DNA of 64,000 bases, taken from NCBI RefSeq assembly GCF_041435055.1, contig NZ_CP108002.1:3038001-3102000 (forward strand). Direction: 5' to 3'. Below, piece after piece: positions 1-64,000 of this stretch. This DNA is from Streptomyces sp. NBC_00341. GTDB lineage: Bacteria > Actinomycetota > Actinomycetes > Streptomycetales > Streptomycetaceae. Below the pieces are notes generated by a model. The model was not told the origin of the DNA and ran no database searches. It worked only from the letters and a program-made list of their open reading frames with translations. The position numbers and the translations under genes were made by a program. The stretch's first letter is position 1. Each line of letters opens with the position of its first letter.

Positions 1-323
1 TCGTCGCGGTGGTCGGCATCAACGCCGGTCCCAGCTTCACCAGCGGGCTGTCCTCGGCGGGCTGGGGGCTGCTGCTCCTGGGCGCCGTCGCCACGGTCGT
101 ACCGCTGCTCGTCGGCTTCCTGGTGGGCCACTACATCCAGAAGATCAGATTCCCGATCCTGATGGGCGTGCTGGCCGGCGGCCAGACCACCACGGCGGCG
201 ATCGGCGCCATCAACGAGACCTCCAGGTCCCAGATCCCCACGCTCGGCTACACGATCCCGTACGCCGTCGGCAATGTGCTGCTGACCGTGTGGGGCGCCG
301 TGATCGTGATCCTCAACCACTGA
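1..323 (+). CDS. aspT: Aspartate:alanine exchanger, C-terminal part (AspT-like, truncated by window edge)
   Basis: Only the last ~107 codons are present (reading frame starts at base 3; TGA at 321-323). The fragment holds at least three hydrophobic membrane segments and a conserved GGQTTTAAIGAIN stretch, as in the AspT/YidE duplication family of membrane antiporters. AspT imports aspartate and exports alanine. Together with the decarboxylase encoded 101 bases downstream it forms a decarboxylation cycle that consumes a cytoplasmic proton and can build proton-motive force. The assignment rests on the family-like sequence and on the adjacent aspartate decarboxylase. The 3' end is embedded in a 26-bp tandem repeat that duplicates the stop codon. 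Confidence 0.75.
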   Translation, partial: VAVVGINAGPSFTSGLSSAGWGLLLLGAVATVVPLLVGFLVGHYIQKIRFPILMGVLAGGQTTTAAIGAINETSRSQIPTLGYTIPYAVGNVLLTVWGAVIVILNH

Positions 324-401
324 ACGTGATCGTGAACCACAACCACTGAACGTGCTCGTGAACCACAACCACTGAACGTGCTCGTGATCCACAACCACCG
401 A
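298..401. repeat. 26-bp tandem repeat, four copies, spanning the aspT stop codon
   Basis: Copies lie at 298-323 (the gene's own end), 324-349, 350-375 and 376-401. The second and third units read ACGTG(A/C)TCGTGAACCA... and end in AACCACTGA, so the TGA is repeated. The last copy has CGA instead of TGA. The first unit is the coding end of aspT with a few substitutions, which suggests the array grew by duplication of the gene's 3' end into the spacer before the decarboxylase gene. Confidence 0.9.
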
Positions 402-423
402 ACCTGAACACGGGAGCGCAGAC

Positions 424-2085
424 ATGCCCAAGGCCACCCTCAGCCGTGCCGAGATCCGCTCTTTCGCCCAGCTCAGCCCGTTCGAGCTGAAGGACAAGTT
501 CATCAGCATCGCCCAGGCCGAGCAGAGCGACAAGCCCGGTCAGAAGGGCAAGGCGATGCGCGCCATGCTCAACGCGGGCCGCGGCAACCCCAACTGGATC
601 GCCACCGGTCCCCGGGAGGCGTACCACGCACTCGGCTACTTCGCGCTCTCCGAGTCCCGCCGGGTCTGGACGGCCGACAACCTGGGCGGGATGCCGGAGG
701 AGGCGGGCTGTGCGGAGCGCTTCGCCACCTTCGTCCGCACGCATCCTGAGCTGCCCGGGATCGAGCTGCTCCAGGCGAGCGTCGATCTGGCGGTCAAGCG
801 GTTCGGCTTCGTGCCCGACTCCTTCGTGCACGAGCTGGCGGACTCCTCGATCGGGGACAACTACCCGGTGCCGGGGCGCATCCTGACGCACGTGGAGCAG
901 GTCGTGCGCGGGTACGTGGCCGACGAGATGTTCGACCACCGGCCGCCGGAGGGCCAGCACCTGAGCCTGTTCGCGACCGAGGGCGGCACGGCGGCGATGT
1001 GCTACATCTTCGACTCGCTGATGAAGAACGGAATCCTGCACAAGGGCGACCGGATCGCCCTGATGGTGCCGGTGTTCACGCCGTACCTGGAGATTCCGGA
1101 GCTGGACACGTACGGCTTCGACGTCGTCCGCGTCGAGGCGAACCTGTTCACCGAGACCGGTGTGCGGCAGTGGCGCTACCCGCCGGAGGAGATCGACAAG
1201 CTGGCCGATCCGTCGGTCAAGCTGGTCTGCTGCGTCAACCCGAGCAACCCGCCCTCGCTCGCGCTCGCGCCGAAGGTCGCCGAGCAGATCGTGTCCATCG
1301 TCGCGGACCGGAACCCGAACCTGATCGTGGTGACGGACGACGTGTACGGGACCTTCGTCGAGGGCTTCCGCTCGCTGGCCGCGGACCTGCCGCGCAACGC
1401 GCTGCTGGTGTACTCGTACTCCAAGCACTACGGCGCCACCGGCTGGCGGCTCGGCGTGATCGGGCTGCACGACGACAACGTCATCGACGACATGCTGCGG
1501 GCGCAGGACGCGGCGCAGAAGGCCCGGCTGGAGAGCCGGTACGGAACGCTGTCCCTGGAACCGGAGAAGATCCGGTTCATCGACCGGCTGGTCGCGGACT
1601 CCCGGCAGGTGGCGCTGAACCACACGGCGGGCCTCTCGCTGCCGCAGCAGGTGATGATGACGCTCTTCTCGCTGTTCGACATGCTGGACGAGGGCCAGGC
1701 GTACAAGGCCCGGATCCGCTCGATCGTCCGCCAGCGCCTCGAACTCCTCCTGGAGGGCGCCCACATGAAGATCTCGGAGGACCCCAAGCGGGCCGCGTAC
1801 TACATCGAACTCGACCTGCTGGCCGAGGCGGAGCGCACCCTGGGCAAGGAGTTCGCCGACTATCTGGAGCAGAACTACGAGCCCGTCGACCCGCTGTTCC
1901 GGCTGGCCGAGCAGACGTCCGTGGTGCTGCTGAACGGCGGCGGCTTCGACGGCCCCGAGTGGTCGGTCCGGGTCTCGCTGGCCAATCTGGACGACCTGGA
2001 CTACCTGAAGATCGGGCACCAGCTGCGGGCGATCTTCGACGAGTACGCGCAGGAGTGGCGGGACTCGGGGGCGGGCGCCGCGTAG
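424..2085 (+). CDS. aspD: Aspartate 4-decarboxylase (PLP-dependent, aminotransferase fold I)
   Basis: The 553-residue protein matches the size of aspartate beta-decarboxylases, which are longer than ordinary aspartate aminotransferases. It converts L-aspartate to L-alanine and CO2 with pyridoxal phosphate in the cytoplasm. The signature YSYSKHYGATGWRLG places the PLP Schiff-base lysine at K334. A VTDDVYGTF stretch and CCVNPSNPPS supply the usual cofactor-binding aspartate and substrate loop. The ATG at 424 follows a GGGAGCG Shine-Dalgarno with good spacing. The preceding gene is the matching exchanger, so the two probably form one operon. No upstream promoter is visible because the exchanger gene is cut by the window edge. 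Confidence 0.9.
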   Translation: MPKATLSRAEIRSFAQLSPFELKDKFISIAQAEQSDKPGQKGKAMRAMLNAGRGNPNWIATGPREAYHALGYFALSESRRVWTADNLGGMPEEAGCAERFATFVRTHPELPGIELLQASVDLAVKRFGFVPDSFVHELADSSIGDNYPVPGRILTHVEQVVRGYVADEMFDHRPPEGQHLSLFATEGGTAAMCYIFDSLMKNGILHKGDRIALMVPVFTPYLEIPELDTYGFDVVRVEANLFTETGVRQWRYPPEEIDKLADPSVKLVCCVNPSNPPSLALAPKVAEQIVSIVADRNPNLIVVTDDVYGTFVEGFRSLAADLPRNALLVYSYSKHYGATGWRLGVIGLHDDNVIDDMLRAQDAAQKARLESRYGTLSLEPEKIRFIDRLVADSRQVALNHTAGLSLPQQVMMTLFSLFDMLDEGQAYKARIRSIVRQRLELLLEGAHMKISEDPKRAAYYIELDLLAEAERTLGKEFADYLEQNYEPVDPLFRLAEQTSVVLLNGGGFDGPEWSVRVSLANLDDLDYLKIGHQLRAIFDEYAQEWRDSGAGAA

Positions 2086-2091
2086 GCGGGA

Positions 2092-2114
2092 CGGCGCCGG
2101 ACGCGGAGGCGCCG
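2092..2114. terminator. Short hairpin between convergent genes
   Basis: Arms CGGCGCC (2092-2098) and GGCGCCG (2108-2114) with a 9-nt loop lie just after the decarboxylase stop and before the convergent GntR gene end. There is no T-tract, which is common for Streptomyces terminators. The stem is short, so confidence is moderate. Confidence 0.4.
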
Positions 2115-2149
2115 CGGGCCGGTCAGGCGGCGCGGGCCGGTCAGGCGGC
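2114..2149. repeat. 18-bp direct duplication across the GntR gene stop codon
   Basis: The unit GCGGGCCGGTCAGGCGGC occurs at 2114-2131 and exactly again at 2132-2149. The second copy contains the TCA (2141-2143) that is the TGA stop of the minus-strand GntR gene; the first copy carries the same TCA outside the gene. It resembles the longer aspT array 1.8 kb away. Confidence 0.9.
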
Positions 2150-2833
2150 GCGCAGGCGGGCCAGGGTCTTCTCCAGCTCCGCCTGGGCGGCCCGGCCCGC
2201 CGCTTCCGCGTCGCCCGCCACGACGGCCGTGACCAGCGCCCGATGGGCCGCGTCGCCGTGGTGCGGGTCCTCGCGGCGCAGTCCGGTCAGCTCCACCAGG
2301 TCGATGAGCGCCTGACGCAGCGCCGGGGCGAACTCCGCGAAGAGGTCGGTGAGCACCGGGTTGTGGGCCGCCGCCAGGACGGCCCGGTGCAGCGCGATGT
2401 CCGCGTCCACGAAGCCGTCGTCGGGCCCCGCGCCCGCCGCCCGCCGTGCCGTGAGTGCCGCGTCCAGGGCGGCCAGGTCCTCGTCGGTGCGGCGCCGGGC
2501 GGCCAGCCGGGCCGCCTGCACCTCGACCAGCATGCGCACCTCGTAGACATCGGCGACCGCGGCCCGGCGCAGCCGGACCGGCCAGTCCTCGGCCGCGTGG
2601 TCCGCGATGACGAAGACGCCGGACCCCTGGCGGGACTGGAGCAGGCCGAGCGCGGCGAGGGTGCGCACCGCCTCGCGGACAGTGGAGCGGCCCACGCCCA
2701 GTGTTCTGGCGAGGGTGGTCTCGCCGGGGATCTTCGTGCCGACCGGCCAGTGCCCCTCGGTGATCTGTGCGCGCAGACGGCCGGTGGCCTGGTCGACCAG
2801 GGGGCTGGGGCTGAGCGGGCCGAGCGAGGACAC
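2141..2833 (-). CDS. GntR-family transcriptional regulator, FadR subfamily (FCD domain)
   Basis: The 230-residue protein has an N-terminal winged helix at about residues 10-75 (PGETTLARTLGVGRSTVREAV and then LGLLQSRQGSGVFV). The C-terminal alpha-helical FCD ligand domain includes the metal-binding-type D...H...H pattern (DADIALHRAVLAAAHN, later HHGDAAHRALV). Such repressors respond to small carboxylates or amino acids. The start is a GTG at 2833. It is divergent from the leuA leader, and an 11-bp palindrome lies directly upstream of its start, so autoregulation and control of the leucine gene are both possible. The ligand is unknown. The 3' end carries an 18-bp duplication that repeats the stop. 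Confidence 0.85.
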   Translation of the reverse strand: MSSLGPLSPSPLVDQATGRLRAQITEGHWPVGTKIPGETTLARTLGVGRSTVREAVRTLAALGLLQSRQGSGVFVIADHAAEDWPVRLRRAAVADVYEVRMLVEVQAARLAARRRTDEDLAALDAALTARRAAGAGPDDGFVDADIALHRAVLAAAHNPVLTDLFAEFAPALRQALIDLVELTGLRREDPHHGDAAHRALVTAVVAGDAEAAGRAAQAELEKTLARLRAA

Positions 2834-2839
2834 GAGTTC

Positions 2840-2850
2840 ACCTGTCAGGT
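2840..2850. promoter_or_regulatory. Perfect palindrome, candidate GntR operator
   Basis: ACCTGTCAGGT is a perfect 5+1+5 inverted repeat. It lies 6 bases upstream of the minus-strand GntR start codon and touches the putative -35 of the divergent leucine leader promoter, a position suited to controlling both genes. Which protein binds it is inference. Confidence 0.45.
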
Positions 2851-2886
2851 TGTCTGAGGACTTGGTTTCTGGCTACTGTACCGGCC
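2850..2886 (+). promoter_or_regulatory. Predicted promoter of the leucine leader (leaderless start)
   Basis: A -35 candidate TTGTCT (2850-2855) and a -10 candidate TACTGT (2874-2879) are separated by 18 bp. The first base after the usual 7-nt gap is the A of the leader-peptide ATG at 2887, so the transcript is predicted to start on the leader codon itself. Leaderless mRNAs are common in Streptomyces; the element assignment is by eye. Confidence 0.5.
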
Positions 2887-2934
2887 ATGACGTACCGCGG
2901 TCTCCTTCTTCTCGGCTGCCGCGGCGGGGCCTGA
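2887..2934 (+). CDS. leuL: Leucine attenuator leader peptide
   Basis: A 15-residue ORF reads [15 protein letters not shown] and has four consecutive leucine codons (CTC CTT CTT CTC), two of them CTT, which is rare in this GC-rich genome. It ends 73 bases before the leuA start and is followed at once by a strong GC hairpin. This is the expected layout of a ribosome-mediated attenuator in which scarcity of charged leucyl-tRNA stalls the ribosome. It is too short for ordinary gene callers. No Shine-Dalgarno precedes the ATG, which fits leaderless translation. Confidence 0.75.
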
Positions 2935-2940
2935 AGCGAT

Positions 2941-2963
2941 CGGCACCCCGCCGCGGGGTGCCG
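2941..2963 (+). terminator. Attenuator-type hairpin upstream of leuA
   Basis: Arms CGGCACCCC (2941-2949) and GGGGTGCCG (2955-2963) pair perfectly around a 5-nt loop, starting 6 bases after the leader stop codon. No U-tract follows, so it may act as a Streptomyces-type terminator or as a structure occluding leuA translation. I did not find a convincing antiterminator partner by eye. Confidence 0.6.
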
Positions 2964-3007
2964 TGCTGTGCCGGTCGCATCCGGCGATGCGAGAAGAGAC
3001 CGCGTTC

Positions 3008-4771
3008 ATGTCCGACCATCTGTCACCGATGCACAGCTTCCCCACGATCCGCACCCCGCGCGGCCCGGTGCCCTCGGCCGCGCCCCGGTGGAACCGGCAG
3101 CGCTCCAGCTCGATGCCGTCGCACCGCTACCGTTCCGCCTTCGACCGCGTGGAGATCCCGCTGACCGGGCGCACCTGGCCGCAGGCCCGGATCGAGCGGG
3201 CCCCGCTCTGGGTGCCCGTCGACCTGCGGGACGGCAACCAGGCGCTGGCCGAGCCGATGGACACCCCGCGCAAGCGCCGAATGTTCGACCTGCTCGTGGC
3301 GATGGGCTTCAAGGAGATCGAGATCGGCTACCCGTCGGCGAGCCGCACCGACTTCGACTTCGTCCGGCATCTGGCGACGAGCGGGGCGGTGCCGGACGAC
3401 GTGACGGTGGTCGTCTTCACCCCGGCCAGGGCGGATCTGATCGAGCGGACCTTCGAGTCCGTGACGGGCATGGACCGGGTGGTCGTCCACCTCTACATCC
3501 CGACCGCCCCCGTCTGGCGGGACGTCGTCCTGGGACGTGACCGGGCCGGCGTGCACGGGGTGGTGCTGGACGCCGCGCGGCGGATGGAGCGCCTCGCGCG
3601 GGCCAGGCCCGGCGCGGACATCCGGTTCGAGTTCTCGCCCGAGGTCTTCATCCTCACCGAGCCGGACTACGTACTGGAGATCTGCAACAGCCTGACCGAG
3701 CTGTGGGACGCCTCACCGGACCGCCCGGTGATCCACAACCTGCCGGCCACGGTGGAGATCGCGACGCCCAACGTCTACGCCGACCAGATCGAGTACATGC
3801 ACCGCCACCTGGACCGGCGCGATTCGGTGATCCTCTCCGTCCACCCGCACAACGACCGGGGTACGGGGGTGGCGTGCGCGGAACTCGCGGTGCTGGCGGG
3901 GGCGCAGCGCGTGGAGGGCTGCCTGTTCGGCAACGGGGAGCGCACCGGCAACGTCGACCTGGTCAACCTGGCGCTGAACCTGCACGCCCAGGGCGTCGAC
4001 CCGATGATCGACTTCTCGGACATCGACGAGATCCGCCGCACGGTCGAGCACTGCAACCGGCTGCCGGTGCCGCCGCGCCATCCGTACGGCGGCGACCTGG
4101 TCTACACCGCGTTCTCCGGCACCCACCAGGACGCGATCAGCAAGGGCTTCGCGCACCACGCGAGCAGCGGCTCCGAGGTGTGGTCGGTGCCTTACCTGCC
4201 GATCGACCCGGCGGACGTGGGGCGCAGTTACGAGGCCGTCATCCGGGTCAACAGCCAGTCCGGCAAGGGCGGCATCGCCCATCTGCTGCGCGGCAACTAC
4301 GGGGTGGACCTGCCGGCCCGGATGCGGGCGGACTTCTCCCGTACGGTGCAGGACGCGACGGACGGCAGCGGGCTGGAGGCCACGCCGAAGGACCTGTGGG
4401 AGCTGTTCGGGGCCACGTACCTGGTCCCGGGGCGGGACGGGGCGATCGCCCTGACGTCCTGGTCCGCGGAGCGTGATCCGGCCGGTGGCCGGCGGTTCGT
4501 CTGCACACTGCGGGTGGACGGGCGGGAGGGCGACTACGAGGGCACGGGCGCCGGCACGGTGTCCGCGTTCACGGAGGCGCTGGCTGCCGCCGGGGTGGAG
4601 GTCACGATCCTCGACTTCTCGGAGCACGGGGCGGACGCGGCCCGGTCCACGGTGACCGCGTACGCCGAGTGCCGGGTGGACGGCGAGGTCCGCTGGGGGG
4701 CGGGCCAGGACGCGTCCGCGCTCGCGGCGTCGGTGGCGGCGGTGCTGTCGGCGGTCAACCGGGCGCGGTAG
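3008..4771 (+). CDS. leuA: 2-isopropylmalate synthase (LeuA family), rather divergent
   Basis: The enzyme condenses acetyl-CoA with 2-oxoisovalerate, the first committed step of leucine synthesis. The 587-residue protein begins its TIM barrel with [11 protein letters not shown] (metal and catalytic residues). It also has [11 protein letters not shown] (metal-binding histidine pair), [13 protein letters not shown], and a C-terminal LeuA allosteric domain from about residue 445. ATG 3008 is preferred over in-frame ATG 2963 because the latter lies inside the attenuator hairpin; the Shine-Dalgarno GAGAAGAG is weak. Several usually conserved positions differ from what I recall of standard Streptomyces LeuA (for example [22 protein letters not shown]), so it may be a paralogue. 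The Leu leader supports a leucine-regulated role. Confidence 0.85.
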
Positions 4772-4786
4772 CCCGGCAACATGGGG

Positions 4787-4834
4787 GCGCACCCCGGCCG
4801 GTTGTGGGGGACGTGGGGACCGGCCGGGATGCGC
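4787..4834. terminator. Bidirectional terminator between leuA and chitinase
   Basis: Sixteen-base arms GCGCACCCCGGCCGGT (4787-4802) and ACCGGCCGGGATGCGC (4819-4834) pair with one mismatch (a G-U wobble on the other strand) around a 16-nt loop. It sits centrally between the convergent ends of leuA and the chitinase. Confidence 0.7.
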
Positions 4835-4847
4835 GGGGGGATGGTGG

Positions 4848-6341
4848 CTACTTGTAGGCGCCGAACGCCTTCGTGAAGGCGAGCGGCTCCTGGGCGATCG
4901 AGCTGCACGACGCGTCGGCGGTCGGCTTCGCACCGCCCTCGCACTCCTTGTCCCGGGTGCCAGACCACATCGCGAGCCAGCCGATCCCCTTCTCCTGGGC
5001 GAACTCCACCAGCTGCGTGGCGTCCTCGACCTTGAAGATCTCGGTGCTGACGTCGTTGACCCCGATCATCGGGGTGACCGCGACGGCCTTCCAGGCGTCC
5101 GCGTCCGAGAGCCCGAGCACGCCCTTGATCTGGGCCTGCGTCGCGGTGGCGGCCTGGATCGCGTACGTGCCCATGTCACCGCTGTACGAGGCGCCGTAGT
5201 CCATCGCCATGATGTTGACGGCCCCGACGTCGACGCCGTTCTTCTTCGCGTCGGCGACCAGGTCCACCCCGGGCTGGGTCAGGCCCTCCGGCATCACCGG
5301 CAGGGTGAAGGAGACGTCCAGGCCGGGGTGGGACTTCTGGAGCTGCGCGATGGCCTGGGAGCGGCGGGAGTTGGCCGCGGTGTCGGGCAGCGCGCCGCCC
5401 TCGATGTCGAAGTCGACCTTGGTCAGCTTGTACGTGTCCACGACCTTGCCGTAGGCCGCGGCCAGGTCGGCCGCCGAGGTGCAGTTCAGTGCCAGCTCGG
5501 AGCCGGACGCGCCGCCGAAGGAGACCCGGACGTCGCCGCCCGCCGCGCGCAGGCCGTCGATCTGGGAGGCGACCTGGTCGTCGCCGAGGCCGGTGACGCC
5601 GCCCCAGAGCGGGGCGCAGCTGCCGCCGGAGGTGATGAAGGCGAGGTTGAACTGCTTGACGCCGGTCTTGGTGGCGGTGCCGGTGAGGTCGAAGGCGGGG
5701 TAGAGGGAGGTGTCGACGTACGGGGCGAAGCCCGCCCCGCTCGCCGTACCGCCGCTGCCACCGTCCGCGTCGGTCTTGGTGGGGGCCGGTGTGGGGGTGC
5801 CGGACCCGGTCGGGGTGGGGGTAGCGGTGGGGGCCGCGGTTCGGGTGGGGCGGCCGCTGGGCTGCGGGGCGGCGCCGGTGTCGACGGAGCACTTGGCGCC
5901 GTCGACGACGCAGCCGGTGGGGTCGGCCGCCTTGTCGTCCGCGCCGGAACCGGCCGTTTTGCCGTCGGAGCTGGTGACGAAGCCGATGGTGACGGACTTG
6001 CCGGGGGCCAGCTCCTTGTCCCAGCTCGACGGTGTGACGGTGACGTGGTTGCCGTCGACGGTGTGCTCGCCGTTCCACAGCGAGCTGAGCTTCGTGCCCG
6101 CCGGGAGGTCGAACTCCAGCGTCCAGCCGGACTTGGCGCTGTCCGTGTCGTTGGTGACGACGTACTGCGCGGTGTAGCCGCCCGTCCAGCCGCTGGTCCT
6201 GGTGTAGGCGGCGCCGACCGCCGACGCCTGGGCCGTGCCGGTGAGGGCGAAGACCGTCCCGCCGATCACGGCCGCGGCGACGACCGCGCCGACCGCTTTG
6301 GTCCGGGTGCTCGCCGTGCGCCGGTGCGTGCTGGTGCCCAT
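4848..6341 (-). CDS. Secreted GH18 chitinase with N-terminal CBM2-type module
   Basis: The 497-residue protein has a signal peptide (positively charged start, hydrophobic stretch, cleavage near AQAS at ~residue 40). A CBM2-like cellulose/chitin-binding module covers about 41-135 (SGWTGGYTAQYVVTN, SGWTLEFDLPAG), followed by a Pro/Thr-rich linker (PTATPTPTGSGTPTPAPT). The GH18 barrel starts near residue 205 and its catalytic signature VDFDIEGG supplies the general-acid glutamate. It should hydrolyse chitin outside the cell. ATG 6341 has an AGGAA ribosome site. It lies 130 bases downstream of, and on the same strand as, a two-component system. A chitin-active LPMO gene lies at 37.6 kb. Confidence 0.9.
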   Translation of the reverse strand: MGTSTHRRTASTRTKAVGAVVAAAVIGGTVFALTGTAQASAVGAAYTRTSGWTGGYTAQYVVTNDTDSAKSGWTLEFDLPAGTKLSSLWNGEHTVDGNHVTVTPSSWDKELAPGKSVTIGFVTSSDGKTAGSGADDKAADPTGCVVDGAKCSVDTGAAPQPSGRPTRTAAPTATPTPTGSGTPTPAPTKTDADGGSGGTASGAGFAPYVDTSLYPAFDLTGTATKTGVKQFNLAFITSGGSCAPLWGGVTGLGDDQVASQIDGLRAAGGDVRVSFGGASGSELALNCTSAADLAAAYGKVVDTYKLTKVDFDIEGGALPDTAANSRRSQAIAQLQKSHPGLDVSFTLPVMPEGLTQPGVDLVADAKKNGVDVGAVNIMAMDYGASYSGDMGTYAIQAATATQAQIKGVLGLSDADAWKAVAVTPMIGVNDVSTEIFKVEDATQLVEFAQEKGIGWLAMWSGTRDKECEGGAKPTADASCSSIAQEPLAFTKAFGAYK

Positions 6342-6471
6342 CGCGTTCCTGCCTCGTCATACGGAAGTGGGGGGATGCGAGAGCACGCTAGCGGCAATGA
6401 ATCCGGCAAATACGGCACTTGGGACCCGAGTTGATGTTCTTAGGGCGGGCTTAAGGAGCGCATCGGCCGGT

Positions 6472-7917
6472 CTAAAGGTTCGGGCCCGTTCCGGAGCGGA
6501 ACCGGGTCCCCGCGCCCCGCCGGTTCACCGCGCGCCGCTGCCGCCCGAGCCGGTGCCCGAGCCGCTGCGGACGCTGCCCGCCGAGCCCGATCCAGATGCG
6601 CACCTCCGTGCCGCCGAGCACCGAGCGGCCGATCCGCACATCGCCGCCGGTGGACTCCGCGACCCGGCGGACGATGTCGAGGCCGAGCCCGGTCGAGCCC
6701 ACCGCGCCCATCGCGCCGCCCTGTCCGCTGCCGCCGCGCGTCAGCGCCGCCCTGGGGTCCGCGATGCCGCCGCCCGCGTCCGAGACCAGCACGATCACCG
6801 CCTCGCCGCTGTGGTGCACGTCCACGGCGAAGGCGGTGCCCTCCGGGGTGTGCCGGAAGACGTTGCCGAGCAGCGCGTCCAGTGCCGCCGCCAGTTCGGG
6901 GCGGGCCACCGGGATGCGTACCGTGCGGTCCACTCCGGCGAGGCGCACCTCGCGGCCCTCGTCCTCTGCCAGCGCGGACCAGAAGGCCATGCGTTCGCGG
7001 ATCACCTCTGAGGCGTCGCAGCCGGCTCCCGGACCGCCGACCTGTCCCTGGGTCTGCGGGCGCTGCTCCCTGGCGGTCCTGATGATCGTGTCCACCTCGT
7101 GTTCCAGCTGCTCGACGGCCGCCCGGGTCTGCTCGGCCGCCGGGCCCTCTCCGAGCGAGGCGGCGTTGAGCCGGAGCACGGTGAGCGGGGTGCGCAGCCG
7201 GTGCGAGAGGTCGGCGGCCAGTTCCCGTTCGTTGGCGAGGAGCTGGACGACCTGGTCGGCCATGGAGTTGAACGCGACGGCGGCGGAGTGCAGTTCGGTC
7301 GGGCCCTCCTCCGGCACCCTGGTCCCGAGCCGACCCTCCCCCAGGTCCTGGGCGGCCCCCGCGAGCCGCCGGGCGGGCTCCACCATGCGCACGCCGAGCC
7401 GGTCGGCCACCGCGACCGAGCCGACGATCAGCGCGATGCCGACGCCCGCCAGCATCAGCCAGGCGGTGGTGACCCCGTTGGAGACCTCGTCATCGGGCAC
7501 GAACACCTCGACGACTGCGGTGCCCCCGGCGCCGAGCGCGGTGGGCTGGAGCAACGCGGAGCCGCCGGGCACCTCGGAGATGGAGGCGCGCCCCGATGCC
7601 CGTACGGTCTCCAGGTCCTTGCGGGTGGCGCGCCGGCGGCCGATCTCCACCGCCTGCCTGTCGGCCTCCGCGGCGGCCGGTATGTGGACGGCCATCCGGT
7701 CGTGGGCGCCGGGTTCCGTGGTGAGCACGGCCTTGAGGAGTTCGGCGCGGTCGGTGGTGATGGAGAGCGTCGGGCCGATCGTCGCGGCCTGCCGTTCGGC
7801 GTCGGAGAAGGCCCGGTCGCTGGCCATCTCCTTGATGACGAGACCGAGGGGTACGGCGAAGGCGATCACGACCATCGCGGTGACGGCCAGGCAGACCTTG
7901 ACGAGCGCCCATCTCAT
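6472..7917 (-). CDS. Sensor histidine kinase (partner of the OmpR-type regulator)
   Basis: The 481-residue membrane kinase has two transmembrane helices (about residues 7-29 and 155-175) around an extracytoplasmic sensor domain, then a HAMP linker. The dimerisation/phosphoacceptor helix is ELAADLSHRLRTPLTVLRL, where the H is the phosphorylation site. The ATPase domain has an N box (LLGNVFRHTPEG, with N-to-H/R variation after the usual Asn), a G1 box (VSDAGGGI) and a G2 box (GSTGLGLDIV). The start overlaps the regulator stop by 4 bases (ATGA), so translation is coupled. The C-terminal tail after the ATPase domain is Arg-rich and low complexity. The stimulus is unknown; the chitinase gene 130 bases downstream is a candidate target. 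Confidence 0.9.
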   Translation of the reverse strand: MRWALVKVCLAVTAMVVIAFAVPLGLVIKEMASDRAFSDAERQAATIGPTLSITTDRAELLKAVLTTEPGAHDRMAVHIPAAAEADRQAVEIGRRRATRKDLETVRASGRASISEVPGGSALLQPTALGAGGTAVVEVFVPDDEVSNGVTTAWLMLAGVGIALIVGSVAVADRLGVRMVEPARRLAGAAQDLGEGRLGTRVPEEGPTELHSAAVAFNSMADQVVQLLANERELAADLSHRLRTPLTVLRLNAASLGEGPAAEQTRAAVEQLEHEVDTIIRTAREQRPQTQGQVGGPGAGCDASEVIRERMAFWSALAEDEGREVRLAGVDRTVRIPVARPELAAALDALLGNVFRHTPEGTAFAVDVHHSGEAVIVLVSDAGGGIADPRAALTRGGSGQGGAMGAVGSTGLGLDIVRRVAESTGGDVRIGRSVLGGTEVRIWIGLGGQRPQRLGHRLGRQRRAVNRRGAGTRFRSGTGPNL

Positions 7918-8624
7918 GCGGGCTGCTCCGGGGGCGCGGCGGGCGGCTGCAGTTTCACGCCGACGCCGCGCAGGGTGTGCAGGTAGCGGGGCCGGGCGGC
8001 CGTCTCGCCCAGTTTCCGGCGGAGCCAGGACAGATGGACGTCGATGGTCTGGTCGTCCCCGTACGACTGCTGCCAGACCTCGGCGAGCAGTTCCTTGCGC
8101 GGGACGACGACGCCCGGCCGGCCGGCCAGGAAGGTCAGCAGGTCGAACTCCCGCCGGGTGAGGTCGAGGTCGGTGCCGTCGAGTTCGGCCAGTCGCCGCA
8201 GCGGGTCGATGGAGAGCCCGCCGACCCGGATGACGCGCGGGGAGGCCGACCGGCCCTCCGAGGCGCGCGAGCGGCGCAGCACGGCGGCCATCCGCGCGGC
8301 GAGGTGCTCCACGGAGAAGGGTTTGGTCAGGTAGTCGTCCGCACCGTCGTTGAGCAGCCGGACGATCTCGCTCTCGTCGTCCCTGGCGGTCGCGATGATG
8401 ACGGGGACGTCAGTGATGCCGCGCAGCATCTTGAGCGCCTCCGAGCCGTCGAGGTCGGGCAGCCCGAGATCGAGGATCACCACGTCGAAGCGGAAGTGGG
8501 CGACCTCGCGCAGCGCTTCGAGCGCGGTGCCGACACTCCGTACGGTGTGCGACGCCTCGGTCAGGTGCCGGATGAGGGCGGAACGTACGAACTGGTCGTC
8601 CTCGACCACAAGCACACTTGGCAT
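7914..8624 (-). CDS. OmpR/PhoB-family response regulator
   Basis: The 236-residue protein has a receiver domain at residues 1-115. The acidic pocket is VVEDD, the phospho-acceptor aspartate is in DVVILDLGLPDLDG, and the conserved lysine is in DDYLTKPF. A winged-helix output domain follows (LTRREFDLLTFLAGRPG ... IDVHLSWLRRKLGE). ATG 8624 is chosen because the receiver begins immediately (MPSVLVVEDD); the upstream in-frame extension has no domain. It is first in an operon with the overlapping kinase gene. It sits back-to-back with the small secreted protein gene starting at 8705. Confidence 0.92.
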   Translation of the reverse strand: MPSVLVVEDDQFVRSALIRHLTEASHTVRSVGTALEALREVAHFRFDVVILDLGLPDLDGSEALKMLRGITDVPVIIATARDDESEIVRLLNDGADDYLTKPFSVEHLAARMAAVLRRSRASEGRSASPRVIRVGGLSIDPLRRLAELDGTDLDLTRREFDLLTFLAGRPGVVVPRKELLAEVWQQSYGDDQTIDVHLSWLRRKLGETAARPRYLHTLRGVGVKLQPPAAPPEQPA

Positions 8625-8704
8625 GGGCGGCACCGTACGCCATCGGGCACCTCGGGGGCCGCCCCGATCCGGAGGACGGTCCCCCATGGTGCAGGATGTG
8701 CCGG

Positions 8705-9244
8705 ATGCGACGAGGACTCGTACACGGGCTCGCGTGGTCGCTCGCCACCGGCGGCGCGGTCACGCTGTCGTGGTGGGGCGTGCACACGGTGATGGCGGGG
8801 ACGGCGTACGACCCGCCGCGCGCGGTGCCGATCTCCGCGAGCGCGCGGGCGACCACGGAGTCCCTGTCGTCCTCGACGCACCGCCCCGAGCCGTCCCCGT
8901 CACCCGGCGCCGACAAGTCCGCTTCCGCCCCGAAGCCGTCCGTGACGTCGGTGAGTCCCTCCCCCTCGCGCTCGCACGCCCCGGCGGGCACGCCTCGGCC
9001 CGCTGCCTCGGCCACCCCCGCCGGGACGGCGAGGAGTTACGCGACGGACGGCGGACGGGTCGTCTTCGAGCTGGGCGCGGACAGCGCGAAGCTGGTCTCC
9101 GCGACGCCGGAGCAGGGCTGGTCGATGCGGGTCTGGACGGAACCGGCCTGGATCCGGGTCAACTTCGCCCGGGACGACGGCACGACGGTCTCGGTGTTCT
9201 GCACCTGGAACGGCTATCCGCCGAAGGTCGAGATCGTGACGTGA
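8705..9244 (+). CDS. Membrane-anchored/secreted hypothetical protein with Ser/Pro-rich linker
   Basis: The ~179-residue product begins MRRGLVHGLAWSLATG..., a basic start followed by a hydrophobic segment that acts as signal anchor or signal peptide. A Ser/Pro/Ala-rich linker (about residues 45-115, e.g. STHRPEPSPSPGADKS) leads to a compact C-terminal domain of ~60 residues with beta character. That domain includes WSMRVWTEPAWIRVNF and a single Cys (VFCTWNG). No known family is recognised. ATG 8705 is preferred over upstream in-frame starts by the AGGA at 8691. It is divergent from the response regulator, with only 80 bases between starts, so it may belong to that regulon. Confidence 0.65.
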   Translation: MRRGLVHGLAWSLATGGAVTLSWWGVHTVMAGTAYDPPRAVPISASARATTESLSSSTHRPEPSPSPGADKSASAPKPSVTSVSPSPSRSHAPAGTPRPAASATPAGTARSYATDGGRVVFELGADSAKLVSATPEQGWSMRVWTEPAWIRVNFARDDGTTVSVFCTWNGYPPKVEIVT

Positions 9245-9262
9245 CGGCGGTGTAGCGGGCGC

Positions 9263-10216
9263 TCAGTCGAAGGCGGACGCGGGTGGCGGCGGCGAGGGCC
9301 TGGCGTCGGCGTCGTGCACCGGGGCCGCACCCCCGGTGAAGTCCGCGAGCGCCCGCCCGTGTTCGACGCGCCCAGGATGCGGATCGGTCGCGACCCGGCG
9401 GGTCAGCTCCGCGACCTTCGGCACCACGTCGGAGGCGAGCAGTACGGCGTTGCCGAAGCGGCGGCCGCGGAACACGGTCGGGTCAGCGGCCAGCGCCAGC
9501 TCGGGGAAGACCGTGGCGGCGGTGGCGATCTGGCCGCGCAGATGGGCCAGCGGAGGTCCGTCCGCGAGGTTGGCCACGTAGGTCCCGCCGGGCTTCAGCA
9601 CGCGGCGCACCTCCGCGAGGAACTCGGTGCTGGTGAGGTGGGCGGGGGTACGGGCGCCGCTGAAGACGTCCGCGATGACGAGGTCCGCCCAGTCGTCCTG
9701 GATCTTCCCGAGCCCGGCGCGGGCGTCGGTGGCCCTGACCCTGATCCTGGCCTGCGGGTCCAGCGGCAGTTCCCGGCGCACCAGTTGGACGAGCGCCGCG
9801 TCCACCTCGACGATCTGCTGGGTGGAGCGGGGCCGGGTCGCCGCGACGTAGCGGGCGAGCGTGAAGGCCCCGCCGCCCAGGTGCACGACGTGCAGCGGCT
9901 GCCCGGCGGGCGCCGCCAGGTCCGCGATGTGGCCGATCCGGCGCTGGTACTCGAAGGAGAGGTACGCCGGGTCTTCGAGGTCCACGTGGGACTGCGGGGC
10001 GCCGTCGATCGTCAGCGTCCAGGCGCGCCTGCGCTCCCGGTCGGGCACCAGCTCGGCGAGGCCGCCGTCCACCGGTTCCGAGACGTTGCCCCCGGGGGGC
10101 CCGGAGCCGCGGGCCGCCTTGCGGTCGGTCCTGCGGTCCGCGCGCTGCTTGCGGCTCCCCGCTTCGCCGGAACCTCCTCGACGTGCCACTGCCGTTCGTA
10201 CCTGCTCACTGCTCAT
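9263..10216 (-). CDS. Spermidine-synthase-like methyltransferase-fold protein
   Basis: The product is 317 residues from ATG 10216 (MSSEQV). After a charged disordered N-terminus (~50 residues), a Rossmann fold runs from about residue 85: LHVVHLGGGAFTLARYVA is motif I, QIVEVDAALV the acidic residue after strand 2, and WADLVIADVFSGARTP the motif corresponding to the polyamine-synthase D-x-x-D region. This architecture is shared by polyamine aminopropyltransferases and 'spermidine synthase-like' proteins widespread in actinobacteria. Whether it makes a polyamine is uncertain because the N-terminal beta-hairpin domain is reduced. It is convergent with the preceding gene, 18 bases apart. Confidence 0.75.
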   Translation of the reverse strand: MSSEQVRTAVARRGGSGEAGSRKQRADRRTDRKAARGSGPPGGNVSEPVDGGLAELVPDRERRRAWTLTIDGAPQSHVDLEDPAYLSFEYQRRIGHIADLAAPAGQPLHVVHLGGGAFTLARYVAATRPRSTQQIVEVDAALVQLVRRELPLDPQARIRVRATDARAGLGKIQDDWADLVIADVFSGARTPAHLTSTEFLAEVRRVLKPGGTYVANLADGPPLAHLRGQIATAATVFPELALAADPTVFRGRRFGNAVLLASDVVPKVAELTRRVATDPHPGRVEHGRALADFTGGAAPVHDADARPSPPPPASAFD

Positions 10217-10463
10217 AGGGTCCGGGACCGGCCGGGTCCGGCCGTGCGGGGCGGTCGCGCTCACCGCCCCTTGGGCGTGTCCGCGAAGTCGCGTCGTCCG
10301 CCCGGAGGGCGGGCCCGGCGGCGTCTGGTGCGTGCTCTCGGCGTGCCGGGCGCAGACCCTCGTACTGGACGTACTTGGGTCTTCGCCCGGTGCGGCGAGA
10401 GTGCGTGCCAGGCGTCGCCGGGCAGGCGAGACTTTGCGGACACGCCCCTAGGACATTATGGGC

Positions 10464-10919
10464 TCAGCGGCAGTTGTCGGCCGCCTCGATCAGCCGGGCG
10501 GCCTGGTCCAGCGCGGCCCGCAGCGCGGCCGGGTCGGTGACCGAGGTGTCGTCGCCGGGCGGCAGCAGCCAGCCGCTGCCGGAGACGGGCGGCTCCGCGG
10601 GGATGCGCAGCCCCCGGCCGTTGGTGCTCGTACAGGCGCTGCCCGGTACGTCCCAGGCCTCTGCGGTGCCCGGCGGCACCAGGAAGCCGACGGTGGCGCA
10701 GGGGCCGTCGTGCAGGACCGGGCCGACGGCCTCCTGATCGGCGCCCCGGCGCAGGATGTCCGCCGCCTCCAGTCCCTGCCGGGCGGGAACGGTCACCAGG
10801 TCGCAGGGTTCCGCGCCGGGAAGCGGGCCGGTCGCGGCGGGCTCCTCCGCACGTGCCACGGGGCCGGTCGTCGCGGTCTGTGCGGCCGTCGTCGCGGTCG
10901 TCCGCGAGCCGGTCGCCAT
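10464..10919 (-). CDS. Hypothetical small actinobacterial protein
   Basis: The ~151-residue product has a Thr/Ala-rich N-terminus followed by a globular part (CDLVTVPARQGLEAADIL ... GPCATVGFLVPPGTAEAWD ... LRAALDQAARLIEAADNCR). Four cysteines are spread along the chain. No family is recognised. Codon bias is typical of a real gene and no competing frame looks coding. ATG 10919 is provisional; an upstream TTG/GTG start is possible because the Shine-Dalgarno evidence is weak. It is divergent from the TPR regulator at 11176. Confidence 0.55.
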   Translation of the reverse strand: MATGSRTTATTAAQTATTGPVARAEEPAATGPLPGAEPCDLVTVPARQGLEAADILRRGADQEAVGPVLHDGPCATVGFLVPPGTAEAWDVPGSACTSTNGRGLRIPAEPPVSGSGWLLPPGDDTSVTDPAALRAALDQAARLIEAADNCR

Positions 10920-11175
10920 GTCGGTGTGCAACAAGGGACCTCTCCTCTCATCGCCGGGCGGAGCCGGACTCCGTCGCCACATGGACCAACGCGCGGACCG
11001 CGTCAAGGGCTACGGCCCCACACCGCTGCAAAGGGTGGCAGTTCATGGCGGATCGTGGGCGAGATACCCGTTTTGTTCGTAAACGCAGCGTGTGGGAGTT
11101 GTCACAACAGGTACGTTCTTGCTCCGCCGGGACACCGGAATCAATCGCCCGGCTCGCACCAGAGAGGGCCCCGCC

Positions 11176-12567
11176 ATGGTGTCGACACGGGCAGTTCCCA
11201 ACCTCGCCTTCCGGCGGCTGCGCGGCCCGCGCTCCGCCGGGGAGTTCGCTGCCGCGGTACGCAGGTCCGCCCGCGAGATCGGCGAGCAGGTCGCGTGCGA
11301 CGCCCGGTACATCGGACGCGTGGAGTCCGGCGAGATCCGCTGCCCGAACTACGCCTACGAGCGGGTCTTCCTGCACATGTTCCCCGGGGCGAACCTGGTG
11401 GACCTGGGCTTCTCACCGCGTGAATCGGTACGCGGCCGGGGGGCACCGTCCGCCGCGGACGCCCCTTCGTCCCCGACTTCGCCGCTGCTCGGCAGCGACA
11501 CCGACGAGGAGTGCGACGTGCTGCGTCGCGTATTCATGACAAGCGGCTCCACCACGATGGCGGCCGCGTCCCTGAGCCTGGGCCTGGGCGGCGTGGCCGC
11601 CTCCGTCTCCCTGCCCGCGCAGCGCCGGGTGGGCGAGGCGGAGGTGCACGCCGTGGAGAAGGCGGTACGGCAGATCCGTCTGCTGGACGACCGGCACGGG
11701 GGTGACGGCCTGTACCGCCGGGCCTCGCAGCCGCTGCGGGCGGCGTACGCGCTGCTCGACTCCGGAACCGCGACCCGGCGCTCCACGGCCGACCGGCTGC
11801 ACTCCGGGGCCGGTGAGCTGGCGATCTCGGTGGGCTGGCTGGCCCATGACTCGGGCCGGTTCGAGGACGCCCGCTCGCACTACGCGGAGGCGCTGGCCAC
11901 GGCGCGGGTGGCCGGGGACCACGCGCTGGAGGCGCACGCCTTCTGCAACGCGTCGTTCCTGGCCCGGGACACCGGGCGCTCCCGCGAGTCGCTGCGCGCC
12001 GCGGAGGCGGGGCTGCGGGCCGCGCGGCCGCTGGGCTCACCGCGGCTGATGGCGCTGCTCTCGCTGCGCGAGGCGGGCGGCCGGGCGGGGCTCGGGGACC
12101 GTACCGGCTGCGAGCGGGCGCTCGGCCGGGCGCACACCTCGTTCGGGCAGGGGCCCGCCCCTTCGGACCCGGAGTGGATGAGCTTCTTCCGGGAGGCGGA
12201 GCTGGAGATGCTGGAGGCGCAGTGCTGGTCGGCGCTGGGCGACTGGTCGCGGGCGGCCAGGCACGCGCGGCGTGCGACGCGGCTGCAGGACCCGCACTTC
12301 ACCCGGAACCTGGCGCTGTACCGGGCCGAGCTGACCACGGACCTGGCCCGCGCGGGCCTCGCGGAGGAGGCGGCGGCCACGGGTCACCAGGTGCTGGACC
12401 TGCTGGACCAGGTCCGGTCCTCCCGGATCAGGACGATGCTGGCGGGCGCGGTGGCGGTGCTGAGGCCCCGGGGCCGGGGCTCCGTCGACATCACGGACTT
12501 CCTCGACCGCCACGGCACGGAGCCCTCCGGGGGGCGGGGCGCGAAAACGAGCTCGCCCGGCGCTTGA
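11176..12567 (+). CDS. NsdA-like regulator: HTH plus TPR-type repeats
   Basis: The 463-residue protein starts with a helix-turn-helix-like region (residues ~10-75: SAGEFAAAVRRSAREIG ... DARYIGRVESGEIRCPNYAYERVF), similar to the regulators that control development and antibiotics in Streptomyces (NsdA type). A disordered linker and an Ala-rich hydrophobic patch (MAAASLSLGLGGVAAS) follow, then a long alpha-helical TPR array from ~165 to the end. ATG 11176 has the site AGAGAGGG 7 bases upstream. Its last residues, ...KTSSPGA and the TGA, are read from the first copy of a dispersed intergenic repeat, so the repeat sets the C-terminus. The target genes are unknown. Confidence 0.7.
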   Translation: MVSTRAVPNLAFRRLRGPRSAGEFAAAVRRSAREIGEQVACDARYIGRVESGEIRCPNYAYERVFLHMFPGANLVDLGFSPRESVRGRGAPSAADAPSSPTSPLLGSDTDEECDVLRRVFMTSGSTTMAAASLSLGLGGVAASVSLPAQRRVGEAEVHAVEKAVRQIRLLDDRHGGDGLYRRASQPLRAAYALLDSGTATRRSTADRLHSGAGELAISVGWLAHDSGRFEDARSHYAEALATARVAGDHALEAHAFCNASFLARDTGRSRESLRAAEAGLRAARPLGSPRLMALLSLREAGGRAGLGDRTGCERALGRAHTSFGQGPAPSDPEWMSFFREAELEMLEAQCWSALGDWSRAARHARRATRLQDPHFTRNLALYRAELTTDLARAGLAEEAAATGHQVLDLLDQVRSSRIRTMLAGAVAVLRPRGRGSVDITDFLDRHGTEPSGGRGAKTSSPGA

Positions 12568-12961
12568 GGACGGAACCCTCTGCCCGGATCGGGGCGCGTT
12601 CCCTGCCATCCCGGCCAACCCAAGCCTGTCCGGCGTTTGAGGACGGACGAGGCTCGCCTCGGGGCGCGTTTACGTCCACCCCGGACATCCCAAGCCCGTC
12701 CGGCGCTTGAGGACGGAACCCTCTGCCCGGACCTGGGCGCGAAAACCAGCCCGCCCGGCGCTTGAGGGCAGAGCGGCCCGCCCCGGACCGGGGCGCGGGG
12801 GTCCGTCCTCAAACGCCGGACGGGCTGGGATACCCGACCGCGGGGCTCGGGGTTCCGTCCTCAAACGCCGGACGGGCTGGGATTGGCCGGGATCGCGAGC
12901 CCCGAGGCGCCGGACCGGCCGGGGTTGGCCGGATCACGGGCCCCGAGGCGCCGGGCGGGCC
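12550..12961. repeat. Array of 25-bp dispersed repeats, four direct then two inverted copies
   Basis: The core is AGCCCGTCCGGCGTTTGAGG followed by ACGGA. Direct copies are at 12550-12574, 12623-12647, 12693-12717 and 12748-12772. Exact reverse complements are at 12802-12826 and 12854-12878, and two decayed inverted copies at about 12901-12920 and 12941-12961. Flanks of copies 1 and 3 also match (ACCCTCTGCCCGGA), so the array is a ~70-bp tandem repeat. Direct and inverted halves could fold into a large hairpin between the convergent regulator and phosphatase genes and so act as a bidirectional terminator. A further copy lies at 56272-56296. No other gene is visible in 12568-12989. Confidence 0.9.
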
Positions 12962-12989
12962 GGGATGCCGGGGCCACGGGGCGTCGGGC

Positions 12990-13586
12990 CTATCGCTCCA
13001 GGTGGCCCGTGTCGTTCCAGCGTTCCAGGGCGGGCGTCCCGTAGGCCCAGCCCAGGACGGACAGCGACGTCGGCTCCAGCCGGATGCGCGCCGCGAAGGA
13101 CACGTCCTCGCCCAGCCACCGCGCCCCCAGCGCCCGCAGGATGTGACCGTGGGCGAACACCAGGACGTCGCGGTCGGCCGAGCGGGCCCACTCGATGACC
13201 TCGTCGGCACGGGCCGACAGCTCGGCCAGGGTCTCCCCCTCCGGGACGCCGTCGCGCCAGATGAACCAGCCCGGGCGGCTCGCCTTGATCGCGGCCGGCG
13301 TCATCCCCTCGTACGCCCCGTAGTCCCACTCCATCAGCGCGTCCCACGGCTCGGCCCGCTCGCCGAACCCCGCGAGCTCACAGGTCTCAGAGGCCCGCAC
13401 CAGCGGGCTGGTCCGGACCTCAAGACCGGGCAGATCCACCCACGGCCCCCGGTGCAGCCGCTCCCCGAGCAGCTTGGCGCCCTCGCGCCCGGTGTCGAGC
13501 AGGGGGATGTCCGTCCTGCCGGTGTGATTGCCGTTGACGGACCATTCCGTCTGGCCGTGCCGGGCAAGCAGGATTCGCGGTGCCAT
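12990..13586 (-). CDS. Histidine phosphatase (phosphoglycerate mutase-like)
   Basis: The 198-residue cytoplasmic enzyme starts [19 protein letters not shown], carrying the catalytic RHG motif with the phosphorylated histidine. It has the second arginine in [12 protein letters not shown], the acid E in [12 protein letters not shown], and the second histidine in [11 protein letters not shown]. This set defines branch-1 histidine acid phosphatases. The substrate cannot be predicted; broad sugar-phosphate or acid phosphatase activity is common. ATG 13586 is chosen since RHG must lie near the N-terminus; the upstream in-frame extension has no homology features. Confidence 0.88.
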
Positions 13587-13887
13587 GTGACGGCTCTCCC
13601 TGAAACTGAGACCTCTGACGCTGGATCTGAGATCTTGGACATCGACAGGGACGCAACCGTCCGACACGCTACGGGTGAACGGGTGGGAACGGAACGTCCG
13701 GTTTTCCATCATCCCGCACACGCGCGTGACGCAACCCCTGGGGCCGTACGGGCGTCCCTCTCAACGCAGACCGAACCAGAGCGGCTGAGGGGTGCCGAGT
13801 GCACCCCTGGGGGAATCCCGGCCGCACCGCACCGTACGGTTGAACGTCCGCCGTCGGCCGCATGAACTCATGATGGAGAACTTCCGG
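13587..13887. other. Divergent intergenic region
   Basis: About 300 bases separate the phosphatase and PAP2-like gene starts. I see no convincing ORF or strong palindrome. It presumably holds the two divergent promoters, but no clear -10/-35 pair stands out. Confidence 0.5.
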
Positions 13888-14865
13888 ATGCCGCCTGCCA
13901 CCACCGCGCCCGCGCAGCGCCCCCGGCCCCGCTGGTGGACCGAGCTCCCGCTGCTCGCCCTGGTGTACGCGGCGTATTCGGGCGGCAGACTGCTGGTGCG
14001 CGGCGACGTGTCGACGGCCGTCGACCACGGACTGCGCATCCTGGACCTGGAACAGACGCTCCGTATCAACTTCGAGCACCCGCTGAACCGGCTGCTCACC
14101 GCGCACTCCTCGATCGGGATACCCGCCGACTTCGCGTACGCGTCGCTGCACTACCTGATAACCCCGGCCGTCCTCATCTGGATGTTCAGGCGCCACTCGC
14201 AGGCCTACCGCAGGGCCCGCACCTGGCTGATGACCTCCACGATGCTCGGCCTGATCGGCTTCACCCTGATGCCGACCTGCCCGCCCCGGCTGCTGGCCGC
14301 CGGACACGGCTTCGTCGACACGATGGCGCAGTACAGCTCGTACGGCTGGTGGGGCACAGAGGCGTCCGCCCCGCGCGGCATGGGCGGAATGACCAATCAG
14401 TACGCGGCGATGCCCAGCCTGCACGTCGGCTGGGCGCTGTGGTGCGGCATCCTCATCTGGCGCCACGGGCGCCACCCGCTCGTACGGGCGGCGGGCGTCG
14501 CCTACCCCCTGATCACCGTCTTCGTGGTGATGGGCACCGCCAACCACTACTTCCTCGACGCGGTGGCCGGCGCCGCCGTGATGGGCCTCGGCGCCCTGCT
14601 GGGCCGGCCCGTGACCCGGCTCGCCAACAAGGTCGCCGACGCGGCCAAGGCCCGCTTCGCACCGCCGAGTACGGCCGCGGAGTCCCCGGATGTCAGTGCC
14701 GGATGCAAGACTTCCGCGGGTGAGCGAATCCCCGGCCAGCGGACCTCCTCCGCAGACCCCACCGATGCCCCGGCACCGGCCGGTCCACCTGCCCCGGCCG
14801 ACGTCCCCGCCGGAAGCACCGCGGGACGTACCGTCGGCGGTGACACTGCGGCAGCGGCTCGCTGA
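13888..14865 (+). CDS. PAP2-superfamily membrane protein (phosphatase / lipid phosphotransferase)
   Basis: The ~325-residue integral membrane protein has about six hydrophobic segments between residues ~15 and 240. It contains the PAP2-type motifs TCPPRLL, YAAMPSLHVGWALW and TANHYFLDAVAGA. The S-x-H and the later N-H-x3-D carry the two catalytic histidines as in the inositol-phosphorylceramide-synthase-like branch. It should act on lipid phosphates at the membrane. ATG 13888 is preferred because GGAGAA lies 7 bases upstream. The hydrophilic C-terminal ~85 residues are Ala/Pro-rich and overlap the start of the nuclease gene in another frame. Confidence 0.8.
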   Translation: MPPATTAPAQRPRPRWWTELPLLALVYAAYSGGRLLVRGDVSTAVDHGLRILDLEQTLRINFEHPLNRLLTAHSSIGIPADFAYASLHYLITPAVLIWMFRRHSQAYRRARTWLMTSTMLGLIGFTLMPTCPPRLLAAGHGFVDTMAQYSSYGWWGTEASAPRGMGGMTNQYAAMPSLHVGWALWCGILIWRHGRHPLVRAAGVAYPLITVFVVMGTANHYFLDAVAGAAVMGLGALLGRPVTRLANKVADAAKARFAPPSTAAESPDVSAGCKTSAGERIPGQRTSSADPTDAPAPAGPPAPADVPAGSTAGRTVGGDTAAAAR

Positions 14866-15937
14866 GCTGAGGGGCCCGGCCGTCGCACCCCGTCCGCTGG
14901 ACGCCCGCGCACTGGCCGCCCTCGCCGCCAACCCCGGCTGCAAGCGGCGCGCCCTGCTCGACGGGGCCGGGGTCGACAAGACCGCCCTGGCCACCGCACT
15001 CGGCTCACCGGCCCCCTTCGGCCAGTCCCAGTTCGCCTTCATGCGCGGCAACGCCTTCGAGGCCAAGGTCAAGGCCGACGGCGGTACGGAGCTGATGCGG
15101 CTGCTGCACGAGCGGCTCGGTGAGCCCGGCGAACCCCCGCGCGACGTCGCGGTTCCCGATCTGAGCGCCGCCGGTCCAGAGGGCCGCGCCGCGCGCACCG
15201 CCCTGGCCCTGCGGGAGGCGACCGGGGCGGGCGGCTGGGCGCTGCTGGACCACCCGATGCTGGCCCTGGAGGTGGCGGGCTCGCCCGCCTATCTGGAGCC
15301 GGACGCGGTGGTGGTGCACCCCGACGGCACCTGGACGGTCGTCGAGATCAAGTCCTTCCCCATGATCGACGGCTCCGCCGACGCCGCGAAGGTCGGCGCG
15401 GCCGCCCGCCAGTCCGCGGTCTACGTGCTGGCGCTGGAGCGGATCGCCGCCGCCACCGACGGGGCTGAGGTAGGCCACCGGGTGCTGCTGGTCTGCCCCA
15501 AGGACTTCTCCAACCTGCCGGCCGCGTCCGTCGTCGACGTGCGCAAGCAGTGCGCGGTCACCCGCCGCCAGCTCATCCGGCTCACCCGGATCGAGGACAT
15601 CGCGGCGGCCCTGCCCGAGGGCACCACGTTCGACCCGGAGCGCTCCCCGGAGGAGCTGGGCCGCGCCGTCGAGTCGGTCACCGCGGCGTACGCGCCGGAG
15701 TGCCTGGCCGCCTGCGAGCTGGCCTTCCACTGCCGGGGCAAGGCGCGGGCCACCGGCGCGGTGGAGGCGCTGGGGCGCAGTGTGCGGGGCGAGCTCGGCG
15801 GGCTGACCACGGTCGGCGCGGTGCTGGCCGCGGCCGCGGGCAAGGAGGGCGATCCGGCGGACCCGACGGTCTCCGCGCTGCGCCGCGCCGCCGCGCTGCG
15901 CGCCGAGGCGTTGGAGGGCGGGTCCGGATGCCACTGA
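14690..15937 (+). CDS. Cas4/AddB-like Fe-S PD-(D/E)XK nuclease
   Basis: The product is 415 residues from ATG 14690 (a later GTG near 14840 would remove ~50 low-complexity residues and is possible). The nuclease core is EPDAVVVHPDGTWTVVEIKS: D205 and E219-x-K221 form the PD-(D/E)XK metal site. One Cys upstream (C84, NPGCKRRALL) and a C-terminal C338-x3-C342-x5-C348 cluster (ECLAACELAFHC) match the iron-sulfur 'staple' layout of Cas4, AddB and Dna2 nucleases. It overlaps the PAP2 gene by up to 176 bases and the next gene by 10. It is part of a coupled three-gene unit with an SF1B helicase. There are no CRISPR elements in the window, so it is not a Cas4 adaptation gene. Confidence 0.75.
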   Translation: MSVPDARLPRVSESPASGPPPQTPPMPRHRPVHLPRPTSPPEAPRDVPSAVTLRQRLAELRGPAVAPRPLDARALAALAANPGCKRRALLDGAGVDKTALATALGSPAPFGQSQFAFMRGNAFEAKVKADGGTELMRLLHERLGEPGEPPRDVAVPDLSAAGPEGRAARTALALREATGAGGWALLDHPMLALEVAGSPAYLEPDAVVVHPDGTWTVVEIKSFPMIDGSADAAKVGAAARQSAVYVLALERIAAATDGAEVGHRVLLVCPKDFSNLPAASVVDVRKQCAVTRRQLIRLTRIEDIAAALPEGTTFDPERSPEELGRAVESVTAAYAPECLAACELAFHCRGKARATGAVEALGRSVRGELGGLTTVGAVLAAAAGKEGDPADPTVSALRRAAALRAEALEGGSGCH

Positions 15938-17535
15938 TCTCCACCCTGGCCAGGCTGGAGGCCGTGGAGAACGGCCGCGCGCAGCCGCTGGCCACGGTCC
16001 GCCACCGCCGCCTCACGGACCGGCCGCTGGTCCTGGTGCCGCTGACCACGTCCGGCGAGGCGGGCGCCCCGCTCGGCGCCCTGGTCGGCTCCGAGCGGGA
16101 CGCGCCCCGGCTGCTGGTCGTGGCGCAGCCGCGCGACCGGGATCTGCGGTTCGCGTTCCTCGCGGAGCTGGCGGAGGCGGTGCTGCCGCACATCGAGTCG
16201 TACGCCGATGTCATCGAGCCCGCCGAGCGCAGCGAGACGGACCCGGCGACCGGCAAGAAGGTCAAGGTCGAGACCGAGCTGTGCACGGACGCCGCGCAGC
16301 TGATCGTGCCGAGCCGGGCGGGCATCGAGTTCGTCCGGCTGCTGGGCCGCTCCATGCGGTTCCGGCGCACCGTGGAGGACGACCCCGACACCCCGTATCC
16401 GGCGCCCGCCCGCGTCCCGCTGCTGGGCCGCTGGCTGACGCACTACGGCGAGCGCGCCCGGGTGCCGGGCTCCTCGCTGCTGCTGGCCTGCACCGATCTG
16501 CTCAACCGGCACTGGGCGAGCGGCCAGTCCAGCCTGGAGGACCAGCACCTGGGCGCCCTGCTCGCCTGGGTCGATCCACCGGCCGGCGAGTCTGGGGCCG
16601 AGGCCGCGCTCCGCGCCGAGCTGGCCCGGGACCGCGCGGGACAGCTGCTCTGCCCGCCCGCCGGACCGGCCACCGACCCGGACTTCGACAACCGGCTGCT
16701 GGCCCCCGCGATCGAGCGGTACGACCGCGCGCGCACCGCGCTGGCCGCCGCGGAGGACGGTCTGTCGGCCGATGCCGGGCTCGCCGCGCTGACGGCGGCC
16801 GAGCGGGAGATCAGGGCGCTGCTGGCGGGCGTGCTGCGGCCGACCTGGGACGCCGTGTGGCGGGGCCTGGACCTGCTGCGGGAGCTGCCGGAGGGGGCCA
16901 GGACCGAGGACCGCTGGACCCGCGACCGCTGGTCGTTCACCGGCCACCGCGACCGGGTGCGGTCCGGCGAGCCGCCGCAGCCGCGCCGGGACGACGCGGT
17001 GACGGCGGCCCGCAAGCTCGCCTCGCGGGAGACCGCCCAGGCGCAGCTGGAGGCCCAGGAGGCGCTGGACGATCCGCTGGTGCTGGCCGGCCGGCGGCTG
17101 GCGGGCGAGGCGTTCCTCGGGGAGGTGACCGGGGTGGAGATGACGTACACCGAGTCGAAGCGCCCCTCGCCGCGCCCGCTGGTCACCGTGCGCACGGCAG
17201 AGCAGCCGCAGCTGGCGGAGCGTCTGAAGGTCTACCGCTCGCTGGACGGCAAGCCGCAGACCGCCGAGTTCGCCGGGTACGGGCCGCCGGAGGAGGGCGA
17301 GCCGCCCGCGCTGGTGCTGCGGATCACCGACCGGATGGGCCGGGGCAGGGAGCCGGCCCCTGGTTCGGTGCCGGAGCCCGGTGACCGGATCGCCTGGACG
17401 CTCTTCGAGCACGACCAGCGCGGCGGCCCGAAGCTGCCGGAGCCGGAGGAGACACCCTGGACCCACGGCGGTCCGCCGGGCTCCGGGGCGGCTGTGGAGA
17501 GCCCCGATCCCGTGACCCCGGAGGACCTGCTGTGA
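15928..17535 (+). CDS. Large protein of unknown function in the nuclease-helicase operon
   Basis: The 535-residue protein starts at ATG 15928 (MPLISTLARLEAVENG), with GGAGGGCGGG just upstream inside the preceding gene. Its N-terminal part (~1-120) is beta-rich (RPLVLVPLTTSGEAGAPLG, RLLVVAQPRDRDLRF). The middle (~150-330) is helical and Ala-rich. The C-terminal domain (~380-490) looks beta-barrel-like (FLGEVTGVEMTYTESKRPSP ... RPLVTVRTAEQPQLAERLKV). An acidic/proline tail ends the chain. I recognise no catalytic motif or known family. The 10-base overlap with the nuclease and 4-base overlap (GTGA) with the helicase argue that it is a stoichiometric partner, perhaps a DNA-binding or bridging subunit. 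Confidence 0.8.
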   Translation: MPLISTLARLEAVENGRAQPLATVRHRRLTDRPLVLVPLTTSGEAGAPLGALVGSERDAPRLLVVAQPRDRDLRFAFLAELAEAVLPHIESYADVIEPAERSETDPATGKKVKVETELCTDAAQLIVPSRAGIEFVRLLGRSMRFRRTVEDDPDTPYPAPARVPLLGRWLTHYGERARVPGSSLLLACTDLLNRHWASGQSSLEDQHLGALLAWVDPPAGESGAEAALRAELARDRAGQLLCPPAGPATDPDFDNRLLAPAIERYDRARTALAAAEDGLSADAGLAALTAAEREIRALLAGVLRPTWDAVWRGLDLLRELPEGARTEDRWTRDRWSFTGHRDRVRSGEPPQPRRDDAVTAARKLASRETAQAQLEAQEALDDPLVLAGRRLAGEAFLGEVTGVEMTYTESKRPSPRPLVTVRTAEQPQLAERLKVYRSLDGKPQTAEFAGYGPPEEGEPPALVLRITDRMGRGREPAPGSVPEPGDRIAWTLFEHDQRGGPKLPEPEETPWTHGGPPGSGAAVESPDPVTPEDLL

Positions 17536-18866
17536 GCGACCGACTCGACCCGGGGGCGGCGGCGGGCCGGGCCACCGCCCAGATCCTGGACGACACGCTG
17601 AACGGCACCGCGCGCGGCATCGTGGTGGACTCCCCGCCCGGCGCGGGCAAGTCCACCCTGGTGGTCCGCGCCGCGCTCGAACTCGCGGCGGCCGGCCGCC
17701 CGCTGATGGTCGTCGCCCAGACGAACGCCCAGGTCGACGACCTGGTGGTGCGGCTGGCCGAGAAGGACCCCGGGCTCCCGGTCGGCCGGCTGCACAGCAG
17801 CGACTCGGACCCGTACGACAAGGTGCTGGACGGGCTGGACAACGTACGCAAGTCGGCGAAGGCGGCGGATCTGGCCGGGCTGGACATCGTCATCTCGACG
17901 GCCGCCAAGTGGGCCCATGTGAAGAACGTCGAGCCGTGGGGGCACGCGATCGTCGACGAGGCGTACCAGATGCGCTCCGACGCGCTGCTGGCCGTCGCCG
18001 GGCTCTTCGAACGGGCGCTGTTCGTGGGCGATCCGGGCCAGCTCGACCCGTTCTCGATCGTCGGCGCGGACCAGTGGGCGGGGCTGAGTTACGACCCGTC
18101 CGCGAGCGCGGTCTCCACGTTGCTGGCGCACAATCCGGAGCTGCCGCAGCGCAGGCTGCCGGTCTCCTGGCGGTTGCCCGCGTCGGCCGCGCAGCTGGTC
18201 TCGGACGCGTTCTACCCGTACACCCCGTTCCGCAGCGGTACCGACCACGGGGACCGGCTGCTGTCGTTCGGCGTCGGGTCCGACGGCTCACCGGCCGACC
18301 GGGTGCTGGACGAGGCCGCGGAGTCCGGCTGGGGGCTGCTGGAGCTGCCCGCCCGGCACACCCCGCGCACGGACCCGGAGGCGGTCCGGGCGGTGGCCAC
18401 GGTGGTGCGCCGGCTCCTCGACCGGGGCGGCGCGGCCACCAGCGAGCGTTCTCCGGACCCGGCCCCGGTGACGGCGGACCGGGTGGCGGTCGGCACGGCC
18501 CACCGCGACCAGGCGGCGGCGGTGCGGGCGGCGCTCGCGGAGCTGGGGGTGACGGGCGTGGCGGTGGACACCGCGAACCGGCTCCAGGGCCGCGAGTTCG
18601 ATGTGACGGTGGTCCTGCACCCGCTGTCCGGGCGGCCGGACGCCACGGCGTTCCATCTGGAGACGGGCCGGCTGTGTGTGCTGGCCTCGCGCCACCGGCA
18701 CGCCTGCATCGTGGTCTGCCGCGCGGGCGTCGCGGAGCTGCTCGACGAGCACCCGTCCACGGAGCCGGTCCAGCTGGGCGTCACCGTGAAGTTCCCGGAC
18801 GGCTGGGAGGCGAACCACCGGGTGCTGGCGCATCTGGCGGAACACCGCGTGCGCTGGGGGCGTTGA
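17532..18866 (+). CDS. SF1B (Dna2/UPF1-like) DNA/RNA helicase
   Basis: The 444-residue ATPase shows motif I SPPGAGKST (residues 34-42), Q/Ia VVAQTNAQVDDL, motif II HAIVDEAYQM, motif III FVGDPGQLDPF and motif IV SWRLP. It also shows motif V TANRLQGREFDVTVVLHPL and motif VI SRHRHACIVV. The order and the TNAQVDD and GDPGQL forms are typical of the SF1B UPF1/Dna2 group, 5'-to-3' helicases. It starts with GTG at 17532 overlapping the preceding stop by 4 bases. The residues usually contributing a long 1B/stalk insertion are absent, so this is a compact version. Paired with a Dna2-type Fe-S nuclease in a separate gene, it resembles a split Dna2. Confidence 0.85.
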   Translation: MSDRLDPGAAAGRATAQILDDTLNGTARGIVVDSPPGAGKSTLVVRAALELAAAGRPLMVVAQTNAQVDDLVVRLAEKDPGLPVGRLHSSDSDPYDKVLDGLDNVRKSAKAADLAGLDIVISTAAKWAHVKNVEPWGHAIVDEAYQMRSDALLAVAGLFERALFVGDPGQLDPFSIVGADQWAGLSYDPSASAVSTLLAHNPELPQRRLPVSWRLPASAAQLVSDAFYPYTPFRSGTDHGDRLLSFGVGSDGSPADRVLDEAAESGWGLLELPARHTPRTDPEAVRAVATVVRRLLDRGGAATSERSPDPAPVTADRVAVGTAHRDQAAAVRAALAELGVTGVAVDTANRLQGREFDVTVVLHPLSGRPDATAFHLETGRLCVLASRHRHACIVVCRAGVAELLDEHPSTEPVQLGVTVKFPDGWEANHRVLAHLAEHRVRWGR

Positions 18867-18868
18867 GC

Positions 18869-18905
18869 CCGGGGGCGCGGGAAGCGGCTCCGCGCACGCC
18901 CCCGG
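18869..18905 (+). terminator. Hairpin after the nuclease-helicase operon
   Basis: Arms CCGGGGGCG (18869-18877) and CGCCCCCGG (18897-18905) pair perfectly and can be extended by CG pairs inside the loop. The position right after the helicase stop suggests the three-gene unit ends here and the next small gene is transcribed separately. Confidence 0.65.
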
Positions 18906-18981
18906 ACACGCTCCGGGCGCCCTTGCGGCGGGCTGGACAATAGAGGGTGGCCGTCGGGCCCACCGGAGGAGGAACAACCAC

Positions 18982-19323
18982 ATGGCACAACCCGAGCGGA
19001 ACGAGCGGCAGCGGCTGCGCCCCGCGCCCCTGCTCTTCGAGCCGTCGGCGTCGGTCGCCGATCCGGAGCACTTCTTCGACCTGGAGTCGATGGAGGATCC
19101 GAAGGAGCTGCTGAGCCGTTCCACCGAGCTGGCCCTGGCGTTCCGCGCCGCGACCGACCGGGCGGTCGAGTTCCAGGCGATCGCCGCCGCCCAGCTGGCC
19201 GATCCGCGCCGGTTCGACCGGCTCACCACGGCGGACATCGCGCGGCGGGCGGAGTGGACGGAGGACTACGCGACGAAGATGGTCGAGTTCGGCCGGAGCC
19301 TGCTGAACGGCCCCAGGCCCTGA
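18982..19323 (+). CDS. Small conserved-looking hypothetical protein
   Basis: The 113-residue soluble protein has a strong Shine-Dalgarno (GGAGGAGG from 18965). Residues ~28-60 read DPEHFFDLESMEDPKELLSR. The C-terminal half is amphipathic helix (STELALAFRAATDRAVEFQA ... TTADIARRAEWTEDYATKM). The ADIARRAEWTEDYA stretch hints at a degenerate helix-turn-helix, but no family is recognised. It follows the nuclease-helicase operon by 115 bases on the same strand, with a terminator-like hairpin between. A functional link is possible but not shown. Confidence 0.65.
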   Translation: MAQPERNERQRLRPAPLLFEPSASVADPEHFFDLESMEDPKELLSRSTELALAFRAATDRAVEFQAIAAAQLADPRRFDRLTTADIARRAEWTEDYATKMVEFGRSLLNGPRP

Positions 19324-19334
19324 GCAGGCCGACC

Positions 19335-19380
19335 CGCCAACCCGCCGATGCGCCAACCCGCCGATGCGCCGATGCGCCGG
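19335..19380. repeat. 16-bp tandem duplication downstream of the small ORF
   Basis: CGCCAACCCGCCGATG occurs at 19335-19350 and 19351-19366, followed by a partial CGCCGATG copy to ~19375. Unlike the other arrays in the window it lies just after, not across, the stop codon. Confidence 0.85.
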
Positions 19381-19517
19381 CTGATCATGACCGGTGCTGA
19401 CTGTGGGTAGAACCACTGGCATATGCCCTGGGGCAAGATACTCCTCACCACCCCGGCCTGTCCCGGTTTCCGGCAACTCTCGGAATCCGCTTGATCACTC
19501 CCGGTAGACCTGTGTGC

Positions 19518-20246
19518 ATGACCGCATGGCTGCCAGACGAAACGACCCTGCATCACGGCGACGGCCCCTACCGGGAAGACCGGGCCGCCGACGTGTTCGC
19601 CGTCCTGCGCGAGCAGGCCGGTGACCAGACGGCTCAGGTGACCGCGGCCGGTGCCGCCTGGCTGGCCGGCGCGGCGGCGTATCCGCGCAGCGCCCTGAGC
19701 CAGTGGGAGTCGCACCCGTCCGCCCCCGGTGTGCTGCCGTGCGGCTCGTCCTTCGACGTGGTGAACGTGCCCACGCTCTTCGGGCGCCGGATGCTCGAAC
19801 ACCTCTGGGCGGACGGGCCGGGCTCCGGACCCGTCGCCACGCACCGCGGCCGGATGCTGCTCTTCGCCTCCCCCGGGACGGCCCAGCGGCTGCCCTCGCT
19901 GCTCGACTGGGAGGAGTGGGGCGGGGGCGCCGCGTCCCGGTCCGCGGGGGGTTCGGCGGGGGGTTCTGCGGGGCGGGACGAGAGCGGCCGGAAGGTGCCA
20001 CCGCTGCTCTGTCACGGCACCGGGGACGCGGTGACCGTGCCGCCCCTGACCTGTGGGCCGAACGCCTCGGGCCCCCGTTGGGTGGTCGCCCCCGACACCC
20101 GCAGCCCCTGGCTGCCCGGACCCGACGTACTGCTCTGGGCGTGTGTGCGGGTGGCCCGCTCGGTGCCCTCTTCGGGGCCCCGTATTTCGATTTTTCCTCC
20201 CGCCGATCAGGGTGCTAAGGTCTACGACGTCAGCAGGCGCCGCTAG
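19518..20246 (+). CDS. Hypothetical protein, possible degenerate Prim-Pol (primase/polymerase-like) domain
   Basis: The product is 242 residues from ATG 19518 (MTAWLPDETTLHHGDGPYRE). The pattern LPCGSSFDVVNVPTLFGRRM, then a GPVATHRGRMLLFASPG strand and LLDWEEWG, recalls the C-terminal half of the short Prim-Pol-like proteins common in Streptomyces. The acidic catalytic residues are not evident, so any enzymatic role is doubtful. A Gly/Ser insertion (SAGGSAGGSAG) is repetitive. The stop codon TAG (20244-20246) lies inside the tRNA-Lys gene, and the tRNA promoter region is inside this ORF. The last ~25 residues are therefore encoded by tRNA control DNA. Confidence 0.5.
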   Translation: MTAWLPDETTLHHGDGPYREDRAADVFAVLREQAGDQTAQVTAAGAAWLAGAAAYPRSALSQWESHPSAPGVLPCGSSFDVVNVPTLFGRRMLEHLWADGPGSGPVATHRGRMLLFASPGTAQRLPSLLDWEEWGGGAASRSAGGSAGGSAGRDESGRKVPPLLCHGTGDAVTVPPLTCGPNASGPRWVVAPDTRSPWLPGPDVLLWACVRVARSVPSSGPRISIFPPADQGAKVYDVSRRR

Positions 20247-20310
20247 CTCAGTTGGTTAGAGCAGCTGACTCTTAATCAGCGGGTCCGGGGTTCGAGTCCC
20301 TGGCGGCGCA
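20237..20310 (+). tRNA. tRNA-Lys (anticodon CTT), copy 1
   Basis: The 74-nt sequence folds as a standard cloverleaf. The acceptor stem GCGCCGC pairs with GCGGCGC and is followed by discriminator A. TAGCTCAGTTGGTTAGAGC forms the D-arm, CTGACTCTTAATCAG the anticodon arm with anticodon CTT (Lys, codon AAG), and GGGTTCGAGTCCC the T-arm. CCA is not encoded. A -10 candidate TAAGGT (20216-20221) ends 15 bases before the mature 5' end, and the leader ends in GTCAGCAG. It is identical to the genes at 34198 and 41635. Confidence 0.97.
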
Positions 20311-20316
20311 CAGACG

Positions 20317-20352
20317 GAAGAAGCCCCCTCGCGAGAGCGAGGGGGCTTCTTC
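20317..20352 (+). terminator. Terminator of tRNA-Lys copy 1
   Basis: A perfect 16-bp stem (GAAGAAGCCCCCTCGC / GCGAGGGGGCTTCTTC) with a GAGA loop starts 7 bases after the tRNA and is followed by GTTGT. Confidence 0.9.
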
Positions 20353-20365
20353 GTTGTGGTCCTCG

Positions 20366-21580
20366 TCATTGTGTTCCGGTGGTGATCCGGACCGTCCAGG
20401 CGCCGGACGGGGTCCGGTCGGCGACCTCGATCGTGGTGTGCCCGCCGGGTACGGAGAACGTCTCACCGAGCCGCAGCGGGGCGTCCGCGAGCGGCGGATA
20501 GACGGACTGGTCCCAGCAGGCGTCGGTGCCGGGGTGGGTGTCGATGACGTCGACCGGCCCGCCGCCCGACGGGGTCTCGTTGCGGACCCGGTAGAGCAGC
20601 ACGCCCTCGCCGCACGTCGACCGGTCGTTGCCGGTGGCGCTGCGGGCCTCGATCGCCACGGCGCTGCCCTCGCCCGTCCTGATCACCGCGAGCCGGGTCC
20701 CGATGGACGCGCCGGGCACCGGCACGGCGGCCATCGGCTCCAGGGTGAGCACCCGGTCGCTCTGGACGCAGACCACCTGCCGGTCGTCCAGCCAGCCCAG
20801 CTTCCACTTGTGCCAGCCGAAGAGATCGGGCGCGAGCCCGAACTGGCTGCCCATCACGTCCCAGTCGCCCACATAGGTGTCCCAGTCGCCCTTGCCGTCC
20901 GAGGGCCGGTGGTAGAGGTCGGGCAGGTCGAAGACGTGTCCGGTCTCGTGGGCCAGCACGTTGTGGTCGGGCGGGTGCTGTTCGAAGACGGTGACGACGC
21001 GCCTGATGTCCGTACCGTCGGCGCGCAGCGGCTGATCGAAGTTGACGACCTTGGTGGCGTCGGAGTCGACGCCCGGGGCGTCCGGGTCCGCGACGAGGTA
21101 GACGATGTCGTACTTCGAGAAGTCCACCTCGGGGTCGGCCGCGTCGATGGCGTCGTGCAGATAGGCGCCGCGCCGGTCGCTGGACCAGTCCCGCCTTATG
21201 CCGTACCGCACCGACGGCTTGGGCATCTGGATCCACCGCTTCTGCGGGTGCGGGCGCAGGGTGAACTTTCCGTAACTGGCGCGCTGGAAGAACCGGGTGG
21301 TGGCGGGGAAGTAGTCGGCGGTGAGTTCGGCGGGGGTGGTGACGGGCCGGGCGTCCGGGAACGAGAGGAAGACCATCACCGCGTCGAGCGGATGGTCGGG
21401 GCGTGGGTAGGCGCCGTTCCACTCGTCCAGGCCCAGCGAGTGGTGGGCCGCGGTCCGGGGCAGCGCGCAGGCGGCCGCCGCACCGGTGGCGGCCGCGGCC
21501 GGGCCCGCGACGAGGGAGGTGGCGGCGACCGCCAGCAGGGAGATCAGGCCGGCCGTCACGGCGCGCGGACTCGGCCTCAC
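20366..21580 (-). CDS. Secreted M6-like metalloprotease (immune-inhibitor-A type)
   Basis: The product is about 404 residues from GTG 21580 (a GGAGGA site lies 4 bases upstream; in-frame starts up to 21667 are possible). A signal peptide (RAVTAGLISLLAVAATSLVAG) ends near AAAATG. The zinc site is LAHETGHVFDLPD (HExxHxxxxxD variant). Nearby YVGDWDVMG provides the Met-turn-like motif typical of M6 peptidases. The C-terminal ~120 residues are beta-rich. It should be an extracellular zinc protease. It is convergent with the tRNA-Lys transcription unit and divergent from the GGDEF-EAL gene. Confidence 0.85.
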   Translation of the reverse strand: MRPSPRAVTAGLISLLAVAATSLVAGPAAAATGAAAACALPRTAAHHSLGLDEWNGAYPRPDHPLDAVMVFLSFPDARPVTTPAELTADYFPATTRFFQRASYGKFTLRPHPQKRWIQMPKPSVRYGIRRDWSSDRRGAYLHDAIDAADPEVDFSKYDIVYLVADPDAPGVDSDATKVVNFDQPLRADGTDIRRVVTVFEQHPPDHNVLAHETGHVFDLPDLYHRPSDGKGDWDTYVGDWDVMGSQFGLAPDLFGWHKWKLGWLDDRQVVCVQSDRVLTLEPMAAVPVPGASIGTRLAVIRTGEGSAVAIEARSATGNDRSTCGEGVLLYRVRNETPSGGGPVDVIDTHPGTDACWDQSVYPPLADAPLRLGETFSVPGGHTTIEVADRTPSGAWTVRITTGTQ

Positions 21581-22012
21581 CACTCCTCCGGGTCCGTGCT
21601 GACGCGGCACATCTACCTCCGGGTGCGGGGTGCGGACGCCTGGGATCTTCAGCACCCTCCCGACCACCCTGTGGCGATTCAGGCGTTACGTCCTGTTGAG
21701 CTGCCCCAGTCGGGTCAGTGCCCCAACCACGCACTCGCTTCACAGACAGTCACAATCGATCACCGGCGCAACCGTAGAGAACAGAGCCGCGCAGAAACGA
21801 TCAGGCATGGGCAAACCGGATCTGCGCGCGAATGGCCCATGCACATCGGGCACGGAGCCCGGAACGGTCGGGGCGCTGGAACGGCCGAGCCGCCAGCCTC
21901 TATGCTTCACCTCGCTTTCCTCCGCGATTTCCGCCCCTGACAACGGCGCTCCACGCGGCGGGCCAGTCCGACCAGACCTGTCCGGGACAGAACTGCATGG
22001 CGGGAGCGAACG
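21581..22012. other. Divergent intergenic region, protease / GGDEF-EAL
   Basis: About 430 bases hold no credible ORF. The stretch AGTCACAATCGATCACC (near 21748) contains half-sites loosely like the AGT-Ac/ACc motifs of developmental regulators. It is not strong enough to call an operator. Confidence 0.4.
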
Positions 22013-23905
22013 GTGAGCGCAACCTCCGATGGGCCGAGGCCCCCGGCAGGCACAGCACCCTCTTCCGCACGACCATCGGTCACGGAGCGTCATGACTCTT
22101 GGCCCGCCGGGGACGCCCCTGCCGACGCCCCCGGGGAGACGGCGCTCTCCGGTCCGCACGACTACCGGGCCGCCTTCCTCGCCGCCACCCTCCCGATGGC
22201 CGTCGTCGACAACGAGGGCCTGATCGTCACCGCGAACGAGGCGCTGTCCGCCCTGGTCGGTATCCCCGCCCCGGCGCTCACCGCGCAGTCCGCCTCCGAT
22301 CTCGTCGACCTCGCGGCGGACGGCCGCACCTGGCACGCCTACCGCGAGGTGCTGTACGGCAGGCGCTCCCGCTTCCGCTGCACCCGCCGGCTCAAGCACC
22401 CCGACGGGCGCTCCCTGTGGGCCGAGATCACCGTCGTACCGATGCCGGGGACGCGGGGGCCCGAGACCGGCGCCGAGCACCGGCAGGTACTGCTCTCCGT
22501 CGCGGACGTCAGCGACCGGCGCGAGCTGCAGAAGAGGCTGCGCCACCTCCAGATGCACGACCCGGTGACCCGGCTGCCCAACCGCGCCCTGTTCTTCGAG
22601 CGGCTCTCGGCCGTCCTGGAGACCCCGCCGTACCAGGACGACACCCGTCCCGGACGCGGCCGGATCGGGCTCTGCTACCTCGACCTGGACGGCTTCAAGG
22701 CGGTCAACGACACCCTGGGGCACCGGATCGGGGACCGGCTGCTCGCCGCCGTCGCCGCCCGGCTCACCGACTGCGCGGAGCAGGAGGGCCTCCACCCCGG
22801 CGGCGCCCCGCTGGTGGCGCGCCTCGGCGGGGACGAGTTCGCGATCCTGGTCGAGGAGTCCACGGGTACCCGGCAGCTGACCGAACTCGCCCGCACCGTG
22901 CTCGCCGCGCTCCAGAAGCCCTTCGACCTGGCCGGCCAGCGGCTCTCCGTCTCGGCGTCGATCGGTGTGGTGGAGCGGCCGGTGGCGGGCACCTCGGCGA
23001 CGGGGCTCATGCAGGCCGCCGATACGACGCTGTACTGGGCGAAGGCCGACGGCAAGGCCCGCTGGACCCTCTTCGACCCGGAGCGCAACGCCCACCGGAT
23101 GACGCGCCAGGCCCTCTCGTCCACGCTCCGGCCGGCCGTGGAGCGCGGCGAGTTCACCATCGAGTACCAGCCGCTGGTCGGCATGGCCGACGGGGTGGTG
23201 CGCGGGGTGGAGGCGCTGGTGCGCTGGAACCATCCGCAGTTCGGCATGCTCTCGCCCAACCGGTTCGTCGCGATCGCGGAGGAGGACGGCTCGATCGTGC
23301 AGCTGGGCCGCTGGGTGCTGCGGGCTGCGTGCCGTCAGGCCCGGCGCTGGCAGCTCGACCACCCGGCGGAGCAGCCGCTGTTCATCAGCGTCAACGTCGC
23401 GGTGCGCCAGGTCTGGGACTCCGACCTGGTCACCGATGTGGCGGAGATCCTCGCGGAGACCGGCCTGGCCCCGGCGCTGCTGCAGCTGGAGCTGACCGAG
23501 TCCGCGGTGATGGGTTCGGCGGGCCGCCCGCTCCAGTCCCTCCAGACACTGAGCGACATGGGCGTCCGGATCGCCATCGACGACTTCGGGACCGGCTACT
23601 CCAACCTCGCCTACCTGAGCCGCCTGCCGGTCTCCGTGCTGAAGCTGGACGGCGCCTTCGTTCGCGGCTTCCGCTACGAGGACGGCGCCCATCCCAGCCC
23701 CGCCGACGAGACGATCGTCGAGGCGATGGTCCAGCTGGCGCACCGGCTGGGCCTGACCGTCACCGCGGAGTGCGTGGAGACGGCCGGCCAGGCGGAACGG
23801 CTGCGCCGGATCGGCTGCGACACCGGGCAGGGCTGGCTCTACTCGCGCGCGGTCGCCCCGGAGCGCATCACCGAACTGCTCGGCGCCCGCGCCCTGGAGG
23901 CCTGA
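22013..23905 (+). CDS. PAS-GGDEF-EAL cyclic-di-GMP enzyme
   Basis: The 630-residue soluble protein has a PAS domain at about 50-165 (AAFLAATLPMAVVDNEGLIV). A GGDEF domain at ~185-345 has intact GGDEF at 272-276 (RLGGDEFAIL), and an EAL domain at ~365-615 has EAL at 400-402. The EAL metal and catalytic residues look intact (LELTESAVM, IAIDDFGTGYSN, LKLDGAFV, TAECVET). Both diguanylate cyclase and phosphodiesterase activity are plausible. In Streptomyces, c-di-GMP controls development through BldD. GTG 22013 follows CGGGAGCGAA. There are no membrane segments. The 3' end overlaps the convergent LysR gene by 67 bases. Confidence 0.92.
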   Translation: MSATSDGPRPPAGTAPSSARPSVTERHDSWPAGDAPADAPGETALSGPHDYRAAFLAATLPMAVVDNEGLIVTANEALSALVGIPAPALTAQSASDLVDLAADGRTWHAYREVLYGRRSRFRCTRRLKHPDGRSLWAEITVVPMPGTRGPETGAEHRQVLLSVADVSDRRELQKRLRHLQMHDPVTRLPNRALFFERLSAVLETPPYQDDTRPGRGRIGLCYLDLDGFKAVNDTLGHRIGDRLLAAVAARLTDCAEQEGLHPGGAPLVARLGGDEFAILVEESTGTRQLTELARTVLAALQKPFDLAGQRLSVSASIGVVERPVAGTSATGLMQAADTTLYWAKADGKARWTLFDPERNAHRMTRQALSSTLRPAVERGEFTIEYQPLVGMADGVVRGVEALVRWNHPQFGMLSPNRFVAIAEEDGSIVQLGRWVLRAACRQARRWQLDHPAEQPLFISVNVAVRQVWDSDLVTDVAEILAETGLAPALLQLELTESAVMGSAGRPLQSLQTLSDMGVRIAIDDFGTGYSNLAYLSRLPVSVLKLDGAFVRGFRYEDGAHPSPADETIVEAMVQLAHRLGLTVTAECVETAGQAERLRRIGCDTGQGWLYSRAVAPERITELLGARALEA

Positions 23906-24873
23906 GGCGACGGCCCGAGGCGGCTCGGGTCAGGCTCCCGGCAGCCCCCGGGGTCCGGGGCGGGCAGCTCGCCGGACTCCGGGACGGGCCGCAGCTCCAG
24001 GCAGCTGCGCACGAAGTCCCGGACGGCGGCGGGGACATCGGGCGTACGGGGCCGGGCGACTCCGACCCGGGACGGGCTGACCCCGCTGACCGGGCGGTAG
24101 ACCACGTCAGGGCGTTGGTAGAAGCGGGCCGTGGCCTGCGGGGTGAGGCTGACGCCGTAGCCGTTGGCGATCGCGTTCAGCCACTCGTCGGGATTGTGTG
24201 CGACGGCCCCGACCGTCACCGGGTGCCCGCCCCGCTCGTCCGAGGCCAGCCAGTAGTCGCGCCACCGGCCCGACGCCTCCGGGGTGGCGACGAACGGCTC
24301 CTCGAAGAGGTCGGCGAACGGGATCACCTCCTGGCCGGCCAGCCGGTGGCCGACGGGCAGCGCCACCCACCGGTCCTCGGTGATCAGCACCTCGATGTCC
24401 AGCGCCTCCTCGCCGGGGAACGGCAGCCGCAGCAGCGCGGCATCGGCGTCCCCGGACGCCAGCCCCGCCGTCGGGTCGTCCCACGAGGTCTGGTGGAGCT
24501 GGACCCGCCAGCCCGGCCGCCGCCGGGCGAAGGCCGCGATGATCCGCTGCGTCAGCTCGTTGGCCCCGCTCGCGACGAAGCCGACCCGCAGCACCCGGTC
24601 CGCCCGGCCGGCGGCGCTCTTGGCCGTGCGCAGGGCCACGTCCCAGGAGTCGAGTACGGCGGGGACCGATCCGGCGAGCGCGGCCCCCGCCTCCGTGAGC
24701 GTCATACCGGTCCGGGACCGGGTGAACAGCGTGACGCCGAGCAGCGCTTCGAGCTGCTTGATCTGTTTGGTCAGGGCGGGCTGCGAGATGAACAGCCGCT
24801 CCGCGGCCCGGGTCAGATGGCCCTCGTCGGCCACGACCGCGAACGAGCGGAGCAGCCTGGTGTCGACATCCAT
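23839..24873 (-). CDS. LysR-family regulator (divergent from MFS transporter)
   Basis: The 344-residue protein has an N-terminal HTH at 1-60 (LLRSFAVVADEGHLTRAAER, SQPALTKQIKQLEALLG) and a periplasmic-binding-like effector domain from ~90 to 295. The last ~45 residues (PDPGGCREPDPSRLGPSPQA...) are low complexity and partly read antisense through the end of the GGDEF-EAL gene. The native protein may have ended near residue 300 before an extension. It is divergent from the MFS gene (218 bases between starts), the usual LysR-target arrangement. The effector is unknown. Confidence 0.88.
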   Translation of the reverse strand: MDVDTRLLRSFAVVADEGHLTRAAERLFISQPALTKQIKQLEALLGVTLFTRSRTGMTLTEAGAALAGSVPAVLDSWDVALRTAKSAAGRADRVLRVGFVASGANELTQRIIAAFARRRPGWRVQLHQTSWDDPTAGLASGDADAALLRLPFPGEEALDIEVLITEDRWVALPVGHRLAGQEVIPFADLFEEPFVATPEASGRWRDYWLASDERGGHPVTVGAVAHNPDEWLNAIANGYGVSLTPQATARFYQRPDVVYRPVSGVSPSRVGVARPRTPDVPAAVRDFVRSCLELRPVPESGELPAPDPGGCREPDPSRLGPSPQASRARAPSSSVMRSGATARE

Positions 24874-25091
24874 GCCCCCAGGTTATGAAAGCGGGTATTG
24901 GACCGGCCGGGCGGTGCGGGCCGAAGCTCGTACGCGTAACCACCGCGCCGCACCGAAGAGTTGGCATGGGATCACCGGTCACCTCGCTGACCGGCACTCT
25001 CCGGGCGGGCGGCGCGGCCGGGAACCCGGCCGCGCCGCGACCCGGCGTCCTCCCGGTCGGCATCCGCGTACGAACCGCTGAGAGGCTCCCG

Positions 25092-26519
25092 ATGACCACC
25101 GCCGCCTCACCCCCGTCCGGGGACGCCCTGACCGGCACCACCGCCCCGGGGACCTCCGCACTCGGGCCGCGTGGCCTGCTGATCCTGATCACCCTGTGCG
25201 GGGCCACGTTCATGACCGGCCTCGACTACTCGATCATCACCGTCGCGCTGCCGGAGATCGGCCGCGACCTCGGCTTCGCCTCCACGGGCGATCTGCAGTG
25301 GGTGGCCACCGCCTGTCTGCTGCCCACCGCCGGACTGCTGCCGCTCTTCGGCCGGCTGTGCGACCTGGTCGGCCGGCGCAGGCTCTTCGTCCTGGGCGCC
25401 GCCCTGTTCACCGCGCTCTCGCTGCTGGCCGCCGCGACCACGGGTCCGGCGCTGCTGATCGCCGCACGGGCCGGACAGGGGGTCGCCGCCGCGATGATCG
25501 GGCCGACCGCGCTCGCCCTGATGACCGCCTCGTTTCCCGAAGGGCCCCGGCGCACCAAGGCGCTGGGGATCAACGGCGCGCTGCTCTCGCTCGGTTTCGT
25601 GACCGGCACCATCGGCGGCGGGCTCATCACCAGCGGGCTCAACTGGCGCTGGACGATGCTGCTGCTGGCGCTGATCGGTTCGGCCGTCCTCGTCGGCGCG
25701 CTCACCGTGCTGCCCGCCCCGGCCGACGCCCGCCGCGCGGGCCGTCTCGACGTGCCGGGCGCCCTGCTGTCCAGCGCCGGGCTGTTCGCCCTGGTGTACG
25801 CGATCTCGACCGGGGCCGACGCCGGCTGGGCGAGTGCGCCGACCCTGACCGCGCTGACCGGCGCGGTGGCGCTGCTCGCCGCCTTCCTCTTCGCCGAGTC
25901 CCGGCACAGCGCGCCGCTGGTCCCGCTCGGGCTGCTGGGCCGCCGCACGGTCAAGTGGAGCGCGCTGGTCGGGCTGATCACCTTCTCGATGTGCGGCGGT
26001 GCGACGCTGCTGCTCAGCCTGTACATGCAGGACGTGCTCGGCTGGTCGCCGCTGGCCACCGGATTCGGCTTCCTCGCCGAGGGTGCGGCCGCGCTGGTCG
26101 CCGGGACCCTGGCCTCCCGGGTGATCGCGGCGCGCGGTACGACGGCCGCGATGGTGAGCGGTCTGCTGGTCCAGGCGGCGGGCACGGGTGCGATGGTCCT
26201 GCTGCCGGGGAACGGCAGTCTTCCGCTGCTGCTGGTGACGTCGGGGCTGATGGGGTTCGGCCATGTCCTCGCCGTGGTCGCGTTCATCTCGACGCTGACC
26301 TCCGGGCTGCGGGACGACGAGCAGGGCGTGGCGGGCAGCCTGGCCCAGATGCCGCAGTTCGTGGGCGCCATCGGTGTCGCGGGGCTGGCCGCCGTCGCCG
26401 CCTCGGGCGACTCGCTGCTGGCCGGGCTGCACGCGGCCCTGCTGGTGGCGGGCGGCACGCTGCTGGCCGGGGTGCTGGTCGCGGCGCTCTTCCTGCGCCG
26501 CCGCGGGCCGGAGTGCTGA
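25092..26519 (+). CDS. MFS transporter, DHA2 (14-TM) drug-efflux type
   Basis: The 475-residue integral membrane protein has about 14 hydrophobic segments. Signature motifs are LDYSIITVALPEIGRDL (motif D1-like), LFGRLCDLVGRRRLFVLG (motif A) and the loop GLNWRWTMLLL. It likely exports drugs or metabolites with the proton gradient. ATG 25092 gives MTTAASPPSG; the in-frame upstream ORF to 24885 is GC-biased spacer. Its regulator is probably the divergent LysR gene. A perfect 21-bp hairpin follows 36 bases after the stop. Confidence 0.88.
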   Translation: MTTAASPPSGDALTGTTAPGTSALGPRGLLILITLCGATFMTGLDYSIITVALPEIGRDLGFASTGDLQWVATACLLPTAGLLPLFGRLCDLVGRRRLFVLGAALFTALSLLAAATTGPALLIAARAGQGVAAAMIGPTALALMTASFPEGPRRTKALGINGALLSLGFVTGTIGGGLITSGLNWRWTMLLLALIGSAVLVGALTVLPAPADARRAGRLDVPGALLSSAGLFALVYAISTGADAGWASAPTLTALTGAVALLAAFLFAESRHSAPLVPLGLLGRRTVKWSALVGLITFSMCGGATLLLSLYMQDVLGWSPLATGFGFLAEGAAALVAGTLASRVIAARGTTAAMVSGLLVQAAGTGAMVLLPGNGSLPLLLVTSGLMGFGHVLAVVAFISTLTSGLRDDEQGVAGSLAQMPQFVGAIGVAGLAAVAASGDSLLAGLHAALLVAGGTLLAGVLVAALFLRRRGPEC

Positions 26520-26555
26520 CCGGGTGCCCGCCCGGACGCCTGCGTACGGATACGC

Positions 26556-26602
26556 CGAAGCCGGTCCGGCCCCCACACGACGTGGGGGCCGGACCGGCTT
26601 CG
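26556..26602. terminator. Strong bidirectional terminator
   Basis: A perfect 21-bp stem runs from CGAAGCCGGTCC... (26556-26576) to ...GGACCGGCTTCG (26582-26602) around a 5-nt loop. It lies between the convergent MFS and monooxygenase genes. Confidence 0.9.
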
Positions 26603-26614
26603 GTGCGGCCCGGG

Positions 26615-27712
26615 TCAGGCTCCCGGCAGCCCGTAGGCGTCCGCGATCAGCCCGTAGCTGCGCAGCCGGGCCTCGCCGCCGTGGGCGTTGGCGGTGATCA
26701 TCAGCTCGTCGGCGCCGGTGCGCTTGGCCAGGTCGTCGAGGCCGGTGCGGACCTCGTCGGCCGTGCCGTGGACGATGTTGACGAGCCAGCTGTCGACGAA
26801 CTCGCGCTCCATCGGGGTGAAGGCGTACGCCTCCGCCTCCTCCGGCGTCGGGACAAGGCCGGGGCGGCCGGAGCGCAGCCGGAGCATCGACAGGGCGCCG
26901 GTCAGCACCTGGCGGCGGGCCTCGCGCTCGTCCTCCGCGGCCAGGGCGGCGACGCCGATCAGGGAGTACGGGGCGTCCAGCACCGCGGACGGCCTGAAGG
27001 ACTCCCGGTACAGCTCCAGGGCCGGGATGGTGTTCTGGGCCGAGAAGTGGTGGGCGAAGGCGAAGGGCAGGCCGAGCACGCCGGCCAGCCGGGCGCTGAA
27101 GCCGGAGGAGCCGAGCAGCCACAGGGGCGGCCGGGCCGGGGACTGGACGCCGCCCTCCGCGGTGGCCTGGACGGGGCCGGGGACCGCGTGGATGCGGGCG
27201 TAGGGGTGGCCGTCGGGGAAGTCGTCGTCCAGGAAGCGGGTCAGCTCGGCCAGCTGCTGCGGAAAGTCGTCGGCGCCCTCGTTGAGCCGTTCGGTGCGGC
27301 GCAGCGCGGCGGCGGTGGCGCCGTCCGTGCCCGGGGCCCGGCCGAGGCCGAGGTCGACGCGGCCGGGGGCCATGGCCTCCAGGGTGCCGAATTGCTCGGC
27401 GATGACGAGCGGGGCGTGGTTGGGCAGCATGACGCCGCCGGAGCCGAGCCGGATGCGTTCGGTGTGGGCGGCGGTGTGGGCCAGGATCACGGCCGGTGAG
27501 GAGGAGGCGACGCCGGGCATCGAGTGGTGTTCCGCGACCCAGTAGCGGTGGAAGCCGCGCCGCTCCGCGAGCTGCGCGATCTCGACCCCGGTGCGCAGGG
27601 CCTGGCTCGCGGTACCGCCCTGGCCCACGGTCACCAGATCGAGCACGGAGAGCGGAACGGGTGCCGTTCCCTCCGCCTTGCCACGGATCTCGTCGCCTCG
27701 AATCTCGTCCAC
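26615..27712 (-). CDS. LLM-class flavin-dependent oxidoreductase (luciferase-like)
   Basis: The ~365-residue protein has the bacterial luciferase-like barrel. It shows [20 protein letters not shown] at the N-terminus, [20 protein letters not shown] (typical AEHH motif), [21 protein letters not shown], and [14 protein letters not shown]. It uses reduced FMN (or F420) to oxidise small molecules; the substrate cannot be told. GTG 27712 is preferred by GGAGAGG with 7-base spacing. There is no membrane segment. It is separated by ~105 bases from the racemase-family gene on the same strand. Confidence 0.85.
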
Positions 27713-27818
27713 GTCCTGACCTCTCCGATGGTGCTCTGATATCCCTCTGTACGTCCGGAGAGAACAAACAGGAGGATGGCTCCGTTTATTCCGGGCCCGC
27801 CACTGTCCCGGAGTCCGC

Positions 27819-28631
27819 CTACTCCGGGGTCCGGCCGGAGTCTCCGCCGTGCGCATACGAGCGGCCGCTGCCCCAGACCCGCCGGGCCTGCGGCTCCGCC
27901 GGGGCCGGCGGGGCCTCGCGGGCCGCGAAGAGCGTGCCGAGCCGCGCGGCCCAGGCGGGGCGGTCGGCCAGCCGCAGGGCCTCCCGGACGGCCACCTGGT
28001 TCGCGGTGAGGACCGGTTTGCCGAGCAGCTCCTCCAGTTCCGTGAGGTGGCCGACCGTGTGCAGGGCGGTGTCCGGCAGCAGGACCGCGTCCGCGTCCGG
28101 GCGGTCGGCGGCGGTGGCCAGCTCCTTGATCCGGTCCGGGCCCCAGTCGGCGGCCTCCGCGGCCGTGGCGGCACCGGCCGCGTGGGTGGCGAGCACCTCG
28201 ATGCCCTCGGCCGTCAGGAACGCGGTGAAGTGCGCGGCGATCTCCTCCGGATACGTCGCGGCCACCGCGACCCGGGCGGCGCCCAGCTTCCGTACCGCGT
28301 GGACGAAGCCGATGGAGGTGCTGGAGACGGGCACGCCCAGCGCGCGGGCCAGCGTCGCGGCCTGGGCGTGGGCGCCCTGCGGGCCGTACAGGAAACTGCC
28401 GCCGTCGCAGGCCCAGACGACGGACTCCACCCCGGAGCGCCCCAGCTCCTGCGCCCCGGCCGCGAGCCGCTCGGGGGCGCCCAGGGCCCGCAGGGCGTCC
28501 TCGCGGTAGGCGTCGTCGGGGCACTCGGTGTGCTGGACGACGAGTCTGATGGTGCTGTCGAGCAGGACCTCCATGCGCGGGAAGTCGCCCGCCGCGAAAT
28601 GGCCCGGGTAGAGGAATCCGACGGTCGTCAT
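27819..28631 (-). CDS. Asp/Glu racemase superfamily protein (maleate isomerase / EutA / AMDase-like)
   Basis: The ~270-residue protein starts at ATG 28631 ([20 protein letters not shown]). The first catalytic cysteine is clear in [13 protein letters not shown]. At the second active-site position the sequence reads LLPDTALHT with no cysteine, which fits single-Cys members (arylmalonate-decarboxylase-like) or EutA-type ectoine-utilisation proteins better than true racemases. The next gene cluster on the other strand contains an ehu-type ABC transporter, so a role in catabolism of an imported compound is suggested by neighbourhood only. The C-terminal ~20 residues are low complexity. Confidence 0.7.
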
Positions 28632-28831
28632 GTCCACCCTTCCTGTGCGCCGGCAGCTTCCGTCCGCTGTCCGGCTGTCTTCCGGAGCTCCCCCGTCTCC
28701 GTTCAAGTATTCCCCCATCCGCCCGGGTCATCGCTCCGAGCTGTTGACGGGGGCGGGAGCGGCTGCGAGCGTGGGCCGGGAGCCCACCTGGGGTCTGTCA
28801 CCCCAGGCCGACGCGGGAGGAACCGTCCCCC

Positions 28832-29791
28832 ATGCCGGAGCCCGTTCTGCTCGTACTGGACGCCGATCCACCGCCCCGGCTCGGCCGGCTGGCCGGGCGG
28901 GTCGCGGTCCGGCACACCGACGCGGCCGGTCTGGCCGCGCGGCTCCCCCATGCCGATGTCCTGCTGGTCTGGGACTTCACCTCCGACGCGGTGCGGGAGG
29001 CCTGGCCGGGTGACGGGCCGCGCCCTGCCTGGGTGCATACGGCGAGCGCGGGCGTCGACCGGCTGCTCTGCCCGGAGCTGGTGGAGTGCGACACGGTGGT
29101 GACCAATGCTCGGGGCGTGTTCGAACAGCCGATCGCCGAGTACGTGGCGGGGCTGGTGCTGGCGTTCGCGAAGGACCTCCCCGGCACCTTGGAGCTCCAG
29201 CGGGCGCGGCGGTGGCAGCACCGCGAGAGCGTCCCGGTCACCGGCACGCGTGCCGTGGTCGTCGGCGCGGGGCCGGTCGGCCGGGCGGTCACCCGGCTGC
29301 TGATGGCGCTGGGCGTCGAGGTGGCGCTGGTGGGGCGCACGGCCCGGCGCACGATCCACGGGGCGGAGGATCTGGACCCGCTGGCGGCGCGGGCCGACTG
29401 GGTGATCTGCGCGGCGCCGCTGACCCCTCGGACGTACGGGATGTTCGACCGCCGGTTCTTCGGGCTCATGCAGCCGTCGGCCCGGTTCATCAACGTGGGA
29501 CGCGGACCGATGGTCGTCGAGGGCGATCTGGTGGACGCGCTGCGCAAGCGGTGGATCGCGGGGGCGGCGCTCGACGTGTTCGCCACGGAACCGCTCGGCC
29601 CGCGGAGCCCGCTGTGGGACGTGCCCGGCCTGATCGTCTCGCCGCACATGAGCGGTGACACGGTGGGCTGGCGGGACCGGCTGGGTGAGCAGTTCGTCGC
29701 GATGTACGAACTGCGGGCGGCCGGGAACCCGTTGCCGAACGTGGTGGACAAACGGCTCGGCTACATCCCGGGGACGGATCTGGACGAGTGA
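28832..29791 (+). CDS. D-2-hydroxyacid dehydrogenase family protein
   Basis: The 319-residue NAD(P)-dependent oxidoreductase contains WVHTASAGVDRL (substrate loop), the dinucleotide site VVVGAGPVGRAV, INVGRGPMVVEGDL (catalytic Arg), DVFATEPL (Glu) and SPHMSG (His). These are the standard catalytic triad of the family. It reduces a 2-oxo acid or oxidises a D-2-hydroxy acid in the cytoplasm. ATG 28832 follows GGGAGGAA. It is divergent from the racemase-family gene and 255 bases upstream of the ABC operon. Confidence 0.88.
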   Translation: MPEPVLLVLDADPPPRLGRLAGRVAVRHTDAAGLAARLPHADVLLVWDFTSDAVREAWPGDGPRPAWVHTASAGVDRLLCPELVECDTVVTNARGVFEQPIAEYVAGLVLAFAKDLPGTLELQRARRWQHRESVPVTGTRAVVVGAGPVGRAVTRLLMALGVEVALVGRTARRTIHGAEDLDPLAARADWVICAAPLTPRTYGMFDRRFFGLMQPSARFINVGRGPMVVEGDLVDALRKRWIAGAALDVFATEPLGPRSPLWDVPGLIVSPHMSGDTVGWRDRLGEQFVAMYELRAAGNPLPNVVDKRLGYIPGTDLDE

Positions 29792-30046
29792 GCCCAACCC
29801 GGCCCGTTCCATGCCGACTTCACCACCCCATTGCGGACATCTACCGATAACACCCCGTCATCCGCCGCATCCCGCAAGGAAATACACCCTGCACACATCT
29901 CGTCGCGCTCCGCCCAACTTCGGACACGGGAAGGTCACCCTCCGGCCACCGTTCGGTTACATGCAATCTCCTGCTGCATAGACGTACGGGAGCGGGCAGC
30001 GTTCACCCTGTCCGGACTGTTCGAACCTTCCAGGAGACTGCGAACC

Positions 30047-30949
30047 ATGGCTGACTTCCCGAACCTGTCCCGCCGGGGCTTTCTCAACCGATCGGCAGCC
30101 GTGGGCGGTCTGCTCGTCGTCCCCGGCCTGCTCACCGCGTGCAGCAAGACCGGCGCCGACTCCGCGGACGGCGAAGGAGCCCTCGACAAGCTCCGCAAGC
30201 AGGGCTTCGTCCGGGTCGCGTACGCGGATGAGGCCCCGTACGGCTACATGGAGGGCAAGCAGCTCAAGGGCGAGGCACCGGCACTGCACCGCGAGATCTT
30301 CAAGGCCCTCGGGGTCGACGAGCTGCGGCCCACCCTCTCCGAGTGGGACGGGCTGATCCCGGGCCTCCAGGCCAAGAAGTACGACGTGGTCAGCGCCGGT
30401 ATGGCGATCACCCCCGAGCGCTGCGCCAACGCCCTCTTCTCGGAGCCCGAGTTCATCTCGCCGACCGCGATGATGGTGAAGAAGGGCAACCCGAAGAAGA
30501 TCACCGACCTGGCCTCCGCGAAGGCGGCCGGGATCACCATCGGTGTGATGGCAGGTGCGGTCGAGGGCTCGTACGCCGAGGGCGCCGGCATCTCCAAGGA
30601 CAGGATCAAGACGCTGCAGAAGCCGCAGGACGGCGCGGACGCGGTCAAGGGCGGCCGGGTCGACGCGTTCCTGCTCACCGGCATCTCGCTGCGCTGGCTC
30701 GCCAAGACCAACGCGGGCACCGAGGTCACCGAGGCCTTCCTGCCCGAGCTCAAGGGCAAGAAGCAGTACAGCCCCGGCGGCGCCGTCTTCCGCAAGGGCA
30801 ACGAGGATCTGCGGGACGCCTTCAACCGTGAGCTGAAGAAGATCGTCTCCGACAAGTCGCGCTATGTGAGCCTGCTCCAGGACTACGGCTTCGGAGCCAG
30901 CGAGCTCCCGCCGACCACCCTGAAGACGGCCGATCTCTGCAAGGGCTGA
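30047..30949 (+). CDS. ehuB: ABC transporter substrate-binding lipoprotein (EhuB-like)
   Basis: The ~300-residue protein has a twin-arginine motif (SRRGFLNRS) and a lipobox (GLLTAC), so it is probably exported by Tat and lipid-anchored. The mature part is a family-3 solute-binding fold (VRVAYADEAPYGYMEG, EWDGLIPGLQAKKYDVVSAGMAITPERC). Domain order and gene order B-C-D-A match ectoine/hydroxyectoine uptake systems, but related amino-acid transporters cannot be excluded by eye. ATG 30047 has GGAG 11 bases upstream. Confidence 0.75.
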   Translation: MADFPNLSRRGFLNRSAAVGGLLVVPGLLTACSKTGADSADGEGALDKLRKQGFVRVAYADEAPYGYMEGKQLKGEAPALHREIFKALGVDELRPTLSEWDGLIPGLQAKKYDVVSAGMAITPERCANALFSEPEFISPTAMMVKKGNPKKITDLASAKAAGITIGVMAGAVEGSYAEGAGISKDRIKTLQKPQDGADAVKGGRVDAFLLTGISLRWLAKTNAGTEVTEAFLPELKGKKQYSPGGAVFRKGNEDLRDAFNRELKKIVSDKSRYVSLLQDYGFGASELPPTTLKTADLCKG

Positions 30950-30968
30950 CAGGGACGGAACCCACCGC

Positions 30969-31703
30969 ATGAGTGATTTCTTCTCCGCCTTCATGGACGA
31001 TCTCCCACAGTTGCGCTCCGGCCTGTGGGTCACGCTGGAAGCCACGATCCTGGGCGCGCTGCTGGCCCTGGTGCTGTCGTTCGTCCTCGGCCTGATGTCG
31101 ATCAGCCGGCTGCTGCTGTCGCGCGGCGTCTCCCGCGTGGTCGTGGAGTTCTTCCGCGGCACCTCGCTGTACGTCCAGCTGTTCTGGTTCTACTACGCGA
31201 TGCCCCCGCTGACCGGGTACGAGCTGTCCCCGCTGGTCTGCGGCGTCCTCGCCTTCGGCCTCAACTACGGCGCGTACGGCGCCGAGGTGGTGCGCGGGGC
31301 GATCAACTCCGTTCCACGCGCCCAGTACGAGGCGACGATCGCGCTGAACATGACGCCGCTGCACCGGATGCGCAAGGTGATCATGCCGCAGGCCTGGGTG
31401 CAGATGCTCCCCTCCCTCACCAACCTGCTGATCCAGCTGCTGAAGTGCACGCCACTGCTGTGGCTCATCTCGGCCGCCGACCTGATGACCGCGGTCGAGA
31501 AGCTGCGCACCCGTACGGGTGAGACCCTCACCGCGTATGTGACCCTGCTGGCCTGCTACTTCGTGCTGGCGTACGCGCTGACCCTGCTGATGAACCTGCT
31601 GGAACGGTCCGCCAAGCGCAAGCTCGGCCTGGACACCGGCGGGCGCAGCCTGCTGAAGTCCCGCAGCGCCGTGACCGCCGCCGCCGCGGGAGGTGCCCGG
31701 TGA
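30969..31703 (+). CDS. ehuC: ABC transporter permease (EhuC-like, polar amino acid / ectoine)
   Basis: The 244-residue membrane protein has about five hydrophobic segments. The conserved EAA loop region is AINSVPRAQYEATIALNMTPLHRMRKVIMPQA, which contacts the ATPase. It belongs to the HisMQ/GlnP permease group. It starts 20 bases after ehuB and overlaps ehuD by 4 bases (GTGA). The last ~15 residues are Ala-rich. Confidence 0.82.
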   Translation: MSDFFSAFMDDLPQLRSGLWVTLEATILGALLALVLSFVLGLMSISRLLLSRGVSRVVVEFFRGTSLYVQLFWFYYAMPPLTGYELSPLVCGVLAFGLNYGAYGAEVVRGAINSVPRAQYEATIALNMTPLHRMRKVIMPQAWVQMLPSLTNLLIQLLKCTPLLWLISAADLMTAVEKLRTRTGETLTAYVTLLACYFVLAYALTLLMNLLERSAKRKLGLDTGGRSLLKSRSAVTAAAAGGAR

Positions 31704-32344
31704 ACGAGGGATTCAAGTGGGGCGCCGTCGGCGAGGCCCTGCCTCTGCTCCTGCAGGGGTTCAAGATCACCCTGCTGGCCACCCTGCTGGGCACGGTGGT
31801 CGCCGCGGTGCTCGGGCTGGCCATCGCGGTCGCCGGACGGGCTCCGAGCCGGTTCGTGACCGTGCCGGTGAAGGTGGTGATGGAGTTCATCCGCTCCACC
31901 CCGCTGCTGATCCAGCTCGTCGGCGCCGCCGCGGTGTTCAGCTCGGTGGAGCCGCTGTACATCGGCATCGTGGTGCTGGGCATCCACTACGCCACATACA
32001 CCTCCGAGGTGTACCGCGCCGGGATCGACAGCGTCCCGAAGGGGCAGTGGGAAGCCTGCCGGGCACTGTCCATGTCGCCCCGGCGGACCTGGCAGGCCGT
32101 GATCCTGCCGCAGGCGGTGCGCAACGTGCTGCCCGCCCTCGGGAACTACGCGATCCTGATGTTCAAGGAGACCCCGTTCCTCGCCGTGATCACGGTGCAG
32201 GAGATGGTCTTCAAAGCCCGTGAGTACGGGGCCGCACACTTCGTGTACACCGAGGTGTTCACGCTCGCCGGGATCCTCTTCCTGGTCGCGAGCTACCCGA
32301 CCTCGCTGTTGATGAGAAAACTGGAGAAGCGCCTTGGCCACTGA
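31700..32344 (+). CDS. ehuD: ABC transporter permease (EhuD-like)
   Basis: This 214-residue second HisMQ-type permease has five hydrophobic segments. Its EAA loop, GIDSVPKGQWEACRALSMSPRRTWQAVILPQA, is the canonical form. It begins with GTG inside the ehuC stop and overlaps the ehuA start by 11 bases, so the four genes are translationally coupled. Confidence 0.82.
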   Translation: MNEGFKWGAVGEALPLLLQGFKITLLATLLGTVVAAVLGLAIAVAGRAPSRFVTVPVKVVMEFIRSTPLLIQLVGAAAVFSSVEPLYIGIVVLGIHYATYTSEVYRAGIDSVPKGQWEACRALSMSPRRTWQAVILPQAVRNVLPALGNYAILMFKETPFLAVITVQEMVFKAREYGAAHFVYTEVFTLAGILFLVASYPTSLLMRKLEKRLGH

Positions 32345-33185
32345 ACCTCTCCCCGTGCAGAAGACCGCGGCCACGGCGCCCGAGGACGTCGTGCCGGTCT
32401 CCACCTCCAAGGTCACCGGGCATCCGCTGGTCCGCTTCGACAAGGTGGTCAAGCAGTACGGCGACCATGTCGTCCTCGACCAGCTGGACTTCACGGTCGA
32501 GCGCGGCGAGCACGTCACCCTGATCGGGCCCAGCGGCTCGGGCAAGACCACGATCCTGCGGCTGCTGATGACGCTGGAGAAGGTCAGCGACGGCGTGATC
32601 CGGATCAACGGCGACCCGCTGACGCACATGACGGCGGCGGACGGTTCGCTGAAGCCGGCCTCCGAGAAGCATCTGCGTGAGGCGCGGAAGAAGATCGGGA
32701 TGGTCTTCCAGCAGTTCAACCTCTTCCCCAACATGAAGGTGCTCCAGAACATCACAGAGGCGCCGATCAACGTCCTGGGCATGGACCGCGACAAGGCGGA
32801 GACCCGGGCCCGGGAGCTGCTCGACCTGGTCGGGCTCTCCGCGAAGGTCGACGCCCACCCCTCCCAGCTCTCCGGCGGCCAGCAGCAGCGGGTCGCCATC
32901 GCGCGGGCATTGGCGATGGAGCCGGAGATCCTGCTCCTGGACGAGGTGACGTCGGCGCTCGACCCGGAGCTGGTGGCCGGCGTCCTGGAGCTGCTGAGCG
33001 ATATCGCGCGCAACACCGACATCACCATGCTCTGTGTGACCCACGAGATGAACTTCGCCCGGGACGTCTCGGAGAAGGTGCTGATGTTCGACGCCGGACG
33101 GGTCGTGGAGTCGGGTTCGCCGGAAAAAATCTTCACGGACCCGGAGCACGAACGCACGCGCGAATTCCTCAACGCGGTGCTGTGA
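32334..33185 (+). CDS. ehuA: ABC transporter ATPase (EhuA-like)
   Basis: The 283-residue ATPase has Walker A GPSGSGKTT, Q-loop VFQQFNLFPNMKVLQN, signature LSGGQQQRVAIARAL, Walker B ILLLDEVTSALDP and switch histidine VTHEMNFARDV. It is typical of polar amino-acid importers of the GlnQ type. It starts at TTG 32334 with GGAG 12 bases upstream. The N-terminal ~30 residues (PVQKTAATAPEDVVPVSTSK) extend beyond the family norm. Confidence 0.88.
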   Translation: MATEPLPVQKTAATAPEDVVPVSTSKVTGHPLVRFDKVVKQYGDHVVLDQLDFTVERGEHVTLIGPSGSGKTTILRLLMTLEKVSDGVIRINGDPLTHMTAADGSLKPASEKHLREARKKIGMVFQQFNLFPNMKVLQNITEAPINVLGMDRDKAETRARELLDLVGLSAKVDAHPSQLSGGQQQRVAIARALAMEPEILLLDEVTSALDPELVAGVLELLSDIARNTDITMLCVTHEMNFARDVSEKVLMFDAGRVVESGSPEKIFTDPEHERTREFLNAVL

Positions 33186-33214
33186 CCTCGGCATCCGTCG
33201 TCCACTCTTGACCT

Positions 33215-33226
33215 TGGCATATGCCA
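33215..33226. promoter_or_regulatory. Palindrome between the ABC operon and the IclR gene
   Basis: TGGCATATGCCA is a perfect 12-bp palindrome 126 bases upstream of the IclR start. TGGCATATGCC also occurs at 19417-19427, ~90 bases upstream of the Prim-Pol-like gene. It is a candidate operator; the binder is unknown. Confidence 0.4.
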
Positions 33227-33351
33227 GGTGCGTGCGCCCCGGTCCGCGGTGCCGGGGCGCACGGCCGAGTCGTCAACACCAGCCCCTGAACAGGCCATTG
33301 GCCGCTATCGTGAGGACAGAGCTTGCGGTCACAACCTGGTAGGGGGAAACC

Positions 33352-34110
33352 GTGGCGTTGAAGCCCGAACCGACCGCGCCGTTCCATTCGGTGCAGTACG
33401 CCCTCCGTGTTCTCGAAACGGTCTCCAAACACGGCAACGGCGTGACGGACACCCAGATCGCCCGGGAGACGGGACTGCCCGTCGGGCATCTCGCCTCCCT
33501 CCTGCTGATGCTGCGCCGCGAGGGGTACGTCGAGCAGATCGCCGACGGCGCGTATGTGATCGGCGCCTCACTGCTGCTGCTCGGCTCCGGCGCGGCGCGC
33601 AGACAGGCCGTGGAGGCCCGGCTCCAGCAGGCGCTGGTGCAGCTGCGCGACTCGGTCGGCGCGGCGATCTACATCAGCCGGTACGTGGACGGCGAGATCC
33701 GGGTCACCCAGTACGCCGACGGGCCGCGCACCCCGGCGGTCAACGAGTGGGTGGACTTCAGGTCCTCGGCGCACGCCTCGGCCATCGGCAAGTGCCTGCT
33801 GACCCAGCTGGACCAGAACGGCCGCCGCGACCACATCTCCCGGCACAAGACCGCCCGGCTGACGTCGCGGACGATCACGAGCGAGCAGGTCCTCTTCTCC
33901 AAGCTGGACAGCCAGCCGGCGACGGTCCCGGTGCTCGACCTCCAGGAGTACGCGGTCGGCACGGTGTGCGCGGCGGTGCCGCTGACCGCCGGGGCGTCGG
34001 CGGGATGCCTGGCGCTCTCGCTGCCCGTCGAGGACGCGCACCGACTGCGCGAGGCGGCGGACACGCTGAACCGGCGCGCGGCCCCGGTGCTGCTGTCCCT
34101 GGCCCTGTAG
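33352..34110 (+). CDS. IclR-family transcriptional regulator
   Basis: The 252-residue protein has an N-terminal winged helix (residues ~10-75: VLETVSKHGNGVTDTQIARE ... EGYVEQIADGAYVIG) and an IclR effector domain to the end. That domain includes SSAHASAIGKCLL and a conserved CAAVPLTAGASAGCLALSLP. GTG 33352 follows AGGGGGAAA. It lies downstream of and co-oriented with the ehu-type operon, so it may control that uptake system. The effector is unknown. Confidence 0.85.
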   Translation: MALKPEPTAPFHSVQYALRVLETVSKHGNGVTDTQIARETGLPVGHLASLLLMLRREGYVEQIADGAYVIGASLLLLGSGAARRQAVEARLQQALVQLRDSVGAAIYISRYVDGEIRVTQYADGPRTPAVNEWVDFRSSAHASAIGKCLLTQLDQNGRRDHISRHKTARLTSRTITSEQVLFSKLDSQPATVPVLDLQEYAVGTVCAAVPLTAGASAGCLALSLPVEDAHRLREAADTLNRRAAPVLLSLAL

Positions 34111-34197
34111 GGCCTGGCTCGACAGCCCCGTGGACCCGGTCCGCCGGGGGGTGTCATTCGCACCCCTGAGGACCAGGTATTATTTTCGAGTCAGCAG

Positions 34198-34271
34198 GCG
34201 CCGCTAGCTCAGTTGGTTAGAGCAGCTGACTCTTAATCAGCGGGTCCGGGGTTCGAGTCCCTGGCGGCGCA
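34198..34271 (+). tRNA. tRNA-Lys (anticodon CTT), copy 2
   Basis: It is base-for-base identical to the copy at 20237. The leader again ends in GTCAGCAG, and a -10 candidate TATTAT (34178-34183) ends 14 bases upstream of the mature 5' end. Confidence 0.97.
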
Positions 34272-34276
34272 CAGAC

Positions 34277-34323
34277 AACGCACGAGGCGGTCTCCGTTCA
34301 ACGGGGACCGCCTCGTGCGTTTT
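34277..34323 (+). terminator. Terminator of tRNA-Lys copy 2
   Basis: A long stem with arms CGCACGAGGCGGTC (34279-34292) and GACCGCCTCGTGCG, extended by A-T pairs into a TTTT run, lies 5 bases after the tRNA. Confidence 0.9.
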
Positions 34324-34346
34324 GTGCTGCCCTTCGGTATGTACAA

Positions 34347-34401
34347 GTGTTTTACACGCTCGTACTAGACAGACGTTTTAAACGCTCGTATATTCCCAGG
34401 C
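34347..34401 (+). promoter_or_regulatory. MFS promoter with two operator palindromes and a leaderless start
   Basis: A -35 TAGACA (34366-34371) and -10 TATATT (34389-34394) are 17 bp apart, and the +1 predicted 7 bases later is the A of the MFS ATG. Two 11-bp palindromes flank the -35: GTGTTTTACAC (34347-34357) and CGTTTTAAACG (34374-34384). Each is followed by GCTCGTA, so the sites form a direct repeat with 26-bp spacing, 15 of 16 bases identical (GTTTTACACGCTCGTA and GTTTTAAACGCTCGTA). The second lies in the promoter spacer, a classic repressor position (TetR/MarR-like). Confidence 0.7.
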
Positions 34402-35907
34402 ATGACAACACCTACGGGCACTGCCACGGCACCCGGCGAGCGCGCCGGCCGCAAGGAGTGGACCGCTTTCGTGGTCCTGCTGCTCCCCCTCCTCCTGGTC
34501 TCGATGGACGTCTCCGTCCTCTTCTTCGCGATCCCGTCCATCGACCGGGACCTCGCGCCCAGCGCCACCCAGCAGCTCTGGATCTTCGATGTGTACGGCT
34601 TCGCCCTCTCCGGCCTGCTCATCACGATGGGCTCGCTCGGCGACCGGATCGGCCGCCGCAAGCTGCTGATGATCGGCGCCCTCGCCTTCAGCGCCGCCTC
34701 GGTCGGCGCCGCCTACGCCTCCAGCCCCGAGATGCTCATCGCGGCCCGCGCCCTGCTGGGGATCGGCGGTGCGACGCTGATGCCGTCGACGATGGGCCTG
34801 GTACGGAACATGTTCCGCGACGAGACGCAGCGCAGCCGGGCCGTCGGCATCTGGTCCGGCGCCATGGCCGGCGGGATCGCGCTCGGATCGGTGCTCAGCG
34901 GCGTCATGCTGGAGCACTTCTGGTGGGGTTCGGTCTTCCTGATCAACGTGCCGGCGATGGTGCTGCTGCTGGTCCTGGTGCCGGTGCTGGTGCCGGAGTT
35001 CAAGGACCCGGCCCCGGGCCGCTTCGACTTCCTCAGCGTGCCGCTGTCGATGGGCTCGGTGCTGCCGGTCGTCTACGGGGTCAAGGAGACCGCCGCCCAC
35101 GGTATGGACGCGCGCAATGCCCTGATCATCGTCGCCGGGCTCGTCATCGGCTGGTTCTTCGTCCGCCGGCAGCGCGGCCGGGAGGACGCGATGATCAGCC
35201 GGGAGCTGTTCCGCGGCCGTGGCTTCGCCGCCGGGATCGGGCTGAACGCGCTGGCCTCCTTCGCGATGATGGGCTCCGCCTTCTTCACCACCCAGTACCT
35301 CCAGTCGGTGCTCGGCATGAGCACGATGGAGGCCTCGCTCTGGAGCCTGGCACCGTCCCTGGCGGTCGGTGCCGCCGCGCCCACCGCCACGGCCGTCGCC
35401 CAGCGGGTCGAGCGGAGCCGGGTCGTCTGCGCCGGCTTCGTGATCGCGGCGGCCGGCTTCGGCGTCCTCGCCCTGTCCGGTACCGACTCGCTGTGGGTGC
35501 TGCTCGTCGGATCGGCCGTGATGAGCAGTGGCATCGTGACCGTCATGGCGCTCGTATCGGACATGGCACTGTCCACCAGCCCGCCGGAGAAGGCGAGTTC
35601 GGCCGCCTCCCTGCTGGAGACCGGGCAGGAGTTCGGCGGGGCGATGGGGATGGCGCTGCTGGGTGCGGTGGCGACCGCGGTGTACACCGCCCAGATGCCG
35701 GACTCGGCGCCCGCCGTGGCCCGCAAGACGCTGCCGGGGGCGCTGTCCACGGGTGACGGTTCGCTGATCTCGCTCGGCCGGGAGGCCTTCGTGCACAGCA
35801 TGAGCTACGCCTCGGTGGCCGGGGCGCTGCTCCTGCTGGCGGGGGCGGTCCTCGCGGTGACGCAGCTGCGGCGGGCGATGCTCTCACGCCCGTCCGGCGT
35901 CCGATGA
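34402..35907 (+). CDS. MFS drug-efflux transporter (DHA2, 14 TM)
   Basis: The 501-residue membrane protein has about 14 hydrophobic segments. The motifs are MDVSVLFFAIPSIDRDL, LITMGSLGDRIGRRKLLMIG (motif A) and LLGIGGATLMPSTMGLV. It resembles QacA/SmvA-type multidrug pumps. It is the only gene between tRNA-Lys 2 and the acyl-CoA synthetase, with a well-formed double operator upstream but no repressor gene adjacent. The stop overlaps the convergent acyl-CoA synthetase stop by 24 bases. Confidence 0.88.
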   Translation: MTTPTGTATAPGERAGRKEWTAFVVLLLPLLLVSMDVSVLFFAIPSIDRDLAPSATQQLWIFDVYGFALSGLLITMGSLGDRIGRRKLLMIGALAFSAASVGAAYASSPEMLIAARALLGIGGATLMPSTMGLVRNMFRDETQRSRAVGIWSGAMAGGIALGSVLSGVMLEHFWWGSVFLINVPAMVLLLVLVPVLVPEFKDPAPGRFDFLSVPLSMGSVLPVVYGVKETAAHGMDARNALIIVAGLVIGWFFVRRQRGREDAMISRELFRGRGFAAGIGLNALASFAMMGSAFFTTQYLQSVLGMSTMEASLWSLAPSLAVGAAAPTATAVAQRVERSRVVCAGFVIAAAGFGVLALSGTDSLWVLLVGSAVMSSGIVTVMALVSDMALSTSPPEKASSAASLLETGQEFGGAMGMALLGAVATAVYTAQMPDSAPAVARKTLPGALSTGDGSLISLGREAFVHSMSYASVAGALLLLAGAVLAVTQLRRAMLSRPSGVR

Positions 35908-37560
35908 CAGCAGACCGGCCCGGCCGTGCTCCTCGAACTCCGCCGTGAGGGAGGTCAGTTGTTCCTCACCGAACGGTACGTACGCACCCTCCCGGTCCCG
36001 GTACCACACAGCGGTCCCGGCCCGGAATCCCGCCAGGCGCAGCCCGGCCCGGTGCACCTTGTTCGTCGCGGTCACCGGCATCGTCGGCACGATCCGCACG
36101 AACCGGGGTGCCATCTTCGTGCCCAGGTCGGGCTGGTCCCGGAGGAAGGCGGCGAAGGCGGCCGGATCGAAGCCGGCCCCCTCGCGCAGCGCCAGCGCCG
36201 CCATGACCTGGTCCCCCGCGACCGGGTCGGGCACCGCGTAGACCGCGACGGCCGCCGCGTCCGCCCAGCGGGCCAGGATGTTCTCGATCATCGCGGCGGC
36301 CAGGTTCTCGCTGTCGACCCGGAGCCGGTCCTCGGTGCGGCCGGCGAAGTAGAGGAAGCCGTCGGGGTCGCGGAAGAAGAGGTCGCCGGTCCAGTACCAG
36401 CCGTTACGCACCCGGGCCGCGTCCGCCTCCTCGTTGCGCCAGTAGCCCTCGAACGGGGTCCGGCCCCGGTTGACCAGCTCCCCTATCGCGGCGGCGCCGT
36501 TGAGCAGCTTCCCGCCCTCGTCGAATACGGCGGCGACCCGCTCGCGGCCCGTCTCGGGGTCGACGACCGCGAGGTCGTCGCGGTCCGCGGCCCGGCCGAT
36601 CGCGCCGGGCGGGGTGTCCGGGGTCCGCTGGATCGCGGCGCCGCCCTCCGAGGAGCCGTAGCCCTCGACCAGCCGCACCCCGAACCGCTCCCGGAAGCGG
36701 GCCGCGTCCACCGCGCCCGCCTCGGTGCCGAAGCCGATCCGCAGCGGGTGCTCCCGGTCGTCGGGGCGCTCCGGGGTGGCCAGCAGGTACTGCACGGCGC
36801 GGCCGACGTAGGTGAAGTAGGTGGCCCCGTGGGCGCGTACGTCGGAGAGGAATCCGGAGGCGGAGAAGCGGCGGCGCAGCGCCACGGCGGCGCCGCCGGC
36901 CAGCGCCGGGGCCCAGTCCGCGATCACCGCGTTGCCGTGGAACATCGGCATGCAGATGTAGTGGACGTCCTCGCGGCCGATGCCGAAGTGCTCGACGAGC
37001 GAGTGGCCGGCCGCGGCGAGCCGGCCCTGGGTGCAGAGCGCGGCCTTGGGGGCGCCGGTGGAGCCGGAGGTGAAGTAGAGCAGCATCCGGGTTCCGGGCC
37101 CGGGGCGGGCGATGACCGTGTCGCCCGGCTCGGCCCCGGCGTAGGGTGCGAGCAGGGCGGCGTACGCCTCGGTGTCCGTGACCAGTACCCGTACGCCCGG
37201 GAGTTCCAGGCCGTCGAGCAGCGGCAGGTGGGCGCGCTCGGTGATCAGCACCCGGCATTCGGTGTGCGTGATGTCGCGGGCCAGCTCGGCGCCGCGGCGG
37301 GTGGGGTTGATGCCGGCGACGGCGGCCCCGGCCAGGGCCGCCGCGCTCAACCACAGGGGGAATTCAGGGGTGTTGTCGAGCAGCACCCCGAGGTGCGGTT
37401 CGCCGCCCGCCGGCAGCAGATCCGCCAGGAGCGCGGCCCGTGCGGCAGCGCCCGAGGCGACCTGGTGGTGGCTGAGAACGGTGTCCTCGTGCCGTAATCC
37501 CGGCCGGTGGTCGCCCCATTGGCGCTGTACGAGCTCCGCGACGGTGCCTGCGCTCCTCAT
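35884..37560 (-). CDS. Fatty-acyl-CoA synthetase / AMP-dependent ligase
   Basis: The ~558-residue enzyme has the AMP-binding P-loop LLYFTSGSTGAPKAAL and the adenylate motif VEGYGSSEGG. It also has WYWTGDLFFRDPDGFLYFAGR (with the hinge Asp/Arg) and a C-terminal lysine region (PVTATNKVHRAGLR). It activates a carboxylic acid to the acyl-CoA through an acyl-AMP; the HGNAVIADW and VLACS/FATP-like spacing point to long-chain substrates. ATG 37560 (MRSAGTVAELV) is chosen because the upstream in-frame part overlaps the LPMO gene. Confidence 0.88.
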   Translation of the reverse strand: MRSAGTVAELVQRQWGDHRPGLRHEDTVLSHHQVASGAAARAALLADLLPAGGEPHLGVLLDNTPEFPLWLSAAALAGAAVAGINPTRRGAELARDITHTECRVLITERAHLPLLDGLELPGVRVLVTDTEAYAALLAPYAGAEPGDTVIARPGPGTRMLLYFTSGSTGAPKAALCTQGRLAAAGHSLVEHFGIGREDVHYICMPMFHGNAVIADWAPALAGGAAVALRRRFSASGFLSDVRAHGATYFTYVGRAVQYLLATPERPDDREHPLRIGFGTEAGAVDAARFRERFGVRLVEGYGSSEGGAAIQRTPDTPPGAIGRAADRDDLAVVDPETGRERVAAVFDEGGKLLNGAAAIGELVNRGRTPFEGYWRNEEADAARVRNGWYWTGDLFFRDPDGFLYFAGRTEDRLRVDSENLAAAMIENILARWADAAAVAVYAVPDPVAGDQVMAALALREGAGFDPAAFAAFLRDQPDLGTKMAPRFVRIVPTMPVTATNKVHRAGLRLAGFRAGTAVWYRDREGAYVPFGEEQLTSLTAEFEEHGRAGLLSSDAGRA

Positions 37561-37586
37561 GGCGCCGCACGGTAACTGACTATGCG

Positions 37587-38177
37587 TCAGAACTGAACAT
37601 CGGAGCACGAGTAGAACGCGTTGGCCGTGTCCGAGATGTTCCAGACGCTCAGGATGATGTGCTTCCCGGTCTTCTGAGTGGGGATGGTGCCCTGCTGGGT
37701 CAGCGTGGCGGGGGGCTGCTGGTTGTTGTACGGCACCGTCATGAAGGGCTGGGCCTCCAGGTCGGAGCGCTTGAGCGGCTTGGTGGGGTCCCAGCCGTTC
37801 TTGGTGATGTAGTAGCGGAAGTCCGTGGTGGCGTGCCGGGCGGTGAACTGCCAGCGGAAGCTGAAGCCCTGACCTGCGGTGACGTGGGTGGCGGGCCAGT
37901 TGCCGCCGCGCGGGTCGTCGAGCTGCGCGAACTCGCCGTGGCCACCGGAACAGATCGCACCGTCGGCGGGGCCGGCCGCCGGGAAGCCCTTGGGGCCCTC
38001 GACGCTCTGCGGCTCCCACTGGATGTTGCCGCAGCCGGTCACCGTGCCGTTGGCACAGAGCTTCTGACGACTGATGGGGTTGTCGGTGTAGCCGTGGCTG
38101 CTGGCACTGCTGGTCGCGAACATCGAGACGCCCGCCACCGCCAGGCCCACCAGGGCCGCACTTGTCTTCTTACGCAT
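37587..38177 (-). CDS. Secreted AA10 lytic polysaccharide monooxygenase (chitin-active)
   Basis: The 196-residue protein has a signal peptide ending ...SSASS, followed by mature HGYTDNPISRQKLC. The new N-terminal histidine (H28) and H98 (PATHVTAG) form the copper 'histidine brace'. Four-plus cysteines (KLCANGTVTGCG, GAICSGGHG, YSCSDVQF) make the usual disulfides. It is a single AA10 domain without a carbohydrate-binding module. It cleaves chitin or cellulose oxidatively and would work with the GH18 chitinase at 4.8 kb. A DasR-type box lies ~60 bases upstream of the start. Confidence 0.92.
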   Translation of the reverse strand: MRKKTSAALVGLAVAGVSMFATSSASSHGYTDNPISRQKLCANGTVTGCGNIQWEPQSVEGPKGFPAAGPADGAICSGGHGEFAQLDDPRGGNWPATHVTAGQGFSFRWQFTARHATTDFRYYITKNGWDPTKPLKRSDLEAQPFMTVPYNNQQPPATLTQQGTIPTQKTGKHIILSVWNISDTANAFYSCSDVQF

Positions 38178-38236
38178 TGCTGACGCTCCTCGGATACGTG
38201 GGGGAGGTTCCATGAGCACTGCTGCGCGCGTTTCGT

Positions 38237-38250
38237 GCGGTCTAGACCAA
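38237..38250. promoter_or_regulatory. DasR-type operator upstream of the LPMO gene
   Basis: CGGTCTAGACCA at 38238-38249 contains the perfect 10-bp palindrome GGTCTAGACC, matching the known Streptomyces DasR consensus (TGGTCTAGACCA) in 11 of 12 positions. A weaker half-like site TGTCCAGACCA lies at about 38278. DasR represses chitin and N-acetylglucosamine genes, which fits an LPMO. Confidence 0.8.
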
Positions 38251-38336
38251 GGCCTAGATTATTGACGGATCATGAACATGTCCAGACCAATGTGAGTTGG
38301 ATTCCGGTTCACCTCACACCGGTCTCCGGGGCCACT

Positions 38337-40031
38337 TCAGGCACTGTCCCCACCACCGCGTCCGGTGTAGAAAGCCACCGTCAGATCCTTCACCAGTGAC
38401 TTCCGTTCGTAGTCGTCCAGTTCCACGAGCCCCCGGGCGGTCAGCCGGCTGACCGTGTCGTCCACCGCGTCCACCACCGAAGTCAGCACGCTGTCGCGGT
38501 GTTTGGCGTCGATGGCCGCGATCCGGCGCCGCTGCATGGCCGCGGCCACCTCCGGGGCGTACTCGATCCCCGTCGGCTGCGCCGAGTACACCTCGATGCC
38601 GACCGGCTCGCAGTCCGCCTTCAGCATCCGGGTCAGCGCGTCGCCCACGGCCTCGGCGTTGCGCAGGGTGTGGGCGTCCTCGTGGAAGGCGTCGGCGGGC
38701 AGTTGCGAGAGGACCCGGGCCATCGCCGCCTCCACCTGCTCCCGCAGGTACTCCTCGTGGTCCGCGATGCCCAGCGTCGCCCGCACGGTGTCCTCGACCC
38801 GCCACACGACGAGGACGACGACCCGCAGCGCCGTGCCGTTCGCGTCCACCGCGGGCAGCGGCTCGCTGCGCCAGTGCCGCAGCCGGACATCGACCCGGCG
38901 GCGCAGCAGCAGCGGGCTGACCCACATCAGCCCGGTGCGCCGCACGCTGCCCCGGTACTGGCCGAAGAGGGTGAGCACCCACGCGTACCCGACCCGGCCG
39001 CGGGTCAGCCCGCCGAGCGCGAAGAGCACTCCGGTCAGCAGCAGCGCGAGCGCCGCCCAGGCGCCGAGGCCGATGCCGTCGTAGGGACGCGGGCCGAGCC
39101 CGAGCCGGGACAGCACTCCGCCCGGCAGCGCGCCCGTCCACCACAGGACCCCGCCCGCCGCGGCGAGTGAGGCCAGGGCTGCGAGCAGGGCCGCCCAGCC
39201 GGGCAGCGCGGGTCCCGGCCGTTCGTTCAGCCGTGGGTCCGCGACCGGCGCGGGCCGGGTGGACGGCCGCACCTGCCCCGACCGGGGCGGCGGCGGCCGC
39301 CGGACACCGGCCGGCTGCTCGATCCCGGACGCCCCGCGGACGACGGTGGCCGGCAGTGCGACGGCGTCGGAGGCGACCTCGGGGTCGTCGCGGAAGAGCA
39401 GGTGCACCGGGATGGAGGCGGTGCGCTCGTTGGCGATGACCGAGTGATGGCGTCCGGTGTCCACCCGCACCTGGGTGCGCATCTCGGTACGCGTGTCGGT
39501 ACGCGTCTCGGTGCGCGTCTCGCCCGTGTCGTCGTCGCCGAAGGACAGCGAGAGGGAGGGCCCGAGGTCCCGGCGGGCCGGGGCGAGCCCAGGGCCGGGG
39601 AGGAACGGCCCCACCGCCAGGGCCGGTTGCCCCGGATCACGCGCGCCCTCGCGCACCTCCGCGTCCGCTCCCCCGTCCGGCCCGGTGGCCGCGTCCGGAG
39701 CCGGGGCCGTGCCCGGAACAGAGACCGAGGCGGAGGTCGCGCCGAAGGCGGAGCCCCCGCGTTCGCCCGCGCCCGGCGTCAGGTCCAGCACCAGGTCGAC
39801 CACGGAGTCCGGCCCGGACCGCACCCCCGGACCGGTCCCGCGCTCCACCCCCGGCTCCGGCGCCGACCAGTCGTAGGGCCCGCCGGGACCCGCCCGCTCC
39901 GGCCGGTCCGGGGCGGCCCACTCCCGCACCGGGAGCGCCCCGTACCTCTCCTCGCCGTGCCCCGGGTTCTCCGGGCTCCCGTTCTCTCCGTGCTCCTGGT
40001 TCCCGGAGCTGTCCGGCACCGTGGATCGCAT
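38337..40031 (-). CDS. SPFH/band-7 (stomatin-like) membrane protein with long disordered N-terminus
   Basis: The ~564-residue protein starts with ~260 disordered residues rich in Gly, Pro and acidic groups. They include a repetitive ETRTETRTDTRTEMRTQ stretch encoded by a 12-bp repeat. Two membrane helices follow (about 275-300 and 315-345), then an SPFH domain (RRVDVRLRHWRSEPLPAVDANGT ... VLVVWRVEDTVRATLGIADHEEYLREQVEAAMARVL). The SPFH domain scaffolds membrane microdomains. ATG 40031 is preferred over ATG 40046 because GGAGG lies 5-6 bases upstream. The stop codon lies 158 bases from the divergent LPMO control region. Confidence 0.82.
   Translation of the reverse strand: MRSTVPDSSGNQEHGENGSPENPGHGEERYGALPVREWAAPDRPERAGPGGPYDWSAPEPGVERGTGPGVRSGPDSVVDLVLDLTPGAGERGGSAFGATSASVSVPGTAPAPDAATGPDGGADAEVREGARDPGQPALAVGPFLPGPGLAPARRDLGPSLSLSFGDDDTGETRTETRTDTRTEMRTQVRVDTGRHHSVIANERTASIPVHLLFRDDPEVASDAVALPATVVRGASGIEQPAGVRRPPPPRSGQVRPSTRPAPVADPRLNERPGPALPGWAALLAALASLAAAGGVLWWTGALPGGVLSRLGLGPRPYDGIGLGAWAALALLLTGVLFALGGLTRGRVGYAWVLTLFGQYRGSVRRTGLMWVSPLLLRRRVDVRLRHWRSEPLPAVDANGTALRVVVLVVWRVEDTVRATLGIADHEEYLREQVEAAMARVLSQLPADAFHEDAHTLRNAEAVGDALTRMLKADCEPVGIEVYSAQPTGIEYAPEVAAAMQRRRIAAIDAKHRDSVLTSVVDAVDDTVSRLTARGLVELDDYERKSLVKDLTVAFYTGRGGGDSA
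39466..39535. repeat. Coding 12-bp minisatellite in the SPFH gene
   Basis: Units of the type CGGT(A/G)CGCGT(C/G)T and neighbours repeat about five times, encoding (T-R-T-E/D)n in the disordered N-terminal region. Copy number is expected to vary between strains. Confidence 0.75.
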
Positions 40032-40056
40032 TCCCGCCTCCGTCATGTGCGTCGTG

Positions 40057-41451
40057 TCACGCGAAGAGTCGCCGCCAGGTCTCCGGACCCGGATAGCCGT
40101 CGGCCTCCGCACCCCGCCAGCCCTGGGCCTTCTGGAAGGCCTCGACATTGCGCCGGTCCGCCTCGGTCCACCGGGGGCCGGGGCCCGACAGGTAGTACTT
40201 GCCGTATCCCTTCTTCACCAACTGTTTCCCGAGCCGGTCGACATGGCTGTTGGACTGACCCGTCCGGAAATAGCCCCGACCGGGGAAGGCGGGCACCGCC
40301 GTGGAACCGCCCTGGCCGCCCACGGGGATGCTGCGGCCGGTGCCGCCGGTCAGCAGACGCCAGGTGTCGGGGCCCGGGATGCCGTCGGCCTCCTTGCCCT
40401 TCCAGCCCTGGGCCTTCTGGAACGCCTCGGTCGCCTGCCGGTCGGCGCTGCCCCAGGCGGGTCCGGGGCCGACCTTGTAGAAGCGTTTGCCGCCGCGCGC
40501 GACGAGCAGTTTGCCGAGCTGGGTGACGTAGGCGTTGTTGGCGCCCGGACCGAACTTCCCGGCTCCCGGGAACCCCGTCGTCGAGCCGCTGCCGCCGGTT
40601 CCGGTGCTCAGCCCCTTGTAGCGGTAGGCGACGTAGCTGCCCGAGTTGGACCAGTACGCGATGGGCGTCGTCTGCTTGCGGGTGTGCGGCGTGGTCTGCT
40701 CGTACGCCGTGTAGTGGGTGTGCGTGTAGTCCGTCCAGCCGCCGAAGATCGTGACGTGCGAGCCCTTCGAGGGGTCGGCCGGGTTGTGGAAGAGCAGGAT
40801 GTCGCCGGGCTGGAGATCCTCCCGGGCGATCCGCGTCCCGTACGAGGCGAGGCTGCCGGTCCACTCGTTGCCCGGCAGGTTCCAGGCCATCGACACATAG
40901 CCGGAGCAGTCCTGGCGGTACCCGTCCGACCAGTACTTGCTCATGTTGTACGGGACCTGCGCGGTGATCCATTTCTTGGCGCGGTTGATGATGTCGGCCC
41001 GGCTGGTCTTGCGCAGCACGGGCGTGCCCGTCTGCGAGGCCGGCGGGCCGGAGGCCCCCGCACCCTGCAACGGACCCGGCCCGCCCTGCGGACTCTCAGG
41101 TCCGGGGTCGGCCGGATCGGCCGCGTCCCCCGGCTCTGCCGGAAGGGCCAGCCCCACCGGTACCGCGCCGGCGGCCGGGGCCGGACCGGCCCCCGGCGCC
41201 GGGTCGCCCGGCAGGGCCGGATCGGTCACCGGGGCGGGGTCGGCCGCCGCCGTCGCCGCCTCCGCCAGACCGGCGCTCAGCACCACCCCGGCGGCGGTGA
41301 CCAGCACCAGCGCGCGCCGCGCGCCGTGCGCGGCCGGATGTCCTCCCTGCCGCGTCGGCAGTGCCGCGGCTGCGGTTCGCCGTCGTACGGCGCACCCCGC
41401 ACAGGTGCAGTCGATGGCGGGTACGTACTCCTCGAAGGCCGGCACAGTCAT
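40057..41451 (-). CDS. Secreted NlpC/P60-like hydrolase with two peptidoglycan-binding domains
   Basis: The 464-residue protein has a long cytoplasmic-like start, a hydrophobic segment (RRALVLVTAAGVVLSAGLAEA, ~45-65) and an Ala/Pro/Gly linker. The catalytic domain at ~150-290 has the nucleophile in QDCSGYVSMAW and histidine in KGSHVTIFGGW. Two similar C-terminal modules (~310-385 and ~395-464) share ATEAFQKAQGW... PGPDTWRLL and VEAFQKAQGW...PGPETWRRLF, typical of peptidoglycan-binding or spore-wall domains. It likely cleaves cell-wall peptides. A Cys pair near the N-terminus (DCTCAGC) is unusual. It ends 26 bases upstream of the SPFH gene start on the same strand, so they may be cotranscribed. 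Confidence 0.8.
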   Translation of the reverse strand: MTVPAFEEYVPAIDCTCAGCAVRRRTAAAALPTRQGGHPAAHGARRALVLVTAAGVVLSAGLAEAATAAADPAPVTDPALPGDPAPGAGPAPAAGAVPVGLALPAEPGDAADPADPGPESPQGGPGPLQGAGASGPPASQTGTPVLRKTSRADIINRAKKWITAQVPYNMSKYWSDGYRQDCSGYVSMAWNLPGNEWTGSLASYGTRIAREDLQPGDILLFHNPADPSKGSHVTIFGGWTDYTHTHYTAYEQTTPHTRKQTTPIAYWSNSGSYVAYRYKGLSTGTGGSGSTTGFPGAGKFGPGANNAYVTQLGKLLVARGGKRFYKVGPGPAWGSADRQATEAFQKAQGWKGKEADGIPGPDTWRLLTGGTGRSIPVGGQGGSTAVPAFPGRGYFRTGQSNSHVDRLGKQLVKKGYGKYYLSGPGPRWTEADRRNVEAFQKAQGWRGAEADGYPGPETWRRLFA

Positions 41452-41634
41452 GCGATTCCCTCCGCAGTTGTCAAGATCTTTGGGAGCATCTGTACGGGCG
41501 TCAGTGTCTCAACTCTCCGGACATATCGCATTTTGACGGATAGAAGAGAAAAAACGACCATCCGACAGGCCGGGTCGGGCCGGAAATGGTCGGGAGCACC
41601 GCCCCGAATCGGGTAGAGTTCTCCAGGTCAGCAG

Positions 41635-41708
41635 GCGCCGCTAGCTCAGTTGGTTAGAGCAGCTGACTCTTAATCAGCGGGTCCGGGGTTCGAGTCCCTG
41701 GCGGCGCA
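41635..41708 (+). tRNA. tRNA-Lys (anticodon CTT), copy 3
   Basis: This is the third identical copy, again with leader GTCAGCAG and a -10 candidate TAGAGT (41614-41619) ending 15 bases before the tRNA. Confidence 0.97.
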
Positions 41709-41713
41709 CGCAT

Positions 41714-41752
41714 AGTCAAGGCCCCCTCACCACGCGCGAGGGGGCCTTGACT
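41714..41752 (+). terminator. Terminator of tRNA-Lys copy 3
   Basis: A perfect 15-bp stem AGTCAAGGCCCCCTC / GAGGGGGCCTTGACT with a 9-nt loop, followed by GTTTT. Confidence 0.92.
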
Positions 41753-42276
41753 GTTTTCCGGCCCACCCCCGGCCCGCCCTCCGGCATCTCACGCAGGTGC
41801 CGCACAGCGAATTCTTTGCTCACGCACAGTCTGCCCACACCCGACGCACAGTAATCAGTTGGTCACCCGGAGGCGCGGGCACCCTTCGCGGGCACCCCGA
41901 TCGCCTCTGCTTACGCCGCCGCATCCTCTCGTCGCAGGGGCCCCTCAAATCGTGCGTATGAGCGGTTAATAGCCTGTTTCACCCTTGCGGTCACGGCTCG
42001 TGTCGGCCAACCTGTCCGGGGGTCATCGGCGCCAACCACGCAGATGAGCCGAGCAGTTGGGGGCCCGAGAGCGGGATGTTCCGGTTGTGCGCGATGTGGG
42101 GTGGGGGCCTCGCACATGAGCAAATACCGAACAGGCATCATGCAACCGGAAGGGCACTGTTCCATGTCTCTGGAAGGGTGCCCGACACTGAGCCGTCGGT
42201 CGCGTTCCAGGGGGACACGCGGCAGGCGAAAGGACCGACCGACCACGCAGCCGGCCTGCGTGCAGGGGGATGACCC
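41753..42276. other. Long 5' region of cslA
   Basis: About 520 bases hold no convincing gene. A 78-codon frame (42044-42280) runs into the cslA start but has no ribosome site and a biased composition. The direct repeat ACGCACAGT (about 41823 and 41844) is short. The long spacing suggests a regulated promoter and 5' UTR for the glucan operon. Confidence 0.5.
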
Positions 42277-44199
42277 ATGACGTCGACGCCGCCAGGCGCC
42301 CGGCCGAACAACGACGACCCTTCCCGGACCACGCAGCTTCGGATACCCCCGCAGCTCCGGACCGGGGGCCGCCGCCGGCGTCCGCAGAAGGCGCTGCCAC
42401 GCTACGACTACGAGCACTACAGCCGGCTCGCCGGGCCACTGACCCAGCCCGATCCGGCCAAGCCGTACACCGTGAAGTACCGCTCGCTCCTCTCCCAGGA
42501 GCCGCACCGGATACGCGCGGCCCTGCTGCTGGGCGCCGCACCGCTCGTCTCGCTCGGCCTGTTCGCCTGGCTGATGCAGCCCGAGCACTGGACGCAGCGC
42601 GACCCGAACCTCAAGAACGACACGCTGCTGATCCTCGACATCGTGATGCTGGTGTCGATCGGTCTGATCGAGCTGTTCCGCACCCTGAACGTCCTCTCCA
42701 ACGCGCACGCCACGCTGGTCGCACGTGATCCGGTGCCGGTCGTGCCGGAGAACGGCACCAGGGTCGCCTTCCTCACCTCCTTCGTCCCGGGCAAGGAGCC
42801 CCTGGAGATGGTGACGAAGACCCTGGAGGCCGCCGTCCGCATCCGTCACCGCGGACTGATGCACGTCTGGCTGCTCGACGAGGGCGACGACCCGGCGGTG
42901 AAGGAGGTCTGCCGGCGGCTGGGGGTGCACCACTTCTCCCGCAAGGGCGTGGCGCACTGGAACCAGGCCAAGGGACCGCACCGGGCGAAGACCAAGCACG
43001 GCAACTACAACGCCTGGCTCGACGCCCACGGCGACACCTACGACTTCTTCGCCTCGGTCGACACCGACCACGTCCCGATGCCCAACTACCTGGAGCGGAT
43101 GCTCGGCTACTTCCGCGACCCGGACGTCGGCTTCGTCATCGGCCCGCAGGTGTACGGCAACTACGACACCTTCGTCACCAAGGCCGCAGAATCTCAGCAG
43201 TTCCTCTTCCACGCGCTGATCCAGCGCGCGGGCAACCGCTACGGCGCCCCGATGTTCGTCGGCACCAGCAACGCGGTGCGGATCTCGGCCCTCAAGCAGA
43301 TCGGCGGCCTGTACGACTCGATCACCGAGGACATGGCGACCGGCTTCGAGATGCACCGCGCCCGCAATCCGCGCACCGGCCGCAAGTGGCGCTCGGTGTA
43401 CACCCCGGACGTACTGGCCGTGGGCGAGGGCCCGACCGCCTGGACGGACTTCTTCACCCAGCAGCTGCGCTGGTCGCGCGGGACGTACGAGACGATCCTC
43501 AAGCAGTACTGGAAGGGCTTCTTCTCGCTGCCCGCGGGCAAGCTCTTCAACTACACCATGATGATCATCTTCTACCCGATGTCCGCCATGAACTGGATCC
43601 TCGCCGCACTCAGTTGCGCACTGTTCCTGGGCATGGGCGCCTCGGGTGTGCAGATCGACCCGACGGTCTGGATGATGTTGTACGGCAACGCCTCGGCGCT
43701 CCAGATCGGCCTGTACATCTGGAACCGCCGGCACAACGTCTCACCGCACGAGCCCGAGGGCTCCGGCGGGCTGGCCGGCATGATGATGTCCGCGCTCTCC
43801 GCGCCGATCTACGCCCGCTCGCTGATGGACGCCGTGCTGCGCCGCAAGAGCTCGTTCGTGGTCACGCCCAAGGGCGACTCCTCCAGTCCGGACACCCTCT
43901 TCGGGACCTTCCGCATCCACCTCTTCTTCATCCTGGTCTTCGCCGGCTCGATCGTGGCGTCGTTCGTCCTCGGCCACAGCCATCCCGCGATGCTCACCTG
44001 GGCCGCGCTGGCGCTGCTGATCACCGCAGCGCCGGTCTTCGGCTGGCGGTACACCGTGCGGGCGGAGAAGAAGAAGCGGCGCGCGGGACCGCCGCCGGGC
44101 GGCCCGACCGCCGGTCGGCAGGGCGCGGGCCGGGAGAACACCGGCTGGGCCGGCAACGAACAGACCATGCAGATCGCCCTTGGGGGACGTAAACCATGA
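42277..44199 (+). CDS. cslA: Cellulose-synthase-like glycosyltransferase CslA
   Basis: The 640-residue GT2 membrane enzyme has D262-x-D264 (FASVDTDHVPMPNY), a TED motif (YDSITEDMATGFEMH) and the processive QxxRW motif at 395-399 (QQLRWSRG). Two N-terminal and about five C-terminal transmembrane helices frame the catalytic domain. It makes a beta-linked glucan at growing hyphal tips in Streptomyces and is needed for tip morphology and aerial growth. The ATG at 42277 follows AGGGGGATGA. Its stop overlaps the glxA start (ATGA), as in the known cslA-glxA pair. Confidence 0.93.
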   Translation: MTSTPPGARPNNDDPSRTTQLRIPPQLRTGGRRRRPQKALPRYDYEHYSRLAGPLTQPDPAKPYTVKYRSLLSQEPHRIRAALLLGAAPLVSLGLFAWLMQPEHWTQRDPNLKNDTLLILDIVMLVSIGLIELFRTLNVLSNAHATLVARDPVPVVPENGTRVAFLTSFVPGKEPLEMVTKTLEAAVRIRHRGLMHVWLLDEGDDPAVKEVCRRLGVHHFSRKGVAHWNQAKGPHRAKTKHGNYNAWLDAHGDTYDFFASVDTDHVPMPNYLERMLGYFRDPDVGFVIGPQVYGNYDTFVTKAAESQQFLFHALIQRAGNRYGAPMFVGTSNAVRISALKQIGGLYDSITEDMATGFEMHRARNPRTGRKWRSVYTPDVLAVGEGPTAWTDFFTQQLRWSRGTYETILKQYWKGFFSLPAGKLFNYTMMIIFYPMSAMNWILAALSCALFLGMGASGVQIDPTVWMMLYGNASALQIGLYIWNRRHNVSPHEPEGSGGLAGMMMSALSAPIYARSLMDAVLRRKSSFVVTPKGDSSSPDTLFGTFRIHLFFILVFAGSIVASFVLGHSHPAMLTWAALALLITAAPVFGWRYTVRAEKKKRRAGPPPGGPTAGRQGAGRENTGWAGNEQTMQIALGGRKP

Positions 44200-46130
44200 A
44201 GTACCGTCCGAGCCGCCGTACCCGCCGCATGGCGATCAGTACGGCGGTCGTCCTCGCGCTCGCGGGAGCGAACGGGCCGTGGCTGTACCGCTTCAGCACC
44301 GAGCGCTACCACGACTACAAGATCAACCAGGCCGGTTACAAGGCCACCAACGGCCACTGGGACTTCCTGGATATCCCGTCCGAGTTCAAGATCAACACGA
44401 TCCACGCGGCCCTGCTGCACACCGGCAAGGTGCTGCTGGTCGCGGGCTCCGGCAACAACCAGAAGAACTTCGACGCGAAGAGCTTCCGCTCCGTGCTGTG
44501 GGACCCGAAGACCAACGGGTTCAAGAACATACCCACGCCGAAAGACATGTTCTGCGCCGGTCACACCCAGTTGCCCGACGGCAAGCTGCTCATCGCCGGC
44601 GGCACGAAGCAGTACGAGAAGCTCAAGGGCGACGTCACCAAGGCCGGCGGCCTGATGATCGTCCACAACGAGGACCCGGACAAGCCGGTCACGCTTCCGG
44701 CGGGCACCAGATTCACCGGCAAGACCAACGGCAGGACCTTCGTCACCAAGGACCCCGTGCTGGTGGAGAAGGCCAAGAAGGTCTTCGACAAGAACACCGG
44801 CGCGTTCCTGCGCAACGACCCAGGACTCGGCCGGATCTACGTCGAGGCGCAGAAGTCCGGTACGAAGTACGAGACGGGCACCGAGGACAACTACCGGATA
44901 GCCGGCCTGTCCGGCTCCGACACCCGCAACGTGTACGGGATCGCCCAGAAGCTCGCCCTGGACAAGAAGGACTTCCAGGGCATCCGGGAGGCCTTCGAGT
45001 TCGATCCGGTGGCGGAGAAGTACATCACCGTCGACCCGATGAACGAGGCCCGCTGGTACCCGACGCTCACCACCCTCAAGGACGGCAAGGTCCTCGCCCT
45101 CTCCGGCCTGGACGAGATCGGGCAGATCGTGCCCGGCAAGGACGAGGTCTACGACCCGGAGACCAAGAAGTGGAAGTACACCGGCATCGTCCGGAAGTTC
45201 CCCACCTATCCCGCGGTCTTCCTCCTCAACAGCGGCAAGCTCTTCTACTCCGGCTCGAACGCGGGCTACGGCCCCGCCGACGTCGGCCGCGCACCCGGCG
45301 TCTGGGACCTGGCGACGAACAAGTTCACCGAGGTCCCCGGACTGAGCGACCCGGACAAGATGGAGACCTCGGCGACCGTACGGCTGCCCCCGGCCCAGGA
45401 CGAGAAGTTCATGGTGATCGGCGGCGGCGGCGTCGGTGAGTCCGACAAGTCCAGCGAGAAGTCCCGGCTGGTCGACCTGAAGGACGCGGACCCGGAGTTC
45501 AAGGACGGCGCCTCCCTGGACGAGGGCACCCGCTACCCCAGCGCGTCCCTGCTCCCCGACGACTCCCTGCTGGTCACCGGCGGCTCCAACGACTACCGGG
45601 GCCGTGGCGGCTCCAACGTCCTGCAGGCCCGGCTGTACGACGCGAAGACGGACACCTACGAGCGGGTCGCGGACCCGGCGGTGGGCCGCAACTACCACTC
45701 GGGCTCGGTACTGCTGCCCGACGGCCGGGTGATGATCTTCGGCTCCGACTCGCTCTACTCCGACAAGGCGAACACCCGGCCCGGCGTCTTCGAGCAGCGC
45801 ATCGAGATCTACACCCCGCCGTACCTGTACCGCGACTCGCGGCCCGAACTGACCGCCGGACCGAAGGAGATCAAGCGCGGCGGCACGGCGGTGTTCACCA
45901 CCAACCAGGCCGAGGACATCAAGTCCGCGAAGCTGATGCGGCCGAGCGCGGTCACCCATGTCACGGACACGGACCAGCGCTCCGTGGCACTGGACCTGAA
46001 GAAGACGGACGGCGGCATCTCGGTGACCGTGCCGGAGAACCGCGCGCTGGTGCCATCGGGCTGGTACATGCTCTTCGTCACCGACAGCAAGGGCACCCCG
46101 TCCGAGGGAACGTGGGTCGAGGTGCCCTAA
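44196..46130 (+). CDS. glxA: Membrane-anchored radical copper oxidase GlxA (galactose-oxidase fold)
   Basis: The 644-residue protein has a single N-terminal hydrophobic anchor (residues ~12-30). A seven-bladed Kelch beta-propeller and a C-terminal Ig-like domain follow. C120 (DMFCAGHTQLPDGK) and Y288 (EARWYPTLTTLKDG) are the expected Cys-Tyr cofactor pair. GRNYHSGSVLLPDGRV and the C-terminal HVTDTDQR histidine supply other copper ligands. GlxA oxidises the CslA-made glycan at hyphal tips. It is translationally coupled to cslA. Confidence 0.93.
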   Translation: MKYRPSRRTRRMAISTAVVLALAGANGPWLYRFSTERYHDYKINQAGYKATNGHWDFLDIPSEFKINTIHAALLHTGKVLLVAGSGNNQKNFDAKSFRSVLWDPKTNGFKNIPTPKDMFCAGHTQLPDGKLLIAGGTKQYEKLKGDVTKAGGLMIVHNEDPDKPVTLPAGTRFTGKTNGRTFVTKDPVLVEKAKKVFDKNTGAFLRNDPGLGRIYVEAQKSGTKYETGTEDNYRIAGLSGSDTRNVYGIAQKLALDKKDFQGIREAFEFDPVAEKYITVDPMNEARWYPTLTTLKDGKVLALSGLDEIGQIVPGKDEVYDPETKKWKYTGIVRKFPTYPAVFLLNSGKLFYSGSNAGYGPADVGRAPGVWDLATNKFTEVPGLSDPDKMETSATVRLPPAQDEKFMVIGGGGVGESDKSSEKSRLVDLKDADPEFKDGASLDEGTRYPSASLLPDDSLLVTGGSNDYRGRGGSNVLQARLYDAKTDTYERVADPAVGRNYHSGSVLLPDGRVMIFGSDSLYSDKANTRPGVFEQRIEIYTPPYLYRDSRPELTAGPKEIKRGGTAVFTTNQAEDIKSAKLMRPSAVTHVTDTDQRSVALDLKKTDGGISVTVPENRALVPSGWYMLFVTDSKGTPSEGTWVEVP

Positions 46131-46193
46131 GACCTGTCGGCAGACCGCCCGGTGCCGCGCGGCGCCGCCCCCGGCACCGGGCAGGACCCCGTC

Positions 46194-47246
46194 CTATCCG
46201 GTGCCGCGGGCCAGGCCCAGCGCGTACTCGGGCCACCAGTCGCCGGCCTTCGGGCCGCCCCGGCAGTCGCCGTCCGACTCCCCCGGGCGCTTGATCCAGA
46301 GGTAGGCGTCGACCAGTTCGTCACCCGTCGACGTCGTCGGCGTCTCACCGAGGGCACGGCCCGGCGGGTTGCACCAGCTCTTCGCGGGATCGCCGCCGGT
46401 GTAGGGGCCGTTGCCGTTGCGGCTGGTGTCGATGACGAACGGCTTGCCGCCCACCTTCGCCGACAGCCGCTTGCCGAAGTCCTTGCTGACCTCGGTGGTC
46501 TGGAAGTTCGAGACGTTCACCGCGAACCCGTCGGCCGCGTCGATGCCCGCCTGCCGCAGGGGCTGGAAGAGCGCGTCCGGCGTGTGCCAGCCCGCGTTGC
46601 CCGCGTCCAGGTAGACCTTGGTGCCGGGCAGCTTCTTCAGCCGCTCCACCGCACCCTTGAGCAGGTCGTAGCGCTCCTCGTGGAACTCCTGCGGGGTGCA
46701 CCCGTCGACCAGGTGCAGCACCGCGTCCGGCTCCAGGACCACCGTGGCGCCCCGGTCACCGATGCCCTTGGCGACGCCCTCCAGCCAGCTTCGGTAGGCG
46801 TTGCCGTCGGCGGCGCCGCCCTTGGAGAACTGTCCACAGTCCCGGTGCGGGATGTTGTAGAGGACCAGCAGCGCCTCCCGGCCGGCCTTCTGCGCGGCCT
46901 GTGTGAAGCCCTTCGCCTCGGCCTCCGGGTTGTCAGGCCCGATCCACTCACCGACCGGCTGCCGCGCGATCCTGCGGACCAGGCCGGCGTCCTTGCCGTT
47001 GCCGTCCTCGGTGTACCGGGCGACCTGCCTGGCGGCGTTCCCGTCGGGGTTGACCCAGTACGGATCGGTGCCCTTGGGCTGCTGGCCGATGGCGGCGGGG
47101 TTCTTCCCCGCGCCGGAGCCCTGCCCGCCGTCACCGTCGCCGTCACCGTCTCCGGAGGAGGAGCATCCGGCGAGCAGCAGCGCCGCGCCGATCACGGCCA
47201 CGCCCGCTCCCCGTATACCGAACCGGCCGTTGTGGCTGCCGTACAT
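46194..47246 (-). CDS. cslZ: GH6 endoglucanase-like lipoprotein (CslZ)
   Basis: The ~350-residue protein has a lipobox (GAALLLAGC) after a short basic start, followed by a Gly/Asp-rich linker (SSSGDGDGDGDGGQGSG). The catalytic GH6 barrel contains LLVLYNIPHRDCGQFSKGGA, VVLEPDAVLHLVDGC (catalytic Asp), VYLDAGNAGWHTPD and FVIDTSRNGNGP. GH6 enzymes hydrolyse beta-1,4-glucan. ATG 47246 is preferred as the lipoprotein start. It is convergent with glxA, 63 bases apart, the conserved cslA-glxA-cslZ neighbourhood, and probably trims or releases the tip glycan. Confidence 0.9.
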   Translation of the reverse strand: MYGSHNGRFGIRGAGVAVIGAALLLAGCSSSGDGDGDGDGGQGSGAGKNPAAIGQQPKGTDPYWVNPDGNAARQVARYTEDGNGKDAGLVRRIARQPVGEWIGPDNPEAEAKGFTQAAQKAGREALLVLYNIPHRDCGQFSKGGAADGNAYRSWLEGVAKGIGDRGATVVLEPDAVLHLVDGCTPQEFHEERYDLLKGAVERLKKLPGTKVYLDAGNAGWHTPDALFQPLRQAGIDAADGFAVNVSNFQTTEVSKDFGKRLSAKVGGKPFVIDTSRNGNGPYTGGDPAKSWCNPPGRALGETPTTSTGDELVDAYLWIKRPGESDGDCRGGPKAGDWWPEYALGLARGTG

Positions 47247-47600
47247 CCCCACTCCCCTTCGGGTGCGACGGCGGTGCACTGTCGCATCGCGGCCCATCCT
47301 GGCACAGCGCCCGGGAGCGGCCCGGCCCCTCACCACTTCCCCGAAGAGCCGTTACGGCGGGTTCACCGCACTCCGCCCGAATTGACCGGGCGCGGAGCGT
47401 GACTGGTTATCGACGTAACGTCAGAACTCAACTGTCCGGGGTGAGTTCGGCGTCCTACAGTGGGCGTGCGGCGGGCCGGACGCCAAAGACCTCCCGTGTC
47501 CGCGCCGGGCCACTCCCGCGGCCCGCGCCCCGCGGTCGAGGACCGGCCCGGCCGGCGCCCGGAGAACCCGGGTGGCCGGCCGGGCCGTGTACCGCCGGGA
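47247..47600. other. Intergenic region between cslZ start and LysR end
   Basis: About 350 bases hold no supported ORF. Visible palindromes are GACGTAACGTC (47412-47422, perfect 5+1+5) and the inverted repeat GAACTCA / TGAGTTC (47424-47430 and 47442-47448). They probably belong to the cslZ promoter region or a LysR terminator, but neither is assigned. Confidence 0.45.
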
Positions 47601-48500
47601 TCAGGCGCCGACAGCGCCCGTGAGGTGGGCGAGGGCGCAGGCGCGGAAGGCGGCCACCAGGCGGCCGCGGTCACCGGCCCGCGCCGCCAGCACGACACGG
47701 CTCGGTTCGACGCCGCGCAGGGGGACGACGGCCAGGTCGGGGCGGATGCCGAGCCCGCCGGTGCCCGCCGTGACGGCCAGGGCCTTCCCCGAGGCGACGA
47801 GTTCGAACTTGTCCTCGAAGTCCTCGGCCAGCGGGCCGTCGGGCGCCCGGCTTCCGTCGGGCCGGGGGTCGATGCGCCAGAAGGCGTTCCAGGCCGGGTC
47901 GGACACCCGGAGCAGCGGCTCGGCGGAGATGTCGTCGAGCGTGACGTACTCCCTGCCGGCCAGCCGGTGACCGAGGGGCACCACCAGCACCCGGGGCTCG
48001 TCGTGGAGGACCGTCACATCCAGCCCGTCGGCCCGCAGCGGCAGCCGGGTCACCACCGCGTCCACCCGGTGGGCGAGAAGGGCCTCCGGCGGCTCGTTCC
48101 AGGCCAGGTGCAGGACCCGCACGTCGGCTTCCGGGTACCGCTGGCGCAGCTCACGTACCACCGGGGTGACGATGAGGCCCCGCGTGAAACCGACGGTGAT
48201 CCGGCGGGGCTCGGCGACGGAGCGGGCGTGGGCCGCGGTCTGTTCGGCGAGCCGCAGCAGGGCCTTCGCCCCGGGCAGGAAGGCCGCTCCGGCCTCGGTG
48301 AGCCGGCTGCCCTGCGGGTCACGGTCCAGCAGTCGCACGCCCAGGCGCTGTTCGAGGCCACGGATCTGCCTGCTCAGCGACGGCTGCGCGATATGGAGAG
48401 CGGCGGCCGCCCGCCCGTAGTGGAGGTGTTCGGCGACGACGGTGAAGTACCGCACCAGACGCAGGTCCAGGTCAGCCGGCGGGGAGGGCGAGTCGGGCAT
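47601..48500 (-). CDS. LysR-family regulator
   Basis: The 299-residue protein has an N-terminal HTH (LRLVRYFTVVAEHLHYGRAA ... SLSRQIRGLEQRLG) and a LysR substrate-binding domain. ATG 48500 is chosen; the in-frame upstream stretch is not conserved-looking. It is divergent from the SDR-type gene, with 191 bases between starts, so that gene is the likely target. Confidence 0.88.
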   Translation of the reverse strand: MPDSPSPPADLDLRLVRYFTVVAEHLHYGRAAAALHIAQPSLSRQIRGLEQRLGVRLLDRDPQGSRLTEAGAAFLPGAKALLRLAEQTAAHARSVAEPRRITVGFTRGLIVTPVVRELRQRYPEADVRVLHLAWNEPPEALLAHRVDAVVTRLPLRADGLDVTVLHDEPRVLVVPLGHRLAGREYVTLDDISAEPLLRVSDPAWNAFWRIDPRPDGSRAPDGPLAEDFEDKFELVASGKALAVTAGTGGLGIRPDLAVVPLRGVEPSRVVLAARAGDRGRLVAAFRACALAHLTGAVGA

Positions 48501-48691
48501 GCCCCGATGGTAGCCAGGCAGGCGGTGCCCGGAGCCGCCTCGGAACATCCCGTCGGCCTGGGGTGATGCCTGTGCCGTATCACGCGGTGCGGCACAGGAC
48601 TTGGACGGCCGAGCGGACCCGTCCCTAGCGTGGGCACGGGCCCGCCGCCGTCCGGTGCCGGGCCGGCCCGAATCACCGGGGGAGAGTCACT

Positions 48692-49615
48692 GTGCGGGTA
48701 TTTGTTGCGGGCGCGACGGGGTACATCGGATCCGCGGTCGTGCGCGAACTCCTCGGAGCGGGGCACCGGGTGGCCGGTCTCGCCCGCTCGGAACAGGCCG
48801 CCGCCGCGCTGGCGGAGGCGGGCGCGGAGGTACACCGGGGCGATCTGGACGAGCCGGCCAGTCTGCGTGCCGGGGCCGCGGACGCGGACGGCGTGATCTT
48901 CGCCGCGAACAAGCACATCACCGAGACCTCGGACCCGGCCGCACGCGCCCGGGTCGAGCGCGCCGCCGTCGAGGCGATCGGTGCGGAGCTGAAGGGGAGC
49001 GGCAGACCGTTCGTCGTCACCTCGGGAGTCATCGGCCGCGCGCCGGGCCGGCTGCTCACCGAGGAGACCACCACCGACCCGGGCATGCTCTCGGCCCCGC
49101 GGCTCGCCGTCGAGTCGTCCGTCCTCGCGATGGCTGAGCTGGGTGTGCGCTCGTCCTCCGTCCGGCTGGCGCCGACCGTTCACGGCCGGGGCGACGCACG
49201 CGGTTTCGTCGCGGCCCTGATCGCCGTCGCCCGTGCGACGGGGGTGTCCGCGTACGTCGGTGACGGGGCGAACCGGTGGCCGTCGGTGCACCGGCTCGAC
49301 GCGGCGGTGCTGTACCGGCTGGCCCTGGAATCCGCCCCCGCCGGTGCGCCGTTGCACGCGGTCGCCGAGGACGGGGTGCCGTTCCGGGACATCGCCGGGG
49401 CCATCGGCCGCCGGCTGGGGCTCCCGGCAGCCGGCCTGACCGCGCAGGAGGCGGGCCGGCACTTCGCCAACTTCCTCGCCCCGCTGGTGGCGCTGGACAG
49501 TGCGGCGTCGAGCGCCGTGACCCGGGAGCTCCTGGACTGGCGGCCCGCCCACGTCCCGCTGGTCCAGGACATCGAGGAAGGACATTACTTCAACGGCCTG
49601 GCGGTCCTGCCCTGA
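48692..49615 (+). CDS. NAD-dependent epimerase/dehydratase family (extended SDR-like)
   Basis: The 307-residue protein starts with the dinucleotide motif VFVAGATGYIGSAV, then GDLDEPASL. The usual catalytic Y-x3-K is not clear; SGVIG and the region around PRLAVESSVLAM take its place. It may therefore be an atypical, NmrA-like or regulatory member rather than a classical epimerase. GTG 48692 follows GGGGGAGAG. Its TGA is immediately followed by the TCA stop of the convergent sortase gene (no gap). Confidence 0.78.
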   Translation: MRVFVAGATGYIGSAVVRELLGAGHRVAGLARSEQAAAALAEAGAEVHRGDLDEPASLRAGAADADGVIFAANKHITETSDPAARARVERAAVEAIGAELKGSGRPFVVTSGVIGRAPGRLLTEETTTDPGMLSAPRLAVESSVLAMAELGVRSSSVRLAPTVHGRGDARGFVAALIAVARATGVSAYVGDGANRWPSVHRLDAAVLYRLALESAPAGAPLHAVAEDGVPFRDIAGAIGRRLGLPAAGLTAQEAGRHFANFLAPLVALDSAASSAVTRELLDWRPAHVPLVQDIEEGHYFNGLAVLP

Positions 49616-50329
49616 TCACACCGCCGGACCCGCGGCGCCCTGCGCCGCTTGTGCCGCCTTCTGCGCCGGCTCCTCGCCGGTCAGGTACGCCGAGACGACC
49701 ACGTTCGCGGTGTACGAGTGCGAGGCGCGGTCGTACGTACCGCCGCAGGTGATCAGCCGGAGCTCGGCCCGGCCGTCCTTGCGGGGCCCGTACGCCTTCT
49801 GGGCGTTGAAGCGGGCCCGGGTGAAGACCTGGACGTCGTCGATGGTGAACTCCGCGACCGTGCCGTCGGTCCGGGTCACCTCGACCTTGGCGCCGGGGCG
49901 GGCCGCGCTGAGCCCGTAGAAGACGGCCGGTTTCGTCTCGGTGTCGACGTGGCCGACGAACAGGGCCGGCCCCTTGGCGCCGGGCTCGGTGCCGGCGCCG
50001 TACCAGCCGACCGTCTGGGGCGTGTCGAACGACGGCGGTGCGATCGCGCCGTCCGCGTCCAGGCCCCGGGAGACGACGGGGGCCCTGATGCCGATCGACG
50101 GGATCTCCACGCTCCTCGGCGTCACGCCCCTGATCGGCTCGTGCGCCGGGGGCAGCGGTACGCCGAGCGGGCGTCCGACGGCGGCGACGTCCCCGGTGGT
50201 CGGGGCGGAGCCGATGCCGGAGCCGTCGGTGATGCCTCGGCCCCAGAGCCACAGGCCCAGCAGGAGTACGGCCCAGGCCACTCCGGTGAGCAGCCTGCCG
50301 TGCCCCGTCGAACGGTCCTGGGAGGACAT
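49616..50329 (-). CDS. Class F-like sortase
   Basis: The 237-residue protein has an N-terminal membrane helix (TGVAWAVLLLGLWLWG). Its sortase domain shows GPALFVGHVDTE (catalytic His), LRLITCGGTYDRASHSYTANVVV (catalytic Cys in TCGG) and the Arg in the same region (YDRASHSY) typical of actinobacterial class F sortases. It would process a cell-surface protein by transpeptidation. The start is 2 bases from the stop of the upstream membrane-anchored secreted protein, which is the likely partner or substrate. Confidence 0.85.
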   Translation of the reverse strand: MSSQDRSTGHGRLLTGVAWAVLLLGLWLWGRGITDGSGIGSAPTTGDVAAVGRPLGVPLPPAHEPIRGVTPRSVEIPSIGIRAPVVSRGLDADGAIAPPSFDTPQTVGWYGAGTEPGAKGPALFVGHVDTETKPAVFYGLSAARPGAKVEVTRTDGTVAEFTIDDVQVFTRARFNAQKAYGPRKDGRAELRLITCGGTYDRASHSYTANVVVSAYLTGEEPAQKAAQAAQGAAGPAV

Positions 50330-50330
50330 G

Positions 50331-50897
50331 TCAGTCGAGGGCCGGACGGCGGCGGCGGCGCGCGCTGCGGAAGGCGACCGCGACGGCGGCGACGGCGGCC
50401 AGGGCGAGGCCGACCACCGCGTGGATCGTGCCGGGGCCCTCCTGCTGGGCGGCCTGGTCCGCGAGCACGGCGGTGCCGCCGCCGCCCGCGCGGACGGGGG
50501 CGACCGGCATGGGCCGGTTGCGGTGGACGACGGTGACGACGCCGGACACCTTGGTGTGCTTGTCGTCCTTGCACACCACCTGGATGTCGTAGTCGCCGGG
50601 CTCGGCGTCGGAGCGGATCCGGGCCTCCGCGAACAGCGTCCGGTCGTCGCCGGGCGAGAAGCGCGCCTCGGAGACGAAGGCGTCGGAGTTCCCCTTGGCC
50701 TCCTTGCCCTTGCAGCCGCCGACCTCCAGGTCGACCTCGCCGCCCGGTGCGATGGAGGACGGGGAGACCGAGAGGGTGGCCCGGGACCGCGAATCCTGGT
50801 CGTGGTCGGAACCGGAATTGGCCAGTGCGACGGAAGCGGGCATCAGGGTCGCCGCAGCGGCTGCGGCGGCACAGAACGTAAGGGGTATTGAACGCAT
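50331..50897 (-). CDS. Secreted protein with C-terminal membrane anchor (sortase partner)
   Basis: The ~188-residue product has a signal peptide (MRSIPLTFCAAAAAAATLMP). A beta-sandwich-like extracellular domain follows, with Cys pairs (VGGCKGKEAKG, IQVVCKDDKHTKVSG). The C-terminus has a transmembrane helix (TIHAVVGLALAAVAAVAVAF) and an RRRRR tail. No standard LPxTG is visible; the region before the helix reads QQEGPGTIHAVVG. The Shine-Dalgarno AAGGAGGT is a perfect anti-16S match, implying strong translation. It is directly upstream of the sortase gene in one operon. Confidence 0.75.
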   Translation of the reverse strand: MRSIPLTFCAAAAAAATLMPASVALANSGSDHDQDSRSRATLSVSPSSIAPGGEVDLEVGGCKGKEAKGNSDAFVSEARFSPGDDRTLFAEARIRSDAEPGDYDIQVVCKDDKHTKVSGVVTVVHRNRPMPVAPVRAGGGGTAVLADQAAQQEGPGTIHAVVGLALAAVAAVAVAFRSARRRRRPALD

Positions 50898-51015
50898 CGT
50901 GAACCTCCTTATGGAAGGTTCACGCGTGCGGCGCGTTTCCGCATCCGCAGGGGGCCCGGCACTGGGCCGGTGGAGTGCGGGGAGGCGGTGCCGGAGCACC
51001 GCTCCCCGCCCGTGA

Positions 51016-51804
51016 TCAGCCCAGGTCCACGAGGTCCACGAGGTCGGCGATGGAGTCGACGACGGTGGACGGCCGGAACGGGTACTTGTCGATGTCCTCG
51101 ACCGTGGTGAGGCCGGTGAGCACCAGGAACGTCTGCATGCCCGCCTCCAGTCCGGCCAGCACGTCGGTGTCCATCCGGTCACCGATCATGGCGCTGGACT
51201 CGGAGTGGGCGCCGATCGCGTTGAGCCCGGTGCGCATCATCAGCGGGTTGGGCTTGCCCGCGAAGTACGGGGCCTTGCCGGTGGCCTTGGTGATGAGGGC
51301 GGCGACCGACCCGGTCGCGGGCAGCGGGCCCTCTGCGGACGGGCCGGTCTCGTCCGGGTTGGTGCAGATGAAGCGGGCGCCGCCGTTGATCAGCCGGATC
51401 GCCTTGGTGAGCGTCTCGAATGAGTAGGTTCGGGTCTCCCCGAGCACCACGTAGTCGGGCTCGTGGTCGGTGAGGACGTAGCCGATGTCGTGCAGCGCCG
51501 TGGTCAGCCCGGCCTCACCGATGACGTACGCCGTGCCGCCGGGCCGCTGGTCGTCCAGGAACTGGGCGGTGGCGAGCGCGGAGGTCCAGATGTTCTCGAC
51601 GGGCACGTCGAGGCCCATCCGGTTGAGCCGGGCGTGCAGGTCGCGCGCGGTGTAGATGGAGTTGTTGGTGAGGACCAGGAAGGGCAGCCCGGACTCGCGC
51701 AGCCGCTTGATGAAGGCGTCGGCGCCGGGGATCGGGGTCCCCTCGTGGATGAGGACTCCGTCCATGTCGGTGAGCCAGGACGAGATCGGCTTGCGCTCTG
51801 CCAT
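51016..51804 (-). CDS. HAD-IIA family phosphatase (NagD-like)
   Basis: The 262-residue protein starts with WLTDMDGVLIHEGTPIPGA (catalytic Asp pair). It has motif II VLTNNSIYTARDL, a cap region with ICTNPDETGPSAEG, and motif IV AMIGDRMDTDVLAGLEAG. These mark cytosolic nucleotide/sugar-phosphate phosphatases of the NagD/PNPase-like group. ATG 51804 (MAERKPISSW) is supported by motif I near the N-terminus. The gene stands alone between the sortase operon and the phosphodiesterase. Confidence 0.88.
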   Translation of the reverse strand: MAERKPISSWLTDMDGVLIHEGTPIPGADAFIKRLRESGLPFLVLTNNSIYTARDLHARLNRMGLDVPVENIWTSALATAQFLDDQRPGGTAYVIGEAGLTTALHDIGYVLTDHEPDYVVLGETRTYSFETLTKAIRLINGGARFICTNPDETGPSAEGPLPATGSVAALITKATGKAPYFAGKPNPLMMRTGLNAIGAHSESSAMIGDRMDTDVLAGLEAGMQTFLVLTGLTTVEDIDKYPFRPSTVVDSIADLVDLVDLG

Positions 51805-51922
51805 GCGGGACTCCTGATGTGCCGTACGCCGGGTGCGGGACGCCGGCGGCACCGCGTTGTGCAGCGCCGGCGTACCCGATTTTAGAGGGTCCGCGTCCGG
51901 GCGTTCCGGCCGCGGCTCCGGA

Positions 51923-53422
51923 TCAGCCGGAGGTGACCTTCACGCCGTCGACCACCCAGAACCAGTTGTTGCCCCCGGTGTACCGGAACCGGACCTGGGC
52001 GGTGGAGGCTCCGGCCGGGACCTTGAGTGCGATCGACTCGTTCACGGAGACGGTGTCCGAGGTGTACGTCTTGACGGAGACGGGTGCGGCGCCGTCGTAG
52101 GAGACGAGGACCTCGCCCTTCTGCGGGGCCTCCTGACGGTAGTGGGTGGTGTAGGCGAGGGTGGCGGTGCGGCCGCCGGTGACCGGCCAGGCGGGGCTGA
52201 CCAGAGTGGAGTCGAAGGTGCCGGTGTAGCTCTTGTCGACCCATTCGTCGCCGTCTGCGACCGCGAAGACGTTCCGGGCCCGGACGTTGGTCTCGCGCCA
52301 CTGGCCGCGCTCCGCGGCGGTCCAGAACTCGTCGGTGGTGAAGGTCCAGCCGCGCCATTCGGTGACGCCGCCGGTGCCCATCGCGCTGTTGTCGATGCTC
52401 CATCCGGCGGGCGGGGTGTGGGTGAAGCCGAGGACCGCGGCTCCGGTGCCCGTCTCGTCCACCCGGGTCTGCAGCTTCGGGCGCAGCGTGTCGAAGGCGT
52501 CGGGGGACGGCTGCTGGAGCGGGCGCCCGTCCAGGCCCCAGGCCGGGGCGATGGCTATGCCGAGGTGGGCGAGGGCGGAGGCGGCGACGTCCGGCATCTT
52601 GATGTCGTACCGGGTCGAGCCCGCGGTGATGCCACCGCCGGTCGCGATGAGGAAGGTCTGCCGCTCGGCCGCGCTGGCCCCGCCGTGGCCGCCCGCGTCG
52701 GTGTGCCCGTGGTCGGCGGTGATCATGATGAGCCAGTCCTCGGAGCCGTAGGTGGCCCGGCCCTTCACCGCCGCGACCAACTGGCCGACCTGGGTGTCGA
52801 CGCCGTGGATCGCGGCCAGGTACTCGCTGCTGGCGGCGCCGTAGCTGTGGCCCGCGTGGTCGACGTTGTCGAGGTGGACGAAGACCGCGTCCCGGTTGCC
52901 GCCGGCCAGTTCCGCGGCGGCCCGGCTGGTGGTGCCGGTGTCGTACTCGGCGTCCGGGGTGGAGACCCGGGTGTCGACCTTCGAGGAGAAGATCGTGTCG
53001 GTGACCGGGTTCCAGGAGGCCACGGCATACGTCGAGAGCGCGGGCTTCGCCGTCTCGATCCGGGTCAGGAAGTCCGGGTACCGGTCGAAGGCGTTGCCGG
53101 TGAACTCGTTGTTCTTGACGTGGTGCTTGTCGGGCCAGACGCCGGTGATGATCGTGGACCAGCCGGGGCCGGACAGGGTGGGTGCCATCGGGTCGGCGTA
53201 GAGCGGGCTGACGGAGGTGAGTCCGGCGGCCATCAGCGCGTCGAGGTGGGGTGCGTCGGCGTCCTTGATTCTGTTCAGCAGGGCGCCGTCCAGGCCGATG
53301 ACCAGGACCTTGGGGGTGCGGGCGGCAGCCGCACCGGCGACGCCCGCGGCGGCGAGCGGTGCGGCGGCGGCGAGGGCGGCCGCGCTCATGAGGAGTGTGC
53401 GGCGGGACATACCTGAGGTCAC
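51923..53422 (-). CDS. Secreted alkaline-phosphatase-superfamily phosphodiesterase (NPP-like)
   Basis: The 499-residue protein has a Tat signal (SRRTLLMSAAALAAAAPLAA). The metal and nucleophile motifs are VIGLDGALLNRIK, DPMAPTLSGPGWSTIITG (nucleophile Thr), NVDHAGHSYG and ITADHGHTDAGGH, as in nucleotide pyrophosphatases and phosphonate-monoester or phosphonoacetate hydrolases. The C-terminal ~150 residues form a beta-sandwich module. GTG 53422 has GGAGG 5 bases upstream. A site nearly identical to that of the phosphonate uptake operon lies ~75 bases upstream, so I infer it releases 2-aminoethylphosphonate or a related compound outside the cell. Confidence 0.78.
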   Translation of the reverse strand: MTSGMSRRTLLMSAAALAAAAPLAAAGVAGAAAARTPKVLVIGLDGALLNRIKDADAPHLDALMAAGLTSVSPLYADPMAPTLSGPGWSTIITGVWPDKHHVKNNEFTGNAFDRYPDFLTRIETAKPALSTYAVASWNPVTDTIFSSKVDTRVSTPDAEYDTGTTSRAAAELAGGNRDAVFVHLDNVDHAGHSYGAASSEYLAAIHGVDTQVGQLVAAVKGRATYGSEDWLIMITADHGHTDAGGHGGASAAERQTFLIATGGGITAGSTRYDIKMPDVAASALAHLGIAIAPAWGLDGRPLQQPSPDAFDTLRPKLQTRVDETGTGAAVLGFTHTPPAGWSIDNSAMGTGGVTEWRGWTFTTDEFWTAAERGQWRETNVRARNVFAVADGDEWVDKSYTGTFDSTLVSPAWPVTGGRTATLAYTTHYRQEAPQKGEVLVSYDGAAPVSVKTYTSDTVSVNESIALKVPAGASTAQVRFRYTGGNNWFWVVDGVKVTSG

Positions 53423-53462
53423 GAGATCCTCCGTCGAAGTGGTGGGGGCACACGGAAAACCC

Positions 53463-53496
53463 GTTCAACTCCCCGCTGGTCGACGAGGAGTTGAAC
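53463..53496 (-). other. Inverted repeat in the phosphodiesterase 5' region
   Basis: Arms GTTCAACTCC (53463-53472) and GGAGTTGAAC (53487-53496) pair perfectly around 14 bases, between the operator-like site and the start codon. It may be an mRNA hairpin or a second protein site. Confidence 0.5.
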
Positions 53497-53514
53497 TTGG
53501 GCCTAGACCCGTTA
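53493..53514. promoter_or_regulatory. Shared operator-like site, copy B (phosphodiesterase)
   Basis: The plus strand reads AACTTGGGCCTAGACCCGTTA; on the minus strand the core is GGGTCTAGGCC. GCCTAGACCCGTTA is identical to the site before the FAD oxidoreductase (59371-59384). GTCTAG-type cores are typical of GntR/HutC operators (compare the DasR box GGTCTAGACC), and the only HutC-type regulator here is encoded at 59.5 kb. Confidence 0.65.
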
Positions 53515-53572
53515 TCTTTTCGCGATGATCCGCCGGAGGTCCAGACCCCTGCGGTGAATGATCCGGCAACGG

Positions 53573-54634
53573 TCAGCTGCCGGTGGCCGACTTCCAGGCG
53601 TCCACGTACGAGTCGAGGTTGGCCGCGATGTCCGACCAGTCCGGCTCGAAGACCTCGACCCCGTCCATCAGCTTCTTCAGCGCGACCGCGTTGGGGTCGC
53701 CCGCCTCGATGTCCTTGCGGGCCGCGAAGCCGCCGCCGACCGCGCTGACGTCCTGCTGGGCCTGCTCGCCGAGCATGAAGTCGAGCAGCTTCTTGCCGTT
53801 GGCGCTGTGCGGGGCCTTGGTGACCAGGCCTGCCGCGTACGGCAGGGCGAAGGTGGTGGGCTCGGCACCGGCCTTCGCGGGGAACCAGATGCCGAGGTTC
53901 GGCATGTCCTTGGACTGGGCGTAGTTCATCTGGACGTCACCGTTGGCGGCGAGGAGTTCGCCCTTGTCGACCTTGGGCGCGAGCTTGCCGGTGGAGGCGG
54001 ACGGGCCGACGTTGTTGGCCTGGAGCTTCTTCAGGTACGCCATCGCCGGCTCCTTGCCGCCGAAGTCGTGCATGGCCTTGATGAGTACGGCGGTGCCGTC
54101 GCCGGCGACGCCGGGGGTGGAGTACTGGACCTTCTCCTTGTACTTCCCGTCGAGCAGCTCCTCCCAGGTGGCGGGCGGGGTCTTCAGCTCCTTCGTGTTG
54201 TGGATGAAGCCGAAGTAGTTGTTGACGACCGAGGTCCACTTGGAATCGGACGCCTTGTCGGCGCTCGCCACCTGCTCGGAGCCGGCCGGCTCGTACGCCT
54301 GGAGGAGCCCCTTGGAGTCGGCCTGCTGGATGAACGGCGGGAGGGTGATCAGCACGTCGGCCTGGGTGTTGGTCTTCTCGCGGACGGCGCGCTGCACCAT
54401 CTCGCCGGAGCCGCCCTCCACGTACTCGACCTTGATGCCGGTCTTCTTCTCGAAGTCCTTGAAGACCTTGTCGTACCAGCCGTCGCCGTTCTCGCCCTTG
54501 AGGCCGTCGGCGCTGTAGACGGTGACGACCTTCGCGTCGGAGGCGGCGGAGGAACCGCCGCAGGCGGACAGCGAGGCGGCGAGGGCGAGCGCGATGGCGC
54601 CGGCGGCTACGGGCCTGAGGTGGTTCTTGCGCAT
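53573..54634 (-). CDS. 2-aminoethylphosphonate ABC transporter substrate-binding lipoprotein (PhnS-like)
   Basis: The 353-residue protein has a lipoprotein signal (ASLSACGG) and a bacterial solute-binding fold of the iron/phosphonate type (VVTVYSADGLKGENGDGWYD ... KYKEKVQYSTPGVAGDG ... VQMNYAQSKDMPNLGIWFP). It is the last gene of a six-gene minus-strand run and lies 42 bases after the second permease. Substrate assignment follows from the PhnX-like and FAD-oxidoreductase genes in the same operon. Confidence 0.82.
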   Translation of the reverse strand: MRKNHLRPVAAGAIALALAASLSACGGSSAASDAKVVTVYSADGLKGENGDGWYDKVFKDFEKKTGIKVEYVEGGSGEMVQRAVREKTNTQADVLITLPPFIQQADSKGLLQAYEPAGSEQVASADKASDSKWTSVVNNYFGFIHNTKELKTPPATWEELLDGKYKEKVQYSTPGVAGDGTAVLIKAMHDFGGKEPAMAYLKKLQANNVGPSASTGKLAPKVDKGELLAANGDVQMNYAQSKDMPNLGIWFPAKAGAEPTTFALPYAAGLVTKAPHSANGKKLLDFMLGEQAQQDVSAVGGGFAARKDIEAGDPNAVALKKLMDGVEVFEPDWSDIAANLDSYVDAWKSATGS

Positions 54635-54676
54635 GGGATTCGTATCTCCTGGAAAACGTGTCAGAGCGGGGGGAGG

Positions 54677-55474
54677 TCAGCGGTACGAGGCCCTGGTGCG
54701 GATGCGGGAGACCGCGAACAGCACGAGCAGCGTCGTCGCCATCAGGACCACGGCGACGGCGGCTCCGGTGAAGAGCGAGCCGCGGTCGGTGGCCGCGAAG
54801 ATCTGTACCGGAAGGGGTGTCCAGTCCGGCGGGTAGAGCATCATCGTGGCGCTCAGCTCGCCCATGGAGAGGGCGAAGCACAGCCCCGCGGCCGCGGTGA
54901 GCGACGGCAGCAGGAGCGGCAGTCTGATGCGCCACAGGACGTACGCGGGCCGGGCGCCGAGGCTGGCGGCGGCCTGTTCGTACATCGGGTCGAGACGTAC
55001 TGTCGCGGCCGAGACCGACGAATAGGCGAACGCCGTGACAAGAACGGTGTGCGCGAGGATCACGATCCAGCGCGTCCCGTTGAGCAGCACCGGCGGCCGG
55101 CTGAACGCGACGAGCACGGCGAGCCCGACGACGACCGACGGCACGGCCACCGGCAGCATGAACAGCGCGTCGAGGAACCGTTTCCCGCGCCGCCCCAGCG
55201 AGGCCGCGGCGAGCGCCGCCCAGGAGCCGACGAGCAGCGCGAGGAGGCTGGCGGTGACGGCGGTGACCAGGCTCGTGGTGAGCGCCTGGAGGGAGTCCCC
55301 GGCGGTCGCCGCGTCGTAGTGCTCCAGCGTGGGCCCGGAGGGGAACGCGCCGGACCAGTTCGTGGCGAACGAGGCGGCGAGGACGACCAGCAGCGGCACC
55401 GCGAACAGTGGGACGAACAGCAGCAGGAACACGGCCCAGGTGGCCCACTTCCCGGTACGGCTATGCACCAGCAC
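54677..55474 (-). CDS. ABC transporter permease (phosphonate operon, second)
   Basis: The 265-residue membrane protein has six hydrophobic segments. The EAA-type loop is MYEQAAASLGARPAYVLWRIRLPLLLPSL. It starts with ATG 55474, overlapping the first permease stop by 14 bases. Confidence 0.85.
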   Translation of the reverse strand: MLVHSRTGKWATWAVFLLLFVPLFAVPLLVVLAASFATNWSGAFPSGPTLEHYDAATAGDSLQALTTSLVTAVTASLLALLVGSWAALAAASLGRRGKRFLDALFMLPVAVPSVVVGLAVLVAFSRPPVLLNGTRWIVILAHTVLVTAFAYSSVSAATVRLDPMYEQAAASLGARPAYVLWRIRLPLLLPSLTAAAGLCFALSMGELSATMMLYPPDWTPLPVQIFAATDRGSLFTGAAVAVVLMATTLLVLFAVSRIRTRASYR

Positions 55475-56345
55475 GTCGGCTCACCACCCGGTACAGGCTG
55501 TAGAGGCCGACGGAGATCGCGATGTTGACGACGGCCACGACGCAGGCGGCCGGGTAGTCGGACTCCAGGATCGCCTTGCTGTAGACGAGCATCGGCAGGG
55601 TGGTGACGCCCTTCGCGCCGGTGAACAGCACGATGCCGAACTCGTTGAGGCACATCACCAGGACGAGGCTGCCGCCCGCCGCGAGCGCCGGGAGCGCCTC
55701 GGGCAGGATCACCTGGCGCACGATCCGGGCCGGTCCGGCGCCCAGCGAGGACGCCACCTCCAGTTGCGCGGTGTCGAGCTGGGAGAAGGCGGCGAGCAGC
55801 GGGCGCATCACGAACGGGGTGAAGTAGGTGATCTCGGCCAGGAGTACGCCCCACGGTGTGGTGAGGAAATGGAAGGGCCCGTCGGCCGCCCCGGTGGCCC
55901 CGGTCCACAGGCCGTTGGCCATCCCGGCGTTGCCGTAGATGAACAGCAGGGCGAGCGTGATCAGGAAGGACGGGAAGGAGAGGAAGACGTCGACGAACCG
56001 GGCGACGGCCTTGCCGCCGGGGAACGGTACGAAGGCGATGACCATGGCGAGGACGAAGCCGAGGACGAGGCACCCGACGGTCGCACCGGCCGCGAGCCAC
56101 ACGGTGGTGGTGAGCGCCGAGCGGAAGGAGGCGGAGGCGAAGACCTCGGTGTACGGGGCGAAGGAGGTACCGCCCTCGTCGGGGCTGAAGGACTGCCGGA
56201 CGACGAGGAGGAGCGGGTAGAGGAACACGACGGCGAGCACGGCGACGGGGGGCATGGCCCAGAGGTTCCGGCTCGTCCGGCGTTTGAGGACGGACCCGCT
56301 GTCGGACGCGGCCGCCCTGACGTCCCCGGTCACGGCGCTAGCCAT
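55461..56345 (-). CDS. ABC transporter permease (phosphonate operon, first), N-terminus built from a dispersed repeat
   Basis: The 294-residue membrane protein has six hydrophobic segments and the EAA loop TAQLEVASSLGAGPARIVRQVILPEAL. Residues ~17-25 (GSVLKRRTS) are encoded by a copy of the 25-bp dispersed repeat otherwise found in the 12.6-12.9 kb intergenic array. It lies immediately before the first membrane helix (MPPVAVLAVVFLYPLLL). ATG 56345 overlaps the ATPase stop by 8 bases; a later start after the repeat is possible but has no ribosome site that I can see. Confidence 0.82.
   Translation of the reverse strand: MASAVTGDVRAAASDSGSVLKRRTSRNLWAMPPVAVLAVVFLYPLLLVVRQSFSPDEGGTSFAPYTEVFASASFRSALTTTVWLAAGATVGCLVLGFVLAMVIAFVPFPGGKAVARFVDVFLSFPSFLITLALLFIYGNAGMANGLWTGATGAADGPFHFLTTPWGVLLAEITYFTPFVMRPLLAAFSQLDTAQLEVASSLGAGPARIVRQVILPEALPALAAGGSLVLVMCLNEFGIVLFTGAKGVTTLPMLVYSKAILESDYPAACVVAVVNIAISVGLYSLYRVVSRRAGA
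56272..56296. repeat. Dispersed 25-bp repeat copy inside a coding region
   Basis: GGCTCGTCCGGCGTTTGAGG plus ACGGA matches the intergenic array unit at 12623 except at the 5' end. It is read on the minus strand as permease codons for VLKRRTS. Confidence 0.85.
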
Positions 56346-57423
56346 GGGACGCCCCCGCCCCGGCAGGCAGCAGCACCGCGTCCGCCGCCGCGAAGTGCAG
56401 CGTCACCGTGTTGCCCAGCGCAGGCGTCTCCCGCAGCTCCCGGACGTCCGCCTTGATCCGGTGCCCGTCGATGTCGACGTACAGCCGGTGGGTGGAGCCG
56501 CGCCACTGGACCTCGCAGATCGTGCCGGTCAGCGCGTTGGGGCCGGCGCCGAGCCCGACCAGGTGCGGCCGGACGCAGAGCGTGGCGGTGACGCCCTCGG
56601 CCACCTCGCCGGTGGGTACGGCGAGTGCGTGCCCGGCGAAGTCCACGGTGTCGCCGGTCTTCGTGACGGTGACCGGCAGCAGGTTGGCGTTGCCGACGAA
56701 CGAGGCGGTGAACTCCGTGCGCGGGCGCCGGTACAGCTCCTGCGGGGTGTCGCAGTCCCGCAGCCGGGCCCGGTCCATGACGGCGATCCGGTCCGCGAGG
56801 GTGAGCGCCTCGACCTGGTCGTGGGTGACGTACAGGATGGAGACGTCGGGCAGTTCCCGGTGCAGCCGGGCCAGTTCGGTGAGCATCCCGGAGCGCAGCT
56901 GGGCGTCGAGCGCGGAGAGCGGTTCGTCGAGCAGCAGGACGCCGGGGCGGATGGCGAGGGCGCGGGCGATGGCGACGCGCTGCTGCTGGCCGCCGGAGAG
57001 TTCGCGCGGGTAGCGGCGGGCGTACCCGGCCATGCCGACGAGTTCGAGCGCCTCGGCGACCCGGCCCGGGATCTCGGACCTGTCGGCCTTCTGGGCCTTC
57101 AGGCCGAAGGCGACGTTGTCCTGGACCCGCAGGTGGGGGAAGAGGGCGTAGCTCTGGACGACCATGCCGATGCCGCGCTTGTGCGGCGGCAGGGCGGTGA
57201 CGTCGCGGTCACCGATGAACACCCGCCCGGAGGCGGGCCGGACAAATCCGGCGACGGCGCGCAGGGCGGTCGTCTTGCCGGATCCGGAGGGCCCGAGCAG
57301 GGCCATGACCTCGCCGGGTTCGACGGTGAGGTCGAGGCCGTCCAGGACGGTGTTCCCGCCGTACGCGACGCTGACCCGGTCGAACCTGATGCCGCTGCGG
57401 ACGGCCGTGGCCCCGCCCGTCAC
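56338..57423 (-). CDS. ABC transporter ATPase (PhnT-like, phosphonate uptake)
   Basis: The 361-residue protein has Walker A GPSGSGKTT, Q-loop VVQSYALFPHL, signature LSGGQQQRVAIARAL, Walker B VLLLDEPLSALDAQ, switch YVTHDQVEAL and a C-terminal TOBE-type domain (~250-350). This is the PotA/FbpC-like architecture used by 2-aminoethylphosphonate importers. GTG 57423 overlaps the hydrolase stop by 4 bases. Confidence 0.88.
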   Translation of the reverse strand: MTGGATAVRSGIRFDRVSVAYGGNTVLDGLDLTVEPGEVMALLGPSGSGKTTALRAVAGFVRPASGRVFIGDRDVTALPPHKRGIGMVVQSYALFPHLRVQDNVAFGLKAQKADRSEIPGRVAEALELVGMAGYARRYPRELSGGQQQRVAIARALAIRPGVLLLDEPLSALDAQLRSGMLTELARLHRELPDVSILYVTHDQVEALTLADRIAVMDRARLRDCDTPQELYRRPRTEFTASFVGNANLLPVTVTKTGDTVDFAGHALAVPTGEVAEGVTATLCVRPHLVGLGAGPNALTGTICEVQWRGSTHRLYVDIDGHRIKADVRELRETPALGNTVTLHFAAADAVLLPAGAGASHG

Positions 57424-58172
57424 GCCTCGGCCCGCGCGATCAGGTCCGGCAGTTCGGCCACGGAGCCCAGCACGTGGGTGGCGCCGCTGCGGGTGAGCCG
57501 GTCCTTGTCGTGGGCGCCGGTGAGGACGCCCGCGACGATCCCGGCGCCGGAGCGTACGCCGCTGAGCATGTCGTACGAGGTGTCCCCCGCGACGACGGTC
57601 CGGCGGACGTCGTCCACCGCCCCGGTGCGCAGGAGCGCGGCGAGGACCATGTCCGGGTAGGGGCGGCCGCGGCCGCCCGCGTCGGCGGGGCAGAGGGTCA
57701 GCTCGACGAGGTCCTGCCAGCCGAGTGCGGTGAGGATCGCGTCCTGGGTGGTGCGGGCGAATCCGGTGGACAGGACCACGGTGCGGCCCTCGGTCCGGAG
57801 CCGCTCGATGGCCTCGGGGGCGCCGGGGACGGGGGCGATGAGGCCGCCGTCGACCAGTTGCCCGTACGCCTTCTCGAAGGCGGCGTTGGCCTGCTGGGCG
57901 AGGGCCTCCTCACCGAAGAGGTGCCGGAACACGGTGATCTTGGACTCGCCCATGGTGGCGCGGACGTAGTCGAGCTTCTCGGCGTGGTCGTCGGAGCCGG
58001 GCCGCACACCGAGGTGTTCTGCGGCGGTGGAGAAGGCCCGCTCGACGAGGCCGCCGTCGGCAACGGTGGTGCCCGCCATGTCGAGGACGATCAGGTTGTG
58101 GGTGCTGCGGGTGTCGCTCGCGCTGCGGGTGTTGTTCGTGCCGTGGGTGTTGTTCGTGGTCAACTTCTTCAC
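57420..58172 (-). CDS. phnX: Phosphonoacetaldehyde hydrolase-like HAD enzyme
   Basis: The 250-residue HAD protein would cleave the C-P bond of phosphonoacetaldehyde to acetaldehyde and phosphate. The nucleophile motif is IVLDMAGTTVADGG. MGESKITVFRHL aligns with the MGxxKI segment that carries the Schiff-base lysine in true PhnX. RPYPDMVLAAL and VVAGDTSYDMLSG are the later HAD motifs. The first ~25 residues (KKLTTNNTHGTNNTRSAS) are a Thr/Asn-rich repetitive extension not typical of the family. GTG 58172 overlaps the FAD oxidoreductase stop (GTGA). It may be the related phosphonatase-like branch rather than classical PhnX. Confidence 0.8.
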   Translation of the reverse strand: MKKLTTNNTHGTNNTRSASDTRSTHNLIVLDMAGTTVADGGLVERAFSTAAEHLGVRPGSDDHAEKLDYVRATMGESKITVFRHLFGEEALAQQANAAFEKAYGQLVDGGLIAPVPGAPEAIERLRTEGRTVVLSTGFARTTQDAILTALGWQDLVELTLCPADAGGRGRPYPDMVLAALLRTGAVDDVRRTVVAGDTSYDMLSGVRSGAGIVAGVLTGAHDKDRLTRSGATHVLGSVAELPDLIARAEA

Positions 58173-59293
58173 CAGCCCAGTTCGTTGGCGGTCGTTTCTG
58201 CGATGGCGGGCGAGCAGGTCATACCGCGTCCGCCCGGTCCGGTGACCAGCCAGACGCCGTCCCGTACCTGCTGGCGGTGGACGACGCGGCCGGTGTCGGT
58301 GCACTGGGCGTAGACCCCGGCCCAGCGGCGGCGGATGCGCGGCAGCGGGCGGCCGAGGAAGGACTCGACGACCGCGGTGAGGTGCTCGTACGGCTCCTCG
58401 ACGGTGTCGAAGGCGAAGGGGTGCTCGTACTCGTGGGTGTCACCGATGGTCAGTCCGCCGTCGCGGCGCTGCACCATCAGGAGCTGCATCCGGTGCTCCG
58501 CGGCGGTGGGGGCCTGGGGCTGTCCGGCGTTGAGGGCGTCGAGCGCCTCGCCCCGGTAGGCGGGGTAGTAGCGGAAGCTGTCGGCGTCCGCGACGGACGT
58601 GGTGAGCTTCTCGCCCAGTGCGTCGGTCTGCATCATCTGGAGGCGGACCCGGCGCACCGGCAGGTCGGGACCGGCCAGTTCGCGGACGAGCCCGCCGAGC
58701 CAGGCACCGGTGGCCAGGACGACGGCGTCGCCGGTGTGCACGTCGCCGTGGTCGTCGCGGACGGACGCGGCGCCGACCACCTCGCGCACCTCGCGGCCCC
58801 CGAGGTAGGTGTACCGGCCGGAGGCCAGCAGTTCCCGCTTCAGGGCGAGCTGGGCGGTGCGCGGTTCGACGGCCGCGTCCCGCTCGCACCACAGGGCGGC
58901 GCGGAAGTCGCCGCGCAGCGCCGGGTTGATCGCGCGGGCCTCTGCGGCGGTGAGCAGCTTGTAGCCGCGGGCGGCCGCGTCGGGGCGGGCGACGGCCGCC
59001 TCGGCCACCGCGGTCTCCCGGTCGGTCCGCAGCGGGGTGAGCGAGCCGCAGGCGCGGAAGCCCAGGTCCGGTACCCGCTCCCCGATGGACTCCCACAGCT
59101 CACGGGCGCGGAGCGCGGTCTCCAGCTCCTCGCCGCCGGCCCGGCCGCTGACCCATATCTGTCCGAAATTACGGAGTGACGCTCCGCGTGCCTCGCTCTC
59201 GCGCTCGATCTGTACGACCTCGTGGCCGCGGCTGACTGCGTGCCAGGCGTGCATGGTTCCCACCACGCCGGCTCCTACGACGATGACTCTCAC
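58169..59293 (-). CDS. FAD-dependent amine oxidoreductase of phosphonate clusters
   Basis: The 374-residue protein has an N-terminal dinucleotide site (VIVVGAGVVGTMHAWHAVSR) and the DAO/glycine-oxidase-like fold to the end, with the C-terminal FAD motif VTGPGGRGMTCSPAIAE. Members of this family occur next to PhnX-like hydrolases and aminoethylphosphonate transporters. They are thought to oxidise aminoethylphosphonate or its N-methyl form to phosphonoacetaldehyde, replacing the transaminase PhnW, which is absent here. GTG 59293 is chosen as the Rossmann motif starts at once, with GAGGAGCG upstream. First gene of the operon. Confidence 0.82.
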   Translation of the reverse strand: MRVIVVGAGVVGTMHAWHAVSRGHEVVQIERESEARGASLRNFGQIWVSGRAGGEELETALRARELWESIGERVPDLGFRACGSLTPLRTDRETAVAEAAVARPDAAARGYKLLTAAEARAINPALRGDFRAALWCERDAAVEPRTAQLALKRELLASGRYTYLGGREVREVVGAASVRDDHGDVHTGDAVVLATGAWLGGLVRELAGPDLPVRRVRLQMMQTDALGEKLTTSVADADSFRYYPAYRGEALDALNAGQPQAPTAAEHRMQLLMVQRRDGGLTIGDTHEYEHPFAFDTVEEPYEHLTAVVESFLGRPLPRIRRRWAGVYAQCTDTGRVVHRQQVRDGVWLVTGPGGRGMTCSPAIAETTANELGW

Positions 59294-59362
59294 GACGGCA
59301 ACGCTCCTCGGGACGGGTGACCCGTACGGATCGGTACGGCAACGGGAGGGTGAACTGAGCCC

Positions 59363-59385
59363 CAAACTTGGCCTAGACCCGTTAC
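59363..59385. promoter_or_regulatory. Shared operator-like site, copy A (phosphonate operon)
   Basis: The plus strand reads AACTTGGCCTAGACCCGTTA ~75 bases upstream of the FAD oxidoreductase start. It differs from copy B at 53.5 kb by one inserted G and shares the 14-base run GCCTAGACCCGTTA. It lies between the GntR/HutC gene stop and the operon. Confidence 0.7.
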
Positions 59386-59449
59386 GTTCCCGTTATCGGA
59401 GTGAGTCGATCTGCCGTCCAACCGTGTTACGTGTCGGGCCTGTCGGCCG

Positions 59450-60214
59450 TCAGCCGCGTCCGCTCAGGTGGGCGGTGAAGGAGAACCGGTCGCCGCGGAA
59501 CAGGGTCCGCACCCGCTCCAGCGGCTGCCCGCCCGCGTCCCGCGAGACCCGGTGGATCAGCAGCATGGGCAGCGCGGGCGGCGTGCCGATGAGCAGCGCC
59601 TCGCGCGGGGTGGCGAGCACGGTCTCGATCCGCTCGTCCGCGTCACCGAAGGAGATCCCGAGCCGGTCGTGGAGGTAGGCGTAGAACGACGAGTCGGGGT
59701 CGAACTCCCCCGCCAGGTCCGGCATCCGGGCCACGCTGACGTACGTGCTCTCCAGGCCGACCCGGTCGTCGTCGGCGAGCAGCACCCGCTCCAGGTGCCA
59801 GACCGGCTCCCCGCGCTCCGCCCCGATCTCGGCGGCGAGCGCCTCCGGGCAGGGGAAGCGTTCCAGTCCGATGAGATGGCGTCCCGGGGTGCGGCCCTGC
59901 CGGCGTACGCCCTCCGTGTAGCTGGCGAGGGAGAGCGGCTGCTCCAGCTTGGGGCCCGCGACCACCGTGCCCCGGCCCTGCCGGGCGAGGCGCCCCTCCA
60001 GGAGCAGTTCGCGCAGCGCCTGGCGCACGGTCTCGCGCGACACCCCGTAGCGCAGGGCGAGATCGCGCTCCGGCGGGAGCATGCCGCCCTCGCCCAACTC
60101 CTCGATGAGGGCGGATACATGGGCCTTCACGGCGTAGTACTTGGGAATACGGCCGTGCTCCGGGATGCCGGAGCGGATCGGTGCGCCAGGTGCCTGGTCG
60201 TGCGGGTAGTCCAC
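59450..60214 (-). CDS. GntR-family regulator, HutC/UTRA subfamily (probable phosphonate regulator)
   Basis: The ~254-residue protein (from GTG 60214; ATG 60238 is an alternative) has a winged helix (RIPKYYAVKAHVSALIEELG, LPPERDLALRYGVSRETVRQ) and a UTRA effector domain (~110-245). It is a relative of DasR and PhnF. It is directly upstream of, and co-oriented with, the phosphonate operon, separated by the operator-like site A. Repression relieved by aminoethylphosphonate or a downstream metabolite is inferred. Confidence 0.85.
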   Translation of the reverse strand: MDYPHDQAPGAPIRSGIPEHGRIPKYYAVKAHVSALIEELGEGGMLPPERDLALRYGVSRETVRQALRELLLEGRLARQGRGTVVAGPKLEQPLSLASYTEGVRRQGRTPGRHLIGLERFPCPEALAAEIGAERGEPVWHLERVLLADDDRVGLESTYVSVARMPDLAGEFDPDSSFYAYLHDRLGISFGDADERIETVLATPREALLIGTPPALPMLLIHRVSRDAGGQPLERVRTLFRGDRFSFTAHLSGRG

Positions 60215-60259
60215 GGCTCGATGGTGGCAGACGGACATGAACACCGGTCGACGCTCCGG

Positions 60260-60358
60260 CACTCGGCGGCCGGAAGTCGGCGCCGGAACGTCAGCGCCGG
60301 GACCTCACCGGCGGAAGTCAGCGGCGGAATGTCAGCGCCGGGACGTCACCGGCGGGCG
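60260..60358. repeat. 14-bp tandem array across the stop of the LAxTG-protein gene
   Basis: On the minus strand, units such as CCGCCGGTGACGTC, CCGGCGCTGACATT, CCGCCGCTGACTTC, CCGCCGGTGAGGTC and CCGGCGCTGACGTT follow each other with period 14, then two decayed units. Five units contain TGA; the first of these (TCA at 60346-60348) is the gene's real stop. Confidence 0.85.
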
Positions 60359-61542
60359 CGGCGCGTCCGGCGCGACCAGACCACCATCGCTCCGCCGCCG
60401 ATCAGGAAACCGGAGACGGTGAGGACCGGCCGGGGCAACGCCACGGGGATACCGGTCCTGGCCAGCTCCGGGACCCCGGCCGGGTCCCGGCCGGGTGCGA
60501 CGGGGCGCGGGGTGCCGGTGGCGGCGCCACTGGGGCGCGGGCTGGGCCGGGTGCCGTCGGGGAGGCGGCCGGGCTCCTCGGCCGTGCCGTCGTTCTCCCG
60601 GCCGGTGCCGTCGCTCTCGTGGCCCTTGCGGACCTCGCCGGTGCCGTCGTTCTCCCGGCCGGTCCCGTCCCTGTCCACGCCCGCCCCGCCGCCGTCCTCG
60701 ACCACGGTGAACACGTAGTCCTCCGACTCACCGACCCACTCCCCGTCGCTGCCCTTCGGTGCCGTACCCGTCTCGCCCGTGCCGCTGTCACCCGTGGCGC
60801 GGTCGCTGCCGCCGCCCGCCGGGTGCTTGCGCTGGACGATCGCGGCGTTGGCGGTGATCCGGCCGGGGCCGGTGTCGGAGGTGAACGCGAGCCGGACCTG
60901 GACGGTGACGGTGCGGCCGGCGGGCACGGTGAAGCCCTCGAAGGCGTCGTCGCCGGTGCCGCCGAAGACGCCGATGTGCTCGTTCCGGTCGGTCGTCTCC
61001 CAGGTGACACGGTGTTCCACGTCCGGGTGGGCGCGCTCGGAGAACTTCAGCTGGATCTGGTCCGAGGTCAGCTTGCGGTCCTCGTCGGTGAGGACCAGGA
61101 CCGGGTGGATGGACCGGCAGGCCCGTGAGGTGGTGTTGGTCAGGTCCAGGAACCAGGTGCCGTAGCCGCCGCCGGACGCGTAGGTGTCGGGGCCGCCGTG
61201 GATCCGGGTGTCGATCGGGAAGTCGGCCGCCTCCGGATCACCGCAGGCGGGCTGCTGCTCGGCCGCGACAGCGGTGACGGCGGCCGGTGCGCCGGCCGCG
61301 GAGGCCTGCCCCGCGGCCGAAGCCGCCAGGGCGGAGGTCAGCGGAGTGGCCGGGGTCGCGGCCGGATTGCGCTGCGGCGCCGCGGACGCGTTCGCCGCTC
61401 CGCCGAGCACGACGGCGGGGACGACACTGGCCGCGGCCAGCCCGAGCACCAGCCCGTGCCGGGGCCGCCCCGTGGGCCCGGACGGGGGCGGCGGCGCGGG
61501 GTGTTCCGGGGGTGTGGCGGGCGGGGGCGGTGTGGCGGGCAT
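60346..61542 (-). CDS. Cell-wall-anchored protein with LAxTG-type sorting signal
   Basis: The ~398-residue product begins with a Pro-rich stretch, then a hydrophobic signal segment (GLVLGLAAASVVPAVVLGGA). An extracellular beta domain covers ~100-245 (STWF-like YGTWFLDLTNTTSRACRS ... RVTWETTDRNEHIG). A repetitive linker (GTGRENDGT repeated, ~285-330) follows. The C-terminus is ELARTG (360-364) plus a hydrophobic helix (VLTVSGFLIGGGAMVVW) and SRRTRRARR. LAxTG is the known recognition sequence of Streptomyces class E sortases, the enzymes that anchor chaplins. Function of the exposed domain is unknown. Confidence 0.75.
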   Translation of the reverse strand: MPATPPPPATPPEHPAPPPPSGPTGRPRHGLVLGLAAASVVPAVVLGGAANASAAPQRNPAATPATPLTSALAASAAGQASAAGAPAAVTAVAAEQQPACGDPEAADFPIDTRIHGGPDTYASGGGYGTWFLDLTNTTSRACRSIHPVLVLTDEDRKLTSDQIQLKFSERAHPDVEHRVTWETTDRNEHIGVFGGTGDDAFEGFTVPAGRTVTVQVRLAFTSDTGPGRITANAAIVQRKHPAGGGSDRATGDSGTGETGTAPKGSDGEWVGESEDYVFTVVEDGGGAGVDRDGTGRENDGTGEVRKGHESDGTGRENDGTAEEPGRLPDGTRPSPRPSGAATGTPRPVAPGRDPAGVPELARTGIPVALPRPVLTVSGFLIGGGAMVVWSRRTRRARR

Positions 61543-61714
61543 GAGGGCGGCCTTCGCTGTTCGCGGAAACGGTCGGCTCGCCCCGGACCCGGAGTCCACC
61601 GGCATGGACCCGCGACGCTGCCACGCCCTTCGGGGCGTCCGCGTGCAGACATGCCGAGGGGCCGCCCGGCCGGCGGCGCGGAACCCCTCGATCAGCCGAG
61701 CCGCGCCGGCTCCG

Positions 61715-61800
61715 CCCCCGTTCGGAGTCCCTCACCGCCCCGTTCAGGTTCCCTCACCGCCCCGTTCGGGTCCCCGCCCCGTTCGGGTTCCCTCACCCGT
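61715..61800. repeat. ~22-bp tandem array across the ROK gene stop
   Basis: The plus strand shows repeats of CCCCGTTCGGGTTCCCTCACC from ~61715 to ~61800, with four imperfect units, one shortened (GTCCCCGC). Three units include TCA, read as TGA on the minus strand; the one at 61793-61795 is the ROK stop. Confidence 0.85.
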
Positions 61801-62908
61801 CCCGCTCCGCGTCGTTGCCGCCGACGCGGCCGAACAGCGGGGCCAGGACCAGTTGCGCCGCCCCCTCGGCCACCGGCCGGTCGCCTCCGCCGGCGGTGAC
61901 GTCCGGTACCGGCTCCCCGCCCACGCCGCCGCGCCGGGCCCGCTCGTCGAGCACCGCGCGCACGCCTCGTACGTACGCGTCGGGCTCTGCCGCGATGGTG
62001 CGTCCGCCCAGCACCACCCGGTCGATGTCGAGCAGCGCGACCAGGTTCGCGGCGCCGGTGCCGAGCACCCGCGCGGCCTCGGCCACATCGCCGCGGGCCA
62101 CCGCCGCCAGGCAGAGCGCCTCGATGCAGCCGCGCCCGCCGCAGCCGCACCTCGGACCGTCCAGCTGGACTGTCTGATGGCCGAACTCACCGGCTCCGGT
62201 ACGGGCCCCCCGGTGCAGCGCCCCGCCGAGGACCAGCCCCGCGCCGAGCCCGGTCCCGAGGTGGAGGTAGGCGAAGTCGGCCGGACCCGGTTCCTGGAGG
62301 GCGAGCCCGAGGGCGGCGGCGTTGGTGTCCTTGTCGATGACGACGGGCAGCCCGGTCCGCGCGGTGAGCGCGTCCCCGAGCCGGTAGCCGTCCCACTGCG
62401 GGAATCCGGTGACGCGGTGCAGCACCCCGTCCCGGTGGTCGAGCGGCCCCGGCACCGCCGCGCCCACGCCGAGCACCGGCCCGGCGCCGTCCCCGCGCAC
62501 CTGCGCCACCGCCCCGGCGGCCGCCGCGACCACCTCGTCGGCCGGGGCGCCGAAGTCCAGCGGAGCCGTAGCGCTCGTGACCACGGTGCCCGCGAGGTCG
62601 ACGAGCACCACGCTCAGCCCGTCGCGGTCCAGGTGCAGCCCCACCGCGTGGCCGGCGTCGGGCACCAGACGCAGCACGGTCCGGGGCTTGCCGCCCGTGG
62701 AGGCGCGGTGGCCCGCCTCCGTGGCCAGCCCCTCGGCCCGCAGCCGTGCGGTGATCTTGCTGACGGCCTGCGGGGTGAGCCCCGTCCGCTCGGCCAGTTC
62801 GAGCCGGCTGATCCCGCGCTCGCCCGCGACCCGCAGCAGGTCCAGCACGAGCGCCGCGTTGTGGCCCCGCAGCGTCGGCAGGTTGGCGCCGCTATTACTC
62901 CTGTTCAC
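61793..62908 (-). CDS. ROK-family transcriptional regulator (NagC/XylR-like)
   Basis: The 371-residue protein has an N-terminal winged helix (LRVAGERGISRLELAERTGL, TPQAVSKITARL) and a sugar-kinase-like ROK domain. The latter contains GVGAAVPGPLD, IDKDTNAAALGLAL, YLHLGTGLGAGLVLGG and the zinc motif CGCGGRGCIEA. Such repressors sense sugars. It is divergent from the Gfo/Idh/MocA oxidoreductase gene, and a perfect inverted repeat in the 56-bp gap is the likely operator for both. Its 3' end carries the 22-bp repeat. Confidence 0.9.
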   Translation of the reverse strand: MNRSNSGANLPTLRGHNAALVLDLLRVAGERGISRLELAERTGLTPQAVSKITARLRAEGLATEAGHRASTGGKPRTVLRLVPDAGHAVGLHLDRDGLSVVLVDLAGTVVTSATAPLDFGAPADEVVAAAAGAVAQVRGDGAGPVLGVGAAVPGPLDHRDGVLHRVTGFPQWDGYRLGDALTARTGLPVVIDKDTNAAALGLALQEPGPADFAYLHLGTGLGAGLVLGGALHRGARTGAGEFGHQTVQLDGPRCGCGGRGCIEALCLAAVARGDVAEAARVLGTGAANLVALLDIDRVVLGGRTIAAEPDAYVRGVRAVLDERARRGGVGGEPVPDVTAGGGDRPVAEGAAQLVLAPLFGRVGGNDAERDG

Positions 62909-62931
62909 AGACCCATTGTCGCTGCCGCTTG

Positions 62932-62958
62932 CACTTTGGCAACAGCGTTGCCAAAGTG
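62932..62958. promoter_or_regulatory. Perfect 12+3+12 inverted repeat, probable ROK operator
   Basis: CACTTTGGCAAC (62932-62943), spacer AGC, GTTGCCAAAGTG (62947-62958) form a perfect palindrome. It lies 23 bases upstream of the ROK start and 6 bases upstream of the oxidoreductase ATG. Its position would block either transcription or translation start of the oxidoreductase. Confidence 0.85.
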
Positions 62959-62964
62959 GAACGC

Positions 62965-64000
62965 ATGACTGCCCACGCGACTCACGAGACCTCCGGCACG
63001 TCCGGGACCCCCCTGCGCGTCGGACTCGTCGGCTACGGCCTGGCGGGTTCCGTCTTCCACGCCCCGCTGATCGCCGCGACCGACGGCCTCGTCCTGGACA
63101 CGGTCGTCACGTCGAACGAGGAGCGGCGGGAGCAGGCCCGCGCCGAGTTCCCCGGCGTGCGGTTCGCCGCCTCGCCGGACGAGCTGTGGCAGCGGGCGGA
63201 CGAGCTCGACCTGATCGTGATCGCGTCGCCGAACAAGACGCACGTCCCGATCGCCGCCGCCGCGATCAGGGCCGGTCTGCCGGTGGTCGTGGACAAGCCG
63301 ATCGCCGGTTCGGCCGCCCAGGCGCGGGAGCTGGCGGCCCTGGCCGAGGAGCACGGGGTGCTGCTCTCGGTCTTCCAGAACCGCCGCTGGGACAACGACT
63401 TCCTCACTCTGCGCTCACTGCTCGCGGACGGCGCGCTGGGCGAGGTGCAGCGCTTCGAGTCCCGCTTCGAGCGGTGGCGGCCGCAGCCGAAGGGCGGCTG
63501 GCGCGAGTCGGGCGACCCGCAGGAGATCGGCGGGCTGCTGTTCGACCTGGGCAGCCACGTCGTCGACCAGGCGCTGGTCCTGTTCGGTCCGGCGGTGCGG
63601 GTGTACGCGGAGTCGGACGTGCGCCGCCCGGGTGCGGCGGCCGACGACGACACGTTCGTGGCGATCACGCATGCGAACGGGGTCCGCTCGCACCTGTACG
63701 TCAGCGCGACGACGGCCCAGCTCGGCCCGCGTTTCCGGGTGCTCGGCTCCACCGCCGGCTATGTGAAGTACGGCCTCGACCCCCAGGAGGCGGCCCTGCG
63801 CGAGGGTGCCCGCCCGTCGGCGGACGAGCCGTGGGGCGTGGAGGCCGAGGAGCTGTGGGGCCGCCTCGGCTCGGGCGAGTCCCCGCTCACGGGCGGCGGG
63901 GCCCCGGTCCGTACGGTGCCGGGCGACTACCCCGCGTACTACGCGGCGGTCACCGACGCGCTGCGCGGAAAGGGCGAGAATCCGGTGACCGCGCTCCAGG
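62965..64000 (+). CDS. Gfo/Idh/MocA-family oxidoreductase (truncated by window end)
   Basis: An open frame of 345 codons runs to the window edge without a stop. It starts MTAHATHETSGTSG, then the Rossmann motif VGLVGYGLAGSVFHAPLI. It has DLIVIASPNKTHVPIA, VVVDKPIAG (family EKP/DKP motif with catalytic Lys) and LLFDLGSHVVDQAL (catalytic-type Asp/His). It is an NAD(P)-dependent sugar or inositol-type dehydrogenase. It is divergent from a ROK repressor, fitting a sugar-inducible gene. No Shine-Dalgarno precedes the ATG; GTGGAACGC covers that position, so the transcript may be leaderless or nearly so. Confidence 0.88.
   Translation, partial: MTAHATHETSGTSGTPLRVGLVGYGLAGSVFHAPLIAATDGLVLDTVVTSNEERREQARAEFPGVRFAASPDELWQRADELDLIVIASPNKTHVPIAAAAIRAGLPVVVDKPIAGSAAQARELAALAEEHGVLLSVFQNRRWDNDFLTLRSLLADGALGEVQRFESRFERWRPQPKGGWRESGDPQEIGGLLFDLGSHVVDQALVLFGPAVRVYAESDVRRPGAAADDDTFVAITHANGVRSHLYVSATTAQLGPRFRVLGSTAGYVKYGLDPQEAALREGARPSADEPWGVEAEELWGRLGSGESPLTGGGAPVRTVPGDYPAYYAAVTDALRGKGENPVTALQ

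What the first reader, a model, noticed from the sequence alone, without database searches (positions are those of the whole stretch)
14690..18866. Split Dna2-like module: Fe-S nuclease, unknown 535-aa protein and SF1B helicase in one coupled operon
Seen: three overlapping genes (10- and 4-base overlaps). The first has a PD-(D/E)XK core (D205, E219, K221) with C84 and C338-x3-C342-x5-C348. The third has all SF1B helicase motifs. Known: this Cys layout marks the iron-sulfur nucleases Cas4, AddB and Dna2, and Dna2 fuses such a nuclease to an SF1B helicase. Inference: the trio is a DNA-processing machine (repair, recombination or antiphage defence) with a novel middle subunit I cannot assign to any family. 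No CRISPR or RecBCD/AddAB partner lies nearby.
Basis: partly seen in the sequence, partly recalled or inferred. Interest (0 to 1): 0.78.

Follow-up and report, generated by a model that had tools for sequence, protein, structure and literature searches.

The report
Split DNA helicase-nuclease operon of actinomycetes
A three-gene DNA-cutting and unwinding machine, kept at one chromosomal place in Streptomyces and carried elsewhere as a four-gene cassette beside known anti-invader systems, appears to be an unrecognised relative of the enzymes that process broken DNA, with its helicase split over two proteins.

Summary
In detail: three overlapping genes (NUC, MID, HEL) at 14690-18866. NUC is a Cas4/AddB/Dna2-type nuclease; its four cysteines are in 140 of 141 homologue rows (the other is truncated). 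HEL has all helicase motifs but lacks the domain that precedes them in Upf1-like helicases. The unknown MID seems to supply it: in a confident model its C-terminus resembles the stalk and 1B barrel of SETX, Sen1 and Ighmbp2, and its N-terminus the RNase-H-like exonuclease domain of B-family polymerases. So the helicase is split over two chains (inferred).

Linkage is strict: 79 of 80 named actinomycete loci carry all three in order (the other starts at a contig end); 72 of 80 have a fourth gene, UPS, which the window's genome lacks. 32 of 392 Streptomyces genomes carry a UPS-bearing copy, 31 of them beside another copy. Of 37 such loci examined, 22 face SbcCD, 11 face pPIWI-RE genes and 10 precede Wadjet genes. 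NUC's active site is lost in 11 of 11 pPIWI-RE-linked copies and intact in 22 of 22 SbcCD-linked ones. Most likely a DNA-end-processing machine used against invading DNA, with a domesticated core copy. No experiment supports this yet.

The parts
14690..15937 (+). NUC: Cas4/AddB/Dna2-like PD-(D/E)XK nuclease with four Cys (415 aa)
14939..14941 (+). NUC C84, first predicted Fe-S ligand
   Evidence: present in 140 of 141 homologue rows, the other truncated
15296..15352 (+). NUC active-site core E203-P-D205 ... E219-I-K221
15410..15424 (+). NUC Q241-x3-Y245 (RecB-type QxxxY motif, name recalled)
15701..15733 (+). NUC C338-x3-C342-x5-C348, predicted Fe-S ligands
15928..17535 (+). MID: middle subunit (535 aa), no Pfam match over cut-off, no NCBIfam or PADLOC match
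16018..16926 (+). MID residues 31-333: RNase-H-like domain resembling the exonuclease domain of B-family DNA polymerases (fold-level only)
16990..17457 (+). MID residues 355-510: stalk and 1B barrel of Upf1-like SF1B helicases (fold-level only)
17532..18866 (+). HEL: Upf1-like SF1B helicase motor, RecA domains only (444 aa)
17631..17657 (+). HEL motif I (Walker A) SPPGAGKST
18982..19323 (+). 113-aa ORF next to HEL, found in 2 of 3 other core loci with enough flank (not shown to belong to the machine)

Best explanation
NUC, MID and HEL form one DNA helicase-nuclease that loads on DNA ends or gaps, unwinds with HEL and cuts the strand with NUC. Shown: strict linkage; NUC fold, motifs and Cys; HEL motifs; HEL begins at its RecA domain and lacks what precedes it in Ighmbp2. 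Inferred from fold: MID supplies that region (stalk and 1B barrel), so MID and HEL together make the working Upf1/Dna2-type helicase, and MID's RNase-H-like half (no conserved acid in its first strand, so probably not catalytic) bridges helicase and nuclease. The fuller system has UPS, a ~270-aa protein that may bind DNA or the partner module. In Streptomycetales accessory copies UPS-NUC-MID-HEL is the degradative arm of anti-invader loci: it faces SbcCD (end recognition) or pPIWI-RE genes (target recognition) and often precedes Wadjet, whose linear cut products it could destroy. When paired with pPIWI-RE, NUC has lost catalytic residues but kept its Cys, and the neighbouring intact PD-(D/E)XK protein probably does the cutting. 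The window copy is a UPS-less, vertically inherited derivative whose present role is DNA-end processing in repair or basal restriction; which of the two is open.
Confidence: 0.6

Rival explanations
1. A plain housekeeping complex for double-strand-break resection or replication-fork repair, an actinomycete counterpart of AddAB or of archaeal Mre11-Rad50-HerA-NurA; the defence neighbours of the accessory copies reflect only that accessory genes cluster together.
For: Present in all 12 same-genus relatives and all 12 same-genus genomes, and syntenic; conserved flanks in Actinomadura and Streptosporangiaceae; SbcCD is itself a repair complex and is the commonest partner; no match in viral contigs or phage records.
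Against: Accessory copies face pPIWI-RE genes in 11 of 37 and precede Wadjet genes of two types in 10 of 37 loci, with HmaA, PD-Lambda-1 or GmrSD-type genes near others; UPS-bearing copies are in only 32 of 392 Streptomyces.
Confidence: 0.27
2. An R-loop or RNA-DNA hybrid processor: the Upf1/Sen1/SETX-like helicase removes or targets transcripts on invading or own DNA, and the nuclease cuts the displaced strand.
For: The barrel's best helicase matches are SETX, Sen1 and Ighmbp2; pPIWI-RE was proposed to act on DNA-RNA hybrids with a DinG helicase (PMC3702460, passages).
Against: Dna2 is also among the nearest solved sequences of HEL and acts on DNA (recalled); the commonest partner is the Rad50-type complex, which recognises DNA ends (PMC10586767, passages); NUC is a DNase fold.
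Confidence: 0.1
3. Three unrelated neighbours kept together by chance or shared expression.
For: Only the lack of biochemical data, one genome (G224) with HEL 38 kb from NUC-MID, and 4 of 80 loci with 1.0-2.5 kb between MID and HEL.
Against: Order kept in 79 of 80 loci over many genera, in 37 of 37 accessory loci, and at about 23% (NUC) and 35% (HEL) identity in a genome outside the class.
Confidence: 0.02

Closest known systems
Cas4 / AddB / Exo5 / Dna2 iron-sulfur nucleases (RecB-like PD-(D/E)XK)
   Different: Triad spacing is C-x3-C-x5-C (x2 in Cas4, AddB and Dna2, recalled); no family model matches over cut-off; works with a split helicase; catalytic residues lost in one lineage
Dna2 nuclease-helicase
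   Same: RecB-type Fe-S nuclease with an SF1B Upf1-like motor
   Different: Three chains instead of one; helicase 1B barrel apparently on a separate subunit with an RNase-H-like half
TM0106-type proteins (TIGR03491; 12 of 13 fetched were fused to an SF1 helicase)
   Same: HEL homologous to their helicase (hhalign 99.2%); similar order of nuclease, RNase-H-like part and helicase (RNase_H_2 was tested only in the unfused L130 protein)
   Different: NUC and MID not related to them by profile comparison; family model has no match in the window's genome
Archaeal rad50-mre11 genes linked to nurA and herA
   Same: A Mre11-Rad50-type pair beside a helicase and a nuclease gene
   Different: Other helicase and nuclease families (recalled); here the pair is divergent and replaceable by pPIWI-RE genes (archaeal case: abstract of PMC2288612 in the listing)
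pPIWI-RE system
   Same: Neighbour in 11 of 37 accessory loci; a Cas4-like PD-(D/E)XK protein stands next to UPS
   Different: The published triad is REase, DinG helicase and pPIWI-RE (PMC3702460, passages); NUC-MID-HEL is not mentioned in the passages seen
Wadjet (JetABCD)
   Same: Directly downstream of HEL in 10 of 37 accessory loci
   Different: A separate system: JetA-D all seen in 3 loci, JetA-C in 3 more; for the 4 type II loci only JetA was looked for

Membership tests
Cas4/AddB/Dna2-type Fe-S nuclease | PD-(D/E)XK core with D, E, K | tested here: met
   D205, E219, K221; intact in core 21 of 21 rows, lost in 11 of 11 pPIWI-RE-linked relatives
Cas4/AddB/Dna2-type Fe-S nuclease | QxxxY motif of RecB-like nucleases | tested here: met
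   Q241, Y245
Cas4/AddB/Dna2-type Fe-S nuclease | One N-terminal and three C-terminal Cys flanking the nuclease | tested here: met
   140 of 141 rows, the other truncated; spacing x3-x5 instead of x2-x5 (the latter recalled)
Cas4/AddB/Dna2-type Fe-S nuclease | Fold | tested here: met
Cas4/AddB/Dna2-type Fe-S nuclease | Bound 4Fe-4S cluster | not testable with these tools
   needs protein
Dna2 | Nuclease and SF1B helicase in one chain | tested here: not met
   separate genes in the 79 complete loci
Upf1-like SF1B helicase | Motifs I, Ia, II-VI | tested here: met
   Pfam AAA_11 and AAA_12 over cut-off
Upf1-like SF1B helicase | Stalk and 1B barrel N-terminal to the RecA domains in the same chain | tested here: not met
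   HEL residue 31 aligns with Ighmbp2 residue 209, so the preceding part is absent; a similar barrel appears in MID
Upf1-like SF1B helicase | 5'-3' polarity | not testable with these tools
   needs assay
TM0106 (TIGR03491) | Match to the family model | tested here: not met
   NUC 0 NCBIfam families; 0 matches in own genome
Known anti-phage systems in PADLOC 2.0 | Model match for NUC, MID or UPS | tested here: not met
   HEL only partial cross-hits (best MkoA 1e-8)
CRISPR-associated Cas4 | Linked cas1/cas2 | not tested
   -

The most novel reading that the evidence does not exclude
UPS-NUC-MID-HEL is an unrecognised immune effector cassette of actinomycetes that can be plugged into different sensors (SbcCD for DNA ends, pPIWI-RE for guide-targeted DNA) and works in relay with Wadjet, destroying the linear DNA that Wadjet leaves; its helicase is assembled in trans from two chains, and its nuclease site is discarded when the sensor brings its own nuclease. 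SbcCD-linked copies tend to sit at the very ends of linear replicons. Streptomyces has domesticated one three-gene copy.
Probability: 0.45. Interest if true: 0.87.

Novelty: new variant of a known kind. Interest (0 to 1): 0.76.

Why it matters
It would be a helicase whose 1B domain is delivered by a partner protein. It links Mre11-Rad50-type end recognition, pPIWI-RE and Wadjet through one shared effector, a link that is directly testable in laboratory Streptomyces. The natural loss of the nuclease site in the pPIWI-RE lineage is a ready-made case of division of labour.

Tried and rejected
MID-HEL fusion in L023: a frameshift plus masked sequence; dropped. MID and NUC as remote members of the fused TM0106 family: profile comparison not significant (probabilities 0.6% and 0.4%), so I keep only the parallel in order. 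Phage or viral origin: no relative of MID in viral contigs and none of MID or HEL in phage records. Defence islands around the 80 loci of other families: essentially none of the tested partners, which counts against the defence reading; exceptions are a GmrSD-type gene between MID and HEL in two Micromonospora loci and partial GmrSD-type matches in the flanks of three Nocardia loci. Whole-model Foldseek of MID against PDB and viral models gave nothing below 0.001; a missing match is not evidence of a new fold. Neighbours of unlabelled accessory loci: 10 of 57 listed ORFs were tested; the upstream genes of L227, L231, L241 and L242 had no PADLOC match. Literature: full-text searches listed no paper on this operon; only open-licence PMC papers are held and titles and abstracts were what I saw, so this is not proof of absence. 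PMC5704561, PMC10586767 and PMC3702460 were seen as passages; PMC2288612 only as the start of an abstract in a listing.

Selections made before counts: 24 of 80 loci were left out of alignments A5-A7 as near-duplicates or cut, six more of A7; A8 holds 29 chosen UPS sequences; the tree holds 70 chosen loci; core rows L013 and L110 are the same locus, L078 had no NUC and L054 was cut; the third plasmid-collection record (an 11.85 Mb Nonomuraea record, L186) was fetched but not analysed.
Full report
Observation. NUC, MID and HEL are P0001-P0003. Pfam sees only sub-threshold matches in NUC (PDDEXK_1, E 0.11) and MID, and AAA_11/AAA_12 over cut-off in HEL. NCBIfam and PADLOC give nothing for NUC and MID. 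The named close relatives are hypothetical proteins, mostly of Streptomyces (the best 120 of 3284 and of 3054 were seen). The window lies in a 9.06 Mb genome that I take to be a Streptomyces from these names.

Distribution and linkage. MID is in the own genome and in 12 of 12 same-genus relatives, 16 of 21 genomes overall. In a phylum sample MID is in 15 of 396 genomes and NUC in 16 of 396 with the same handles; 15 are shared, and G185 has a weak partial NUC match only. All 80 have MID and HEL, 79 have NUC, always in the order NUC-MID-HEL on one strand; the exception starts near a contig end. In the 79 complete loci the NUC-MID gap is 20 bases or less in 51 and the MID-HEL gap in 47; four loci have 1.0-2.5 kb between MID and HEL, in two of them a GmrSD-type gene. 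In a genome outside the class (G272, L130) the three genes stand in order at about 23% (NUC) and 35% (HEL) identity, followed by a RecB/RNase_H_2 protein of TM0106 type. One genome (G224) has HEL 38 kb away from NUC-MID.

A fourth gene. Clustering of flanking ORFs showed a ~270-aa protein (UPS) directly upstream of NUC. By tblastn it is in 72 of 80 loci; of the 8 misses, 4 are at contig ends (L054, L078, L088, L094) and 4 have room for it (L077, L097, L102, L105). UPS starts with a stretch that weakly matches coiled coils, has an LRRDE stretch kept in 29 of 29 aligned, and matches no family over cut-off. It is absent from the own genome. In a tree of the three concatenated proteins (70 loci, FastTree, L130 as outgroup) the 12 core Streptomyces copies form one clade (support 1.0) among UPS-bearing clades, so UPS was probably lost there; the root is distant and this is inference.

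Accessory copies. UPS is in 32 of 392 Streptomyces genomes; 31 of these 32 have at least one further MID copy, G731 has one only. I took 37 loci: one from each of these 32, three same-order genomes and two plasmids. All 37 carry UPS-NUC-MID-HEL. Within 0.7 kb upstream and divergent lie SbcD-SbcC in 22, the pPIWI-RE genes PprPDDEXK-PprRE-PprDinG in 11, and neither in 4. The pPIWI-RE protein itself was found in the 2 of 2 loci tested. Directly downstream of HEL lie Wadjet JetA of type I in 6 (JetC in all 6, JetD detected in 3) and of type II in 4, all ten among the SbcCD-linked; HmaA in 2, and an HA-domain helicase in 2. A weaker HmaA-like match 7 kb downstream in 3 loci is, in the one tested, better matched by an HKD+Snf2 model. 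Twenty of 37 had no labelled downstream gene. The other families' 80 loci show none of the SbcCD, pPIWI-RE, Wadjet or Hma partners in the flanks held.

Active site and partner. Residues D205-E219-K221-Q241-Y245 are intact in 21 of 21 core rows (20 genomes), in 22 of 22 SbcCD-linked copies, in 0 of 11 pPIWI-RE-linked copies (8 with E219L and K221R; 3 with D205Q, K221R and Y245S), in 2 of 4 copies without a recognised partner, and in 79 of 82 readable copies from elsewhere; all four Cys are kept in 140 of 141 rows, the remaining one being cut. A Fisher test of 11/11 against 0/22 gives 5e-9, but the copies are related: those broken ones that are in the tree lie in one clade of Streptomyces copies (L105, of another family, apart), so this may be one loss followed by divergence. 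The neighbouring PprPDDEXK keeps a D...ELK core and a C-terminal C-x2-C-x5-C in 6 of 6 aligned, of 11 loci. The simplest reading is that nuclease work moved to the partner while NUC stayed as a structural subunit.

Mechanism. I propose that SbcCD opens or marks an end, or pPIWI-RE marks a target, that UPS links this to the cassette, that MID-HEL unwinds and NUC (or PprPDDEXK) degrades. Wadjet restricts smaller circular plasmids by cutting, while linear plasmids evade it (PMC10586767, passages), so a partner that destroys the linear product would close the gap. Order, linkage, motifs and folds are shown; complex formation, activity, direction and purpose are inferred. For the window copy, conserved synteny (PAP2 in 19 and PAP2 or the histidine phosphatase gene in 21 of 22 core loci, the other ending within NUC; the 113-aa ORF in 2 of 3 other loci with enough flank), an intact active site and the lack of UPS point to a fixed cellular role in DNA-end processing; a defence role for this copy is not shown.

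Novelty. The full-text searches named under Tried and rejected listed no paper on the operon. The parts belong to known superfamilies; the split of the helicase, the MID subunit, UPS and the exchangeable partners are, as far as I could see, not described.

Noticed in passing
G499, G702, G459, G533, G514 (L218, L226, L238, L240, L239) and L185: SbcCD-linked copies on long or complete replicons sit mostly at the ends: 4.7 kb (G499), 6.7 kb at both ends (G702), ~24 kb at both ends (G459, G533), ~11 kb from the end of a linear plasmid (L185); G514 is ~0.5 Mb away. The pPIWI-RE-linked copies on multi-Mb contigs (G009, G446, G581, G598, G655, G670) are internal (positions and lengths). Unexplained.
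   Followed up: partly
L073 11622-13919, L081 11579-13915: A GmrSD-type (type IV restriction-like) gene lies between MID and HEL in two Micromonospora loci.
   Followed up: partly
L130 5062-6753 (-): The divergent trio in G272 is followed by a TM0106-like RecB + RNase_H_2 protein; that family model has no match in the window's genome.
   Followed up: partly
window 19491-20246: 251-aa ORF with a Prim-Pol domain match (E 2.8e-6, over cut-off) just before a tRNA-Lys; found in 2 of 3 other core Streptomyces loci with enough flank.
   Followed up: no
window 20237-20311, 34198-34272, 41635-41709: Three tRNA-Lys(CTT) genes within 22 kb.
   Followed up: no
L131 (G224): NUC-MID without UPS; HEL 38 kb away on the same strand, with a GGDEF/EAL gene next to MID.
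   Followed up: partly
L133 7177-8891: The SbcD match is short and followed by a TniQ-like ORF, suggesting a transposon insertion into the SbcCD partner (TniQ label from reading the sequence, no family search).
   Followed up: no
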